From Clostridia bacterium (GTDB lineage: Bacteria > Bacillota > Clostridia > Oscillospirales > Butyricicoccaceae), in the NCBI GenBank assembly GCA_029099685.1, contig JAQXOO010000015.1, positions 1 to 64,000 on the forward strand: DNA of 64,000 nucleotides. Direction: 5' to 3'. The stretch's first letter is position 1. Each line of letters starts with the position of its first letter. Under the pieces are notes generated by a model that worked only from the letters and a program-made list of their open reading frames with translations, made no database searches and was not told where the DNA came from. The position numbers were made by a program, and so were the translations under genes. This document shows positions 1 through 64,000 of this stretch, piece after piece.

Positions 1-3000
1 GGTAATGCCGTTCTCAGCGGCCCACAGAACTGCGTTGGCGTAGTAAGCGTCAGCCGCCACGTCGGTGAAGGGATTCACGCTGTCGGAGGCGGGGGCCTTC
101 TGGCTGCGCCACAGGAAGGTGACGATCTGGGCGCGGGTGCATTTCGCGTTGGGGGTAAAGGTGGTGTCGCTGGTACCCGTGGTGATGCCGTTCTCGACCG
201 CCCACAAGACCGCATCGTAGTAGTAGCTCCCCTTGGCCACATCCTTGAAGGGCATTTCGCTGCTCTTGGGAGCGGGGCTGCCGGCAGCGCGCCACAGGAA
301 GGTCACGGCCTGCGCGCGGGTGCAGGGCGCGTTGGGTGCGAAGTGGGTATCATCCACGCCGCCGGTGATGCCGTTTTCAGCGGCCCACAGCACCGCGTCA
401 TAGTAATAATCGCCGGGGAACACATCCACGAAGAAGTTCAGCATGGAATTGTCCTCCATGAAGGTGGCCTTGACGGTGACCTTGCTTCCGGGCATTTTGA
501 AGGTGAACTTGCCGTCGCCCTTGTGGGTCAGCTCGATCTCGTTGCCGCTCTTGTCGGTGACGGTCAGGGTCTCCAGCGTGTAGCCCTTGTCGGGCGCAAC
601 GGTCAGGGTAACGGTCTCGCCCTTCGACGCGGTTTCAGGGCTGACGGTTATACTGCCATTCGCGGCATTGCCGATTGAAATCATTTTGCTTGGCGTGTGG
701 CCGTCGCAGTCCGGAGATGGAGTATCATCCTCAACGTCCTCATCCTCAACGTCCTCATCCTCAACGTCCTCATCCTCAGTGTCAGGCGTGTTGTTGGTGG
801 AAAGCAGCTCGTCGCTGGCCTCCGTCGCAGTCTCTCCCAAGTTGGCACCCCAGGCAGACACATACTCGCCGTCATCGATGTAGTAAAGGACCACAACGCT
901 CTCCGGCGTCATTGCACCGGACGTGATCACCGTATCGGGCGCAATCGGCATGCCGTCAAATTCCTGACTTCCGAGGGAATTGCCGGCTTCGTCCAGATAT
1001 TCGATCTCCGCGTCCATGGTCCCTGCGCCGGTGCCGCGGATATCCAGCACATAGTCCTCAGAATAGTCCAGCGTGAAAACGATGCCATCATCAACCCGCT
1101 CCACCGTGCCAAAGGGGCGCTCAAAAGGACCGTACTCACTGTCAAGGATAAAGCCGTTCAGCGTAACAGAAGCTTCCACAGGACAATTTATGCGGATGAT
1201 CGTCTTACTCGCTTTTTGGGTTTCCCGAACTTTCTTCCACGTTTTTGCTGTACCCTCAAAATAGGATCCGCCGTTGGTATCGTCAACGTAGTTGATCGAA
1301 TTCTTCAGCGAATCGTAACTCCTGTACTCTAATAAAAGACTGTGGTTGGTCTTGCTGACGTTTTTTCCTCCGCCATAGCTGATGCAATAAATTCCTTTTC
1401 CATCGTCTCTCTCTCCGAGAAATACGATCGAGTGGCCGAACAATCGGATTTCCTCTCCAGGATCAGCCCATTTGCGGATAAACTCTTTGACTTTTTCAAC
1501 GGATCTCTTATCACTGAATTTGTTGAATTTTTGTGCCTTTCCGGTACGACCGTAAGTGTACTGTTCGCAGAATTGCGCATATGCCATGCATCCGCCGCAT
1601 CCGTGCTGCAGCTTAATAGGGCCAAACACGGAATCTTTGATGATTTTATCTTTATATTTCTGCGTTTTGTTAGCCTGATCGATGTTCTGGATCGTAAAGT
1701 TTTTATTTAGGTCCACTGAACCCGTAAATATGGCCTTCTCAGTGTTTGCAAATTTACGATTCTTATTGATTCCCGTCGGTCTGAACTGTGCCTTGAAGAT
1801 CAGGTTATAGATCGCATTCTCAATATTCTCCCGGGAATCGGCATCTGCGTTTTTCAGAGCGTCTTTCGTAACGCGTTTAACGAACCGCAGATTGTTGGAT
1901 GCCTCATCGATCTTGATCGTATAGTTCCGCCGCGCGGCTGACGCACCGGGAACCTGGTTTGTAACCTGCACAGTAAATGTAAATGTACCGGCCTTCTTGG
2001 GTTTTCCGGTGATCTCGCCGGTTTCGCTGTTCATCGTCAGCCCATCCGGCAGCTTCCCAGAGGTGATACTCCATGTGAAGGGAACTGTCCCGGTCACCTT
2101 TATGGTATCCTTATAGGCCATACCGATCTCACTATCCAGCAGAGAATCCGTTGTGATGCCGGGCGCAGTCCCGGGCAGCGACGCAGACGGCCCCTTATAA
2201 CCGCATATCTTGCATTCCTGATGTTGTTTTCCCGGGTTTGCGCCGAAGGGCTCCTCATCCGGATACCACTCGAGAACGTGTACGCCCACATTCTCCACCG
2301 CATAACAGCCGGCATGCTTGCACCCAAACCAGTGTCCGCGGTCAAAAAGCGTTTCCCAATACCACTGCCACTGATGCATACCCAGACGAACATACGGGGT
2401 AGTGGTCGGGTCAAACGCCCATGTCGATTCCCGCTGTGCAGATGCTTCATTCGCGCCGGCGAAGATCTCCTCCGGAACATTCAGCGGCGCTTGGCTGAAC
2501 GCGGCGGGTTTGCCGATGACCGTCAGCGAGGCAGACGGGTTTGCAATCTGGATTGTCAGATTTTTCGCCTCGATGGCGATGCCGTCCTGTTTCCTCATTG
2601 TTATGCTTGATTCAATGCGCAGCGTCAAGTGATCCAGCTCCGATTTCAGCATCGGCGTAGTGCCCGCAGTGCCAAAACTGTTGCCATTCGCCCGCAGCGT
2701 CAGCGTGTTGGTCTTCGGATCAAAACTTGCTTCGCCCTTGCCCTTGCCCAGAATATCTGCCTTGTTGGCTTCCGTCACCTTTGTGCCGAAAAACCAGAGG
2801 GCATAGCTTTCATCCTCAGGTGGCGGAGTGGGAGTGGAGGGTTCCGGGCTGATATTCCATACGCAGTCATCGCTCGGCGTGACGGAAAGATCCTTTCCGC
2901 TGGCAAGAATTTTGCCGGAGATGGTCATCGTCACCTGACCGTGATACGGCGTGCATCCCCTGCCCTGAATACGCACAGCCATCATCCGGTCGTTTTGAGT

Positions 3001-4065
3001 CAGGGACTTTTCATTGACCAGATAGAATTCTCCGTCTGCAGGCGTATCCAGAAGCAGGTAGTTCGTCAGGTCGGTTCCGGCGGGGAGTGTGCCGTTCTCG
3101 GCGTCATATCCGTTGATCTGACTGAGGTCGAAGGAATCGCCCGTCAGATCAAGGTCAATACTTGCATTGATTGCGCGGTGTCCTTCGCCAGAAATCACGC
3201 CGGAGAGCGAAGCGGAGCGTGCCGTTGTCCCATCCGTATTGAATACAGCACTTGCCGCAGACCAGCTAGAACTTTGAACTGTGCTGATATCCCGGCTTAA
3301 TGCCGCAACTTTGAAGGTAAATTGGTCGAAATGGGAATCCTCCAGCCATGATTTTATATCCGCGCTGCATTCAGTGCTGTAAACAAGCTGAATCAGATTG
3401 CTGCTATTTACGTCAGATACTACAATGCCGTAGGCCGCAATCTGGGATGTATTGCTGCCTGGCTGTGTCCAACTGAGCACTCCATCCGTATAGCTCAAAT
3501 TTATCGGTGCTAAAAGCTTTTGGGAGGGCTGGGTATAGTGCCAGATATCAGATTCTGCTACTGCACTGTCCAACAGGTTATCAAAGTCATCGCCTGATGA
3601 GTTTCTCAGTTCCTCACTGATTATATATTGCACTGTGAAATAGTAGTCTCCGCTTTTCAGATGACCGGCGTTTGAAGTGCTATCGTCGTATTCATTGAAT
3701 ATTAACTCACTGACGATAGGCGTGCTTTCAATGCTACGGTATTTAGGCCACATAATAACAGTACCATCAGCAACAAATTCGTCTGAACCAGCAGGTGCGT
3801 CCGCTTTTCGGTACAGCTTATATTTTGCTTCGATAGCATAGTTTCCGATGACTTCAATTAGGTCTTCACCGTTCCATGTGCAGATTTCAGGCAAATAAAA
3901 GCCGGAATCGGTGTCATAGAACGACCATACGTCATTAGAATATCCGCCCCATTTCAGTCCGGTTGGGGTGGGAAGTGGTTCAGCAGTATTCGCCAGCGTC
4001 TGAACCGGCAAAATTCCCGCCAGCATCACAACGCACAACAGCAAAGAAACCATTCGTTTTCGCAT
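1..4065 (-). CDS. Secreted SLH-domain surface protein, C-terminus beyond window; contains putative-Ig (He_PIG-like) region and a cysteine-protease-like segment
   Basis: Open minus frame from ATG at 4063-4065 with signal peptide MRKRMVSLLLCVVMLAGILPVQTLA; C-terminal SLH repeats read in lines 1-450 (e.g. NPFTDVAADAYYANAVLWAAENGIT); EDEDV acidic repeat; HGCGGCMAYAQFCEQ...GHSIVFLGE motif. ORF runs off the left edge, so it is not in the ORF track. Confidence 0.85.
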   Translation of the reverse strand, partial: MRKRMVSLLLCVVMLAGILPVQTLANTAEPLPTPTGLKWGGYSNDVWSFYDTDSGFYLPEICTWNGEDLIEVIGNYAIEAKYKLYRKADAPAGSDEFVADGTVIMWPKYRSIESTPIVSELIFNEYDDSTSNAGHLKSGDYYFTVQYIISEELRNSSGDDFDNLLDSAVAESDIWHYTQPSQKLLAPINLSYTDGVLSWTQPGSNTSQIAAYGIVVSDVNSSNLIQLVYSTECSADIKSWLEDSHFDQFTFKVAALSRDISTVQSSSWSAASAVFNTDGTTARSASLSGVISGEGHRAINASIDLDLTGDSFDLSQINGYDAENGTLPAGTDLTNYLLLDTPADGEFYLVNEKSLTQNDRMMAVRIQGRGCTPYHGQVTMTISGKILASGKDLSVTPSDDCVWNISPEPSTPTPPPEDESYALWFFGTKVTEANKADILGKGKGEASFDPKTNTLTLRANGNSFGTAGTTPMLKSELDHLTLRIESSITMRKQDGIAIEAKNLTIQIANPSASLTVIGKPAAFSQAPLNVPEEIFAGANEASAQRESTWAFDPTTTPYVRLGMHQWQWYWETLFDRGHWFGCKHAGCYAVENVGVHVLEWYPDEEPFGANPGKQHQECKICGYKGPSASLPGTAPGITTDSLLDSEIGMAYKDTIKVTGTVPFTWSITSGKLPDGLTMNSETGEITGKPKKAGTFTFTVQVTNQVPGASAARRNYTIKIDEASNNLRFVKRVTKDALKNADADSRENIENAIYNLIFKAQFRPTGINKNRKFANTEKAIFTGSVDLNKNFTIQNIDQANKTQKYKDKIIKDSVFGPIKLQHGCGGCMAYAQFCEQYTYGRTGKAQKFNKFSDKRSVEKVKEFIRKWADPGEEIRLFGHSIVFLGERDDGKGIYCISYGGGKNVSKTNHSLLLEYRSYDSLKNSINYVDDTNGGSYFEGTAKTWKKVRETQKASKTIIRINCPVEASVTLNGFILDSEYGPFERPFGTVERVDDGIVFTLDYSEDYVLDIRGTGAGTMDAEIEYLDEAGNSLGSQEFDGMPIAPDTVITSGAMTPESVVVLYYIDDGEYVSAWGANLGETATEASDELLSTNNTPDTEDEDVEDEDVEDEDVEDDTPSPDCDGHTPSKMISIGNAANGSITVSPETASKGETVTLTVAPDKGYTLETLTVTDKSGNEIELTHKGDGKFTFKMPGSKVTVKATFMEDNSMLNFFVDVFPGDYYYDAVLWAAENGITGGVDDTHFAPNAPCTRAQAVTFLWRAAGSPAPKSSEMPFKDVAKGSYYYDAVLWAVENGITTGTSDTTFTPNAKCTRAQIVTFLWRSQKAPASDSVNPFTDVAADAYYANAVLWAAENGIT
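729..779 (-). repeat. 15-bp in-frame tandem repeat encoding EDEDV acidic linker
   Basis: cctcaacgtcctcat unit repeated about 3.3 times; translates to EDEDVEDEDVEDEDVEDD in the SLH protein frame. Confidence 0.85.
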
Positions 4066-4140
4066 CTCTCATTTTCCTTTCTCGCATTTGATGATTTCCG
4101 CAGGGAGTATGGTTTCCGATCCGCGCGGGCACCTCCTCCG

Positions 4141-4260
4141 CCGCAGAAAGGGCTTGCGCTGCACGGCAACTTTGTGTATATTTATAGCGTAAATCCCCCA
4201 TTGCGGCGACCGCTTTTGCACGATCCGCACGGTTTTCAGCATAATTCGCACAACGATTCA
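4141..4260. promoter_or_regulatory. 120-bp repeated control region, copy 1 (between SLH gene and histidine kinase gene)
   Basis: 112/120 identical by eye to 18670-18789; contains TATAAA-like -10 on minus strand and degenerate 10-bp direct half-sites 20 bp apart. Confidence 0.75.
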
Positions 4261-4273
4261 GGAGGAATGCTTT

Positions 4274-5563
4274 ATGATACGCCTGACCCCTCTCTTTCTG
4301 ATCGGAAACGCCATTTTTTATTGCATCATGGCCGCCGCGTACTGCCGGATCCTCAAGCGCCGGTTTTCCTGGCCGGTCACGCTGCTTGGATTTCTGATCG
4401 GCTTTTTGGCCTATGTGCTCCCCCCGGAGTTGATGCCCTACGCGGACATGGAGCGGGTGTTGTTTGCGCTGGTCACCGTCCCCCTGACGCCCATTGTGTT
4501 GTTCCGGGACAAATGGTATAAATCCCTGCTCTGCGCCGCCGTCGCACTGGTATCCATGTCCGTGTCGGATCTGTTCTCGGTCTCCGTTTTGCTGACGCCG
4601 GAGCAGCTCCAGCAGGGTCTTACCTTTCAGCCGTTCCAGGTGCAGCTGGCTGTGTTTGCCATCTTTTTAGCCACGGACGCGTTTCTGATGTGGGCCTTTA
4701 CACTGCTGATGAACCGCTATAAGAACCGGCTTTCGGGTAAAGAATGGCTGCTGTATCTGAGCTTTCCCATCAGCCAGTATCTTCTGCTGTATGGCTGGAT
4801 CATCCTCTGCCGGGTGGATTTCAGCCTGCGCCGCGTCCTGGTCATGCTGCTGGGTCTGGCAGTCTGCGTAGTGGCGGACGCCGCGCTGTTCGCCGCGATC
4901 CGCGGTATGGCGCAGCGAAGCGAACTGAAAGCGAAAAATGACCTGTTGGCCCGGCAGATCGACCTGCAAAAAGAGCACTATTCCGCCATTACAGCCCAAT
5001 ATGAGAATATCCGCCGGATCCGCCACGATATATCCAGCCATCTGTATACCGTGGAGGCTCTTTTGAAGGAGGGGCAGTATACCGAGGCTGCAGCCTATTC
5101 CGCCGAGGTATCCGAAGCCTGCCGCTACAGATCCAATCTGGGCAGCTGTGAAAATCCCATCGTGGACGCCTTTCTCTTTTCCAGAACCGAGGAACTGAAG
5201 ACACAGGGCTATGAAATACAGACACAGGTCCGTGTCCCGGCCCGCACCGGCATTCCGGATGCCGATATGGTGGTGGCCTTCGGAAATCTGCTGGACAATG
5301 CCGTGGAGGCCTGTCAGGCCGCCGGGAGAAAGCAGATCGCCCTTTCCGCGCATATGGAAAAGGGGTATCTTCACATTGAAGAGCGCAATCTCGCCCCCGC
5401 AGCCCCCACCTCCCGAAAGCGCCGCATCCCGGAGCTGGAACGGGGCATCGGCTTTCACATTCTTCAGGAGCTTGCCGGAAGGTATGACGGAAGCTTTGCC
5501 GCTTCTGTGGAGCAAAACGAGTTTACGGCAAGCCTGATCCTGAAAGGAGCTGCAGAGGTATGA
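4274..5563 (+). CDS. GHKL-type sensor histidine kinase (AgrC/LytS-like)
   Basis: N-terminal multi-TM region, RRIRHDISSHLYTVEALL H-box, NLLDNAVEAC N-box; overlaps a LytTR response regulator. Confidence 0.9.
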   Translation: MIRLTPLFLIGNAIFYCIMAAAYCRILKRRFSWPVTLLGFLIGFLAYVLPPELMPYADMERVLFALVTVPLTPIVLFRDKWYKSLLCAAVALVSMSVSDLFSVSVLLTPEQLQQGLTFQPFQVQLAVFAIFLATDAFLMWAFTLLMNRYKNRLSGKEWLLYLSFPISQYLLLYGWIILCRVDFSLRRVLVMLLGLAVCVVADAALFAAIRGMAQRSELKAKNDLLARQIDLQKEHYSAITAQYENIRRIRHDISSHLYTVEALLKEGQYTEAAAYSAEVSEACRYRSNLGSCENPIVDAFLFSRTEELKTQGYEIQTQVRVPARTGIPDADMVVAFGNLLDNAVEACQAAGRKQIALSAHMEKGYLHIEERNLAPAAPTSRKRRIPELERGIGFHILQELAGRYDGSFAASVEQNEFTASLILKGAAEV

Positions 5564-6264
5564 TTCCGATCGCCGTCTGCGATGATGAACGGATACACGG
5601 TCTGCGGACCAGAGAGGTCATTCTCAGCCACGGCGGGGTACGGGATCCCGTGGTCCAACTCTTCGAAACGCCGGACGCTCTGTTGGACGCCATCCGCCTG
5701 CGGGATTACTGCCCCCGGGTGGCCGTGCTGGACATCCGGATGGAGGGTACCGACGGGATCCGGCTGGCGGAACAGATCAACGACCTGTTGCCCCAGTGCG
5801 CCGTGATTTTCCTGACCGCGTTTTTGGAATACGCCACCGATGTCTACGAGACGCGGCATGTCTATTTTATTCTGAAAAACGAGCTGGAGCAGCGGATCGG
5901 CAGCGCACTGGAAAAGGCGCTTGACGGGACGGGGATGCCCCCGCACCTGCATCTGTCTTCCGGTTCTTCCGTCAAAAGCATTCTGCTTCGGGATGTCCTC
6001 TATCTGGAGCGGATCCTGCACAAGACAAGGGTTCGGATGGGTAATGGCACAGAGATGGTGGCCGCGCCTCCTGCCGAACTGCTGAAAGACGTGAGGGAAG
6101 GCACTTTTATCCGCTGCCACCAAAGCTATTGGGTCAACTACGAACATATCAACGCCATGGAAAAAAATGAGTTCGTGCTGTCCGACGGGACGCGGATCCC
6201 GATCAGCCGCACCTTTCGCGACAGCGCAAAGGCTGCGTTTTTCTCCGATATGCGCACGCGTTGA
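5560..6264 (+). CDS. LytTR-family response regulator (receiver + LytTR DNA-binding domain)
   Basis: VCDDE, VLDIRMEGTDG receiver motifs; C-terminal LYLERILHKTRVRM...FIRCHQSYWVN LytTR pattern; ATGA overlap with kinase. Confidence 0.92.
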   Translation: MIPIAVCDDERIHGLRTREVILSHGGVRDPVVQLFETPDALLDAIRLRDYCPRVAVLDIRMEGTDGIRLAEQINDLLPQCAVIFLTAFLEYATDVYETRHVYFILKNELEQRIGSALEKALDGTGMPPHLHLSSGSSVKSILLRDVLYLERILHKTRVRMGNGTEMVAAPPAELLKDVREGTFIRCHQSYWVNYEHINAMEKNEFVLSDGTRIPISRTFRDSAKAAFFSDMRTR

Positions 6265-6461
6265 TTTCCGCAAATGCCGTACAGGAGCTGCCTAAGGATG
6301 TTCCTCTCCAACTTCGGCATTGACTATGACGCGATCGCCAAGGAACAATTTGTAAACCTGATTGAGGTCTTGAACCTGTCCAAACATAAGAAAACCCCAC
6401 TATCCAGCGGGGCAAGGCAAGTCTCCAACAGACCCGCGGAAAAGGAAAACGCGAATAAGCG

Positions 6462-6511
6462 GAAAACACGCCATACGCAGCCTTTGAAGCTGAATATGGC
6501 GTGTTTTTTCA
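6462..6511 (+). terminator. Intrinsic terminator
   Basis: aaaacacgccata...tatggcgtgttttttc inverted repeat with T run. Confidence 0.7.
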
Positions 6512-6603
6512 TTGATCAATCGATGCTCATTTCGCGCTGTTGCGCTAACACTGCCTGACGAACACCTGCCATTGGGTGGCTTTTTGCTTGGTTCCGCGCC
6601 TTT

Positions 6604-7740
6604 TCAATACAGCCGGTACTGTTCCGCCTGTTCCCGGAAGGCGGCGCAGTCGGCCGCTTGGTCCCGGAGCAGCGTGTCCGCGCTCCAGTCCGGCTCCTCC
6701 AGGTCCCGCCGGCCCGCCAGCAGGGAAAGAAAGCACGTTCCGCCTGCTGTCTGGGGCGGCAGAACGGAAAAGGTCCCTGGAAACGCCGTCCTTGCCAGCT
6801 CCACCAGGCGGAATCCCAGCTCCACCGGCCGGATGCTGTGCCCGTCGGTAACGTGCAGATGCACGCCGCCGCAGACTTCGCCCCGGTGCTTGGAGGCCGT
6901 GGGCACAAAATACACCGGCGTGCTCTCCACCCCGGGCAAGCCCAGGGCGTTAAAAGCCCGGGACAGCCCTTCGGCGTCCACGCCGGGCGCGCCCACCATG
7001 GCAAAGGGGTCCGCCGTGCCCCGGCCCTCGGACCAGGAAGTGCCCTCAAACAGGCAGGTGCCGGGATAGAGCAGCGCCGTCTCGAACCGGGGCATGGCCA
7101 GACTAGGCATCACCCACACCCGCCCCCAGTCATAAAACATCATGGACCGGGTCAGCCCCGCGCAGGGCACCACCTGCAGGTCGCAGCCCAGTCTTTCCTC
7201 TCCGTTGACCATCCGGGCGAACTCGCCGCAGGTCAGGCCGTAGCGCTGGGGCATCTCCCAGCAGCCCACAAAGCTGCGGCATTCCCGCTGCAGCAGGGTG
7301 CCTTCCACCGTCCCGCCCAGGGGATTGCCCCGGTCCAGCACCACCAGGCGCTTGCCCGCTCCGGCGCAGCCGGCCATGGCGTTTCGCAGGGTGGAAATAA
7401 AGGTATAATACCGGCATCCCACGTCCTGAATGTCATAGACCAGCGTGTCGAACCGGTCCAGCGCCTGGAACGAAAGCCCCTTGCCATCTCTGCGGTACAG
7501 GCTCATCATGGGCAGGCCGGAGGGCCCGTCCACGCAGTCGTCAAACAGCTCTCCCGCGCCCTTGTCCCCCCGGACGCCGTGCTCCGGGGCCAGCAGCAAC
7601 TGCAGGTCGCAGACCTCCCGCAGCCGGTCGATGGAACTGCGGTTGTCCGCCGTCCGGCCCGAGGGCGCGGTGATCAGCGCCACCCGCCCCGCCAGCAGCT
7701 CCCGGTATTCCGCCACACGGTCAATGCCGAATAAGATCAT
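6604..7740 (-). CDS. DUF1343 family protein (NamZ-type exo-beta-N-acetylmuramidase family)
   Basis: MILFGIDRVAEYRELLAGRVALIT...LLAPEHGVRGD...DIQDVGCRYYTFISTL...DRGNPLGG...LYPGTCLFEGTSWSEGRGT motifs typical of the family. Confidence 0.88.
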   Translation of the reverse strand: MILFGIDRVAEYRELLAGRVALITAPSGRTADNRSSIDRLREVCDLQLLLAPEHGVRGDKGAGELFDDCVDGPSGLPMMSLYRRDGKGLSFQALDRFDTLVYDIQDVGCRYYTFISTLRNAMAGCAGAGKRLVVLDRGNPLGGTVEGTLLQRECRSFVGCWEMPQRYGLTCGEFARMVNGEERLGCDLQVVPCAGLTRSMMFYDWGRVWVMPSLAMPRFETALLYPGTCLFEGTSWSEGRGTADPFAMVGAPGVDAEGLSRAFNALGLPGVESTPVYFVPTASKHRGEVCGGVHLHVTDGHSIRPVELGFRLVELARTAFPGTFSVLPPQTAGGTCFLSLLAGRRDLEEPDWSADTLLRDQAADCAAFREQAEQYRLY

Positions 7741-8630
7741 AACAGCTCCTTTTCCATCGCGGCGAACGTCCGGACGTCCCGGAAGCCCGCCTTGCGGTAC
7801 ATCCTCCCGGCGGGGTTGTCCACCCCGGTGAACAGGGTCATATACCGTGCCCCCGCCGCCTGCTCCGCCTGCAAAAGGCGGTAAAACAGCAGCTTGCCCA
7901 ATCCGTGTCCCCGCCATTGCGGCCCCACGGCGATGCCCGCGAAATAGCCCCGCCCGCAGGGCTCGGGCCGCACCGGCCCGGTAAAGCCCGCCACCGTGGA
8001 GCCGGACAGGCCCACCAGCAGGGGCAGTCCCGCCCGGGCCGCCGCCGGGATCTCGGCGCTCCACATGGAATTGCGCAGGCTCTCCACCATCTCATCCACG
8101 CCCCGGTGGCGAGCGCTGTCATACCAGTCCACGGTATAGCCCTCCTCCGCCATGGCCTCTGCCTGCCGGGCCAGTTCCTCTGGAAAGGAGAAGCCCTCCA
8201 GCGGCAGGTACATGGCCGTCTGGCGGCTGCGCACCTGCCAGCCCCGGCTCTTCAGCAGGGGAAGCAGGCCGCTGTCCTCGGGCACGCCGGGCAGGTTGTT
8301 GTGGAGCGCCCCGCCGGTGCCCGGGAGGACCCAGGGCAGGCGGATCGGACAAAACCAGTTCACCTGCAGCCGGGAAAGGCCCCGGGCCGCGGCGTCTGCC
8401 TCCGCGATTTCCAGCAGCTCCGCCGTTTGTCCCAGGGCGCAGGCCAGGAATTCCCCCGTGCAGCAGACAAAACCCCGGACCGCGCCGTCCTCCAGCGCCA
8501 CCCACGCCCGCTCCGGGCAAAAGTCCGGATGCCCGGTGAGCAGGTCCGCTGCCCCGGGGGCGCAGCGTTCCTCTGCCAGCGTCCGGATAGCGTCTCCGGG
8601 CCGCCAGTTCCGCAGGGTCATCTCTCCCAT
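7737..8630 (-). CDS. GNAT N-acetyltransferase
   Basis: GIAVGPQWRGHGLGKLLFYRLLQAEQAAGARYMTLFTGVDNPAGRMYRKAGF motif; 4-bp overlap with downstream DUF1343 gene. Confidence 0.85.
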   Translation of the reverse strand: MGEMTLRNWRPGDAIRTLAEERCAPGAADLLTGHPDFCPERAWVALEDGAVRGFVCCTGEFLACALGQTAELLEIAEADAAARGLSRLQVNWFCPIRLPWVLPGTGGALHNNLPGVPEDSGLLPLLKSRGWQVRSRQTAMYLPLEGFSFPEELARQAEAMAEEGYTVDWYDSARHRGVDEMVESLRNSMWSAEIPAAARAGLPLLVGLSGSTVAGFTGPVRPEPCGRGYFAGIAVGPQWRGHGLGKLLFYRLLQAEQAAGARYMTLFTGVDNPAGRMYRKAGFRDVRTFAAMEKELL

Positions 8631-8640
8631 GGGCCGTTCC

Positions 8641-9954
8641 TTACAGGCAGTAGTTTCCGTCTCCGTCCCGGGTCAGCGTCCTGCCGAAATAGGCCTCCAT
8701 GGCCTGCTTCAGCCACGCCAGGTCCCGGACGCCCGCCGTTTCGCAGGCGGAATGCATGGCCAGCTGGGCCAGGCCGATGTCCACCGTGTTCACCGGCACC
8801 TGGGTGTCCGCGATGCTTCCCAGGGTGCCGCCGCCGGGCAGATCCGAGCGGTTGGCATAGACCTGGGTGGGCACCCCGGCCTCTTGACACACCCGGCGGA
8901 AGATGGCCGCGCTGACCCCATCGGTGGCGTACCGCTGGTTGGCGTTGTACTTGATGACCACGCCCTGGTTCATAAAGGGGCAGTTGTCTCCGTCGGCATA
9001 TTCGGGATGGTTGGGATGCCGGGCGTGGGCGTTGTCCGCAGACACCAAAAAGCTCTGGGCCAGCATGGTCTGCAGCAGCTCCTCGTCTCCGCCCAGTCCC
9101 AGCACGATCCGGCGAAGGGTATCCCGCAAAAAGGCGGAAGCCGCGCCCTGCTTGGTGGAGCTGCCCACCTCTTCGTTGTCAAACACGCAGCACACCGGCA
9201 GGCTGCCGCTGTCCTCCGCCGCCAAAAAGCCCTGCATCAGGCTCCAGGCGCACTCCAGGTCATCCAGCTTGGGGGCATGGATAAACTGCTGCCGGTCGCC
9301 CAGCAGCGTGCCGGGGCAGCGGGCGTACAGGAACAGGTCGCTGCCCAGTACCGCCTCCGGGTCCGCCCCGGCGCACCGGGCGATCATCTCCGGGAAGGCC
9401 CCCGCGGACTCCCCGTCGCCGAACAGGGGATAGGTGTCCACATTGGCCTGGTATTTCATGCCGTCATTGGCGTTTCTGTTCATATGGATGGCCACATTGG
9501 GGATCACCAGCAGGTCCCGGTCCACATGGACCAGCCGCTGGGTGAGGCGCCCCTCCTCACACACCAGCACCCGGCCCGCCACCGACAGGGGCCGGTCCAG
9601 CCAGGTGGACATAAGCATCCCGCCGTACTTTTCCGTGTTCAGCTGAACATAGTGTCCCAGCGCGGGATGCTCCGGGTTTTCCTTGATCTTGAAGCAGGGG
9701 GAATCGCTGTGGGCCGCCGCCATCAAAAAGCCCCCCTTCAGGGCCGCCGGCGTGCGGAAGGCGATGATGGAGGATCCGTTCCGGGTGACAAAATACCGCC
9801 CGCCGGGGACCAGCTCCCACCGCTCCTGCTCCCGCAGGCGGCAATAGCCCGCCCTCTGGAGCATTTCCGCGAAGTTCTCCGTCACATGATAGCAGCTGGG
9901 GCTGTTCTGGATAAACGCCATCAGCTCCCTTGCCAGATTTTGTGCCTGTTCCAT
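8641..9954 (-). CDS. M18 family aminopeptidase (aspartyl aminopeptidase-like)
   Basis: AAHSDSPCFKIKENPE, VFDNEEVGSSTKQGA, SADNAHARHPNHPEYAD motifs. Confidence 0.93.
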   Translation of the reverse strand: MEQAQNLARELMAFIQNSPSCYHVTENFAEMLQRAGYCRLREQERWELVPGGRYFVTRNGSSIIAFRTPAALKGGFLMAAAHSDSPCFKIKENPEHPALGHYVQLNTEKYGGMLMSTWLDRPLSVAGRVLVCEEGRLTQRLVHVDRDLLVIPNVAIHMNRNANDGMKYQANVDTYPLFGDGESAGAFPEMIARCAGADPEAVLGSDLFLYARCPGTLLGDRQQFIHAPKLDDLECAWSLMQGFLAAEDSGSLPVCCVFDNEEVGSSTKQGAASAFLRDTLRRIVLGLGGDEELLQTMLAQSFLVSADNAHARHPNHPEYADGDNCPFMNQGVVIKYNANQRYATDGVSAAIFRRVCQEAGVPTQVYANRSDLPGGGTLGSIADTQVPVNTVDIGLAQLAMHSACETAGVRDLAWLKQAMEAYFGRTLTRDGDGNYCL

Positions 9955-10010
9955 GGTGTTTCCTCCGTTTCTGTTGTTGCCGCCCCGGGCCGTTGGGGGC
10001 GTTTTCTGTA

Positions 10011-10775
10011 TCACTGGTTGTTTCCGCCCGTGCTTTCCGCGCCCACATCGGCGCCCAGGTCACAGGTGTAGACCCAGCAAACGGCGTCCCCGTCCTGCAG
10101 CGTGTACTGGCTGCAGCCGTAGTTGGGAAAGACCCCGTTGACACTGTACATCCATCCCGACAGGTCCCCCGCGTCAAAGGCATACAGGTTGCAGATACCC
10201 TCGATATAGGCGCTGTTGTACAGGGGCGTCTGGACGAACTCCAGGTGCAGCTTTTGCTGCTTCATGGTGCGCTGCAGCACGTTGAACACGCTCTCTCCCT
10301 GGGAAAACGCCACCGTGGTGGCGGCCAGCAGCACGCCGTCCCCGGGCACCAGCTCCGCCTTGTCCGGGTCCAGGCTGCTGTTGCCCACCAGGGTGTCGCA
10401 GCGGATCTCCAGGGTGCATTGCAGCTGCGTCTGGGCAGGCGGCGTCTCCGGCTGCTGCGGCTCCGGGGGCTGCTCCGGCTGGGCAGGGGGCGTCTCCTGT
10501 CCCGGCTGCTCCGGCGGCTGCTCCTCCTGCCCCTCCGCCGGGGCGGGCCCGCTTTCCTCCGGCAGCGCTGCGGTGCCGTCCGGGGCAGGGTCCTCCGCCG
10601 TGGCCTGTCCCCCTGTCTGTTCCGGGTCCGCCGGCTGGCTGGGACCGGAGGGCTCCGGGCCTTCCGCCACAGGCTCTGTCAGCGGCGGCCGTTCCGGCCC
10701 GGCCGCCGCGCCGCACCCGGCCAAAAGGCACAGGGCCAGCACACACGCCGTCAGGGCGCTCCAATTTTTTCTCAT
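10011..10775 (-). CDS. DUF4430 (transcobalamin C-terminal-like) lipoprotein
   Basis: Lipobox LCLLAGC; Pro/Glu-rich linker; GESVFNVLQRTM...YIEGICNLYAFDAGDLSGWMYSVNGVFPNYGCSQYTLQDGDAVCWVYTCDLGADVG. Confidence 0.85.
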   Translation of the reverse strand: MRKNWSALTACVLALCLLAGCGAAAGPERPPLTEPVAEGPEPSGPSQPADPEQTGGQATAEDPAPDGTAALPEESGPAPAEGQEEQPPEQPGQETPPAQPEQPPEPQQPETPPAQTQLQCTLEIRCDTLVGNSSLDPDKAELVPGDGVLLAATTVAFSQGESVFNVLQRTMKQQKLHLEFVQTPLYNSAYIEGICNLYAFDAGDLSGWMYSVNGVFPNYGCSQYTLQDGDAVCWVYTCDLGADVGAESTGGNNQ

Positions 10776-10821
10776 ACAAACCTCCCGGCTGACAGCCGTT
10801 TTTCCGTTATTCGATTGCATC

Positions 10822-10850
10822 TTGCACTTTTTTCATCACTTTGCTATACT
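10822..10850 (+). promoter_or_regulatory. Predicted sigma-A promoter
   Basis: TTGCAC - 17 bp - TATACT upstream of the 10884 CDS. Confidence 0.65.
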
Positions 10851-10883
10851 GAAGCATGGAATTTCTTCTGATGGGGTGATGCT

Positions 10884-11678
10884 ATGGACCTTTCCTATAT
10901 TCTGGCCGACCCCAGCGGCAACACCACCGCCTTTGTGCTGTCTCCGGTGGACCCCGCCCGGTACGGCCCGGTGGCCCGGGCCGTGATGCAGGCGCTGGAC
11001 GCGGAGCAGGTGGCCTTTGTCCACCACGGCCGCATGGACATGATGGGCGGCGAGTTCTGCGGCAACGCCAGCCGCTGCTTTGCCCTGTGGCAGGCGCTGC
11101 ACCGGCCGGACGGCCTTTCCCTGCTCCCGCTGGAGGCCCCCCGTGAGGAGGCTGTGACGGTCTCCGGCGCGCCCCGTCCCCTTTCGGTGCTGCTGGCGCC
11201 GGGGGGCGTCCCGGGCGCCTACCGGGCCTGCATCCGGATGCCGCTGCCCCGCCGGGTGCTTCCTCTGGAGGAAAGCCCCCTGGGCCCCTGCACCCTGGTG
11301 GAGTATCCGGGCATCAGCCACCTGGTGCTGGAAGATCGCCCTCCGGCGGAGGACCATATCTCCCTGGCCTCTGCCCTGCTGGCCCGCCTGCGCGCCGAAA
11401 GCGGCTGCTTCGGCCTGCTGTATCTGGAGGGCGCTGCCATGCGCCCCCTGGTCCACGTGCGGGACACCGGCACCCTGGTGTGGGAGAGCTCCTGTGCCTC
11501 CGGCACCTGCGCAGCGGCGGCGGCCCTAGCTCTGCGGCAAAACAGCCCGCTGACCCTGGAACTTTTTCAGCCCGGCGGCAGTCTAACGGCCAAAGCCGAT
11601 GTTAAAAACGGCGTCCTCACCGCCCTGTCCCTGGACGGTCCGGTGACCTTTCCACGGTCGGGGGTACTGGCCCTGTAA
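10884..11678 (+). CDS. DapF-fold epimerase/racemase, CntK (histidine racemase)-like
   Basis: DPSGNTTAFVL, GGEFCGNASRC and WESSCASGTCA two-Cys racemase motifs, FQPGGSL; pattern closer to CntK than to canonical DapF. Confidence 0.75.
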   Translation: MDLSYILADPSGNTTAFVLSPVDPARYGPVARAVMQALDAEQVAFVHHGRMDMMGGEFCGNASRCFALWQALHRPDGLSLLPLEAPREEAVTVSGAPRPLSVLLAPGGVPGAYRACIRMPLPRRVLPLEESPLGPCTLVEYPGISHLVLEDRPPAEDHISLASALLARLRAESGCFGLLYLEGAAMRPLVHVRDTGTLVWESSCASGTCAAAAALALRQNSPLTLELFQPGGSLTAKADVKNGVLTALSLDGPVTFPRSGVLAL

Positions 11679-11701
11679 CGCCATCTGAAAGGAGCCCGCT
11701 C

Positions 11702-12172
11702 ATGAAACTTCTCTTCAAACAGCGCTTTTTCTCCTGGTTCGACAGCTATGACATCTATGACGAGACCGGCGCCACCCTGTTCACGGTGGAGGGCCAGCTG
11801 GCCTGGGGCCATACCCTGCACATCAACGACGCCGAAGGCCGGCACATCGCCACGGTGAAGCAGCGGGTGCTCACCTTTCTGCCCCGGTTCGACCTGTATC
11901 TGGAGGAAGACCTGGTGGGCACCATCACAAAGGCCTTCACCTTCTTCCGGCCCGCCTTTGAGGTGGACTGCAACGGCTGGCAGGTGGAGGGCGACTTTTT
12001 CGAGTGGGATTACCGGATCACGGACCGCTCCGGCGGCCTGGTGGCCACCGTCAGCAAGGAGCTGTGGAACTGGACCGACACCTACACCATCGACGTGGTC
12101 AATGGCCGCGACGCCCTCTGCGCCCTGATGGTGGTGCTGGCCATCGACGCGGAAAAGTGCTCCAGAGATTAA
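11702..12172 (+). CDS. LURP-one-related/YxjI family protein
   Basis: MKLLFKQRFFSWFDSYDIYDETGATLFTVEGQLAWGHTLHI... typical tubby-like LURP-one start. Confidence 0.8.
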   Translation: MKLLFKQRFFSWFDSYDIYDETGATLFTVEGQLAWGHTLHINDAEGRHIATVKQRVLTFLPRFDLYLEEDLVGTITKAFTFFRPAFEVDCNGWQVEGDFFEWDYRITDRSGGLVATVSKELWNWTDTYTIDVVNGRDALCALMVVLAIDAEKCSRD

Positions 12173-13056
12173 CCTTCGTCCTCAGGCGGCCCTTCGGGGC
12201 CGCCTTTTTCGCGGTCATAGTCCTCCAAAAAGCTGTGGGCCTCCCCGTCCCGCTTCCACCCCAAAAGGGTGTCCATGTTCACCATGTGGATGGCCCGGAA
12301 GATGTGTTTTTCCACATCGGGATTGGTTTTTTTCAGCTGCCGCAGCAGCTCCTTGGTCTCCCTGCGCTTGGACAGGCTCTCCCGTCCCGCGCCGGCGGCC
12401 TGCTCGGTGAACCGGCAGGCACACTGGAGGAAGGACAGCCCGTTGTACCTGGCCCAGGAAATGATGGCGTCCTCATGGACGCAGTACATGGGCCGGATCA
12501 GCTCCATCCCCGGATAATTCCGGCTGTGGAGCTTGGGCAGCATGGCCTGGATCTGGGCGCCGTAAAGCAGCCCCATCAGGGTGGTCTCCACCACGTCGCT
12601 GAAATGGTGGCCCAGGGCGATCTTGTTGCAGCCCAGCTCCCGGGCGAACTTATAGAGATAGCCCCGGCGCATCCGTGCGCACAGGTAGCAGGGGTTTTTT
12701 TCCGCTCCGTTGGCCACGGCGAAAATATCGCTGTCAAACACCGTCACCGGGATCTCCAGCAGGGCGGCGTTGTCCAGGATCCGCTGCCGGTTTTCCGGGG
12801 CATAGCCCGGGTCCATCACCAGAAACCGCAGTTCAAAGGGGAAATCGCTGTTCCGCTGCAAAAGCTGCAGCAGCTTTGCCAGCAGCATGGAATCCTTTCC
12901 CCCGGAGATGCAGACGCAGACGCGGTCTCCGGGCCGGATCAGGGCATACTGCTTCACCCCGGTGATAAAGGGACCCCACAGGGTGTCCCGGTATTTTTTC
13001 TGGATGCTCCGCTCTATGCGCTGACAGGGGGTCAGCGCGGACAGGTCCCGGGCCAC
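12169..13056 (-). CDS. TtcA-like PP-loop ATPase (tRNA 2-thiolation family)
   Basis: CVCISGGKDSMLLAKLL PP-loop; CYLCARMRRGYLY Cys motif; GHHFSDVVETTLM. Confidence 0.87.
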   Translation of the reverse strand: MARDLSALTPCQRIERSIQKKYRDTLWGPFITGVKQYALIRPGDRVCVCISGGKDSMLLAKLLQLLQRNSDFPFELRFLVMDPGYAPENRQRILDNAALLEIPVTVFDSDIFAVANGAEKNPCYLCARMRRGYLYKFARELGCNKIALGHHFSDVVETTLMGLLYGAQIQAMLPKLHSRNYPGMELIRPMYCVHEDAIISWARYNGLSFLQCACRFTEQAAGAGRESLSKRRETKELLRQLKKTNPDVEKHIFRAIHMVNMDTLLGWKRDGEAHSFLEDYDREKGGPEGPPEDEG

Positions 13057-13068
13057 AGGGCCACCTCC

Positions 13069-13632
13069 CTACAGGATGATATCGCAGCAGTCCCGCACTG
13101 CGCAGGCCTCAAAATAGGCATTCTCCAGAGGGATCCACTGTTCCAGGAACCTTTGGAGCATTTTTTCGCCGTTTCGGGCCAGGATGCGCGCCCTTTGGGT
13201 GGGCGCGTCTACCGAAAGGAACACCTTCAGGTCATAGGCATCCCGCAGGGCGGGATGGAGACTGTAGGCCCCCTCCACGATGACCACATCCCGGACCGGC
13301 TCCCGGCGGAAGGCCGTCACCGCCATGGCAGAGCAGTCGAACACGCCGTATTCCGGTGGCCGGCCCGCCTTCAGCGGCTCCAGCACCTGCTCCAGCACCC
13401 GCTCCCAGTGGACGTTGCCGCCGGGCTGCCGGAGCCGTTCCGGCGTCCGCAGCGCCCCGGGCAGAAAAAAGTCATCCATGTGGACCAGGGTCGCGTCCAG
13501 CGCCCCGGCCAGCGCGGCGCCCATGGTGGATTTACCCCCGGCGCTGCCGCCGTCGATGGCCACCAAAAAGGGCCGTTTTCCGTCCTTCCGGGCCAAAATT
13601 TCCTTCATCACCCGCTGGGTCTGTTCGTTCAT
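13069..13632 (-). CDS. Uridine kinase-like P-loop kinase
   Basis: VAIDGGSAGGKSTMGAALA Walker A; HMDDFFLP; GAYSLHP. Confidence 0.8.
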   Translation of the reverse strand: MNEQTQRVMKEILARKDGKRPFLVAIDGGSAGGKSTMGAALAGALDATLVHMDDFFLPGALRTPERLRQPGGNVHWERVLEQVLEPLKAGRPPEYGVFDCSAMAVTAFRREPVRDVVIVEGAYSLHPALRDAYDLKVFLSVDAPTQRARILARNGEKMLQRFLEQWIPLENAYFEACAVRDCCDIIL

Positions 13633-13840
13633 GCTCTCCCGCCTTTCCAACGGAATGATTGTATCATGTTTTTGCCGCCTTCGCAACCGGGGGAGCGTGG
13701 CGCACCTGCGCCCATCCCCTTCCTTTTCCGGCAAAAACTTCATATTTAATTAAGATTTGAAACCCTTTCCCTTCTTTGCGGTTTCCTGTATAATAAACGC
13801 AACAGACCGTTATCCGTACCCCCGCATGAAAGGAGCCCCT

Positions 13841-16747
13841 ATGAAACGCTTTTCCCGCCGCGCCGCAGCTCTGGCCCTGAGCCTGCTGCTGGCGCTGTCC
13901 CTGGTGACCCCGGCCCTGGCCGCGGGCGCCTCAGCCTACACCGTTGCCACCCAGCTATGTGACAATCTGACCCTCACCCAGCTCAACAGCCGCTCGGGCA
14001 GCACCCGGCGGCAGCAGTTCACCCTGGAATACCAGCCGGAGGGCTCCGCCTCGCCCCTGGTGCTCTACGGCGACACCCTTTACGGAAAATCCACCGTGGA
14101 ACAGGTGGTGCAGTACGCCCAGGACCAGGGCTACCACGTGCTGGCCGCGGTAAACACCGATTATTTTTCCACCTCTTCCGGCGTGCCCACAGGCATGACC
14201 ATTCAGGACGGCCGCCTGGTCTCCTCCGACGGCGGCTGGAACGCCGTGGGCTTTTTTGAGGACGGCTCCGCCCTGGTGGGCACCCCCAGGCTGACCATCA
14301 CCCTGACCACGGAGGACGGGCGGGAATACCCCATCCACGCCCTGAACAACGTCCGCACCGCCGACGGCATCTATCTGTACACCCCGGACTTTGACTACTG
14401 CACCCGCACCTCTGCCGAAGGCACCGAGGTCCTGCTGGAGCTGGACCGCCGCAGCGACGGCCTCCGGCTGGGCAAAAAGACAAAGGCCACCGTCCTGTCC
14501 GTGGCCCAGGCGAAAAACACCCCCATGGCCGAGGGCCAGATGGTGCTGAGCCTGACCGCCAACAACAAGCTGGGCCTGGACCTGGCCGCCATCCTGGGTG
14601 AGGGGGACGAGATCACCCTCCGCGCCGTGACCCAAGACGACGCCTGGGAGGATGTGGTCTGGAGCACCGGCGGCGGCAACATCCTGGTCCGTGACGGCGC
14701 CGTCACCGCCGACGCCACCGCCGGCGGCAGGGAGCCCCGCACCCTGCTGGGCACCCGCCGGGACGGCTCCGTGGTCATCGTGGAATGCGACGGCCGCCAG
14801 AGCGCCGTCAGCGCGGGCCTTTCCCTGGCGGAAGCCGCCCAGCTGATGCTGGACCAGGGCTGCACCCAGGTCATCAACCTGGACGGCGGCGGCAGCTCCG
14901 TCCTCACCGCCGCCTATCCCGGACAGCCCTCCGCCGTGCTTTCCTCTCCCTCTGACGGAAAGCCCCGGGCCGGGGCCACCTACCTGCTGTTCGTGGCCAC
15001 CGGCAGCGACCAGGGCCGGTCCTACGGCAGCGTGGTCTATCCCCGTGCCGCCACCCTGCTGTGCGGCGCGGAGCTGGAGGTCAGCGCCGTCTCCTACAAC
15101 AAATACTTCCTGGGCTTTGTGGACGCCGCCCACCGGCTGGAGGCCTCTGACGGATATGTGGAGGACGGCCTGTTCACCGCCCCCGACTACCCCGCCGACT
15201 GTCTGGTGACCACCGGCGACAGCCGCTGCCAGACCGCCCTATATACCGTCACCGACACGGTGGAAAGCCTGAAGCTTACCCGGGGCGGCAGCCCCGTCTC
15301 CTCCCTGTCGCTGGACCGCCGGGAGAGCGTGGACCTGGACGTGGCCGCCTCTGACGGCATCCGCACCGTCGTCAGCCAGGACCGCCAGTTCACCTTTACA
15401 GTGTCGGGCGGCATCGGCGAGATCGACGAAAACGGCGTGTTCACCGCCGGCGCCTACAGCGGCACCGGCTCCATCACCGTGTCCTACGGCGGCGTCTCCG
15501 CCACCATCCCGGTGACCGTCTCCGGAAAGGCCTCCGCTCTGCTGGAGGGCTTTGAAAACGGCGGGAGCTGCGGTACCTTCGGTTCCGCCCTGTCCACCGC
15601 CGCCGTCACCACCGACCTGACCCAGGTGCGTTACGGCCGCGCCGCTTTGCGGCTGACCTATTCCGGCGGCGAGGGCGATTCCGCCGAATACCTGCTGTCT
15701 GCCGCCCCCGTCCTCAACGATGTGTCCCACCTGACCCTGATGGCCAACGGCACCGGCAGCTGGTCCCTGTTGTTCCAGCTGGCTGACGGCAGCGTTTCCA
15801 CCGCGGGCTTCACCATGAACGGCAGCGGCTGGCGCACCGCCACGGTGGCCGTGCCGGGAGGCGCCGTTTCCCTGCTGGGCCTGACCTGTGAAGGCGCCGG
15901 CCAGCACATGCTGCTGCTGGACCAGCTCACCGCCCACTACGGCGCGGTGACCATGGACGCCGTGCCTCCGGTCATCACCATCGACAGCGTGGATGACCGC
16001 CTCACCGCCACCGTTTCCGACACCGGCGAGACGCCGCTGACCCGCTCCGACCTTTCTGTCACCATCGATGGCAAGGCTGCCTCCTTTACTCTGGAGAACG
16101 GCGGGCTCACCTGTGCCCTGCCGGAGGATACCGCCCTGCACCGCGTCACCGTCACCGCCCGGGACGCCGCGGGCAACCTGTCCCGCAAAAGCGCGGACGT
16201 GGGCAGCCTGAGCTGCTCCTTCTCTGACATGGACGGCCATTGGGCCGCCGCCCACGCGGAATATCTGCTGCAGAAGGGCGTGTTCTCCGCCGCGGACCGC
16301 TTCAACCCCTCCACCAAGGTAAGCAATGAAATGGCCGCAACCATGTTGTCCCGGTTCCTGGGCGTGGATACCGGCCGGTATGACAGCGTGGTCCTGCCCT
16401 ATACGGACACGGACAAGATCGCCTCCTGGGCGCTGCCCCATGTAAAGGCCATGTATGCCCTGGGCATCATGCAGGGCAGCCTGGACGCCCAGGGCCGCAG
16501 CGTCCTGTATCCCCAGAACAGCTGCTCCCGGGCGCAGATCATGACCATTCTGGGCCGCACCCTGGAGCGGGGCTATGCCTATGAGCCCTGTGTTTTCTCT
16601 GACTCCGCGAAGATCCCCACCTGGGCCAGGGACCACATTGACCTTCTGACGTCCCTGGGCGTCATCACCGGCAGCGGCGGCGCCGTAAACCCCACCGGCA
16701 CCATCACCCGCGCCGAGTTTGCCGCCCTGCTGTACCGGATGTATTGA
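13841..16747 (+). CDS. Secreted phosphodiester glycosidase (NAGPA-type) domain protein with Ig-like and SLH domains
   Basis: Signal peptide; AAVNTDYFSTSSGVPTGMTIQDGRLVSS and INLDGGGSSVLTA NAGPA motifs; C-terminal SLH repeats. Confidence 0.87.
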   Translation: MKRFSRRAAALALSLLLALSLVTPALAAGASAYTVATQLCDNLTLTQLNSRSGSTRRQQFTLEYQPEGSASPLVLYGDTLYGKSTVEQVVQYAQDQGYHVLAAVNTDYFSTSSGVPTGMTIQDGRLVSSDGGWNAVGFFEDGSALVGTPRLTITLTTEDGREYPIHALNNVRTADGIYLYTPDFDYCTRTSAEGTEVLLELDRRSDGLRLGKKTKATVLSVAQAKNTPMAEGQMVLSLTANNKLGLDLAAILGEGDEITLRAVTQDDAWEDVVWSTGGGNILVRDGAVTADATAGGREPRTLLGTRRDGSVVIVECDGRQSAVSAGLSLAEAAQLMLDQGCTQVINLDGGGSSVLTAAYPGQPSAVLSSPSDGKPRAGATYLLFVATGSDQGRSYGSVVYPRAATLLCGAELEVSAVSYNKYFLGFVDAAHRLEASDGYVEDGLFTAPDYPADCLVTTGDSRCQTALYTVTDTVESLKLTRGGSPVSSLSLDRRESVDLDVAASDGIRTVVSQDRQFTFTVSGGIGEIDENGVFTAGAYSGTGSITVSYGGVSATIPVTVSGKASALLEGFENGGSCGTFGSALSTAAVTTDLTQVRYGRAALRLTYSGGEGDSAEYLLSAAPVLNDVSHLTLMANGTGSWSLLFQLADGSVSTAGFTMNGSGWRTATVAVPGGAVSLLGLTCEGAGQHMLLLDQLTAHYGAVTMDAVPPVITIDSVDDRLTATVSDTGETPLTRSDLSVTIDGKAASFTLENGGLTCALPEDTALHRVTVTARDAAGNLSRKSADVGSLSCSFSDMDGHWAAAHAEYLLQKGVFSAADRFNPSTKVSNEMAATMLSRFLGVDTGRYDSVVLPYTDTDKIASWALPHVKAMYALGIMQGSLDAQGRSVLYPQNSCSRAQIMTILGRTLERGYAYEPCVFSDSAKIPTWARDHIDLLTSLGVITGSGGAVNPTGTITRAEFAALLYRMY

Positions 16748-17387
16748 CCGGCTATTCCCTCTTTTTTAAAGAAAAAAGCACCCTTTCAGCCGGGTGATCG
16801 TAAAACAGTAAAATCAAAACATGGCGAAAACCTTGTGTTTTCAAGAGGTGCGGCGTGACTTCGGTCACGCCGTTTCCTCTTTCATCATTTTCGTTCCGGT
16901 CCAACCGTTTTCTGCGGATGCGGATCTGCTCGCCCCTTTCCAGCCGGAGTTGTTCCTCCATCACTGCACGGAAATGTGCCTCATGCCGCGGAATGCAGCC
17001 TGCCACAATGCGCAGGCCCCTGACCTCTGAGATGACAAGGGATTTTCCCGCAGTGACACAAAACAGCCCGGACATTTGTCCGGGCTGTTCGCTCCCCATG
17101 CCGAGCCGCGGCGAGGTGTTTCGGAGGCCAACCGCCACGCCGGCGGAGGAATGCACGCCATCAGGGACAACAGGCTTCTGCCATACATCCGGCTGCGGCA
17201 TCATGAAACTGCACCGTCCCAAGGACACCATCCGTACTCCGGCAGATCCATATGCAGACGGTCAATGCCCAGCCTGATCATTTCAAACTCGTGTGTATGA
17301 GCAGTCTCCACAAGGGATGGCTTCTCACGCTTCATCCAGGCCCGCCCCTTTGTAACAGTTACGATTTGCCGTCAAACTTCACGAAGC

Positions 17388-18560
17388 CTATTTCAAGGTG
17401 AAACTCTGCAAATAATCCGGTTCGCCCAGCCGCGCAACGATCGCCGCGACCTCACAACGCTGAATATTGCTTTCCGGGCGGAAGCTGTGAGCCGCATCGC
17501 TGCCGGTAAGCACGCCCAACCGATAAAGTGTGTAGACATCATCGGCGTACTGATACGTCATGGGCACATCCGGAATTGCCCCGTCTCTCACCTCATTTTT
17601 CGGGACAACACCGCCTTCATCATACAGTGCTTTGTTGTTTTTGTAATACGCCGCAAAAATATGCGCGAACTCACTGCGTGTAATTTTGATGTTGTAATCG
17701 CTGTACTGCCAGGGAAGGCCATTTTCCTTTGCGTATTCCACATAGGGCTGATACCATGGTCCTGAAACCGGATACAGCTGTGCCGGGTCTCCCGGGATTT
17801 CTTTGACCAGCGCATCAAGGCGGACAGCCAAGGTGATGGCTTCAGCCACTGTCATGTTGTCCGCAGGGGCGAATATGCCTTCTCCCTTGCCCTTCAGCAG
17901 ACCTGCGTCTGCCAGCAGCTCAACATAGTGTGCATACCACGCATTCGCGGGAACGTCTGAGAAGACCGGCGTGGATTCCTGACCGTCCGGTTCTCCCGTA
18001 TCTCCCATATCCCCCGTATCCGTTGTTATTCCGGCAGTCAGTTCATTGGAATACATACCATAGTCGCTGCCGCTGAAGCCGATCATTTTGTTGTTGTCGT
18101 CAACATAAAAACCATCATAGTATACGCGCAGGCGGACATCCGCTGATGCCAGTTCCTCGTAGCTTTCGAGAACAGAAGTATAGCACTCTCCCTCAACGAG
18201 CATCTCACCGGGAGCATCTATGCCATCGTACACCATGTCATACTCCGTCCACGCTCCGCCGTTGACGGAATACTCTGCCCATATGCCATTGATCATGCCT
18301 ACAATGAAGCCTTCTGCCGCGCCGTTTTCCATATACCAGGTCCATGCGTCAAGCGCGCCGGGTGACTGCTCCAGATAAAATACAAGACGTGCATGGCCAC
18401 CACCCGTTTCCTCTATGTAAAGATCCGAGATATGCGGCGCGCCCCAGCTGGATGGGTCGGGACCTTTTATTGCGAAAGCCGTTGCAGGCATCAGTGAGCA
18501 GGCCATAACGACACACATCAGAAATGCCAAAGACCTGTGCAGGTACGTTCTCATTTTCAT
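17388..18560 (-). CDS. Secreted SLH-domain protein
   Basis: Signal peptide MKMRTYLHRSLAFLMCVVMACSLMPATAFA; FSDVPANAWYAHYVELLADAGLLKGKGEGIFAPADNMTVAEAITLAVRL SLH repeats. Confidence 0.85.
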   Translation of the reverse strand: MKMRTYLHRSLAFLMCVVMACSLMPATAFAIKGPDPSSWGAPHISDLYIEETGGGHARLVFYLEQSPGALDAWTWYMENGAAEGFIVGMINGIWAEYSVNGGAWTEYDMVYDGIDAPGEMLVEGECYTSVLESYEELASADVRLRVYYDGFYVDDNNKMIGFSGSDYGMYSNELTAGITTDTGDMGDTGEPDGQESTPVFSDVPANAWYAHYVELLADAGLLKGKGEGIFAPADNMTVAEAITLAVRLDALVKEIPGDPAQLYPVSGPWYQPYVEYAKENGLPWQYSDYNIKITRSEFAHIFAAYYKNNKALYDEGGVVPKNEVRDGAIPDVPMTYQYADDVYTLYRLGVLTGSDAAHSFRPESNIQRCEVAAIVARLGEPDYLQSFTLK

Positions 18561-18669
18561 TGTACTTCCTCCCAAATGTCGTGATCTTTTCATGAACATG
18601 AAGCCTCCCCGGCTCGAGTCTGTTCGTTTCTTCAAGCTTCACCCCTATCCTTTCTTTTTCTTGTTCAAG

Positions 18670-18789
18670 CCGCAGAAAGGGCCTGCGCCGCAAAGCAGCT
18701 TTGTGTATATTTATAGCGTAAACGCCCCATTGCGGCGACCGCTTTTGCACGATCCGCACGGTTTTCAGCATAATTCGCACAGCGATTCA
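18670..18789. promoter_or_regulatory. 120-bp repeated control region, copy 2 (upstream of SLH gene 17388-18560)
   Basis: 112/120 identical to 4141-4260. Confidence 0.75.
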
Positions 18790-18793
18790 GTGC

Positions 18794-18970
18794 GGGATCC
18801 GGGAGGAAGGCTCCCATCAGGAGCTGCTGGTCCGGGGCGGCCTGTACTGCAAGCTCTACAAGCTGCAGTACGAGCACAGCCTGGAGCGGTGGAAGCCTGA
18901 GCCGGCGCTCCGCCCTGCCGTCAGGGGCTTTGCCCCTGTATTTCCGCAAAAAAAGCCGCCCCGGCCTTAG
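18794..18970 (+). pseudogene. C-terminal remnant of an ABC transporter permease/ATPase
   Basis: Frame reads GIREEGSHQELLVRGGLYCKLYKLQYEHSLERWKPEPALRPAVRGFAPVFPQKKPPRP*, the canonical exporter C-terminal tail, with no upstream NBD; begins at the repeat edge. Confidence 0.8.
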
Positions 18971-19066
18971 GCGGGGCTTCGTAAAACAGCATGAAATACG
19001 CCCGGAGAGAATCTAGTTTCTTCGGGCGTGTTTTTATGCAGATGGTAATTATTTGCAATAAGTTTC

Positions 19067-19471
19067 TTAATCTGTTAATCCAATATCCTCCCGGATAGTG
19101 ACCCTTAGTTCATCTAACCGAGCTTGGACTATTTGAGGTGGTAAATCCGTATCAAGCGCTTCGACTGTTTTCCTGAATTGTTTACATACTTTTTGTGGGA
19201 TATACAAAGTCATCAAAATCTCAATATTTTTTGCTAACATTTCTGTCGAGTCCTTTTGGTATGATACAAAATTTCTATTAGTTAAGTTGGAAGTTTCAGT
19301 TAATATGAATTCAGATATTAATCGATAAACTTCTTCCTTTTTCTTCCGTATGTACTGCCTGTTTTCATCGTCATGCTTTTTGTGTTCTGCCCTTTGTGTC
19401 AAGAAAGAAGATATCACTACGCCTAACAAAGCCATACCACCAGAAATTAGAGCAATACAAATATCAGTCAT
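19067..19471 (-). CDS. Small single-TM coiled-coil protein of unknown function
   Basis: MTDICIALISGGMALLGVVISSFLTQRAEHKKHDDENRQYIRKKKEEVYRLISEF; overlaps the nuclease gene upstream by 8 bp. Confidence 0.7.
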   Translation of the reverse strand: MTDICIALISGGMALLGVVISSFLTQRAEHKKHDDENRQYIRKKKEEVYRLISEFILTETSNLTNRNFVSYQKDSTEMLAKNIEILMTLYIPQKVCKQFRKTVEALDTDLPPQIVQARLDELRVTIREDIGLTD

Positions 19472-20063
19472 TTGTTGTTCCTCGCATCATCTTTTGTAGA
19501 GTAATCCTATCCCAGAGAAGCACGCCCGTTGCATTTGCTAAAGCAATTGCACCGGGAGTAAAAGAGGAATTGGTCATTACAACACCTACATGGCAGTTAT
19601 AAAACACTTTTCCAGCATTTACTTCCTGAACGGGTGTATTGCTGAGCGGCGTTGCATAATTTTTGCACTGAACAGCATAACGAATACCGTCCTTTACAGC
19701 GAGAATATCAACACCCTGATCGCCAGAACCCGGGGTAACAGTTACATCTGAAAAGCCATTATTCCGAAGCAATTCTGCGCAAAAATATTCAAAAGCGTGT
19801 CCTTCCATACCATCAATGTCTGAAACATCATTGCAATAACCAGTATCGCTCGAAGGAGAGGCTGGATAGATAGCACGACGAATACCCTCAACGGTGGGCT
19901 TTCCCCCACATAGTTCAATCGCTTTTTTCATATTCACAATTCCAAATTTCGTTAGAAGCCCCGCTTCACGCATACAGTTTTTGCAGACCGGACGGTTATA
20001 TTCAACCTTATAAGTTGAAAAAGACTTTTTATTACAAACAGAACAAACAGCCATTATTTTCAC
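19464..20063 (-). CDS. Mrr-like (restriction endonuclease-fold) protein with N-terminal zinc ribbon
   Basis: CSVCNKK...CKNCMREAG; EYFCAELLRNNGFSDVTVTPGSGDQGVDILAVKDGIRYAVQCKNY (D-ExK-type Mrr_cat core). Confidence 0.88.
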   Translation of the reverse strand: MKIMAVCSVCNKKSFSTYKVEYNRPVCKNCMREAGLLTKFGIVNMKKAIELCGGKPTVEGIRRAIYPASPSSDTGYCNDVSDIDGMEGHAFEYFCAELLRNNGFSDVTVTPGSGDQGVDILAVKDGIRYAVQCKNYATPLSNTPVQEVNAGKVFYNCHVGVVMTNSSFTPGAIALANATGVLLWDRITLQKMMRGTTND

Positions 20064-20424
20064 CTCATTATCAAAGATGTTATTATTCTAATTCAAAGCG
20101 ACAAAATAGTAAAGCTTTGTGTTGCCATTGTCTTTCTTAATTGTTTCTTTCACATTCTTTCATATAATTAATTAATAAAAATGAAAACAGTAAAAGTAGA
20201 GGTAATGGTAATTTGGACTATAGAAAAACTCTTTATGAACTAAAAGGCGCACTTATATACAGAGAAAAGCCCTATATGTTCGCTCTGTGAGACAAACAGC
20301 CCGGACGCTTGAATGTCCGGGCTATTTCGCGTCATTGCGTTCCGAACAAGGGATTTAACCCCTTGCGTCGCTTTGCAGTTATCCCTGTGTGATAAGGGAC
20401 TCACCGAAACAAGTTCCCCAAATA

Positions 20425-20457
20425 AATCCTCCGTATGGTTGCAACATACGGAGGATT
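20425..20457. repeat. Perfect 13-bp-arm inverted repeat (33 bp)
   Basis: aatcctccgtatg-gttgcaa-catacggaggatt. Confidence 0.8.
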
Positions 20458-20508
20458 CACCGTTTCACGGCCACTCCGCCTTCGGGGCGGCTTTTTTATC
20501 TTCGTGGA

Positions 20509-21351
20509 TCAGAACCGCACACGGCTGCAGATCTCCTGCAGGGGCGCGGCCCAGGCGCCCTGCTCCAGCACATACTGGATAAAGGTCTCCAGCATGGTGA
20601 TGTTGTGGGGCCTGCCGATGACCTGGGGGTGCATGGCTACCACCATCAGGCCGTTTTTCGCGTTTCGGATGCCGTAGTCGAAATGGGCCTTCCAGATCTC
20701 GAAGATCTGGCTCTGGGGCTTCATCCCGGTCCGGGTCATGATAAACTCCGAGTGGGGGAAATCATCCAGATACCAGGAGGCGGGCAACTCCACCACCGTC
20801 GACGGCTCGCCGAAGGTGTTGCCCCGGTCATAGTGTACCGTGCAGTATCTGGGACAGTAGGGATAAAAGTCATTTCCCATCAGGCTGCTGTCATAGCGGA
20901 ATCCGTATTTTTCCAAAAGCGACAGGGTGTTGGGACTGAAATCAAAGCCCGGAGAGCGGTAGCCGGTGGGGCGGACGCCGATCTTCGCCAGCGTCTCCAG
21001 GCCCTTCACCAGGATGCGCTCCTCCTCCTCGCGGGAAAGGAAGGTGGGGTCCTCGTGGACATAGCCGTGGTGCCCGATCTCGTGGCCCCTGGCCGCGATC
21101 TCCCGGCAGACCTCCGGATAGGTGTCCAGGGTGTGGCCGGGCACGAAAAAGGTGGCCTTGATGTTGTATCGGTCCAGCAGCTCCAGGATCCGGGGAACGC
21201 CCACCTCCGCGCCGTATTCTCCCCGGGAGGTGTAGACCTGGGAGCTTTTCTGAAAGGATTCCATCCAAACGGATGAGGAATCAAAATCAAAGCCGAAATT
21301 GACGGCAAGCTTTTTGCCCTCCGGCAGCAGTACGCTTCCTGTTTTCTGCAT
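20509..21351 (-). CDS. Polysaccharide deacetylase family protein
   Basis: LAVNFGFDFDS, TFFVPGHTLDTYPEVCREIAARGHEIGHHGYVHEDP, GYRSPGFDFSPNTL NodB-homology motifs. Confidence 0.9.
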   Translation of the reverse strand: MQKTGSVLLPEGKKLAVNFGFDFDSSSVWMESFQKSSQVYTSRGEYGAEVGVPRILELLDRYNIKATFFVPGHTLDTYPEVCREIAARGHEIGHHGYVHEDPTFLSREEEERILVKGLETLAKIGVRPTGYRSPGFDFSPNTLSLLEKYGFRYDSSLMGNDFYPYCPRYCTVHYDRGNTFGEPSTVVELPASWYLDDFPHSEFIMTRTGMKPQSQIFEIWKAHFDYGIRNAKNGLMVVAMHPQVIGRPHNITMLETFIQYVLEQGAWAAPLQEICSRVRF

Positions 21352-21535
21352 AAAATCCTCCTGGCCGGGAAAGGCCCGCGGGCCTTTCCCCTGTAGTTGT
21401 TTTCTACTGTATCACTTTAAACGAAAGATTGCAAGGCCCCAGCATAGCGCCCGGAAGCGGCTTTTTACCCGCCCGCGCCTGTCAAATGGAAACTTCCGCC
21501 TCCGTTCGCTACAGTGTGGGGAAGGAGGTGAGAAC

Positions 21536-23083
21536 ATGAAGGACGGCATTTTGGACGACGCCGCCTGCGCCGCGGATCCCATGGCCTTTGGGCGGCGGTA
21601 TCTGAGCCATTATTTCACATCGCCGTCGCCGCCGTTTCACAGACAGCTGAGCAAACTTTGGCAAAAGAGGGTGATGGGAGGTCTGGTGCCGGGGCCGGAC
21701 ACCCTGGAGGCCATGCTGGGGGCGCCGGGCTGCCGTTTGGCGCTGGCGGCGCCCCGGGGACACGCCAAATCCACCGTCATGTCCCTGCAGAACGTGCTCC
21801 ACGCCGCCCTGTACGGCTACAAAAAGTACATCCTGCTGGTGTCCGACACCGAAAGCCAGGCCGCGGCCTTTCTGGACTGCATCAAGGCCGAGCTGGAGGA
21901 CAACGAGGCCCTTTTGGCCCGGTTCGGCCCCCAGAAGGGCAAGGTGTGGAAAAGCGGGGTCATCCTGCTGCAGAACGGCTGCCGCATCGACGCGGCCGGC
22001 TCCGGGCAAAAGCTGCGGGGCCGCCGCCACGGGGCCAGGCGGCCTGACCTGATCCTGCTGGACGACATCGAAAACGACCAGGAGGTGCTGTCGGAAGAAG
22101 GCCGGCGCAAGCTGGAGCGGTGGTACTTCGGCGCGGTGTCCAGGGCAGGAGACAGCTATACCCACATCGTCTGCGTGGGCACCGTGCTGCACCACGACAG
22201 CCTGTTGGCCCATCTGCTGGAAACCCCCGCCTACCGCGCCTTCCGCTGGCAGGCGGTGGAGCGGTTTTCCCCAAGCCCCCTGTGGGACACCTGGCGGAAG
22301 CTGTACACCGACCTGTCTGATGACCGCAGGGACCGCACCGCCCTGAGGTTTTTCCGGGCGCACCGGAAGGAGATGCTGGCAGGCACCCGGGTGCTGTGGC
22401 CCCGGAAGCACAGCTACTATGAACTGATGTGTATGCTGGTCAGCGAGGGGGAGGGGGCGTTTTTCCGTGAGATGCAGAACCAGCCGGTGGACCCGGCGGC
22501 CTGCCTGTTTCCCCGGGCGTGGCTGCGGTTTTACGACCGGGAAGGGATGGATTTCACCCGGGATTTCCGGTTTTACGGCTACTGCGACCCCAGCCTAGGC
22601 AAAAGCGCCCATTCGGATTTTTCCGCCATCATCACCCTGGCCCGGCACCGGAAGACCGGCCTGATCTATGTGCTGGACGCGGACCTGGAGCGGCGGCACC
22701 CTGACCGCATCATTCAGGACGTGCTGGAAAAGGCCCGCTGGCTGCGGCGGGAATACGGCGGGCAGTATGCAGCCTTCGGCGCGGAGACCAACCAGTTCCA
22801 GTGGTTCCTCAAGGAGCGGCTGGCCGCCGAGAGCGCCGCCCAGGGGGTCTATCTGCCCCTGACGGAGGTGCGGGCCGCCACGGACAAGGTGCTGCGCATC
22901 CAGTCGCTGCAGCCGGATATCCGCAACGGCTATCTGCTGTTTTGCCGGGACCAGACCGAGCTGCTGCGCCAGCTGGAGCAATTTCCCCTGGGCCGCTACG
23001 ACGACGGCCCCGACGCGCTGGAGGGGGCGGTACGCCTGTGCAAGCAGGGAAACCGCCTGGGGACCCTGCCCCTGCGGGTATAA
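21536..23083 (+). CDS. Phage-type terminase large subunit (TerL)
   Basis: LAAPRGHAKSTVMSL Walker A-like, PDLILLDDIEND Walker B, C-terminal RNaseH-like nuclease FYGYCDPSLGKSAHSDFSAIITLAR. Confidence 0.88.
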   Translation: MKDGILDDAACAADPMAFGRRYLSHYFTSPSPPFHRQLSKLWQKRVMGGLVPGPDTLEAMLGAPGCRLALAAPRGHAKSTVMSLQNVLHAALYGYKKYILLVSDTESQAAAFLDCIKAELEDNEALLARFGPQKGKVWKSGVILLQNGCRIDAAGSGQKLRGRRHGARRPDLILLDDIENDQEVLSEEGRRKLERWYFGAVSRAGDSYTHIVCVGTVLHHDSLLAHLLETPAYRAFRWQAVERFSPSPLWDTWRKLYTDLSDDRRDRTALRFFRAHRKEMLAGTRVLWPRKHSYYELMCMLVSEGEGAFFREMQNQPVDPAACLFPRAWLRFYDREGMDFTRDFRFYGYCDPSLGKSAHSDFSAIITLARHRKTGLIYVLDADLERRHPDRIIQDVLEKARWLRREYGGQYAAFGAETNQFQWFLKERLAAESAAQGVYLPLTEVRAATDKVLRIQSLQPDIRNGYLLFCRDQTELLRQLEQFPLGRYDDGPDALEGAVRLCKQGNRLGTLPLRV

Positions 23084-23160
23084 GGGGGCTGGTTTTCCTT
23101 GAAAACCGGCGAAAGGGGCGGTATAATGAGGAAAACACACGCACGCAAAGGAGCGACGCT

Positions 23161-24429
23161 ATGTTTTTTTCCTATGACCGTATCATGGCCGTTTTTGACG
23201 TGCTCAACAGCGTCGTCATCCCGGTGGCGGGCGCCGTTATCACCTGGTCCGAGCTGCGGGACGCCCGGCGGGAAAAGCGCATCCGCGATTTCGGCAAGGC
23301 CGGCGAGGTCTCTCCCGAGGAGCGGGGCGAATATGTCCAGCAGGCACTGGAACTTTACAGCAGGTACTATGCCGCGGAGATCGCCCGGGGCGAAATGGTG
23401 GTGCGGCACCTGATCTATCCGGTGCAGTGGGTCCAGAGCGCCGAAAGCGACCGGTTTATGCGGCTGAGCGACCTGTCGGTGGACATCACCGGCACCCGGT
23501 GGGAGGAGCCGCCGCCCCACTGCCGCTACCTGCCCTATGCCAAAGAGGGCTACGCATCCAACCGCAAGACCTTTTCCAACGGCGCGCTGCTGTTCAACGG
23601 CAAGCTCTTCGCGCTGGAAGCCTGGAGCGGCAGCGTTACCGGCGGTGACTTTGCCGTGCAGGTCAAAACGGCGGGATATTTTGATTTTCTGGACACCTGT
23701 GAGTATCTGGTCTATGAGATGGCCTATGTCCACAAGATCCAGCGGAAAAAGCCGCCCTTCCGCACCGGCTGGTTTTCCCGACTGCCCCTGCGCTCCCGCC
23801 AGATGGACCTGATGGACCTGAACAACCGCTTTGCCGGCATCGGCATCAACAACGGCACCGTCCTTTATAACGTAGAGGTCACCGATTACTGGGGAAAGAC
23901 CCGGAAGGAGCCGTTTCTGCTGCTCCATCAGCGCTCGGGAAAGGTGGCCGAGTGCTTCGGCGCCATCAGCGTCATCCCCGCCGGGTCCTATCAGCCGGTG
24001 GGACTGGAGCTACGCTCTTTCTTTAACCGGGATATGGCCAATACCATCTACCGGGAGTTTGGCGAGGAGCTACTGAACATCGACGAGTTCTCCCATCTGG
24101 AGGACGAAATGGTGCTGGAGGAAAAGTACCGCCGCTGGCCGGTATATCTGCTGGGCTTCGGCTTCGAGCCGCTGAACACCAAGATCGAGGTCATGACCGC
24201 CATGAAGATCGACATGGACGATGAAAACAACCGGGAGCTGTTCGACGGCGCCCACAGCCTGGAGGGGCTGAAGGCGTTTTTCCGCACCAATTACGAGGGC
24301 GCGCTCATCATGGTGCCCTTCAAGGAGCACACCCTGCGCCAGTACCACCGGGATCCCCGCACCACCCCCGTGGGCAGGGAGATCCTGGCCATTATGCTGG
24401 AGCACATGAAATTTTTTGAAAGCGTGTAA
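23161..24429 (+). CDS. Membrane-anchored protein of unknown function with Nudix-like segment
   Basis: N-terminal TM; YREFGEELLNIDEF resembles part of a Nudix box but is degenerate. Confidence 0.6.
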   Translation: MFFSYDRIMAVFDVLNSVVIPVAGAVITWSELRDARREKRIRDFGKAGEVSPEERGEYVQQALELYSRYYAAEIARGEMVVRHLIYPVQWVQSAESDRFMRLSDLSVDITGTRWEEPPPHCRYLPYAKEGYASNRKTFSNGALLFNGKLFALEAWSGSVTGGDFAVQVKTAGYFDFLDTCEYLVYEMAYVHKIQRKKPPFRTGWFSRLPLRSRQMDLMDLNNRFAGIGINNGTVLYNVEVTDYWGKTRKEPFLLLHQRSGKVAECFGAISVIPAGSYQPVGLELRSFFNRDMANTIYREFGEELLNIDEFSHLEDEMVLEEKYRRWPVYLLGFGFEPLNTKIEVMTAMKIDMDDENNRELFDGAHSLEGLKAFFRTNYEGALIMVPFKEHTLRQYHRDPRTTPVGREILAIMLEHMKFFESV

Positions 24430-24521
24430 AAACAAGCCCCTGGAGCCTGCTCCAGGGGCTTGTCTGCTGCCGGAAAATATGCTATGGTAGAACCATCAGA
24501 ATACAGAAAAGGAGCAGCTCT

Positions 24522-25640
24522 ATGGCATCCAAGGTTTATTTTACCGACTTTTCCTGCAAGAGAGAAAATATTCCCGAAAAACTGCGCCGCCTGCTCATCA
24601 CGGCGGGCATCAAAGGGATCGATTTCAACAAAAAGTTCACCTGCATCAAGCTGCATATGGGCGAGCCGGGCAACATGGCCTATCTCCGGCCCCAGTACGC
24701 CAAGACGGTGGCCGACCTGGTGAAGGAGCTGGGGGGCAAGCCCTTTTTGTCCGACGCCAACACCCTTTATGTGGGCCGCCGGAAGGATGCCCTGGAGCAT
24801 CTGGACGCCGCCTATGAAAACGGATTTTCCCCCTTCTCCACCGGCTGCCAGGTGATCATCGCCGACGGACTGAAGGGCACCGACGAGTGCTATGTCCCCG
24901 TGGCCGGGGGCGAATATGTCCGGGAGGCCAAGATCGGCCGCGCCTTTATGGACGCGGATGTGTTCATCTCCCTGAGCCATTTCAAGGGCCACGGCTCCAC
25001 TGGCTTCGGCGGCTGTCTGAAGAACATCGGCATGGGCTGCGGCTCACGGGCGGGCAAGATGGAGATGCACAGCCAGGGCAAGCCCGCGGTGAAGTTCGAC
25101 AAGTGCGTCTGCTGCCGGGTGTGCGGCAAAAACTGCGCTCACGGCGCCATTTCCTATGACAGCGGAAAGGCCCGCATCGACGAGAGCCGCTGCCTGGGCT
25201 GCGGCCGGTGCATCGCCGTCTGCCCCATGGACGCCATCGTGCCCCAGTGGGACGAGGCCCGCGAGGTGCTCAACTGCAAGATCGCGGAGTATACCAAGGC
25301 GGTGGTGGACGGCCGTCCCTGCTTCCACATCAACATCGTGGCGGACGTTTCCCCCAACTGCGACTGCGAGGACTGCAACGATCTGCCCATCATCCCCGAT
25401 GTGGGTATGTTTGCCTCCTTTGACCCCATCGCCCTGGACCAGGCCTGCGTGGACGCGGTCAACGCCCAGGAGGTGAACCGGGGCAGCATTCTGGACGACA
25501 TCGCCCGGGATGCCGGGCTGGAGGCGCCCCGCTCCGACTATTTCAAAATGATCCATCCCGACACCTGCTGGCAGGCGGGGCTGGAGCACGGCGAAAAGCT
25601 GGGCCTGGGCACCCGGGAATATGAACTGGTGAAGATCTGA
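24522..25640 (+). CDS. DUF362 domain protein with 2x[4Fe-4S] ferredoxin insert
   Basis: ISLSHFKGHGSTGFGGCLKNIGMGCGSRAGK; CVCCRVCGKNC and CLGCGRCIAVCP clusters. Confidence 0.88.
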   Translation: MASKVYFTDFSCKRENIPEKLRRLLITAGIKGIDFNKKFTCIKLHMGEPGNMAYLRPQYAKTVADLVKELGGKPFLSDANTLYVGRRKDALEHLDAAYENGFSPFSTGCQVIIADGLKGTDECYVPVAGGEYVREAKIGRAFMDADVFISLSHFKGHGSTGFGGCLKNIGMGCGSRAGKMEMHSQGKPAVKFDKCVCCRVCGKNCAHGAISYDSGKARIDESRCLGCGRCIAVCPMDAIVPQWDEAREVLNCKIAEYTKAVVDGRPCFHINIVADVSPNCDCEDCNDLPIIPDVGMFASFDPIALDQACVDAVNAQEVNRGSILDDIARDAGLEAPRSDYFKMIHPDTCWQAGLEHGEKLGLGTREYELVKI

Positions 25641-25650
25641 ACGGAAAAAC

Positions 25651-25688
25651 GAAAACAGAGCCGGGCGCAGGCCCGGCTCTGTTTTTTA
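25651..25688. terminator. Bidirectional intrinsic terminator
   Basis: aaaacagagccgggcgcaggcccggctctgtttttt. Confidence 0.85.
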
Positions 25689-25764
25689 CCTATTTTTGCG
25701 GCGCCGCCGGACAGGCAGGGAAAAGCCCCGCGGCTGCAGCGGCGGATAATCCCCCAAAAAGCGG

Positions 25765-26748
25765 TCACCCGAAGCGCGCCTGCAGATAGGCAAAGGTGGT
25801 GGGCGGAACCAGACGCTCCAGCGCGGCCCAATCCCGGGTTTCCAGCAGCGCACGGACCCGGCTGGCGCTGATGGGCCCACCGTCCAGCTCCTTCCGGGGG
25901 ATGAGGGTCACCTGGATGCCCTTTTGGGGCAGAAAGGCCATCATCTGCCGGTTGTAGGCGTCGGTGACGGGGCTCAGCGGCTCGGTGCCCACAAACCGCC
26001 GGGTGATGCCCAGGGCGGGGGCAAAGTGGTTGGAGAAGATCTCCAGATCCAGCCGGCAGCGGATCTCCGGGACCCGGTCCTTGTCCTTGATGAAATAGGT
26101 GGGGAAGGTGGCCGCCGAGATGAGGTAGTCCCCGGTGGGGTGAACAAAGACATTTTTCAGGTGGGCCACCCCCTGCCGCACCAGCTCCAGCCGGTCGGCG
26201 GCGGGAAAAAAGCTCTTGTCCTCTGACAGCACAAACAGGTGCAGGGTGTCCACTGCCGCCGCGGCCTGCTCCGCCAGATACAGGTGTCCCAGAGTAAAGG
26301 GGTTGCAGTTGGCCACGATGGCCCCCACCGTTCCCGGGTGCTCCGGCCGCTCCAGAGAGGCCACGAACTGTCCCACCCCGTCCCGGACGTTCTCCATCAG
26401 CAGGGTGTCGGGGGTCTCCGCCACGGGATAAAAGCTCAGCCCCTGGAACAGAAAGCGGTTTTTGGGCTTGGTGTACAGAAACAGGTGCCGCAGGCCCCGG
26501 CGGAAGGCCTCCTGCCGGAGCTGGGTGATAATCGTGGCCGTCAGGCCCTCGCCCTGAAAGGCGGGGTCCACGGCGATGCACTTGCAGATATTGCCGTCCA
26601 GGGAGCCGGTGGCGACGATGCGGTCATCCTCCAGCAGGTTGACGGTGAAGGGGATGGCCGGGTCATAGTCCAGGGCCTCCCGGGACAGGAACTCCGCCAC
26701 GGCCTTTTGCCGCCAGGGGCGCAGGGGCGCGCCGGTCTCGATCTCCAT
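25765..26748 (-). CDS. citC: [Citrate (pro-3S)-lyase] ligase
   Basis: N-terminal GNAT-like region + IVANCNPFTLGHLYLAEQAA nucleotidyltransferase motif; ISASRVRALLE. Confidence 0.87.
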   Translation of the reverse strand: MEIETGAPLRPWRQKAVAEFLSREALDYDPAIPFTVNLLEDDRIVATGSLDGNICKCIAVDPAFQGEGLTATIITQLRQEAFRRGLRHLFLYTKPKNRFLFQGLSFYPVAETPDTLLMENVRDGVGQFVASLERPEHPGTVGAIVANCNPFTLGHLYLAEQAAAAVDTLHLFVLSEDKSFFPAADRLELVRQGVAHLKNVFVHPTGDYLISAATFPTYFIKDKDRVPEIRCRLDLEIFSNHFAPALGITRRFVGTEPLSPVTDAYNRQMMAFLPQKGIQVTLIPRKELDGGPISASRVRALLETRDWAALERLVPPTTFAYLQARFG

Positions 26749-26752
26749 AAAG

Positions 26753-27526
26753 CTACCTCCGTTCTTCGATGCCGTAAAAGCGTTTTGCGTTGGCGCAGGT
26801 GAGGTCCGCCGCTTCCTCCACCGAGATGCCCAGGATCTCCGCCAGCGCCGCCAGAGTGTGGGGCAGCAGGCCGCTGTGGCACCGCTGGCCCCGGCAGGGG
26901 ACCGGCGCCATATAGGGGCAGTCGGTCTCGATGAGGATGCGCGACCGGGGCATCATCCGCAGCACCTCGTGGGACTTCCGGGCGTTTTTGAAGGTAATGA
27001 CCCCGGTGAAGCCCAGGTAAAAGCCCCGGTCCAGCAGCTCCCGGGCGGTTTCGGCGCTGCCGCTGTAGCAGTGGAACACCCCGGTGACCCCGGGATGGCG
27101 GCGGACCACCGAAAGACAGTCCTCCGTGCCCTCCCGCTGGTGGATGACCACCGGCAGGCCCACCTCTTCCGCGATGGACAGCTGGGCGTCAAAGCAGGCA
27201 AGCTGGACCTCCGCCGGGTCGCACATCCAGTGGTAGTCCACGCCGGTCTCGCCGATGGCCCGGACCTTGGGATGCCTGGCCAGGCGGCGCAAAAGGGCCT
27301 CGGCTTCGGCGTTCCAGCTGCCGGCAAACTCCGGGTGCCAGCCCACGGAGGCGTAGATGAAGTCATACTGCTCCGTCAGGGCTACCGAGGCTTCGCAGGT
27401 CTTGGCGTCGCAGCCGATGTTGGTGATAAAATCCACGCCCTGCCGGTGCAGGTCCGGCAGAAGCCGGCGGCGGTCTTCGTCAAAGGCGGGGTCGTCGTAA
27501 TGGGCGTGGGAGTCAAAAATATGCAT
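26753..27526 (-). CDS. TatD family hydrolase
   Basis: MHIFDSHAHYDDPAF, GETGVDYHW, VIHQRE, HCYSGS, IETDCPYMAP. Confidence 0.94.
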   Translation of the reverse strand: MHIFDSHAHYDDPAFDEDRRRLLPDLHRQGVDFITNIGCDAKTCEASVALTEQYDFIYASVGWHPEFAGSWNAEAEALLRRLARHPKVRAIGETGVDYHWMCDPAEVQLACFDAQLSIAEEVGLPVVIHQREGTEDCLSVVRRHPGVTGVFHCYSGSAETARELLDRGFYLGFTGVITFKNARKSHEVLRMMPRSRILIETDCPYMAPVPCRGQRCHSGLLPHTLAALAEILGISVEEAADLTCANAKRFYGIEERR

Positions 27527-27624
27527 GGCGTGACCTCCTGTGAAAGTGGGGTGACCTCCCCGGCGGAAAGATCTCCCGGCGGCGGATGAAAAAGAGCGGC
27601 CTTGCGGCCGCTCTTTGGCGTTTT

Positions 27625-29562
27625 TCAGCAGAGCTTCGCGCCGGCGGGGATGGCGTCATCCAGCATGACCAGGTCAAGCTCGCCGTCCTTTTCGGCGCTC
27701 AGCAGCATACCGCAGCTTTCCTGGCCCATCATCTTCCGGGGGGCCAGATTGGTGACAGCCACCAGGGTCTTGCCCACCAGCTCCTCCGCCTTGTAGTACT
27801 TGGCGATGCCGGACAGGATCTGCCGGGGCTTGCCGGTACCGTCGTCCAGCTGGAACTTCAGCAGCTTTTCGCTCTTCTTGACGTTCTCGCAGGCCAGAAC
27901 CTTGACTACGGTCATGTCCACCTTCAGGAAATCGTCAAAGGCGATCTCGGCCTTGGGAGGATTGGCGGCCTCGGCTTCGGCGGCAGCCTTGGCTTCCTGA
28001 GCCTTGACCATCTCCTCCAGCTTCTTGGGGATATCGATGCGGGCAAACAGGATCTCGCCCTGGTTCAGCCGGTGGCCGGCGGGCAGGACGCCGAAGCGGG
28101 ACAGGCTGTCCCAGTCGGGCAGGGCGATGTTCAGCTGCCGGCAGATGCGCTCGGCCGTGCCGGGCAGGAAGGGATGCAGCAGCCCGGCGGCCACGCGGAT
28201 GGTCTCCAGCAGGTTGTACAGGACGGTGTCCAGCCGGCCGTGGCTGGCTTCATCCTTGGCCAGGGCCCAGGGCATGGTCTCGTCGATATACTTGTTGGCC
28301 CGGCGCAGCAGAGTAAAAATCTCGTCCATGGCGTCGGCCACGCGCAGCTCGTTCATTTTGGCTTCCACCCGGGCAGGGGTGTTCACGCACAGGTCGATGA
28401 GCTCCCGGTCAAAGTCGCCGGGAACGTCGTGGGCGGACAGCACGCCGCCGCTGTATTTGTGACTCATGGCGATGGTGCGGTTGACCAGGTTGCCCAGAAT
28501 GTTGGCCAGGTCGCTGTTGATGCGCTCCATCAGCAGCTCATAGGTCATGGTGCCGTCACTGGCAAAGGGGATCTCGTGGAGCAGGTAGTACCGCACGGCG
28601 TCCACGCCGAACAGCTCCACCAGGTCGTCGGCATAGATGACGTTGCCCTTGGACTTGGACATCTTGCCGTCACCCACCAGCAGCCAGGGATGGCCGAACA
28701 CCTGCTTGGGCAGGGGCTGGTCCAGAGCCATCAGCAGGATGGGCCAGTAGATGGTGTGGAACCGCAGGATGTCTTTGCCGATGAGGTGGACATCGGCGGG
28801 CCAGTATTTCTTGTACATCTCGCCGTGGTTGCCGTCCACGTCGAAGCCGGGGAAGGTGATATAGTTGCTCAGGGCGTCGATCCACACATAGGTGACGTGC
28901 TTGGGGTCAAACTCCACCGGGATGCCCCAGGTGAAGCTGGTGCGGGACACGCACAGGTCCTGCAGGCCGGGCTTCAGGAAGTTGTTGACCATCTCGTTCT
29001 TCCGGGCCTCGGGCTGGATGAACTCGGGATGCTCCTCGATGTGCTTCATCAGCCGGGGCGCGTATTTGCTCATGCGGAAGAAATAGGCCTCCTCCCGGGC
29101 GGGCTTGCAGGGGCGGCCGCAGTCGGGACACTTGCCGTCCACCAGCTGGCTCTCGGTCCAGAAGGACTCGCAGGGGGTGCAGTACATCCCCTCGTACTCG
29201 CTCTTGTAAATGTCCCCCTGGTCATAGAGCTTTTTGAAGATCTTCTGCACCTGCTTTTTGTGCATGGGGTCGGTGGTGCGGACAAAGCGGTCATAGGAGG
29301 TGTTCATAATGTCCCAGATGCGCTTGATCTCGCCGGCCACATTGTCCACATACTGCTGGGGGGAGATGCCGGCGGCTTCGGCCTTTTCCTGGATCTTCTG
29401 GCCGTGCTCGTCGGTGCCGGTCTGAAAATACACATCGTAGCCGCACAGGCGCTTGAAGCGGCAGATGGCGTCGGCCAGGACGATCTCATAGGTGTTTCCG
29501 ATGTGCGGCTTGCCGGAGGTATAGGCGATGGCCGTACTCAGATAGAATTTTCCCTTATCCAT
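27625..29562 (-). CDS. metG: Methionyl-tRNA synthetase
   Basis: YTSGKPHIGNTYE, DEHGQKIQ, KMSKSKGNVI signature motifs; C-terminal tRNA-binding domain. Confidence 0.97.
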   Translation of the reverse strand: MDKGKFYLSTAIAYTSGKPHIGNTYEIVLADAICRFKRLCGYDVYFQTGTDEHGQKIQEKAEAAGISPQQYVDNVAGEIKRIWDIMNTSYDRFVRTTDPMHKKQVQKIFKKLYDQGDIYKSEYEGMYCTPCESFWTESQLVDGKCPDCGRPCKPAREEAYFFRMSKYAPRLMKHIEEHPEFIQPEARKNEMVNNFLKPGLQDLCVSRTSFTWGIPVEFDPKHVTYVWIDALSNYITFPGFDVDGNHGEMYKKYWPADVHLIGKDILRFHTIYWPILLMALDQPLPKQVFGHPWLLVGDGKMSKSKGNVIYADDLVELFGVDAVRYYLLHEIPFASDGTMTYELLMERINSDLANILGNLVNRTIAMSHKYSGGVLSAHDVPGDFDRELIDLCVNTPARVEAKMNELRVADAMDEIFTLLRRANKYIDETMPWALAKDEASHGRLDTVLYNLLETIRVAAGLLHPFLPGTAERICRQLNIALPDWDSLSRFGVLPAGHRLNQGEILFARIDIPKKLEEMVKAQEAKAAAEAEAANPPKAEIAFDDFLKVDMTVVKVLACENVKKSEKLLKFQLDDGTGKPRQILSGIAKYYKAEELVGKTLVAVTNLAPRKMMGQESCGMLLSAEKDGELDLVMLDDAIPAGAKLC

Positions 29563-29709
29563 ATCTCTTTCACCTCAGAAAGTTAGTATCTCATCAATAA
29601 ATTTCATTATAACAAGAATGAAAACGGTTTACAAGACGGAAAAACGCATTTTTGTCCCCAAAAGGAACAAAAGCGACCGGCCAGAGGGCCGGTCGCTGTG
29701 CTGTTTGGC

Positions 29710-31452
29710 TCAGTCCAGGGTCAGACCGCCGCCGGAGCCTTCCGGCTCGCCGGGCGTATCGGGGACGGAGGGCTCCGTCACCGGCGCTTCGGGCTCGCCG
29801 GGACCCACCGGCGTTACCGGGGCGGTGGGCGTTTTGGGATTGTGGAGGATCACCTTGTCAAACTTTTTGTAGGTACTGGTGTTTTCCTTGGTGCGGGAGA
29901 CCTCCACGCCGTCGATGTAGACCACCCGGTAGCTTTCCGTTTTATAGCCGGTATAGCCGTTGGATTTGACCTTTTCCGTGCCGGGGGACAGGGTCTCGTC
30001 CACCTCGTACACCACCTCAAAGGGGGTCTTGGACAAAACGGTGGTCTCGATTTTGACGGTCTTGTTCTGCAGGGAGGTGCCGTACAGCTTGACGGTCAGG
30101 TTGCCCGTCCGGTGGGAGGTGACCACCTTGATGGGAAAGTCGGTGTTGTTGGCAAAGCGGAAATCTTTGCTGCCCCAGGCCACGGTGGCGTCCTCGCCCA
30201 GCGGTACATAGGTGACCATGCGGCTGTGGGCGTAACGCTCCACGATCTGCAGGTCGGCCCGCAGGGCGGCGTAATAAATGGTGGAGCTGACCTGGCAGAT
30301 GCCGCCGCCCAGGCCGTCCTCGGCGCTGTTGCCCACATAGACGGTGGCGTATTTGAAGCCCCGCTCCTCGGTGCGGGGGCCTACGGCCTCGTTATAGGAG
30401 AACACATCGCCGGGCATCAGGATGACGCCGTTGCAGAAGTCGGTGGCCAGCAGCACGTTGGTGGTGCGGCCCTTGTTGCCCGGGTTGAAGTCGGTGGTGC
30501 ACTGGCCCAAAACGTCCCGGAACAGCAGGGCCTTGTATTCGGACACGGTGTAGTCGGGCTGGGTGACGGTGCAGGGGACGGTCTCCGTGCGGTTGTCGCT
30601 GTTGATGGCGGCCTGCAGTGCGGCCTCATCCACGCGGACGCCGGGGGTGCCCGCCCGGACGGTGCCGCCGGTGGGGTCCGCGTCCAGGTCCAGGGTGGTC
30701 TGCACCACCTCGGTGTTCACCGCCTGGGCGATGGCGGCGGCGGACAGGGCGGCGGGCTGGGCGGAGTTGAGGATGCCCTCCGCCGGGGTGAAGTCGGCGG
30801 AACGCAGCTTGCTGTCCAAAAGGGCCAGCAGGCCGTTTTGATCCAGAGAATAGCCGGCGCGGCCCTTGTCCAGGGTGATGGCGCCGTCGGCATAATGATA
30901 GGACGAGGGGGACAGGGGCTGCTCCACCGCGGCGGCGATCTCGTCCACCCGGGCCTGGAGCACCTTGCTGTCCAGCACGGTCACCAGCTCCAGCTGGGCG
31001 GGGTGGGCCCGGGTGCTCCAGAACAGCCGGGCGCGTTCCAGGAACCCGCCCTGGCGGCCGTAGGCAAAGGCCAGGTCGATGCTGCCGGGGATGTCATAGG
31101 CCAGGCCGCATTCCCGGGCGGTGAGGGAAAAGGCGTTTTCGCCCACCCGGATGTCCAGCGTCCGGTCGATGGTCTCGCCGCCGTAGGCCTCCTCCAGAGC
31201 GGTGCGGGCCTGGGCCCGGTCCATGCCGGACAGGTCGCATTCACCCATGTGGACGCCTTTGAAAATATCGTTGTTCAGCAGCACGCCGTAAGCGGTATAG
31301 CCGCAAAAGGCCACGATGACCAGTGCCAGCACCGCCGCCAGGACCGTGCCGCCCACCACCGCGGTGCGCTGGGTCTTCTTTTTGGGAGAAGAGGGGGCCT
31401 GGCGCTTGCCGGCCACATGGGCCCCGCCCTTTTTCTGATTTTGCTCGCTCAA
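29710..31452 (-). CDS. VanW family protein with peptidoglycan-binding-like repeats
   Basis: TM anchor; PGDVFSYNEAVGPRTEERGFKYATVYVGN...GGGICQVSSTIYYAALRADLQIVERYAHS. Confidence 0.9.
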   Translation of the reverse strand: MSEQNQKKGGAHVAGKRQAPSSPKKKTQRTAVVGGTVLAAVLALVIVAFCGYTAYGVLLNNDIFKGVHMGECDLSGMDRAQARTALEEAYGGETIDRTLDIRVGENAFSLTARECGLAYDIPGSIDLAFAYGRQGGFLERARLFWSTRAHPAQLELVTVLDSKVLQARVDEIAAAVEQPLSPSSYHYADGAITLDKGRAGYSLDQNGLLALLDSKLRSADFTPAEGILNSAQPAALSAAAIAQAVNTEVVQTTLDLDADPTGGTVRAGTPGVRVDEAALQAAINSDNRTETVPCTVTQPDYTVSEYKALLFRDVLGQCTTDFNPGNKGRTTNVLLATDFCNGVILMPGDVFSYNEAVGPRTEERGFKYATVYVGNSAEDGLGGGICQVSSTIYYAALRADLQIVERYAHSRMVTYVPLGEDATVAWGSKDFRFANNTDFPIKVVTSHRTGNLTVKLYGTSLQNKTVKIETTVLSKTPFEVVYEVDETLSPGTEKVKSNGYTGYKTESYRVVYIDGVEVSRTKENTSTYKKFDKVILHNPKTPTAPVTPVGPGEPEAPVTEPSVPDTPGEPEGSGGGLTLD

Positions 31453-31587
31453 TGTCAGAGCCTCCGTTTCTCAAGCCGGCGCGGAAACGCCAGTTATTTC
31501 TTTTTATATTATAGACGATTCACGGGGGAATAGCAATTACACAGAGGTTACAGAAGCTATGAACTTTTTTCTTAAGAAATTTGTGAT

Positions 31588-31616
31588 TTGACAACAGGAC
31601 GGGGATTCCCTATAAT
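31588..31616 (+). promoter_or_regulatory. Consensus sigma-A promoter
   Basis: TTGACA - 17 bp - TATAAT upstream of 31676 CDS. Confidence 0.85.
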
Positions 31617-31675
31617 GAAAAAGCAACAAAAAGTCATTCCCGCCGCCCCCAGCGGCCCGAAAAAGGAGCGTTATC

Positions 31676-33013
31676 GTGGTAAAAGCAAAAAAGACGTTTG
31701 AAAAGCTGTTCTGGCTGCTGCTGATGGTCAGCCCGGCCCTGGACCTGGTCAACGGCATCTGGTCCTATGTGCTGTGCGGCGGCGACGGCGGTATGCTCAG
31801 CAGCCGGGATATCCAGGGCCTGCCCACCCTGAGCCCCAGCTTCGCCGTCCGGATGGTGATGCTGGTACTGATGGTGGCCTATATCTTCCTGCAGAAGCAA
31901 TGGAAGGCGGTGCTCATGTTCGCGGGCATCGGCCTTGCCTGGGTTTTGTCGGTGGGCGGAGAGGTGCTGCGGGGCGTGTCCTTCAGCCTGTCCGCGGACA
32001 TCCAGTACATCACCCGGTTCTGCTACTGCCTGGTGGTGCTCATCACGTATTCCGTCATGCTGAAGGAGGACGGCCGGGACCGGGAAGGCCTGCGGGCCGC
32101 CATCGACAAGGTGCTGTCCCTGTCCCTGATGGTGCTGGGCGTGGGCGTGTTGGTGCCCTATATGCTGGGCATGGGCTTCTTTACCTATGCCGACCGCATG
32201 GGCTACCGGGGCTGCCGGGGCTTCTTCTATGCGGGCAACGACATCACCGCGGTGATGATGCTCATGCTGCCGGTGGTGCTGGTGGGATGGCTGGAGCAAA
32301 AGGATGTGAAAAAGGCCGGCTGGCCCTGGGCGCAGGCGGTGGCTTCCGCCATGTGCCTGCTGTCCATGCTCATCATCGGGACAAAGACCGCCTTTTTGGC
32401 GCTGGCCGTCACCCTGGCGGCCATGGGCGGCTACGGGCTGTGGGCGGGCCTGCGGCAAAAGGAATGGCGGGTGCTCCGGCGGCTGGCGGTGGTGCTGGTG
32501 CTGGTGCTGGCGCTGCTGCTGGTGCTGATGGCGGTGTGTGAGGACAGCCCCCTGGAGACCATCTGGAAGTCCCTTACCGTCACCCAGCAGATCGCGGAAA
32601 AAGAGGATCTGGAGACGGCGGTGCTCTCGGGCCGCACCACCACCCTGGACAAGGTCATCACCCAGTTCCGGGAGGGAATGCCCCTCACCGCCCTGGTGGG
32701 CGTGGGCCGGGGCAGCCAGCAAAAGGTCATCGAGATGGACCTGCTGGAAGTGGTGTTCTATTACGGCCTTCTGGGCGCGGCGGCCATGCTGTGGCTGTAC
32801 CTGCTTCAGGGCGTCAGGATGGTCATTGACCTGTTCCGGGCCTTTTCCCTGCGGAGCCTGGCGGTGTGCGTGGCCCTGGGGCTGTGCGTGGGCTATCTGA
32901 CCCTGGCGGGACACACCCTGTTCAGCGTGACGGCGGGCTTCTACTTCGCCTTTATGATCGTTTACGCCCGGCTGTTCTGCTCCCGGGACGGCCTGGAGAC
33001 CCGCATCCTGTAA
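31676..33013 (+). CDS. O-antigen ligase-like (Wzy_C) membrane protein
   Basis: Polytopic protein; GTG start; central cytosolic/extracellular loop LVGVGRGSQQKVIEMDLLEVVFYYGLLG typical of the family. Confidence 0.75.
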   Translation: MVKAKKTFEKLFWLLLMVSPALDLVNGIWSYVLCGGDGGMLSSRDIQGLPTLSPSFAVRMVMLVLMVAYIFLQKQWKAVLMFAGIGLAWVLSVGGEVLRGVSFSLSADIQYITRFCYCLVVLITYSVMLKEDGRDREGLRAAIDKVLSLSLMVLGVGVLVPYMLGMGFFTYADRMGYRGCRGFFYAGNDITAVMMLMLPVVLVGWLEQKDVKKAGWPWAQAVASAMCLLSMLIIGTKTAFLALAVTLAAMGGYGLWAGLRQKEWRVLRRLAVVLVLVLALLLVLMAVCEDSPLETIWKSLTVTQQIAEKEDLETAVLSGRTTTLDKVITQFREGMPLTALVGVGRGSQQKVIEMDLLEVVFYYGLLGAAAMLWLYLLQGVRMVIDLFRAFSLRSLAVCVALGLCVGYLTLAGHTLFSVTAGFYFAFMIVYARLFCSRDGLETRIL

Positions 33014-33023
33014 AACAGAATTC

Positions 33024-33053
33024 AAAAAGAGCGGCGTGAGCCGCTCTTTTTTG
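33024..33053. terminator. Intrinsic terminator
   Basis: aaaaagagcggcgtgagccgctctttttt. Confidence 0.85.
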
Positions 33054-33089
33054 CTGCGCGTAGAGGTGCCCGGTCTTCCCCAGACGGGC

Positions 33090-34409
33090 TCAGTCGTTGT
33101 CAAAGGCCTCCAGCGTGCCCTTTTTCGGGGGCTTGCTGTCGCCGTGCTTCACCATCAGCATGGTGCAGAAGCTCAACAGGGAAAACACCACCGCATAGGG
33201 GAACAGCACCCGGTATCCCAGGCCCAGGTTGTCAATGAGCAGGCCGGACAGCAGGGGGGTGCAGATCTGGGCCGCCATGGAAAAGGCGTAATAATATCCG
33301 GTGTACCGGCCGGTGTCGCCGGCGGTGCTCATCTCCACCACCATGGGGAAGGAGTTGACGTTGATGGCCGCCCAGCCGATGCCCACCAGGGCAAACAGCA
33401 GGTACATCACAGGGGTCTGCTCTGTGATGAAGCAGGCGGAAAGGTAGCAGAAGCTCATCAGCAGGATGCCCAGCAGGATGGTCTTTTTCCGCCCCACCCG
33501 GCCCGACAGCATGCCCAGGGGCACAAAGGCCGCGATGGCCGCCACCGTGGCGCACATGAGATAGCCCGAGGAGGTGCTCAGGTCAGCGTTCCACACCGTC
33601 ACGCAGTAGCGGGAAAAGGCGGTGGTGACGGCGTTGTAGGCCATGAACCACAGAAACACCGACAGCAAAATCAGCAGCAGAGAGCGCAGCACCGGACGGG
33701 GCAGCTTTTCCCCGGCCTTTGCCGGGCCAGCGCCTGCCTCCTCGCCGGCGGCCACGGCGGCCTGGGTGCGCTCCACCAGGTCGTTTTCCCTTGTGGTCAG
33801 CACCATGAGGAGCACGCTCACCAGCATAAAGGCCGCCACCACCAGGAAGATGGGGGTGAAGGACTGACCGGAGGCGTAATGGCTGGAACCGTCGGGCCCC
33901 TTTTCGCTTTTCAGCAGCAGCATCATCATCAGGGTGGAAAAGATGCCGCCGATGTAGCCCACCAGGTTGATGATGGCGTTGGCCTTGGACCGGAGGGGCT
34001 TGGGGGTCACATCGGGCATATAGGCCACGGCGGGGGACCGGTAGACGCTCATGGTGAGCAGCAGGCACAAAAGCGCCCCGAAAAACAGCGGGAAGCTGCC
34101 GCTGGCGGTGGCTGCCGCCAGCACGGCCATCAGGCAGACGGCGGCCAGGGTGCCGAACAGGATGTAGGGGGTGCGGCGGCCCAAGCGGGTGCGGGTCCTG
34201 TCGGACAGGGCCCCGAACAGGGGCAGCAGCAGCAGGGAGGACACGTTGTCGATGGACATGATGGCGTTGGTGGTAAAGGTCCGCAGGCCGAAGACGTTTT
34301 CCAGCAGGTGGGGAATGACCTGGTCATAGAACTGCCAGAAGGCCAGAATGGACATAAAGCCAAAGCCGATGAGGACGGTGCGCTTGGTATCCAGCTTCAT
34401 GGAAGGCAT
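33090..34409 (-). CDS. MFS transporter (SLC45/GPH-like)
   Basis: 12-TM-like; LFGALSDRTRTRLGRRTPYILFGTL MFS motif A. Confidence 0.9.
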   Translation of the reverse strand: MPSMKLDTKRTVLIGFGFMSILAFWQFYDQVIPHLLENVFGLRTFTTNAIMSIDNVSSLLLLPLFGALSDRTRTRLGRRTPYILFGTLAAVCLMAVLAAATASGSFPLFFGALLCLLLTMSVYRSPAVAYMPDVTPKPLRSKANAIINLVGYIGGIFSTLMMMLLLKSEKGPDGSSHYASGQSFTPIFLVVAAFMLVSVLLMVLTTRENDLVERTQAAVAAGEEAGAGPAKAGEKLPRPVLRSLLLILLSVFLWFMAYNAVTTAFSRYCVTVWNADLSTSSGYLMCATVAAIAAFVPLGMLSGRVGRKKTILLGILLMSFCYLSACFITEQTPVMYLLFALVGIGWAAINVNSFPMVVEMSTAGDTGRYTGYYYAFSMAAQICTPLLSGLLIDNLGLGYRVLFPYAVVFSLLSFCTMLMVKHGDSKPPKKGTLEAFDND

Positions 34410-34436
34410 CTCCTTTTATATAAGTCGTTCAAATGG

Positions 34437-34466
34437 ATTATACAATGAAGCCCGGGGCCATTGCAA
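34437..34466 (-). promoter_or_regulatory. Predicted promoter for MFS gene
   Basis: TTGCAA - 18 bp - TATAAT on minus strand. Confidence 0.55.
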
Positions 34467-34703
34467 CCGAAAAAAATCCTGCGGCCTGCTCCGAAAAGGC
34501 TCCGGGACACGGCCGGCCCGGTATTGGAAAGGGCTTCACCCTGACAGGGCGGAGCCCTTTTCTGCCGTTTCGGCAAGAAATGCGCCAAATGTCTGAAAAC
34601 CGGCACAGAAAGGGGAAGATCCCACCATCACCGCCCCTATTTCCCTACAAATTCCTCGTGTTTTTTTCTCTATAATGAAGAAAAAACGAGAGGAAGACAC
34701 AGT

Positions 34704-37004
34704 ATGGCACTGGAGACCCAAAAATCCCCCCGGCACGTCCGCAAACGTTCTTTTCTGCCCCCCCGGGGCCTTTTGGCCCGGCCCGACTGCCGCCGGCTGG
34801 GACGGCAGGGCCTGGCCCTGCTGCTGGGGGCGGCCTTTGCCCGTGCCGCCGTGGCGGAGGACATCCGCCCCTTCGGCGTGGCCTACATCGCGGCGGCGGG
34901 ACATCCCCTGGCGGCAGCGGCAGGGGCATTTTTGTCCTATCTCACGTTGGGCCGGGCGGGGCTGGTGTGCGGCGCGGCGGTGATGGTGACCCTCACCTGC
35001 CGCATGGTGCTGGAGGGCACCGCCCTGGGGCGGAAAAGGGTGTTTTTCCCCGGCTGCGCCGCCCTGGCGCTGCTGTTTACCAAGGGGGTGGTGGCGGCCG
35101 CCGGCGGCGTCCGGGCGGTTTTGCTGCTGCTGTGTGAATGCACCCTGTGCCTGGGCTTCGCCCTGATGCTGCGGGAGGCGCGGGACAGCCGCTCGCCCCT
35201 GGCCCTGTGGGGCAGACTCACCGCCGCTCTGGGGGGCATTTTGACGTTGCTGCCGGTGACGGTGTGGGGCGGCTGGTCCCCGGCGGGGCTGGGGGCGGTG
35301 TTTCTGGTGCTGTGCGCCGGGGCCTTCGGCGGACCGGCGGCGGGAGTGTGCGTGGGCACCGCCTTCGGGGCCTGCGTGGACCTGGTGCTGGGCCGCAGCC
35401 CCCAGGCGTCGCTGATCTGGTGCGTCACCGGCCTTGCCGCCGGCCTGGGCAAAAAACGGGAGCGCCTGCCCGCGGCGCTGATGGCCTGTGCCGCCTGCGG
35501 CCTGGCCTCCCTGTGGCTGTACGGCCGGCCGGGGGTGCGCCAGGGGCTGCTGGAGTGCTTTTCGGCGGCGGCCGTTTTGGTCCTGCTGCCGGAAAAATGG
35601 CTGCTGGGGCTGGAGGCGGCCTTTGCCGGGGCTGGCGCGGGACTGGAAAGCGGGCGCAGGCCTATGGCCGGGGGCACGGCCCTGCGGGGCCTGTCCGACG
35701 CGGTGACGCAGCTGGGTGCCGCCATGATGGCCCTGTGGCACGGCGCGCCGGAGGAGGACCGGGACCTGGGGCACGTCTACCGGACCGCCTGTGAAACTGT
35801 CTGCCGCAGCTGCAAGCGCCGGGACCATTGCTGGCAGGCGGGCTACGGCGACCTGCGGCGGATGCTGTCCGACCTGGCCCAGCCGCTGCGGGAGCAGCAC
35901 GCCATCCGGCCGGAGCAGCTGCCCGCCTGGTTTTCCGCCGGGTGCCTGCGGCCTCAGCGGTTCTGCGGCGCGGTGAACGACGCCTACCGCACGGCGCTCC
36001 GCCGTCAGGCCCTGCAGCAGCAGGAGCACCGGCTGCACCGGGTGATGAGCCGCCAGTACGAGAGCCTGAGCACCCTGCTGGAGGGCATGGCCGCCCGGGC
36101 CGGCAGCGGCCCGGAGTACGACGCCGCCCTGGAGAGCCGGGTCCGCCGGGTGGTGCGGGCCTATCTGCCCCGGGCAAAGACCACCGTGTACCTCACCGGC
36201 GGCCGCCTGCAGATCGACCTGCTGGTGCCCGGAGACGGCCCCGAGGCCACCGGCGACCACTCCGCCATGATCCGTTCCCTTCAGGGGGCGCTGGGGGTGG
36301 CGCTGCTGCCGCCGGCGGCGGTGGAGAGCACCCGGGGGACGGTGCTGCGGGTGCGTCAGCGGGAGGCGCTGCGGCTGGACACCTGGGCGGCAGTGCGCAA
36401 AAAAGAGGGCGAGACCGTGTGCGGAGACAATCACCTCACCCTTCACACCGATGACGGCCGGGGCATTCTGCTGCTGTCCGACGGCATGGGCACCGGCGCC
36501 CGGGCCGGGGCCATGTCCCGCCGCGCCCTGGAGCTGGTGGGCAGCTTTGTCCGGTCGGGCTGCAGCCTGGCGGAGAGTACCGCCGCCGTTTTGCCGGTGC
36601 TGGCGGCCCGGTTCGAGGAATGGGGCTTTGTCACCCTGGACCTGGCGGAGATCAGCCTGTTCACCGGAAGGGCCTCTCTGCTGAAGTACGGCGCGGCGCC
36701 GGGCTTTTTGCTGCGGGAGGGCCGGGGCACCCGGCTGGAGGCCCGGGCGCTGCCCGCCGGGCTGGAGCCCATGGAGGGCGAGCCGCCGGTGGTACAGCTG
36801 CGCCTGCGGGAGGGCGACCGGCTGGTGCTGCTGTCCGACGGTGTTTGGGACGGAGGCCGCACCGAGGAGCTGCTGCGGGAAAACGCCGGGCTGGAGGGCC
36901 AGGCGCTGGCTAACCTGCTGGTGGAGGATGCCGCGGGCCGGGGCGGCAGCGATGACATGACGGTTTTGATCGCGGATCTGCACAAGGCGGAAAAAGAAGA
37001 ATAA
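34704..37004 (+). CDS. spoIIE: Stage II sporulation protein E (PP2C phosphatase)
   Basis: Multi-TM N-terminus; LLLSDGMGTGARAGAMSRRALELV and LVLLSDGVWDGG phosphatase motifs. Confidence 0.95.
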   Translation: MALETQKSPRHVRKRSFLPPRGLLARPDCRRLGRQGLALLLGAAFARAAVAEDIRPFGVAYIAAAGHPLAAAAGAFLSYLTLGRAGLVCGAAVMVTLTCRMVLEGTALGRKRVFFPGCAALALLFTKGVVAAAGGVRAVLLLLCECTLCLGFALMLREARDSRSPLALWGRLTAALGGILTLLPVTVWGGWSPAGLGAVFLVLCAGAFGGPAAGVCVGTAFGACVDLVLGRSPQASLIWCVTGLAAGLGKKRERLPAALMACAACGLASLWLYGRPGVRQGLLECFSAAAVLVLLPEKWLLGLEAAFAGAGAGLESGRRPMAGGTALRGLSDAVTQLGAAMMALWHGAPEEDRDLGHVYRTACETVCRSCKRRDHCWQAGYGDLRRMLSDLAQPLREQHAIRPEQLPAWFSAGCLRPQRFCGAVNDAYRTALRRQALQQQEHRLHRVMSRQYESLSTLLEGMAARAGSGPEYDAALESRVRRVVRAYLPRAKTTVYLTGGRLQIDLLVPGDGPEATGDHSAMIRSLQGALGVALLPPAAVESTRGTVLRVRQREALRLDTWAAVRKKEGETVCGDNHLTLHTDDGRGILLLSDGMGTGARAGAMSRRALELVGSFVRSGCSLAESTAAVLPVLAARFEEWGFVTLDLAEISLFTGRASLLKYGAAPGFLLREGRGTRLEARALPAGLEPMEGEPPVVQLRLREGDRLVLLSDGVWDGGRTEELLRENAGLEGQALANLLVEDAAGRGGSDDMTVLIADLHKAEKEE

Positions 37005-37058
37005 CACGAAAAAAAACCGCCATCCTAACAAAAAACATACGGTTTGGAGGCGGTTTTT

Positions 37059-37259
37059 ATGGATCAAAACCAGGGACGGCGGGTGGATACGCCGGAGGAA
37101 ATGCTGGCCTTGGCCGAGGAGCTGGCGTCGCGGTATCCCGCCCAGGCCACCGGCACGCGCCTGCGCCTGCACCTCAGGCCCTGGATGCGCTACGCCCTGT
37201 GGTTTCTGGGGGGCGCGGGGACGGCGGGCCTGTGCTGGTGGGCAAGCCTGATGACCTGA
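37059..37259 (+). CDS. Small C-terminal-TM protein
   Basis: ggagg RBS, ATG, 66 aa ending in a single TM segment. Confidence 0.6.
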   Translation: MDQNQGRRVDTPEEMLALAEELASRYPAQATGTRLRLHLRPWMRYALWFLGGAGTAGLCWWASLMT

Positions 37260-37337
37260 AAAACGGCATAAAAAGCGTCCGGCGGGAGGACAGAGGGCAT
37301 TCCCCGCAAGGCCGGGGGCTTGCGCCGCAAACAAACG

Positions 37338-37368
37338 TAAAAAAGCACCCCCGGCGGGGGTGCTTTTG
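37338..37368. terminator. Intrinsic terminator
   Basis: aaaaaagcacccccggcgggggtgctttt. Confidence 0.8.
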
Positions 37369-37371
37369 AAC

Positions 37372-38400
37372 TTAATCCAGGATGGTGACGCCGTCGATGA
37401 GCTCTTTCTCGAACTCCACCCGGTGATGCTTGGTGTAGATGCCGGGCAGGCCGCCGGTGTGCAGGAAGATGATCTTGGAGCCCTTTTCGATCTTGCCCTC
37501 CCGGATCATGTCGCAGATGCCGGCGAAGGCCTTGCCGGTGTAGCAGGGATCCAGGATGATGGCTTCCCGCCGGGCCATGTAGCACACAGCGTCCCGGACC
37601 TCGCGGCAGGGATTGTTGTAAGCGCCGCGGGTGTAATCCTTCTCAATGTGGAAGTCCTCGCGCTTGGCGTCGCAGGTCAGGCCGAACGTTTCCTTGACGC
37701 TGTTGAAATACTCCACAATGCGCTTTTCCTTGGCCTCCAGGAAGGGAGAAATGGCCACGCCCACCAGGCCCAGGGGGGACTTTTCATTGGCCAGGCCGCA
37801 GTACAGGCCCATATAGGTGCCGATGCTGCCCACGGCGGCGTAGACGGTGGCGTCCTCCAGCCCCATGGCCTTGGCCTGCTGGGTCAGTTCCTGGGCGCAC
37901 TCGTAATAGCCCAGAATTCCCAGGTCGGAGCTGCCGCCGATGGGGATCTCATAGACCTTTTCGCCCTGTGCCTCGTACCGGGCCTTCACCTGGGCGGCAA
38001 CCTCGGCAAACTGCTCGCTTTCGGGACGGCCGTCATCTTTTTTCAGCACCACCTCGGCGCCCATCAGCCGGTCCAGCAGCAGGTTGGCGGAAAGCTCACC
38101 GGGATAGGGGTCCACGCAGACGATGGCGCACTTCATGCCGTATTTGGCGGCCACGGCGGCGGTGAGGCGGCCGTGGTTGGTCTGGGCGCCGCCCAGGGTC
38201 AGCAGCATGGTGGCGCCCTGGTCCTGGGCGTCCTTCAGCAGATATTCCAGCTTGCGCAGCTTGTTGCCGCCGACGCCCAGATTGGTCAGATCGTCCCGCT
38301 TGATGTAAAACTCCACACCCAGGTCCTGAGAAACGCCGGGAAGATATTCCAGCGGCGTGGGCAGATGCAGAAAAGATACTTTCTCGTGTCCGAGCAGCAT
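37372..38400 (-). CDS. D-cysteine desulfhydrase / ACC-deaminase family PLP enzyme
   Basis: TPLEYLP, YIKRDDLTNLGVGGNKLRKLEYLL, TLGGAQTNHGRLTAA, FLHTGGLPGIY. Confidence 0.92.
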   Translation of the reverse strand: MLLGHEKVSFLHLPTPLEYLPGVSQDLGVEFYIKRDDLTNLGVGGNKLRKLEYLLKDAQDQGATMLLTLGGAQTNHGRLTAAVAAKYGMKCAIVCVDPYPGELSANLLLDRLMGAEVVLKKDDGRPESEQFAEVAAQVKARYEAQGEKVYEIPIGGSSDLGILGYYECAQELTQQAKAMGLEDATVYAAVGSIGTYMGLYCGLANEKSPLGLVGVAISPFLEAKEKRIVEYFNSVKETFGLTCDAKREDFHIEKDYTRGAYNNPCREVRDAVCYMARREAIILDPCYTGKAFAGICDMIREGKIEKGSKIIFLHTGGLPGIYTKHHRVEFEKELIDGVTILD

Positions 38401-38467
38401 AAGTTATTCCTCCTATCAGTTGTTGGGACCATTATACCACCGGGAAAGCGCGGCGGTCAACCCCGCG

Positions 38468-38746
38468 TCAGGAGGATTTCCGCCGGCCCTCCTGCTGCAG
38501 AATGGTGCGGATATGCCGCTCGGAGAGGCCGTATTTCCGGGAGAGCTGCCGCACGTTGGAGCCGTCGAACTCCTCGGCGATGGCCTTGCGGCGCAGGCCC
38601 CGCTCCAGGGAGCTGCGCTTGGGAAAATAGAGGAATTCGCCCCCGGCGGTGTCGATGATCTTCAGAAACCGCTCCATGCCCACCAGCTCGTACAGCCAGA
38701 AAAGCTCCTCCGGGACCTGTTCCTGACTCAGCTTGAATTGTGCCAT
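38468..38746 (-). CDS. Mor-like HTH transcriptional regulator
   Basis: RKAIAEEFDGSNVRQLSRKYGLSERHIRTILQQE HTH, similar to the phage Mu Mor/C family. Confidence 0.75.
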   Translation of the reverse strand: MAQFKLSQEQVPEELFWLYELVGMERFLKIIDTAGGEFLYFPKRSSLERGLRRKAIAEEFDGSNVRQLSRKYGLSERHIRTILQQEGRRKSS

Positions 38747-38874
38747 AGTGCCTCCTTTCCTGTCCGGTTTTTCGGACAGCCGTTGATTTATCATGGGATC
38801 ATCCCGCAGAGAATGTATGTTGGGCTGTGATCGTGGTCTCAGAATAAGTCAACGTGTCGGAAATGTCAATGGAA

Positions 38875-38897
38875 AAATTTCAATAGTTCTGAAATTT
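38875..38897. promoter_or_regulatory. Candidate operator palindrome
   Basis: AAATTTCA-ATAGTTC-TGAAATTT perfect 8-bp arms, 4 bp upstream of -35. Confidence 0.65.
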
Positions 38898-38901
38898 TGT
38901 C

Positions 38902-38930
38902 TTTACATTTTCAAAAAGATGTGGTAGCAT
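38902..38930 (+). promoter_or_regulatory. Predicted promoter of XRE/ImmA operon
   Basis: TTTACA - 17 bp - TAGCAT. Confidence 0.6.
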
Positions 38931-38960
38931 CCAATCAGAAACAGAGGGGAGGAACGTCTG

Positions 38961-39293
38961 ATGTCCTTTGGAACACAGCTGCGTCAGGCGCGCAAACGCC
39001 GCCGCCTGACCCAAAAAGCCCTGGCGGACGCCATCGGCGTCAAGCATAATTCCGTGAGCAACTGGGAGAGCGACCGCAACAGGCCCGACCCGGAGACCAT
39101 CCGCGCCCTGTGCGCCCTGCTGGAGGTGGACTCCAACTACTTTTTGGAGACCGACCCCATGGAAAGCCAGCTTTCCGGCGTGGAATTCGCCCTGTTCGGC
39201 GAGGTGCGGGAACTGAGCGAACAGGACAAGCGGGATGTTCTGGAGTTCATTCGGTTCAAAAAAGCCCTCAGCGAAAAGAGGCGGCAGGAATGA
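38961..39293 (+). CDS. XRE-family HTH regulator
   Basis: LRQARKRRRLTQKALADAIGVKHNSVSNWESDRNRPDPETIRALCALLEV. Confidence 0.93.
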   Translation: MSFGTQLRQARKRRRLTQKALADAIGVKHNSVSNWESDRNRPDPETIRALCALLEVDSNYFLETDPMESQLSGVEFALFGEVRELSEQDKRDVLEFIRFKKALSEKRRQE

Positions 39294-39694
39294 CCCACCT
39301 GCAGCGTCTGTATGAAACGGCCGACGGGCTGGGGCTGCAGATCTGCTATTTTCCTATGGAGAACAACACCGCCATCTCCACCCCCGACGGCTTTATCGGC
39401 ATGGATGTGGACCGGCTGGAAAACAGCGCCGGAGAACTGGAGTGTCTGGCCCATGAGATGGGCCACTGCATCACCGGCAGTTTTTATACGCTGGACAGCG
39501 ATCTGTATCAGCAGCGGCGGTGTGAGGAACGGGCCGATCGGTGGGCCATGGAACGGCTGGTGCCCTTGAAAGATCTGAAGCGGGCGCTGGCCATGGGCCT
39601 TCGACCTCACGAACTGGCCGAGCTGTTCGGCGTTACCCAGGCCTTTTTGGAGAAATGTCTGCGGTATTATCACGAGGCAAAAGGTGAGATTTGA
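39290..39694 (+). CDS. ImmA/IrrE-family metallopeptidase
   Basis: LAHEMGHCITG HExxH motif, EERADRWAME; ATGA overlap with XRE gene. Confidence 0.9.
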   Translation: MTHLQRLYETADGLGLQICYFPMENNTAISTPDGFIGMDVDRLENSAGELECLAHEMGHCITGSFYTLDSDLYQQRRCEERADRWAMERLVPLKDLKRALAMGLRPHELAELFGVTQAFLEKCLRYYHEAKGEI

Positions 39695-39706
39695 GGAGGT
39701 GCGCCC

Positions 39707-39883
39707 ATGTCGTGGAACAAACTGGATCGGATGCGACTGGAGTCCGACGTACTGGAAACCGAGATTCATGAACAGGATTCCGAACGGTAGGTTCGGCAGC
39801 ACGAAAGCCGGGTCTGGTTTCATATTGCCGCCCTTGCGGTGGTGGCCGTGGTGCTGATTTTGTCGGTCTACGGCGCGATTTAG
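39707..39883 (+). pseudogene. Small single-TM protein interrupted by in-frame TAG
   Basis: ggaggt RBS; frame reads MSWNKLDRMRLESDVLETEIHEQDSER*VRQHESRVWFHIAALAVVAVVLILSVYGAI*. Confidence 0.6.
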
Positions 39884-39954
39884 TGGTTTTTTACAACCGG
39901 AAAGCCCCTGTTTTGTGGGGTTTTCCGGTTTTTGTGAATTTTTCTTAAGAATCG

Positions 39955-39983
39955 TTGCGGACATGTTCTCCATAAGATATAAT
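39955..39983 (+). promoter_or_regulatory. Predicted sigma-A promoter
   Basis: TTGCGG - 17 bp - TATAAT upstream of 40017 CDS. Confidence 0.65.
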
Positions 39984-40016
39984 AGAAACAAATAAACCGA
40001 TAAAGGAGGGCGCTGT

Positions 40017-40217
40017 ATGAGCTTTGGACTGAACAACTGGAACAACAACCAACAGGTGCGTGACCGGATGGAAAATGAATCGCTGGAATATCAGATGCGG
40101 GAGACCAATCCAGATCAGGCCAAAAAGGATCTGGTCAGCCGGATGTCGGTTCGGGGCGCGATCCTCATTCTTTTGGTGGTCGTCCTGGCCGTGGTGTTGC
40201 TGCTGACGGGATCGTAA
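40017..40217 (+). CDS. Small single-TM protein
   Basis: aaaggagg RBS; MSFGLNNWNNNQQVRDRMENESLEYQMRETNPDQAKKDLVSRMSVRGAILILLVVVLAVVLLLTGS. Confidence 0.65.
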   Translation: MSFGLNNWNNNQQVRDRMENESLEYQMRETNPDQAKKDLVSRMSVRGAILILLVVVLAVVLLLTGS

Positions 40218-40242
40218 CGAACAAGCGGAAAGGAGCCGAACC

Positions 40243-40416
40243 ATGAAGCAATTTCAACGAGATTTTATTCGCATGGAGTCCAATGTGACCGATGCGGATA
40301 TCCGGGACAAGATGCCCGAGCAGGGAAAACGGGATTTTGAAGGACATGCGCCCATCAAGATGTTGTTGCTGGTGTTCGTGATCCTTGCGGTCATACTGAC
40401 GATAAAAGGATTATAA
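40243..40416 (+). CDS. Small single-TM protein
   Basis: aaaggag RBS; MKQFQRDFIRMESNVTDADIRDKMPEQGKRDFEGHAPIKMLLLVFVILAVILTIKGL. Confidence 0.65.
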   Translation: MKQFQRDFIRMESNVTDADIRDKMPEQGKRDFEGHAPIKMLLLVFVILAVILTIKGL

Positions 40417-40422
40417 GGGAAT

Positions 40423-40450
40423 AAAAAGCCGCCTGCGGGCGGCTTTTTTC
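40423..40450 (+). terminator. Intrinsic terminator
   Basis: aaaaagccgcctgcgggcggctttttt. Confidence 0.85.
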
Positions 40451-40464
40451 TTGCTCATTCACAA

Positions 40465-40485
40465 ATAATTTTCATTTAAAATTAT
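40465..40485. promoter_or_regulatory. Candidate operator palindrome upstream of RHH gene
   Basis: ATAATTTT-CATTT-AAAATTAT, 9 bp upstream of TTGACA. Confidence 0.55.
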
Positions 40486-40494
40486 ATAATGTCA

Positions 40495-40522
40495 TTGACA
40501 AAATTAAAAACCGTGATATGAT
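40495..40522 (+). promoter_or_regulatory. Predicted sigma-A promoter
   Basis: TTGACA - 16 bp - TATGAT. Confidence 0.7.
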
Positions 40523-40553
40523 GGTGACAGAATCCCAAGAGGAGGGAAAGTCA

Positions 40554-41189
40554 ATGAAAAAGAGCGTGTATTCTCTCGTTCTCAGCGACGACGTGGTGGA
40601 GGCGGTGGACCGGGCCGCTTATCAGAACGGCCTGAGCCGCTCGGCCATGGTCAACCAGATCCTGGCCGACTATGTGTCCTATACCACCCCCGAAAAGCGG
40701 ATGCGGGAGATCTTTTCCCAGGTGGAGAGCCTGCTGACGGACGGCGGCGTGTTCCAGACGCTGCTGCAGCCCTCGGACAGCATGATGAGCCTGCGCTCGT
40801 CCCTGGCCTATAAATACAACCCCAACGTGCGCTACAGCGTGGAGCTGTATCCCGGCACGCCCACCCAGGGCGAGCTGCGGGTGTCCCTGCGCAGCCAGAG
40901 CAGCAACCTGATCCTGTATCTGGGCCAGTTCTTCCGCCTGTGGGACAAAATCGAAACGGCCTATCTGGGCGGTACGGACTGCGTCATTCAGGACGGCCGC
41001 TACAGCCGCAGGCTCCGCCTGCCGGAGGGACTGTCCGACCGGGAGCAGGGCGCTGTGCTGGCAGGGTATATCCGGGCCATGGAGCGCGGACTGAAGGCGT
41101 TTTTCAACAGCCTGGAGGACCCCCATCAGGCCGCCGCCGCGGTGGACCGGGCCTATCAGGAATATCTCAGACAATATCCCGCCATCTGA
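40554..41189 (+). CDS. Ribbon-helix-helix (CopG-like) regulator with C-terminal domain of unknown function
   Basis: YSLVLSDDVVEAVDRAAYQNGLSRSAMVNQILADYV RHH-like N-terminus; directly upstream of clpB. Confidence 0.7.
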   Translation: MKKSVYSLVLSDDVVEAVDRAAYQNGLSRSAMVNQILADYVSYTTPEKRMREIFSQVESLLTDGGVFQTLLQPSDSMMSLRSSLAYKYNPNVRYSVELYPGTPTQGELRVSLRSQSSNLILYLGQFFRLWDKIETAYLGGTDCVIQDGRYSRRLRLPEGLSDREQGAVLAGYIRAMERGLKAFFNSLEDPHQAAAAVDRAYQEYLRQYPAI

Positions 41190-41281
41190 AGCGCGGCGGA
41201 CCCACGGCCCGGGCCGGCAGAACGCCGGCGGGGCTTTTTCCCGGGAGAGAAAGGAAATCGTGAAAGACAGGAGGTTTTTTT

Positions 41282-43882
<2,601 letters not shown>

Positions 43883-43886
43883 AAGA

Positions 43887-43919
43887 GAACGCCCCGGCGA
43901 GAGCCGGGGCGTTTTTTGC
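43887..43919 (+). terminator. clpB terminator
   Basis: aacgccccggcgagagccggggcgtttttt. Confidence 0.88.
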
Positions 43920-44065
43920 GTCTATTTTACGGAATCGGCCACATCCGGCAGGAGCAGCAGCCATTGACCTCCTTGGGCAAGCTCGGCACGGGTCATGTCC
44001 CGGTCAGCAGCCTGATGATACCAGTCGATGTTTGCCGGATCGGAAACCTCGTATAGGGTAACGAA

Positions 44066-45133
44066 CTAAGCCGACAACCCGCCGCCGGGGGCAGTGAACA
44101 GCCAGCCTTCTTCAAATTGGTCACCCATGGCGTAGGTGTAGGCCTTTTTCACCTGCCAGCCGGTCAGCTCGGGACACAGGTCACCACCGTCAAAGGGCGG
44201 CTCTTCGGTATAGCCGTTGGGCGGTTCGGGCAGCTGACTTTGCAGCGGAAGGTCGCCAAAGCTAACGTAAAGGCCGGGGCAGGTGGGCTTGTGATACTCT
44301 GGATTCTCGGCAGGGCCAACATAATTTGCAGAAAAACTGTCGAGGGTCAGCCTGTCCGACCAGTCGTAGATTTGGCCGGGTTCAAAGTTCCCTTCCAGCT
44401 CCACCAGACAGCCGTCAAACCAAGGGCTGTCATTCACCGAAAGGGTTACGCAGGGGATCTGGGTCAACCGGAAACTGCCCAGCTGATCCGGCAGAAGGAT
44501 TCCCCGAGACGCCAGCAATTCCTGATTGGAAGGATATCGCTGCAATGCGGTGCAGCACCACCACAGGCCGTCCTCCCCCTGGGCCACGGCGTAAAACTTG
44601 CCGGGAGCATCCAGGCCGAAAGCTTCCATTTCGGCATAAAAACTGCTTTCCCGTTGAACCGGGTCTTTGCAAGAGGGCAAAGGGCTTTGGGCGGCGCTGT
44701 AAAACTGTGCCTTTTCATCGGCCTGATACAGTGCCGAAAGGAGGGCAGGCAGGGTTTGTGCGGTATAGGTGCGCTCGGGGGTATAGAGATAAACGCCGTC
44801 GGTGAGCACCTCACGGCCGCCGTCCAGAGAAAAGCGGTAGCGGCCCTTGAGCGGATAATAGCAAGGGGTTATGTTCTGTTCCACCAGCGGTACGTCATCC
44901 ATCAGCGCCCAGAGCTGCTCCAGCACTGTGGGATCGTCGATGGTAAAGTTGTTTTCGTGACTGTTGGGCCAGGAGGTCACCGTGACGGCGGCAGGGGCGG
45001 ACTGAGAGCGTCCGGTCAGCAGCCGGGACAGGGTGTCAGGATACTGCTGTCGCATCATCAGCAGCAGGCACAGTGTGAAGGCGGCAAGCAGGCAAAGAGA
45101 CAGATAAAACCCTTTCCTTTTCATGGTAAACAC
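44066..45133 (-). CDS. TM-anchored protein of unknown function
   Basis: MKRKGFYLSLCLLAAFTLCLLLM signal anchor; no family recognised. Confidence 0.65.
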   Translation of the reverse strand: MFTMKRKGFYLSLCLLAAFTLCLLLMMRQQYPDTLSRLLTGRSQSAPAAVTVTSWPNSHENNFTIDDPTVLEQLWALMDDVPLVEQNITPCYYPLKGRYRFSLDGGREVLTDGVYLYTPERTYTAQTLPALLSALYQADEKAQFYSAAQSPLPSCKDPVQRESSFYAEMEAFGLDAPGKFYAVAQGEDGLWWCCTALQRYPSNQELLASRGILLPDQLGSFRLTQIPCVTLSVNDSPWFDGCLVELEGNFEPGQIYDWSDRLTLDSFSANYVGPAENPEYHKPTCPGLYVSFGDLPLQSQLPEPPNGYTEEPPFDGGDLCPELTGWQVKKAYTYAMGDQFEEGWLFTAPGGGLSA

Positions 45134-45220
45134 TCCTTTCTGATTTCATTGTATCACGGGGAAAAGCCCATGCAAGAACAAACATTAAAAATTAAGAAAA
45201 CTTCAGAACTGCTTGCCTTT

Positions 45221-46303
45221 TCAGGTGGAATATAGGGCCATATAGGCAGAAATCATCATTCGGAGGAATGTTTTATGGTTATTTGAAAGGAAGCCCAGCG
45301 CGTCCGGGTGCGGGATAACGTCCGGGGCGGAAACGGCACCCCGGAAAACCGCCATATCTTCGCAAACGATCTGGCTCCGGACACGGTGCTCACCGTGGAC
45401 GAGATCGGCGGCAAGCTGGTGGTGCGATAAAAAACGAACCGCCCGGCTATTCGTGGTGCTTTTTCTTCTTATTTTCTCTTGTTCTGCTCTCTCTGCTCCC
45501 GCCTGGCCCGCCGTGGCGTTGTCCCCCACATCCTTTCCCAGGTCGCAGGTATAGACCCATTCCACCCGGTCTCCGTCCTGAAGCTGATAGCGGCTGCAGC
45601 CGTAATTGGGGAACCAGCCGTTAACGCAATACATCCATCCGGACAGGCTCCCGCAGTCAAATTCATACAGGTTCCCGATGCCCTCGATATAAGCCGAGTT
45701 GTAAATGGGCGTGTCGGTATACTCCATATGGATGCTGTTTTCCATGCACACCCGCAAAAGCACATCAAAAACACTCTCATTTTCATAAAAAGTCACGGTC
45801 AGCGGCTGCAGGATCCAGCCGTCCGCAGGTACTAGTTCCGTCTTTTCCGGGTCCAGACTGTCCATGTTGTCCAGGATCGCAGCGCAGGATATGGAAAGAA
45901 CGCAGGAACAGGCGGTATCCGTGACCTCCGTGTTCTGGGGCTCCACCGGCTTCGGTTTTCCCTCCGGGACCGGGTCGGTGCGGTAGGCATCCTGCCGGGG
46001 CTTCTGAGCTGAGGACTGCCCGGTGCCGCTTTCTGTGCCGGAGGAATGGACTTCTTCCCCCTCCGGTCCGCTGCTTTCAGGCGGCACATCCCGCGGGTCT
46101 CCATTTTCCTCCGGCGGAGACTGTTCTTTCACACCGCCGGGCCGCTCCGTCGCAGGCGCATCTCCCGTGGTCCCGCTTCCGTCAGTCTGCCGTCCCGGGA
46201 GCGGGGCGGGGACGTCCCCGGCCGCCGGCGCGGCGCAGGCGCCTGCCAGCACGGCCACCAGCAGCACTGCCGCCAGGATGCGGCGCGGATGTTTCTTCCC
46301 CAT
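45221..46303 (-). CDS. DUF4430 (transcobalamin C-terminal-like) lipoprotein with anomalous C-terminal extension
   Basis: Lipobox LVAVLAGAC; ENESVFDVLLRVCMENSIHMEYTDTPIYNSAYIEGIGNLYEFDCGSLSGWMYCVNGWFPNYGCSRYQLQDGDRVEWVYTCDLGKDVG; tail is encoded over the direct repeat and antisense to the clpB copy. Confidence 0.8.
   Translation of the reverse strand: MGKKHPRRILAAVLLVAVLAGACAAPAAGDVPAPLPGRQTDGSGTTGDAPATERPGGVKEQSPPEENGDPRDVPPESSGPEGEEVHSSGTESGTGQSSAQKPRQDAYRTDPVPEGKPKPVEPQNTEVTDTACSCVLSISCAAILDNMDSLDPEKTELVPADGWILQPLTVTFYENESVFDVLLRVCMENSIHMEYTDTPIYNSAYIEGIGNLYEFDCGSLSGWMYCVNGWFPNYGCSRYQLQDGDRVEWVYTCDLGKDVGDNATAGQAGAERAEQEKIRRKSTTNSRAVRFLSHHQLAADLVHGEHRVRSQIVCEDMAVFRGAVSAPDVIPHPDALGFLSNNHKTFLRMMISAYMALYST
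45349..45432 (+). repeat. Partial duplicate of the clpB 3' end
   Basis: Aligns without gaps to 43801-43884 with a 44-nt perfect core tcgcaaacgatctggctccggacacggtgctcaccgtggacgag and ends at the same stop codon. Confidence 0.88.
45455..45510. repeat. 56-bp direct repeat, left copy
   Basis: 51/56 identical to 57593-57648, last 33 nt identical (cttgttctgctctctctgctcccgcctggcccg). Confidence 0.88.
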
Positions 46304-46306
46304 GGT

Positions 46307-47803
46307 TCACTGCCCCCCTGCCAGCGCCAGCAGATTGCAGACCATCTGCGCCACCTCCCAGCGCAGGATGGCCTGTTTGGGCCGGAGAGACCCGGTCCAG
46401 GGCGCTATGCCGCTTCCGCAGCAGTCAGCCAGGGCGGCCCTGGCCCAGGAGGCCGCTTCCCTGCCGTCGGAAAAGCCCGCCAGCACCGCTTCCGGGTCCG
46501 CCGCACCGGTATCCAGCTTCAGGCTTTTACAGACGCGGGCCGCCATGACGGCGGCTTCCTGCCGTGTGATGGTGCCGTCCGGGCCGAATTTCCCGCCGCC
46601 GGTGCCGTTAACGATGCCCGCGGCACTGGCAGCCCCCACATAGCCGGCATACCACGCCCCGGCGGGGACGTCGGAATAGCCCTCCGCCGCCTTGGGCGCA
46701 AGGCCCAGGGCCTTGACCACCGTGGCGCAGAACTCCGCCCGGGTCATGGTCCGGTCCGGGGCAAAGGTGCCGTCGCCCATACCGTTGAGGATGCCCCGGG
46801 CCGCCAGCGTCTCAATGGCGGCCTGGTTGGGATGTCCCTGAATGTCGGAAAATGCCCCGCCTCCGGCGGGCGTGTCCGCCCCGGCCATGCGGTACAGGGA
46901 GCACATTCCCCGGGCGGCCCGCCGGGCCGCCACCAGAGCGTAAAAACCCTGTTCGGTGGACATGCCGTCCGCGCCGCTGCCGCCCCCTGCCACATGGGTG
47001 AATCCGCTGCCCCGGACATAGAAGGTCATCAGGCCGTCCAGGGCCGTGCAGCCGTTCTTCACAAAGCGGCCGTCCTCCGGGGGAATACCCAGTTCACACA
47101 GGGCCACCACCACCTGGGCGCAGGATTCGCAGTTGGCGGTGCCGTACACCGAAAAGGTGCCGTCGCCGTTCTGACTTGCAGAAAGCCAGGCCAGCGCCCG
47201 CTGGGTGGCCGCCTGCACGGCGGGCTGCTCCTGGTATTTGGCCAGAGCCTGCAGCGCCATGGCGGTGACATCGGTGTCGGGGGCATCGCTGTCCAGAGAC
47301 CAGCCGCCCCCGGCGATCTCACTGTCCAGAATGCAGTCTACATACCGCTGCCGGACGGCGCATGGGTAGCTGCCGCTGTCCAGAGCCAGCAGGGCAAAAA
47401 TGGGTCCGTTGACCCCTTGCCATACGGTTTTGTCATAATCGTTCAGGGGTGCGGTCAGATCATAGCCGCCCACATCGGTGGGGTCCTTTCCTATGGCGGT
47501 GAGCGCCAGGACCACCCGGGAATATTCGGTGTATTTGCGGCTGTGGAGCACCCCGCCGCAAGCCTTTACATAGGCAACCACCCGGTCATAATACCCCTCG
47601 GGTACCGGATATCCGCCCCGGGCCAGCCCCAGGACGGCCCATTCGCCGCCGATGGAGCCCACCTGGGGTTCAGGGGTGACCTTTTGGATATAGGCGGCGG
47701 TGTCCTCCACCGCGTCGGAAAGGGAGCCGGCAGAGGCCGGGACCATCAGGCAGAGGCACAAAAGCATCGCCAGGCCAAAGGCCCCCGTTCTGCGTCTGTT
47801 CAT
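46307..47803 (-). CDS. Secreted alpha/alpha-toroid (squalene cyclase/prenyltransferase-repeat-like) + SLH protein
   Basis: Signal peptide; WAVLGLARGGYPVPEGYYDRVVAYV...AGGGWSLDSDAPDTDVTAMALQALAKY...AWLSASQNGDGTFSVYGTANCESCAQVVVALCELG toroid repeats; SLH: AFSDIQGHPNQAAIETLAARGILNGMGDGTFAPDRTMTRAEF. Confidence 0.85.
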   Translation of the reverse strand: MNRRRTGAFGLAMLLCLCLMVPASAGSLSDAVEDTAAYIQKVTPEPQVGSIGGEWAVLGLARGGYPVPEGYYDRVVAYVKACGGVLHSRKYTEYSRVVLALTAIGKDPTDVGGYDLTAPLNDYDKTVWQGVNGPIFALLALDSGSYPCAVRQRYVDCILDSEIAGGGWSLDSDAPDTDVTAMALQALAKYQEQPAVQAATQRALAWLSASQNGDGTFSVYGTANCESCAQVVVALCELGIPPEDGRFVKNGCTALDGLMTFYVRGSGFTHVAGGGSGADGMSTEQGFYALVAARRAARGMCSLYRMAGADTPAGGGAFSDIQGHPNQAAIETLAARGILNGMGDGTFAPDRTMTRAEFCATVVKALGLAPKAAEGYSDVPAGAWYAGYVGAASAAGIVNGTGGGKFGPDGTITRQEAAVMAARVCKSLKLDTGAADPEAVLAGFSDGREAASWARAALADCCGSGIAPWTGSLRPKQAILRWEVAQMVCNLLALAGGQ

Positions 47804-47844
47804 GGGAAAACCTCCTTGCGGAACATATTCTGAATACTGCAAAT

Positions 47845-47872
47845 GCCAGACCCGGATGGCTCCGGGTCTGGC
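47845..47872. other. Intergenic hairpin between giant gene and toroid-SLH gene
   Basis: gccagacccggatggctccgggtctggc inverted repeat, no clear T run on the minus strand. Confidence 0.55.
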
Positions 47873-47907
47873 TGCTGTTCAGGCGGGCATTCCGCCTGCG
47901 CGTTGGA

Positions 47908-50900
47908 TCAGTCCGCGTTCACCACGTCCACTGCGAAGCGGTGCAGGATGGCTGCCACCTCCGCGCGGGTCGCGGTGCCTTTGGGTGCGATGGTGGTGAG
48001 GGTTCGGCCGGTGACCAGGCCCCGGGCATTGGCCCACCGCAGGGCAGGCAGGGCATATGCCGATACTTCCCCGCTGTCCGTATAGCCGGAAAGGCTGCCG
48101 GCGTCCGCGGTGTCATAGCCCTTATAGGCGGCGTAGCGGTACAGGATGGCCGCCATCTGCTCCCGGGTGATGCTGTCTCCGGTGCCGAACAAGCCGTTTC
48201 CGTAGCCGTTGACGATCCTGTACTGGGAAGCCCAGGTCACCGCGTCGGTGTACCACTGTCCGGGCAGAACGTCGGCATATTCGGCGCTGCCGGAGACCGC
48301 CGGCCGGCCCTCCAGCCGGTACAGCACCGTGACCAGCATGGCGCGGGTCATGGGCGTGCCGGGCGAAAACAGGGTTTCGGTGGTGCCGTTGAACAGGCCC
48401 GCTCCGGTGACATACCGGACGTCCTCGTAATACCAGTTTGCTTCGCTGACATCCAGGAAGCCCGTCCGGATGCTCTCGCCGGGCTGCTGGGTGGCGCCGC
48501 TGCTGTCCAGGCCGGCGGCATATGTTTCCGGCGTGATGTCCGGGGCCTCCAGCCACCGCCGGTAATAGACGCTGGAGCTGCTGCGCTCCTCCAGGGTATA
48601 GTCATCCACATAGTGCCAGATGATCTCGTCGCCGTCCTTGAGGACATAGTCCTGGAGGCCCACGTCGGGATGCCTGCCGTTTACGGTATACATCCAGCCG
48701 GAGTTTTTGCCGTTGTAAAACTCTGCCAGCCAGTAGCCGCCCAGCACAGCGGGCGCCCGGATGGCGGAAACATAATTGCTGTCCGCGCCCCGCTGGCTCA
48801 GGCTGTAATCGCCGATGGCCGCCAGGAACACGTCGTAAACCGTATCGCCCTTGGCGATCTCATAGGTGGTGGTCTTGATCCAGGTGACATACCCGTCATG
48901 GTCCCGGACGCCGCCGTCATGGACGGTGTCGCCGATCAGACGGAAGGTGACCTCCAGGAGGTCTCTGCGGAGGGGGATCTCCTCCATGGCCTCCAGGGCA
49001 CTGTCCAGCGCCTTTTCGATCTCCTCGGTGCAGGGGGCCCGCCGGATGGCCGTGCGGCCCTTGCTGTATTCTGCCTTCAGGCCGCTCCAGCCGGCGGCGG
49101 CATAGTCGTCCTGGTCATAGGTTTCATATGCGCTTTCCAGTTCGTCCAGCGCCCGCTGGATGGCTTTGTCCAGCAGGGTGTCAAACTGCTCCCGCGCCTG
49201 GGCCAGCTTGTTTGCGTTGGGGACCTGGGCCTTCTGGCTGTCAGAGAGCTGCGCGTACAGCGCTTCCGCTTCCTCCAGGGCCTTCAGGGACGCCCGGTCC
49301 GCCTTTCGGATGCTCAGCCGGTCGATGGCCTCGGCCGCCGCGCCGGCGGGATCCGCCGCCAGACGGAAGGAGGCCTCCAGGACAACGTCGCTGCCGGGCA
49401 TGGTGAAGCTGGCCGTGCCCTCGGTCACGGACAGGGCCGTGCCGTTCACGGTCAGGCTCACCAGCTCATAACCTGCGGCGGGTGCCGCGGTCACGGTGAT
49501 CTCCGTGCCGGCAGGTGCCCGGAAGGCGCTGGGCGTCACGGTGCCGTTGACCGCCGTGACCGTGATGGTGTGGCTGACTGCCGTGTCGGACATGTCATAC
49601 AGGCTGCTCTTTCCCTCTTTCAGGCGGAACCAGGAAGCCAGCGCATAGAAGGACTGCTCGGTAGCCATCTGGTTATAGCTGCCGCTTGCACTGTGCCGGA
49701 AGCCGTTTTTGCTGCCCTCTGCATAGAAAGCGCGCAGGCCGTCCAGCAGGGTTTTGCTGTTTTTGGTGAATCCGGCGTCGGAGCCCGGGTCGCGGCCCAG
49801 CCCGGTCAGGGCAACGATCACCTGGGCGGTGTTTTCGGCCGAAGCGTTCTGCCCTTTGGGCTTGATCTGGCCTTCCCCGTTCATCAGTCCGGCCAGATAA
49901 TCCAGCGCCTTGTCCACAGCGGCCTTCACGCCGTTATCGGTCTGGTAATAGGGCGCCAGCGCCTGCACCGCCATGGCGGTGGTATCGCAGTCGGCGTCGC
50001 CCGAGGTGATGTACCAGCCGCCGTTTTCCAGCTGCTTATCCAGCAGGCTCCGGACCAGGGCGTCCTTGTTTTCCGCCTCATAGCCGGCGGCGTTGATGGC
50101 CAGCAGGGCAAAGGCCGTGCTGTTGTTGCCCTGGCCGGTGACCCAGGCGGTGTCCTCCAGCGCCTTCATCAGGTCCATTCCCTTGTAGGCGGCGGGATCG
50201 TTGCCCAGCGCCCGCAGCGTCAGGGCGATGCGTTCATTCTCGGTGGGCCGGGTCTCGCTGAGGACGCCGGTCTCCGCGTTATAGTTTTCTTCCAGATAGG
50301 CGTCCAGCGCTCCGTAATAGGCCTCCAGCATGGTCTCCGGGATGGCCTGTCCGCCGCGCGCCAGGCCCAGCATCATCCACTCGCCCCGCTGGGAGCCGGT
50401 GGTGACGTCGGTTGCCAGCAGGGTCCGGGCCGTCTTCTCATAGATCTCCCGCAGGGCCGCAAGCTGCGCCTGTTCCTGTTCCAGTCCGGCCAGTGCCGCC
50501 TCGGCGGCGGTCAGATCCGCATAATTCTCCACCAGCGCCTTCTGGCCTTCGGTCAGCCCGTTATAGGCCGCTCTGGCCGCGCTGATGGCGTCCGCGCTTT
50601 CCGTGGTGACCGGCGTGCCGATGGCATTGATCAGGGCTTCAACCGCATCCGCGGCCTCCCGGTCGGGATCAGGCAGGCCGGTGCCGGTTTCCACCGTGAA
50701 CCCGCTGAACCACGCCCGGTCGCTGCCGCCGGCGGCGGAGCTGTCCTTCGCAAAGGCAAAGGTAAAGGTATAGGTGCCGGCCTCCAGCGTCCGTGCAAAG
50801 GAACCGTCTACGGTACCGCTGATGCCGCCGGCGACCGGTTCATCGCCCAGAGAGATCGTCAGCTTATCATAATCACGCTCCGAGGACACGCCGTAGGCAA

Positions 50901-64000: not shown

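Follow-up and report, generated by a model that had tools for sequence, protein, structure and literature searches.

The DNA analysed here, called the window, is a stretch of 64,000 nucleotides from a Clostridia bacterium (contig JAQXOO010000015.1), and the gene under study lies on its minus strand and encodes a toroid protein with SLH repeats (toroid-SLH; Table 1). The gene starts at an ATG at position 47803, preceded by an AAGGAGG ribosome site, and stops at 46307. A signal peptide can be recognized in the sequence of its product and is followed by an alpha6/alpha6 toroid that was modelled with AlphaFold2 from an alignment of 79 sequences, and by the three SLH repeats of SLH cell-wall proteins, recognized by both Pfam and HMM; besides SLH, Pfam reports a weak SQHop_cyclase_C stretch. 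Downstream, 3 bp separate the stop of this gene from the start of a gene for a DUF4430 lipoprotein. Upstream, across a gap of 104 bp, lies the gene for a giant surface protein, whose own toroid shares 41-43% identity with the stand-alone toroid. A sequence-only reading of the window had described toroid-SLH and DUF4430 halves encoded as separate adjacent genes, with spacings of 4-100 bp. The open reading frames and their coordinates hold, the domains are confirmed by Pfam and the toroid by AlphaFold2, and the earlier observation is thereby confirmed.

Table 1. Features of the locus and of its paralogue in the window, from high to low coordinates
Feature	Position	Strand	Evidence and remarks
Promoter-like site, TTGACT-16/18-TATATT/TATTAT	57450..57479	-	Consensus scan, 10/12; pattern match alone
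Cobalamin riboswitch aptamer, RF00174	57234..57368	-	39.7 bits (gathering 31.5), E 1.5e-6 in window
Intrinsic terminator	57134..57161	-	12-bp stem + TTATTTTTTT; between riboswitch and first gene
Giant surface protein	47908..56799	-	2,963 aa; DUF4430 - PQQ propeller - ... - toroid - DUF4430 - SLHx3 (Pfam, own HMMs)
Strong RNA hairpin, giant/toroid-SLH gap	47839..47875	-	Folding z -5.6 for 47822-47910; no U-tract
Toroid-SLH protein	46307..47803	-	498 aa, signal peptide; putative alpha-domain half of clamp, cell-wall anchor
Three SLH repeats	46334..46852	-	Cell-wall anchoring; Pfam SLH 1.6e-31; repeats by HMM
Alpha6/alpha6 toroid domain (modelled residues)	46850..47734	-	AlphaFold2 pLDDT 94.3, pTM 0.92
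DUF4430 lipoprotein	45221..46303	-	Lipobox LAGAC; Pfam DUF4430 5.3e-18; putative membrane-tethered beta-domain half
DUF4430 (transcobalamin-like beta-grasp) domain	45548..45778	-	69.4 bits
Probable non-native C-terminal tail of lipoprotein ORF	45221..45502	-	Homology end near residue 266; antisense clpB overlap
clpB 3'-end remnant, rearrangement scar	45349..45447	+	blastn 85% over 99 bp, E 9e-28; tblastn 22/26
Second, unlinked DUF4430 lipoprotein	10011..10820	-	269 aa; paralogue of the 45221-46303 lipoprotein, 44-49% identity

At the head of the operon lies a cobalamin riboswitch, which the earlier reading overlooked, as it did the conserved ECF operon of relatives and the same-slot fusion described below. 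The aptamer scores above the gathering threshold of its family, as in a cobalamin riboswitch regulon, and lies on the same strand as the operon, 435 bp before the start of the giant gene, which is the first gene; its alignment retains the GCCAUUGG and AGCCAGAAGA motifs. The intrinsic terminator that follows is likely the expression platform of the riboswitch, and the order of promoter-like site, riboswitch and terminator would correspond to the usual layout for a transcription stop at plentiful corrinoid. Because a cobalamin riboswitch with a terminator heads the operon, the toroid-SLH and DUF4430 pair would be produced when corrinoid is scarce. The RNA hairpin in the gap that separates the giant gene from the toroid-SLH gene is a possible site of processing or of a partial stop, and the genes on its two sides may differ in expression level.

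The product of the DUF4430 gene carries a lipobox and resembles the secreted, surface-tethered DUF4430/SLBB domain proteins of Burroughs et al. (2007). A simple pattern finds a lipobox in 15 of 93 orthologous DUF4430 proteins, and because most orthologues begin with a transmembrane-like segment in its place, the constant feature of the family appears to be membrane tethering rather than lipidation. Of the 360 residues of the lipoprotein, those up to about 266 are homologous to its paralogue, and the final ~93 codons run antisense through a remnant of the 3' end of clpB that includes the terminator, with the intact clpB about 1.5 kb away. Since homology is lost near residue 266 and the frame overlaps the antisense remnant, this C-terminal tail is unlikely to be native. 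The remnant and a 355-aa ORF occupy the slot that holds EcfT and EcfAA'S in relatives, and in the window no ECF genes follow the lipoprotein gene. This ORF (44066-45133, minus strand) has no Pfam match and ends at an in-frame stop, although about 44 more codons could be read beyond it in the same frame; it is possibly a broken gene.

Homologous loci were collected by a profile search of genome contigs, which gave 80 loci from Clostridia and Paenibacillus; the profile consisted mainly of stand-alone toroids, and the loci, as its best matches, form a biased sample of bacterial toroids. A few of them come from genomes that are also in the family set considered below. Testable loci, in which the toroid gene stands alone and sufficient DNA lies downstream of it, number 73; of these, 70 have a DUF4430 gene directly after the toroid gene and 3 lack this downstream partner. 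The median distance between the two genes is about 12 bp, and several pairs overlap by 4 bp. The pair is in turn followed by EcfT, of the CbiQ family, and then by a fused EcfA-A'-S protein, which combines two ECF ATPases and an ECF S component, in 56 of 67 testable loci. Burroughs et al. (2007; PMC1796856) described secreted DUF4430/SLBB domains of bacteria, which are frequently joined to alpha/alpha toroids; the operons carry CbiO/CbiQ-like genes and also encode a second extracellular SLBB protein. The authors predicted a role in B12 scavenging and noted that key B12 synthesis genes are usually missing in such bacteria. The 56 homologous loci have such transporter genes, and the window locus has the clpB remnant in their place. 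Stand-alone toroids that lack SLH repeats are found at L083, L084, L142, L154, L160 and L164, where they still adjoin a DUF4430 gene.

The identity of the S component was checked for three copies, which match chain 6fnp_A with E values of 5.5e-10 (Paenibacillus), 3.7e-15 (the copy on contig C1 of this genome) and 3.5e-11 (a genome of the same genus). PDB entry 6FNP is ECF-CbrT, a transporter of cobalamin and cobinamide (PMC5997447). Furthermore, cobalamin riboswitches were found at 24 of 35 scanned loci, which had been chosen for their upstream DNA; all 31 matches lie on the toroid strand, where about 0.4-0.7 would be expected from background density. In Paenibacillus loci L120, L123 and L132 and also in L108, L126, L147 and L164, the pair comes immediately after the riboswitch, without an intervening giant gene. 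With this order in Paenibacillus and several Clostridia, the pair rather than the giant is the conserved core, and the giant is an optional, fused member of the operon. The idea of a split receptor encoded alongside a fused giant version must be modified in this respect: the giant does contain a toroid, two DUF4430 domains and SLH repeats, but it is dispensable to the arrangement. At L111, from a Butyricicoccus sp., a tandem pair of cobalamin riboswitches (6139-6669) lies upstream of the toroid-SLH pair.

Co-occurrence across genomes, which had been proposed as a check on the pairing, agrees with the adjacency of the two genes. Among 87 family genomes, the toroid is present in 23 and DUF4430 in 25, and all 23 toroid genomes have DUF4430 (Fisher 5e-19, an overstated value, since related genomes are not independent). 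Natural fusions of the two halves also exist. In L088 (genome G068), a 607-aa toroid+DUF4430 fusion occupies the same operon slot, just before EcfT and EcfAA'S, and L089 (G082) contains another such fusion, which is led by a riboswitch. In addition, a second toroid-SLH protein (G000:C1, G075, G077 and G078) and an unlinked second DUF4430 lipoprotein are found in the same four of nine genus genomes. The trees of these second copies have the same branching, and the clade of the second lipoprotein in the window matches that of the second toroid-SLH on contig C1. Shared descent alone could explain the matching trees, and the matched paralogues are taken as supporting evidence only.

The rest of this genome contains one ECF set of the operon's type, on contig C1. 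There (L092, 951-6095), the second toroid-SLH gene is followed by EcfT and by EcfAA'S with a CbrT-like S component; no DUF4430 gene lies between toroid-SLH and EcfT, and no riboswitch scores above threshold in this copy. The window pair, if active in uptake in this organism, would have to use the C1 ECF copy or another importer. The organism also retains corrinoid synthesis genes besides those for uptake: on contig C13 (L012), two riboswitches accompany a cluster with CbiG, CbiF, CbiD, CbiC, CbiA and a BtuCD-like importer. Because riboswitch-led cbi genes and this importer are present, the organism may not depend on uptake. Contig C21 (L011) encodes a 419-aa protein with an N-terminal DUF4430 domain and three SLH repeats (1638-2897, minus strand), with a riboswitch at 2976-3165, and relatives in the same genus have a similar riboswitch/DUF4430-SLH arrangement.

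The DUF4430 sequence profile reached human transcobalamin with an E value no better than 0.36, below repeat-driven false matches, and the toroid profile found no B12 carriers, its matches being cyclases, prenyltransferases and alpha-2-macroglobulin-type toroids. Because sequence profiles gave no usable match to B12 carriers, comparison by fold was chosen. The natural fusion modelled was that of L162, a compact protein with a 37-residue linker (pLDDT 89.5, modelled without ligand). The 15 best PDB matches of this fusion are to transcobalamin, intrinsic factor and haptocorrin (E 5e-12 to 3e-9), and its beta domain aligns with that of human transcobalamin (5no0) at a TM score of 0.78. Each domain of the model aligns to the carriers, but the two are placed relative to each other otherwise than in the closed carriers, and the rmsd across both domains is about 24 A. 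The window pair has the toroid and the beta-grasp DUF4430 domain of the transcobalamin/intrinsic-factor type, encoded by two genes; the one-polypeptide form is found only in relatives (L088 and L089) and in the giant.

The best reading of these observations, and one that we consider probable, is that the two proteins form a two-piece corrinoid clamp that feeds a CbrT-type ECF importer. This reading is based on the domains, the anchors, the riboswitch, the ECF operon of relatives, the co-occurrence, the fusions and the fold similarity to B12 carriers. The linkage of the pair to corrinoids is strong. Numerous related bacteria of gut and soil have the pair beside a B12 importer, which makes it a probable B12 receptor in two pieces, the halves of which would assemble physically. 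The two genes would then encode the two halves of a clamp that is a single protein in animals (transcobalamin, intrinsic factor). The toroid half would be held in the cell wall through its SLH repeats and the DUF4430 half at the membrane by its lipid anchor, or by a transmembrane helix in most relatives. A separate beta half can bind, since the isolated beta domain of transcobalamin has been solved in a B12-bound structure (5np4). Corrinoid would be captured between the halves, with DUF4430 probably binding first and the toroid then closing as a lid, and the loaded complex would hand the corrinoid to the CbrT-type S component of the ECF importer, in this organism presumably that of the copy on contig C1. 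The split two-protein receptor put forward from the sequence alone is therefore upheld in part: co-occurrence, adjacency, the L088 fusion, the riboswitches and the CbrT-type ECF neighbours favour it, and the L162 model, which is not closed, does not.

A different arrangement, which we judge unlikely, is that both proteins act in corrinoid uptake without pairing with one another. The DUF4430 protein would capture corrinoid alone near the membrane, and the toroid-SLH protein would pair with DUF4430 of the giant or serve as a wall-bound store. The giant in the same operon does have DUF4430 domains to offer, but the pair occurs without an adjacent giant in Paenibacillus and others. The three loci with a toroid but no downstream DUF4430 gene also fit this arrangement, as do G000:C1, G075, G078 and G079, where toroid-SLH abuts EcfT with no DUF4430 gene between. 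The B12-bound structure of the isolated transcobalamin beta domain (5np4) fits it as well. Pairing is nevertheless favoured by the same-slot fusion of L088 together with the matched unlinked paralogues.

An enzymatic role for the toroid-SLH protein, as an extracellular terpene cyclase/prenyltransferase-like or corrinoid-modifying enzyme rather than a binding half, is very improbable. Such a role is suggested by the toroid alone, which by both sequence and fold best matches class II terpene cyclases and the beta subunits of prenyltransferases. The fold search with this domain returned terpene cyclases, prenyltransferases and rat transcobalamin (8ixt), the last at rank 38 with cyclases and prenyltransferases above it, and the toroid alone is a generic alpha/alpha toroid, structurally no closer to transcobalamin than to these enzymes. 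The cyclase DxDD motif is partly retained, reading D-x-D-[ILVM]-T in the 79 aligned orthologues (a few have E or Q first), but its last Asp is absent in 79 of 79, with I, V, L or M instead. Because the motif is incomplete across all of these orthologues, cyclase catalysis by the toroid is unlikely, and with the corrinoid context this led us to drop an enzyme as the main reading of the toroid. The protein is moreover secreted and wall-anchored, far from isoprenoid diphosphates, and the riboswitch and ECF-CbrT context indicate corrinoid. Least probable of all is that the system serves a ligand of another kind, for example cobalt, heme or some other cofactor. In its favour, EcfT falls within CbiQ, a Pfam family of cobalt transport, and DUF4430 is a divergent ligand-binding family (PMC1796856); against it, the S component matches CbrT, whose transport hemin does not compete (PMC5997447), CbiM-type cobalt uptake genes form a separate set in L153, and the fused forms match B12 carriers by fold.

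The corrinoid clamp may have a wider meaning, in that a two-protein, wall- and membrane-anchored clamp widespread in Gram-positive bacteria could be both a dedicated receptor for the ECF B12 importer and a split counterpart of the animal intrinsic-factor/transcobalamin fold; we give this broader proposal an even chance. The fused bacterial forms and the link to B12 scavenging had already been predicted in 2007 (Burroughs et al., PMC1796856). What appears to be new is that the halves are encoded side by side and differ in their anchors, that a riboswitch is linked to them, that the transporter is identified with CbrT and that a fusion occurs in the same slot; a search limited to open-licence papers found no description of the split wall/membrane-anchored pair. 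Microbes of gut and soil compete for corrinoids, and how these are captured at the Gram-positive surface is poorly known. The pair is a concrete and widespread candidate for this capture in Oscillospiraceae, other Clostridia and Paenibacillus; through it, the 2007 prediction on transcobalamin-like proteins of bacteria can be tested on two small soluble proteins, and it bears on the origin of animal B12 carriers.

Corrinoid capture by a surface lipoprotein, as proposed here, is familiar from BtuG/BtuB of Bacteroides, a system of unrelated fold in a Gram-negative outer-membrane setting. To our knowledge, ECF-type transporters are generally regarded as independent of an external binding protein. 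ECF-CbrT (6FNP; PMC5997447), which the operon resembles in the S component of its fused EcfA-A'-S, works as described without an extracellular capture protein, whereas the operons of relatives encode dedicated surface proteins beside the importer. The available part of Burroughs et al. (2007; PMC1796856) has no toroid split off as a neighbouring gene, no SLH anchoring, no riboswitch and no CbrT-type S component, and unlike the bacteria treated there, the genome of the window has several cbi genes. Relative to the animal carriers, sequence similarity is undetectable in the toroid and the closed arrangement is absent from the fusion model. Animal transcobalamin, intrinsic factor and haptocorrin nonetheless share with the bacterial system the combination of an alpha6/alpha6 toroid and a beta-grasp DUF4430 domain, and unlike those carriers, the bacterial halves are separate proteins, one SLH-anchored and the other lipid-anchored.

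What the first reader, a model, noticed from the sequence alone, without database searches (positions are those of the whole stretch)
47908..56799. 2963-aa protein combining two DUF4430 domains, a PQQ-like beta-propeller and an alpha/alpha toroid on an SLH anchor
A toroid segment (about 50480-49620) is followed by DUF4430 (about 48905-48590) in one polypeptide, matching the transcobalamin domain order. A beta-propeller and a second DUF4430 lie at the N-terminus. Bacteroides BtuG, a surface B12-binding protein, is a beta-propeller, so the propeller may be an independent corrinoid-binding module. That last point is inference only.
Basis: partly seen in the sequence, partly recalled or inferred. 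Interest (0 to 1): 0.85.

Follow-up and report, generated by a model that had tools for sequence, protein, structure and literature searches.

The report
Giant surface vitamin B12 capture protein
A gut Clostridia bacterium encodes a nearly 3,000-residue surface protein, switched by a vitamin B12 riboswitch, that joins a bacterial version of our own B12 carriers (intrinsic factor, transcobalamin) to a propeller domain that elsewhere stands alone in B12 uptake operons; it is a strong, untested candidate for how Gram-positive gut bacteria catch B12 at their surface.

Summary
A single 2963-aa frame on the minus strand carries two DUF4430 domains, a PQQ-type propeller, an alpha/alpha toroid and three SLH repeats. 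A cobalamin riboswitch plus terminator lies just upstream (57234-57368, 57134-57161). Downstream follow a toroid-SLH protein and a DUF4430 lipoprotein. In relatives the same gene order runs on into an ECF transporter and, in one, CobT/CobU. Across 61 genomes, 31 of 80 DUF4430 hits sit downstream of a cobalamin riboswitch (0.45 expected, none on the wrong side). AlphaFold plus Foldseek puts transcobalamin and intrinsic factor as the top eight matches for the toroid-DUF4430 segment. The propeller resembles BamB, not BtuG. Yet its homologues carry a cobalamin riboswitch upstream in 16 of 25 cases (0.3 expected) and sit in DUF4430/ECF operons in 15 of 24 loci, ten of them without any detectable toroid. 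So the propeller looks like a second, independent B12-uptake module. Corrinoid binding itself is unproven. Burroughs et al. (2007, PMC1796856) already predicted bacterial toroid-SLBB and propeller-SLBB B12 scavengers, so this is a new variant of a predicted, untested kind.

The parts
47908..56799 (-). 2963-aa secreted SLH-anchored protein (P0001)
56362..56694 (-). N-terminal DUF4430 (aa 36-146)
   Evidence: Pfam PF14478
56050..56328 (-). Cadherin-like beta sandwich (aa 158-250); recurs as DUF4430-Cad-propeller in homologues
54628..55797 (-). PQQ/BamB-type beta-propeller (about aa 335-724)
   Evidence: Pfam PQQ_2; AF2 pLDDT 85, pTM 0.84; Foldseek
52300..54507 (-). middle region (aa 765-1500), probably beta-type modules, conserved in homologues, no Pfam family
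51520..52287 (-). GLUG-like repeat region (aa 1505-1760)
   Evidence: weak Pfam Glug
49600..50487 (-). alpha/alpha toroid (aa 2105-2400), transcobalamin alpha-domain-like
49363..49572 (-). Flg_new_2 sheet domain (aa 2410-2479) between toroid and DUF4430
48880..49344 (-). long helical spacer (aa 2486-2640)
   Evidence: AF2; no Pfam hit
48580..48882 (-). C-terminal DUF4430 (aa 2640-2740), transcobalamin beta-domain-like
47911..48492 (-). three SLH repeats (cell-wall anchor)
   Evidence: PDB sequence match to S-layer protein Sap
57234..57368 (-). cobalamin riboswitch RF00174, 39.7 bits (cut-off 31.5)
57134..57161 (-). intrinsic terminator, 12-bp stem plus T run, after the riboswitch
57452..57479 (-). 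sigma-70-like promoter upstream of the riboswitch
   Evidence: consensus match only
56967..57110 (-). small DUF2292 ORF (47 aa) between terminator and giant gene
46307..47842 (-). toroid + SLH protein (P0002; likely ATG start at 47803), same operon
45221..46303 (-). DUF4430 lipoprotein (P0003), same operon
10011..10820 (-). second DUF4430 lipoprotein paralogue (P0006), separate locus

Best explanation
The giant protein is a cell-wall-anchored, B12-repressed corrinoid capture protein. Shown by computation: the operon starts with a cobalamin riboswitch and terminator, so it is probably transcribed when intracellular B12 is low; the protein is SLH-anchored and has a signal-peptide-like N-terminus; it carries a toroid plus DUF4430 pair with the transcobalamin/intrinsic-factor folds. 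Inferred: this pair clamps a corrinoid between the two domains as in transcobalamin, and the N-terminal DUF4430-Cad-propeller part is a second capture unit. The corrinoid would then pass to the toroid-SLH protein and the DUF4430 lipoprotein made by the next two genes, and on to a membrane importer (an ECF transporter or BtuCDF, both encoded elsewhere in this genome).
For: Riboswitch and terminator upstream on the same strand. In 61 related genomes 31 of 80 DUF4430 hits have a cobalamin riboswitch upstream within 12 kb against 0.45 expected, none on the wrong side or strand. Riboswitch upstream in 7 of the 10 named homologous loci whose upstream DNA is visible. Triplet giant -> toroid-SLH -> DUF4430 lipoprotein conserved in L015, L016, L019-L022, continuing into EcfT, EcfA, S component or CobT and CobU. 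The own genome has a toroid-SLH paralogue followed by CbiQ and an EcfA-EcfA-S fusion, and riboswitch-linked BtuFCD. Foldseek of the toroid-DUF4430 model: top eight hits are transcobalamin/intrinsic factor, aligned over both domains, E from 1.2e-7. Propeller: riboswitch upstream in 16/25, DUF4430 within 12 kb in 21/25; ECF genes in 15 of 24 loci, ten without a toroid.
Against: No binding data. Sequence profiles of the toroid match terpene cyclases in the PDB rather than transcobalamin, and a DUF4430 profile finds no transcobalamin by sequence. Toroid and DUF4430 are 240 aa apart, and rmsd values of mostly 7.5-10 A mean the domains are not placed as in holo-transcobalamin. Structure alignments were shallow (10 and 16 sequences). 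The operon in this window has no transporter gene, and the host still has corrin-ring synthesis genes.
Confidence: 0.82

Rival explanations
1. Only the toroid and DUF4430 bind corrinoid. The propeller is a docking or adhesion module that holds partner proteins, glycans or host B12 carriers near the uptake machinery, as BamB does for protein partners.
For: The propeller's nearest solved folds are BamB and YxaL. Burroughs et al. suggest such fused domains tether to polysaccharide (PMC1796856).
Against: In ten ECF-linked loci the propeller is present with no detectable toroid, and in L044 and L045 it is a 513-531-aa protein between riboswitch and DUF4430 lipoprotein, which fits a substrate-binding role at least as well.
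Confidence: 0.4
2. The ligand is a B12 precursor or cobalt-related compound (cobinamide, other cobamides, cobalt chelates) rather than complete B12.
For: Cobalamin riboswitches also control cobalt and precursor uptake (general knowledge); CobT and CobU, which act on cobinamide-type precursors, follow in L016. CbiQ-type T components are present.
Against: CbiQ is a generic EcfT family; the S components resemble vitamin-type S proteins. The transcobalamin fold binds whole corrinoids.
Confidence: 0.25
3. The toroid is an enzyme of the terpene-cyclase kind, and the operon link is incidental.
For: Sequence profiles hit squalene-hopene and drimenyl diphosphate synthases; this copy has a DCDTTAM motif reminiscent of the DXDD/DXDTT cyclase motif (sequence; motif knowledge from memory).
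Against: Exported location, a single toroid rather than the paired domains of class II cyclases (general knowledge), motif varies in relatives, and transcobalamin is the best structural match.
Confidence: 0.03
4. It is a structural S-layer protein of the cell wall that happens to sit in a B12-regulated operon.
For: SLH anchor, many beta modules, large size.
Against: Recurrent association of each ligand-type module with cobalamin riboswitches.
Confidence: 0.04

Closest known systems
Transcobalamin / intrinsic factor / haptocorrin (animal B12 carriers)
   Same: alpha/alpha toroid followed by a DUF4430 (SLBB beta-grasp) domain; top structural matches
   Different: bacterial, wall-anchored, 240-aa insert between the domains, extra DUF4430 and propeller, no detectable sequence similarity to the solved carriers
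Bacterial transcobalamin-like SLBB proteins predicted by Burroughs et al. 2007 (PMC1796856)
   Same: toroid-SLBB and propeller-SLBB fusions, second extracellular SLBB protein in the operon, CbiO/CbiQ neighbours, proposed B12 scavenging
   Different: here propeller and toroid are in one SLH-anchored polypeptide; cobalamin riboswitch control shown; propeller shown to occur in such operons without the toroid; host keeps corrin synthesis genes
BtuG (Bacteroides surface B12-binding lipoprotein, PMC6143338)
   Same: surface beta-propeller in a B12 uptake locus
   Different: BtuG is seven-bladed, confined to Bacteroidetes and linked to BtuB; this propeller is BamB-like and linked to ECF transporters
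ECF-CbrT cobalamin transporter (PMC5997447)
   Same: ECF-type B12 import module of Gram-positives; relatives of this operon carry EcfT/EcfA/S genes
   Different: no surface capture protein is named in what I read of that work (search abstract only)

Membership tests
Transcobalamin-type B12 carriers | N-terminal alpha/alpha toroid fold | tested here: met
   AF2 + Foldseek
Transcobalamin-type B12 carriers | C-terminal DUF4430/SLBB domain after the toroid in one chain | tested here: met
Transcobalamin-type B12 carriers | domains joined by a short linker and closed on one ligand | tested here: not met
   about 240 aa intervene; rmsd mostly 7.5-10 A over both domains
Transcobalamin-type B12 carriers | B12 contact residues and binding | not tested
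   no coordinates or ligand docking available; no assay
Gram-positive SLBB B12 scavengers (Burroughs 2007) | second extracellular SLBB protein in the operon | tested here: met
   45221-46303; conserved in relatives
Gram-positive SLBB B12 scavengers (Burroughs 2007) | CbiO/CbiQ-type genes in the operon | tested here: inconclusive
   absent downstream in this window; present next to the toroid paralogue in the same genome and in relatives' operons
Gram-positive SLBB B12 scavengers (Burroughs 2007) | host usually lacks B12 synthesis | tested here: not met
   CbiC, CbiD, CbiG, methylases and a CobB/CobQ-type amidotransferase on contig C13; the paper calls it usual, not required
Cobalamin-riboswitch regulon | RF00174 element with expression platform upstream on the same strand | tested here: met
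BtuG | seven-bladed BtuG-type propeller | tested here: not met
   50 best matches are BamB, YxaL, tetrathionate hydrolase and quinoprotein folds; BtuG rank below 50 unknown
BtuG | femtomolar B12 binding | not testable with these tools
   needs an assay

The most novel reading that the evidence does not exclude
Gram-positive bacteria evolved two unrelated surface corrinoid receptors, a transcobalamin-like toroid and a BamB-like propeller, each paired with a DUF4430 domain and interchangeable in front of the same ECF importers. This giant protein carries both as a double receptor. The propeller would be a B12-binding design independent of both BtuG and transcobalamin.
Probability: 0.42. Interest if true: 0.85.

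Novelty: new variant of a known kind. Interest (0 to 1): 0.66.

Why it matters
How Gram-positive gut bacteria collect B12 across their thick wall is little studied compared with Bacteroides. This locus gives a concrete, testable machine: a riboswitch-controlled surface receptor built from the same two domains as human intrinsic factor and transcobalamin, which Burroughs et al. proposed animals took from such bacteria. If the propeller also binds corrinoids, it reveals a separate solution to B12 capture and new competitors for the vitamin in the gut.

Tried and rejected
Sequence-only routes to transcobalamin: profiles of the toroid and of DUF4430 against PDB sequences gave terpene cyclases, S-layer proteins and noise, so the claim rests on fold comparison and context. 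BtuG as the propeller's closest relative: rejected as stated. Propeller sequence against the PDB: only a weak methanol dehydrogenase hit. Aligning the leader with that of L017 was uninformative. A first Pfam test of the small leader ORF used the wrong frame; repeated correctly. In one search one placeholder row made the CbiQ count 12; the true count is 11 of 25. Searches for papers on DUF4430 in B12 uptake found nothing beyond the 2007 prediction. The large plus-strand ORFs over the gene (1800 and 971 aa) were not pursued: they lie antisense in a GC-rich region.

Full report
1. The feature. The minus-strand ORF 47908-56799 encodes 2963 aa. Pfam finds DUF4430 near both ends, a Cadherin-like domain, PQQ_2, Flg_new_2 and three SLH repeats. 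The order is DUF4430 (36-146), Cadherin-like (158-250), propeller (335-724), middle region, GLUG-like repeats, toroid (2105-2400), Flg_new_2, helical spacer, DUF4430 (2640-2740), SLH (2770-2963). The same order recurs in P0128, P0130 and P0146, so it is no local assembly accident.

2. Regulation. Rfam reports one element in the window: a cobalamin riboswitch at 57234-57368 on the same strand, 39.7 bits against a cut-off of 31.5. The match covers model positions 49-166, and the B12-box stretch GCCAGAAGACC is present by eye. It is followed by a 12-bp terminator hairpin with a T run at 57161-57134 and preceded by a promoter-like site at 57479-57452. A 47-aa DUF2292 ORF lies between terminator and giant gene. 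This is the layout of a transcription-off riboswitch; the on/off behaviour is inferred.

3. The operon. Directly downstream on the same strand come a toroid-SLH protein (46307-47842) and, 3 bases on, a lipoprotein with DUF4430 (45221-46303). They repeat the toroid and the DUF4430 as separate proteins.

4. Is the B12 link real or chance? In 61 related genomes, 80 DUF4430 hits and 90 cobalamin riboswitches were located. 31 DUF4430 hits have a riboswitch upstream on the same strand within 12 kb (0.45 expected), 18 within 1.5 kb (0.06 expected); none has one downstream or on the other strand. A scan of species genomes with the toroid-DUF4430 alignment gave 13 loci. Riboswitches lie upstream in L017, L019, L020, L021, L022, L026 and L027, not in L023-L025; L015, L016 and L018 are cut off upstream. 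The triplet giant, toroid-SLH, DUF4430 lipoprotein is conserved in L015, L016 and L019-L022, and L017 shows the first two before its contig ends. In L016 it continues with a CbiQ-type EcfT, a double ABC ATPase, another DUF4430 protein, CobT and CobU; in L021 with EcfT, EcfA and an S component; L025 carries BtuF- and BtuC-like genes nearby. In the window's own genome a second toroid-SLH gene on contig C1 is followed by CbiQ and an EcfA-EcfA-S fusion, a DUF4430-SLH gene on C21 follows its own cobalamin riboswitch, and C13 carries riboswitch-linked BtuFCD and cbi genes.

5. Toroid and DUF4430. AlphaFold2 on ten aligned sequences gives mean pLDDT 87 (pTM 0.59, so domain placement is uncertain). 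Foldseek against the PDB ranks transcobalamin and intrinsic factor one to eight (2v3n 1.2e-7, 2bb6, 4zrp, 8ixu, 7qbe, 3kq4), each aligned over more than 640 columns, TM-score 0.53-0.63 by target length; drimenyl diphosphate synthases follow, and haptocorrin is rank 23. By sequence alone the toroid looks like terpene cyclases. The rmsd of 7.5-10 A for most of these and the 240-aa insert show that the two domains are not predicted in the closed carrier arrangement.

6. Propeller. The model is good (pLDDT 85, pTM 0.84). The best solved matches are BamB, YxaL, tetrathionate hydrolase and quinoprotein dehydrogenases; BtuG is not in the 50 listed. Context is more telling. Propeller homologues were found in 5 of 200 genomes of the order and 21 of 394 of the class. 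Outside this genome, 25 copies were compared with cobalamin riboswitch, DUF4430 and CbiQ positions: 16 have a cobalamin riboswitch upstream on the same strand within 12 kb (0.30 expected), 21 have a DUF4430 on the same strand within 12 kb (0.32 expected), and 11 a CbiQ (with one placeholder removed). Three of the 16 riboswitches score below the Rfam cut-off. Of 24 loci read in full, 15 carry ECF genes and ten of these show no toroid by profile (L043-L046, L050, L051, L055, L059, L063, L065). In L044 and L045 the gene between riboswitch and DUF4430 lipoprotein is a 513-531-aa propeller protein with little else. Among 120 propeller proteins, 104 have a DUF4430 in the same chain and only 12 a toroid. 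Homologues share descent, so these counts are not independent events, but they span many families and genera, and absence of the toroid is recurrent.

7. Mechanism. Most likely the wall-anchored giant catches corrinoid with two units, each a large domain plus a DUF4430, and hands it inward through toroid-SLH and the lipoprotein to an ECF or BtuCDF importer. Shown here: regulation elements, architecture, folds by prediction, gene linkage. Inferred: ligand, binding site, hand-over, order of steps.

8. Prior knowledge. Burroughs et al. 2007 (PMC1796856) defined the SLBB superfamily, noted bacterial toroid-SLBB, FIVAR-SLBB and propeller-SLBB fusions, paralogous SLBB proteins in one operon and CbiO/CbiQ neighbours, and proposed B12 scavenging and transfer to animals. 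I found no experimental test in the held library. BtuG is described in PMC6143338. What is added here: riboswitch control with statistics, both modules in one SLH-anchored protein, the fold-level match, and the finding that the propeller occupies such operons without a toroid.

Noticed in passing
window 45221-46303 (-): The last ~95 residues of the DUF4430 lipoprotein do not resemble its paralogue at 10011-10820, which stops just after the domain; the tail may be a read-through or frameshifted remnant of lost downstream genes.
   Followed up: no
window 56967-57110 (-): A 47-aa DUF2292 protein is encoded between the riboswitch terminator and the giant gene; its role in a B12 operon is unknown.
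   Followed up: partly
window 10011-10820 (-): A second DUF4430 lipoprotein sits beside an M18 aminopeptidase gene with no cobalamin riboswitch nearby; its ligand may differ.
   Followed up: no
L011 1638-2897 (own genome contig C21): A 419-aa DUF4430-SLH protein directly behind its own cobalamin riboswitch, a minimal surface version without toroid or propeller; the same pattern recurs within ~350 bases in many relatives.
   Followed up: partly
L035 951-6095 (own genome contig C1): Toroid-SLH paralogue followed by CbiQ and an EcfA-EcfA-EcfS fusion, probably the membrane importer partner; the contig starts just upstream, so a riboswitch could not be seen.
   Followed up: yes
L012 (own genome contig C13): Two cobalamin riboswitches, BtuFCD and cbiC/D/G/methylase genes: the host seems able to make at least part of the corrin ring while also scavenging.
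   Followed up: partly
P0179 (Paenibacillus, 1668 aa): Toroid-toroid-DUF4430-SLH-toroid architecture, showing the module set outside Clostridia.
   Followed up: no
L022 13980-14969 and L016 13559-14335: Xylose-isomerase-like TIM barrel (AP_endonuc_2) genes recur in these B12 operons; possible cobamide-related role.
   Followed up: no
window 13757-16747 (+) and 17388-18635 (-): Other SLH-anchored proteins, one with a phosphodiester glycosidase (NAGPA) domain.
   Followed up: no
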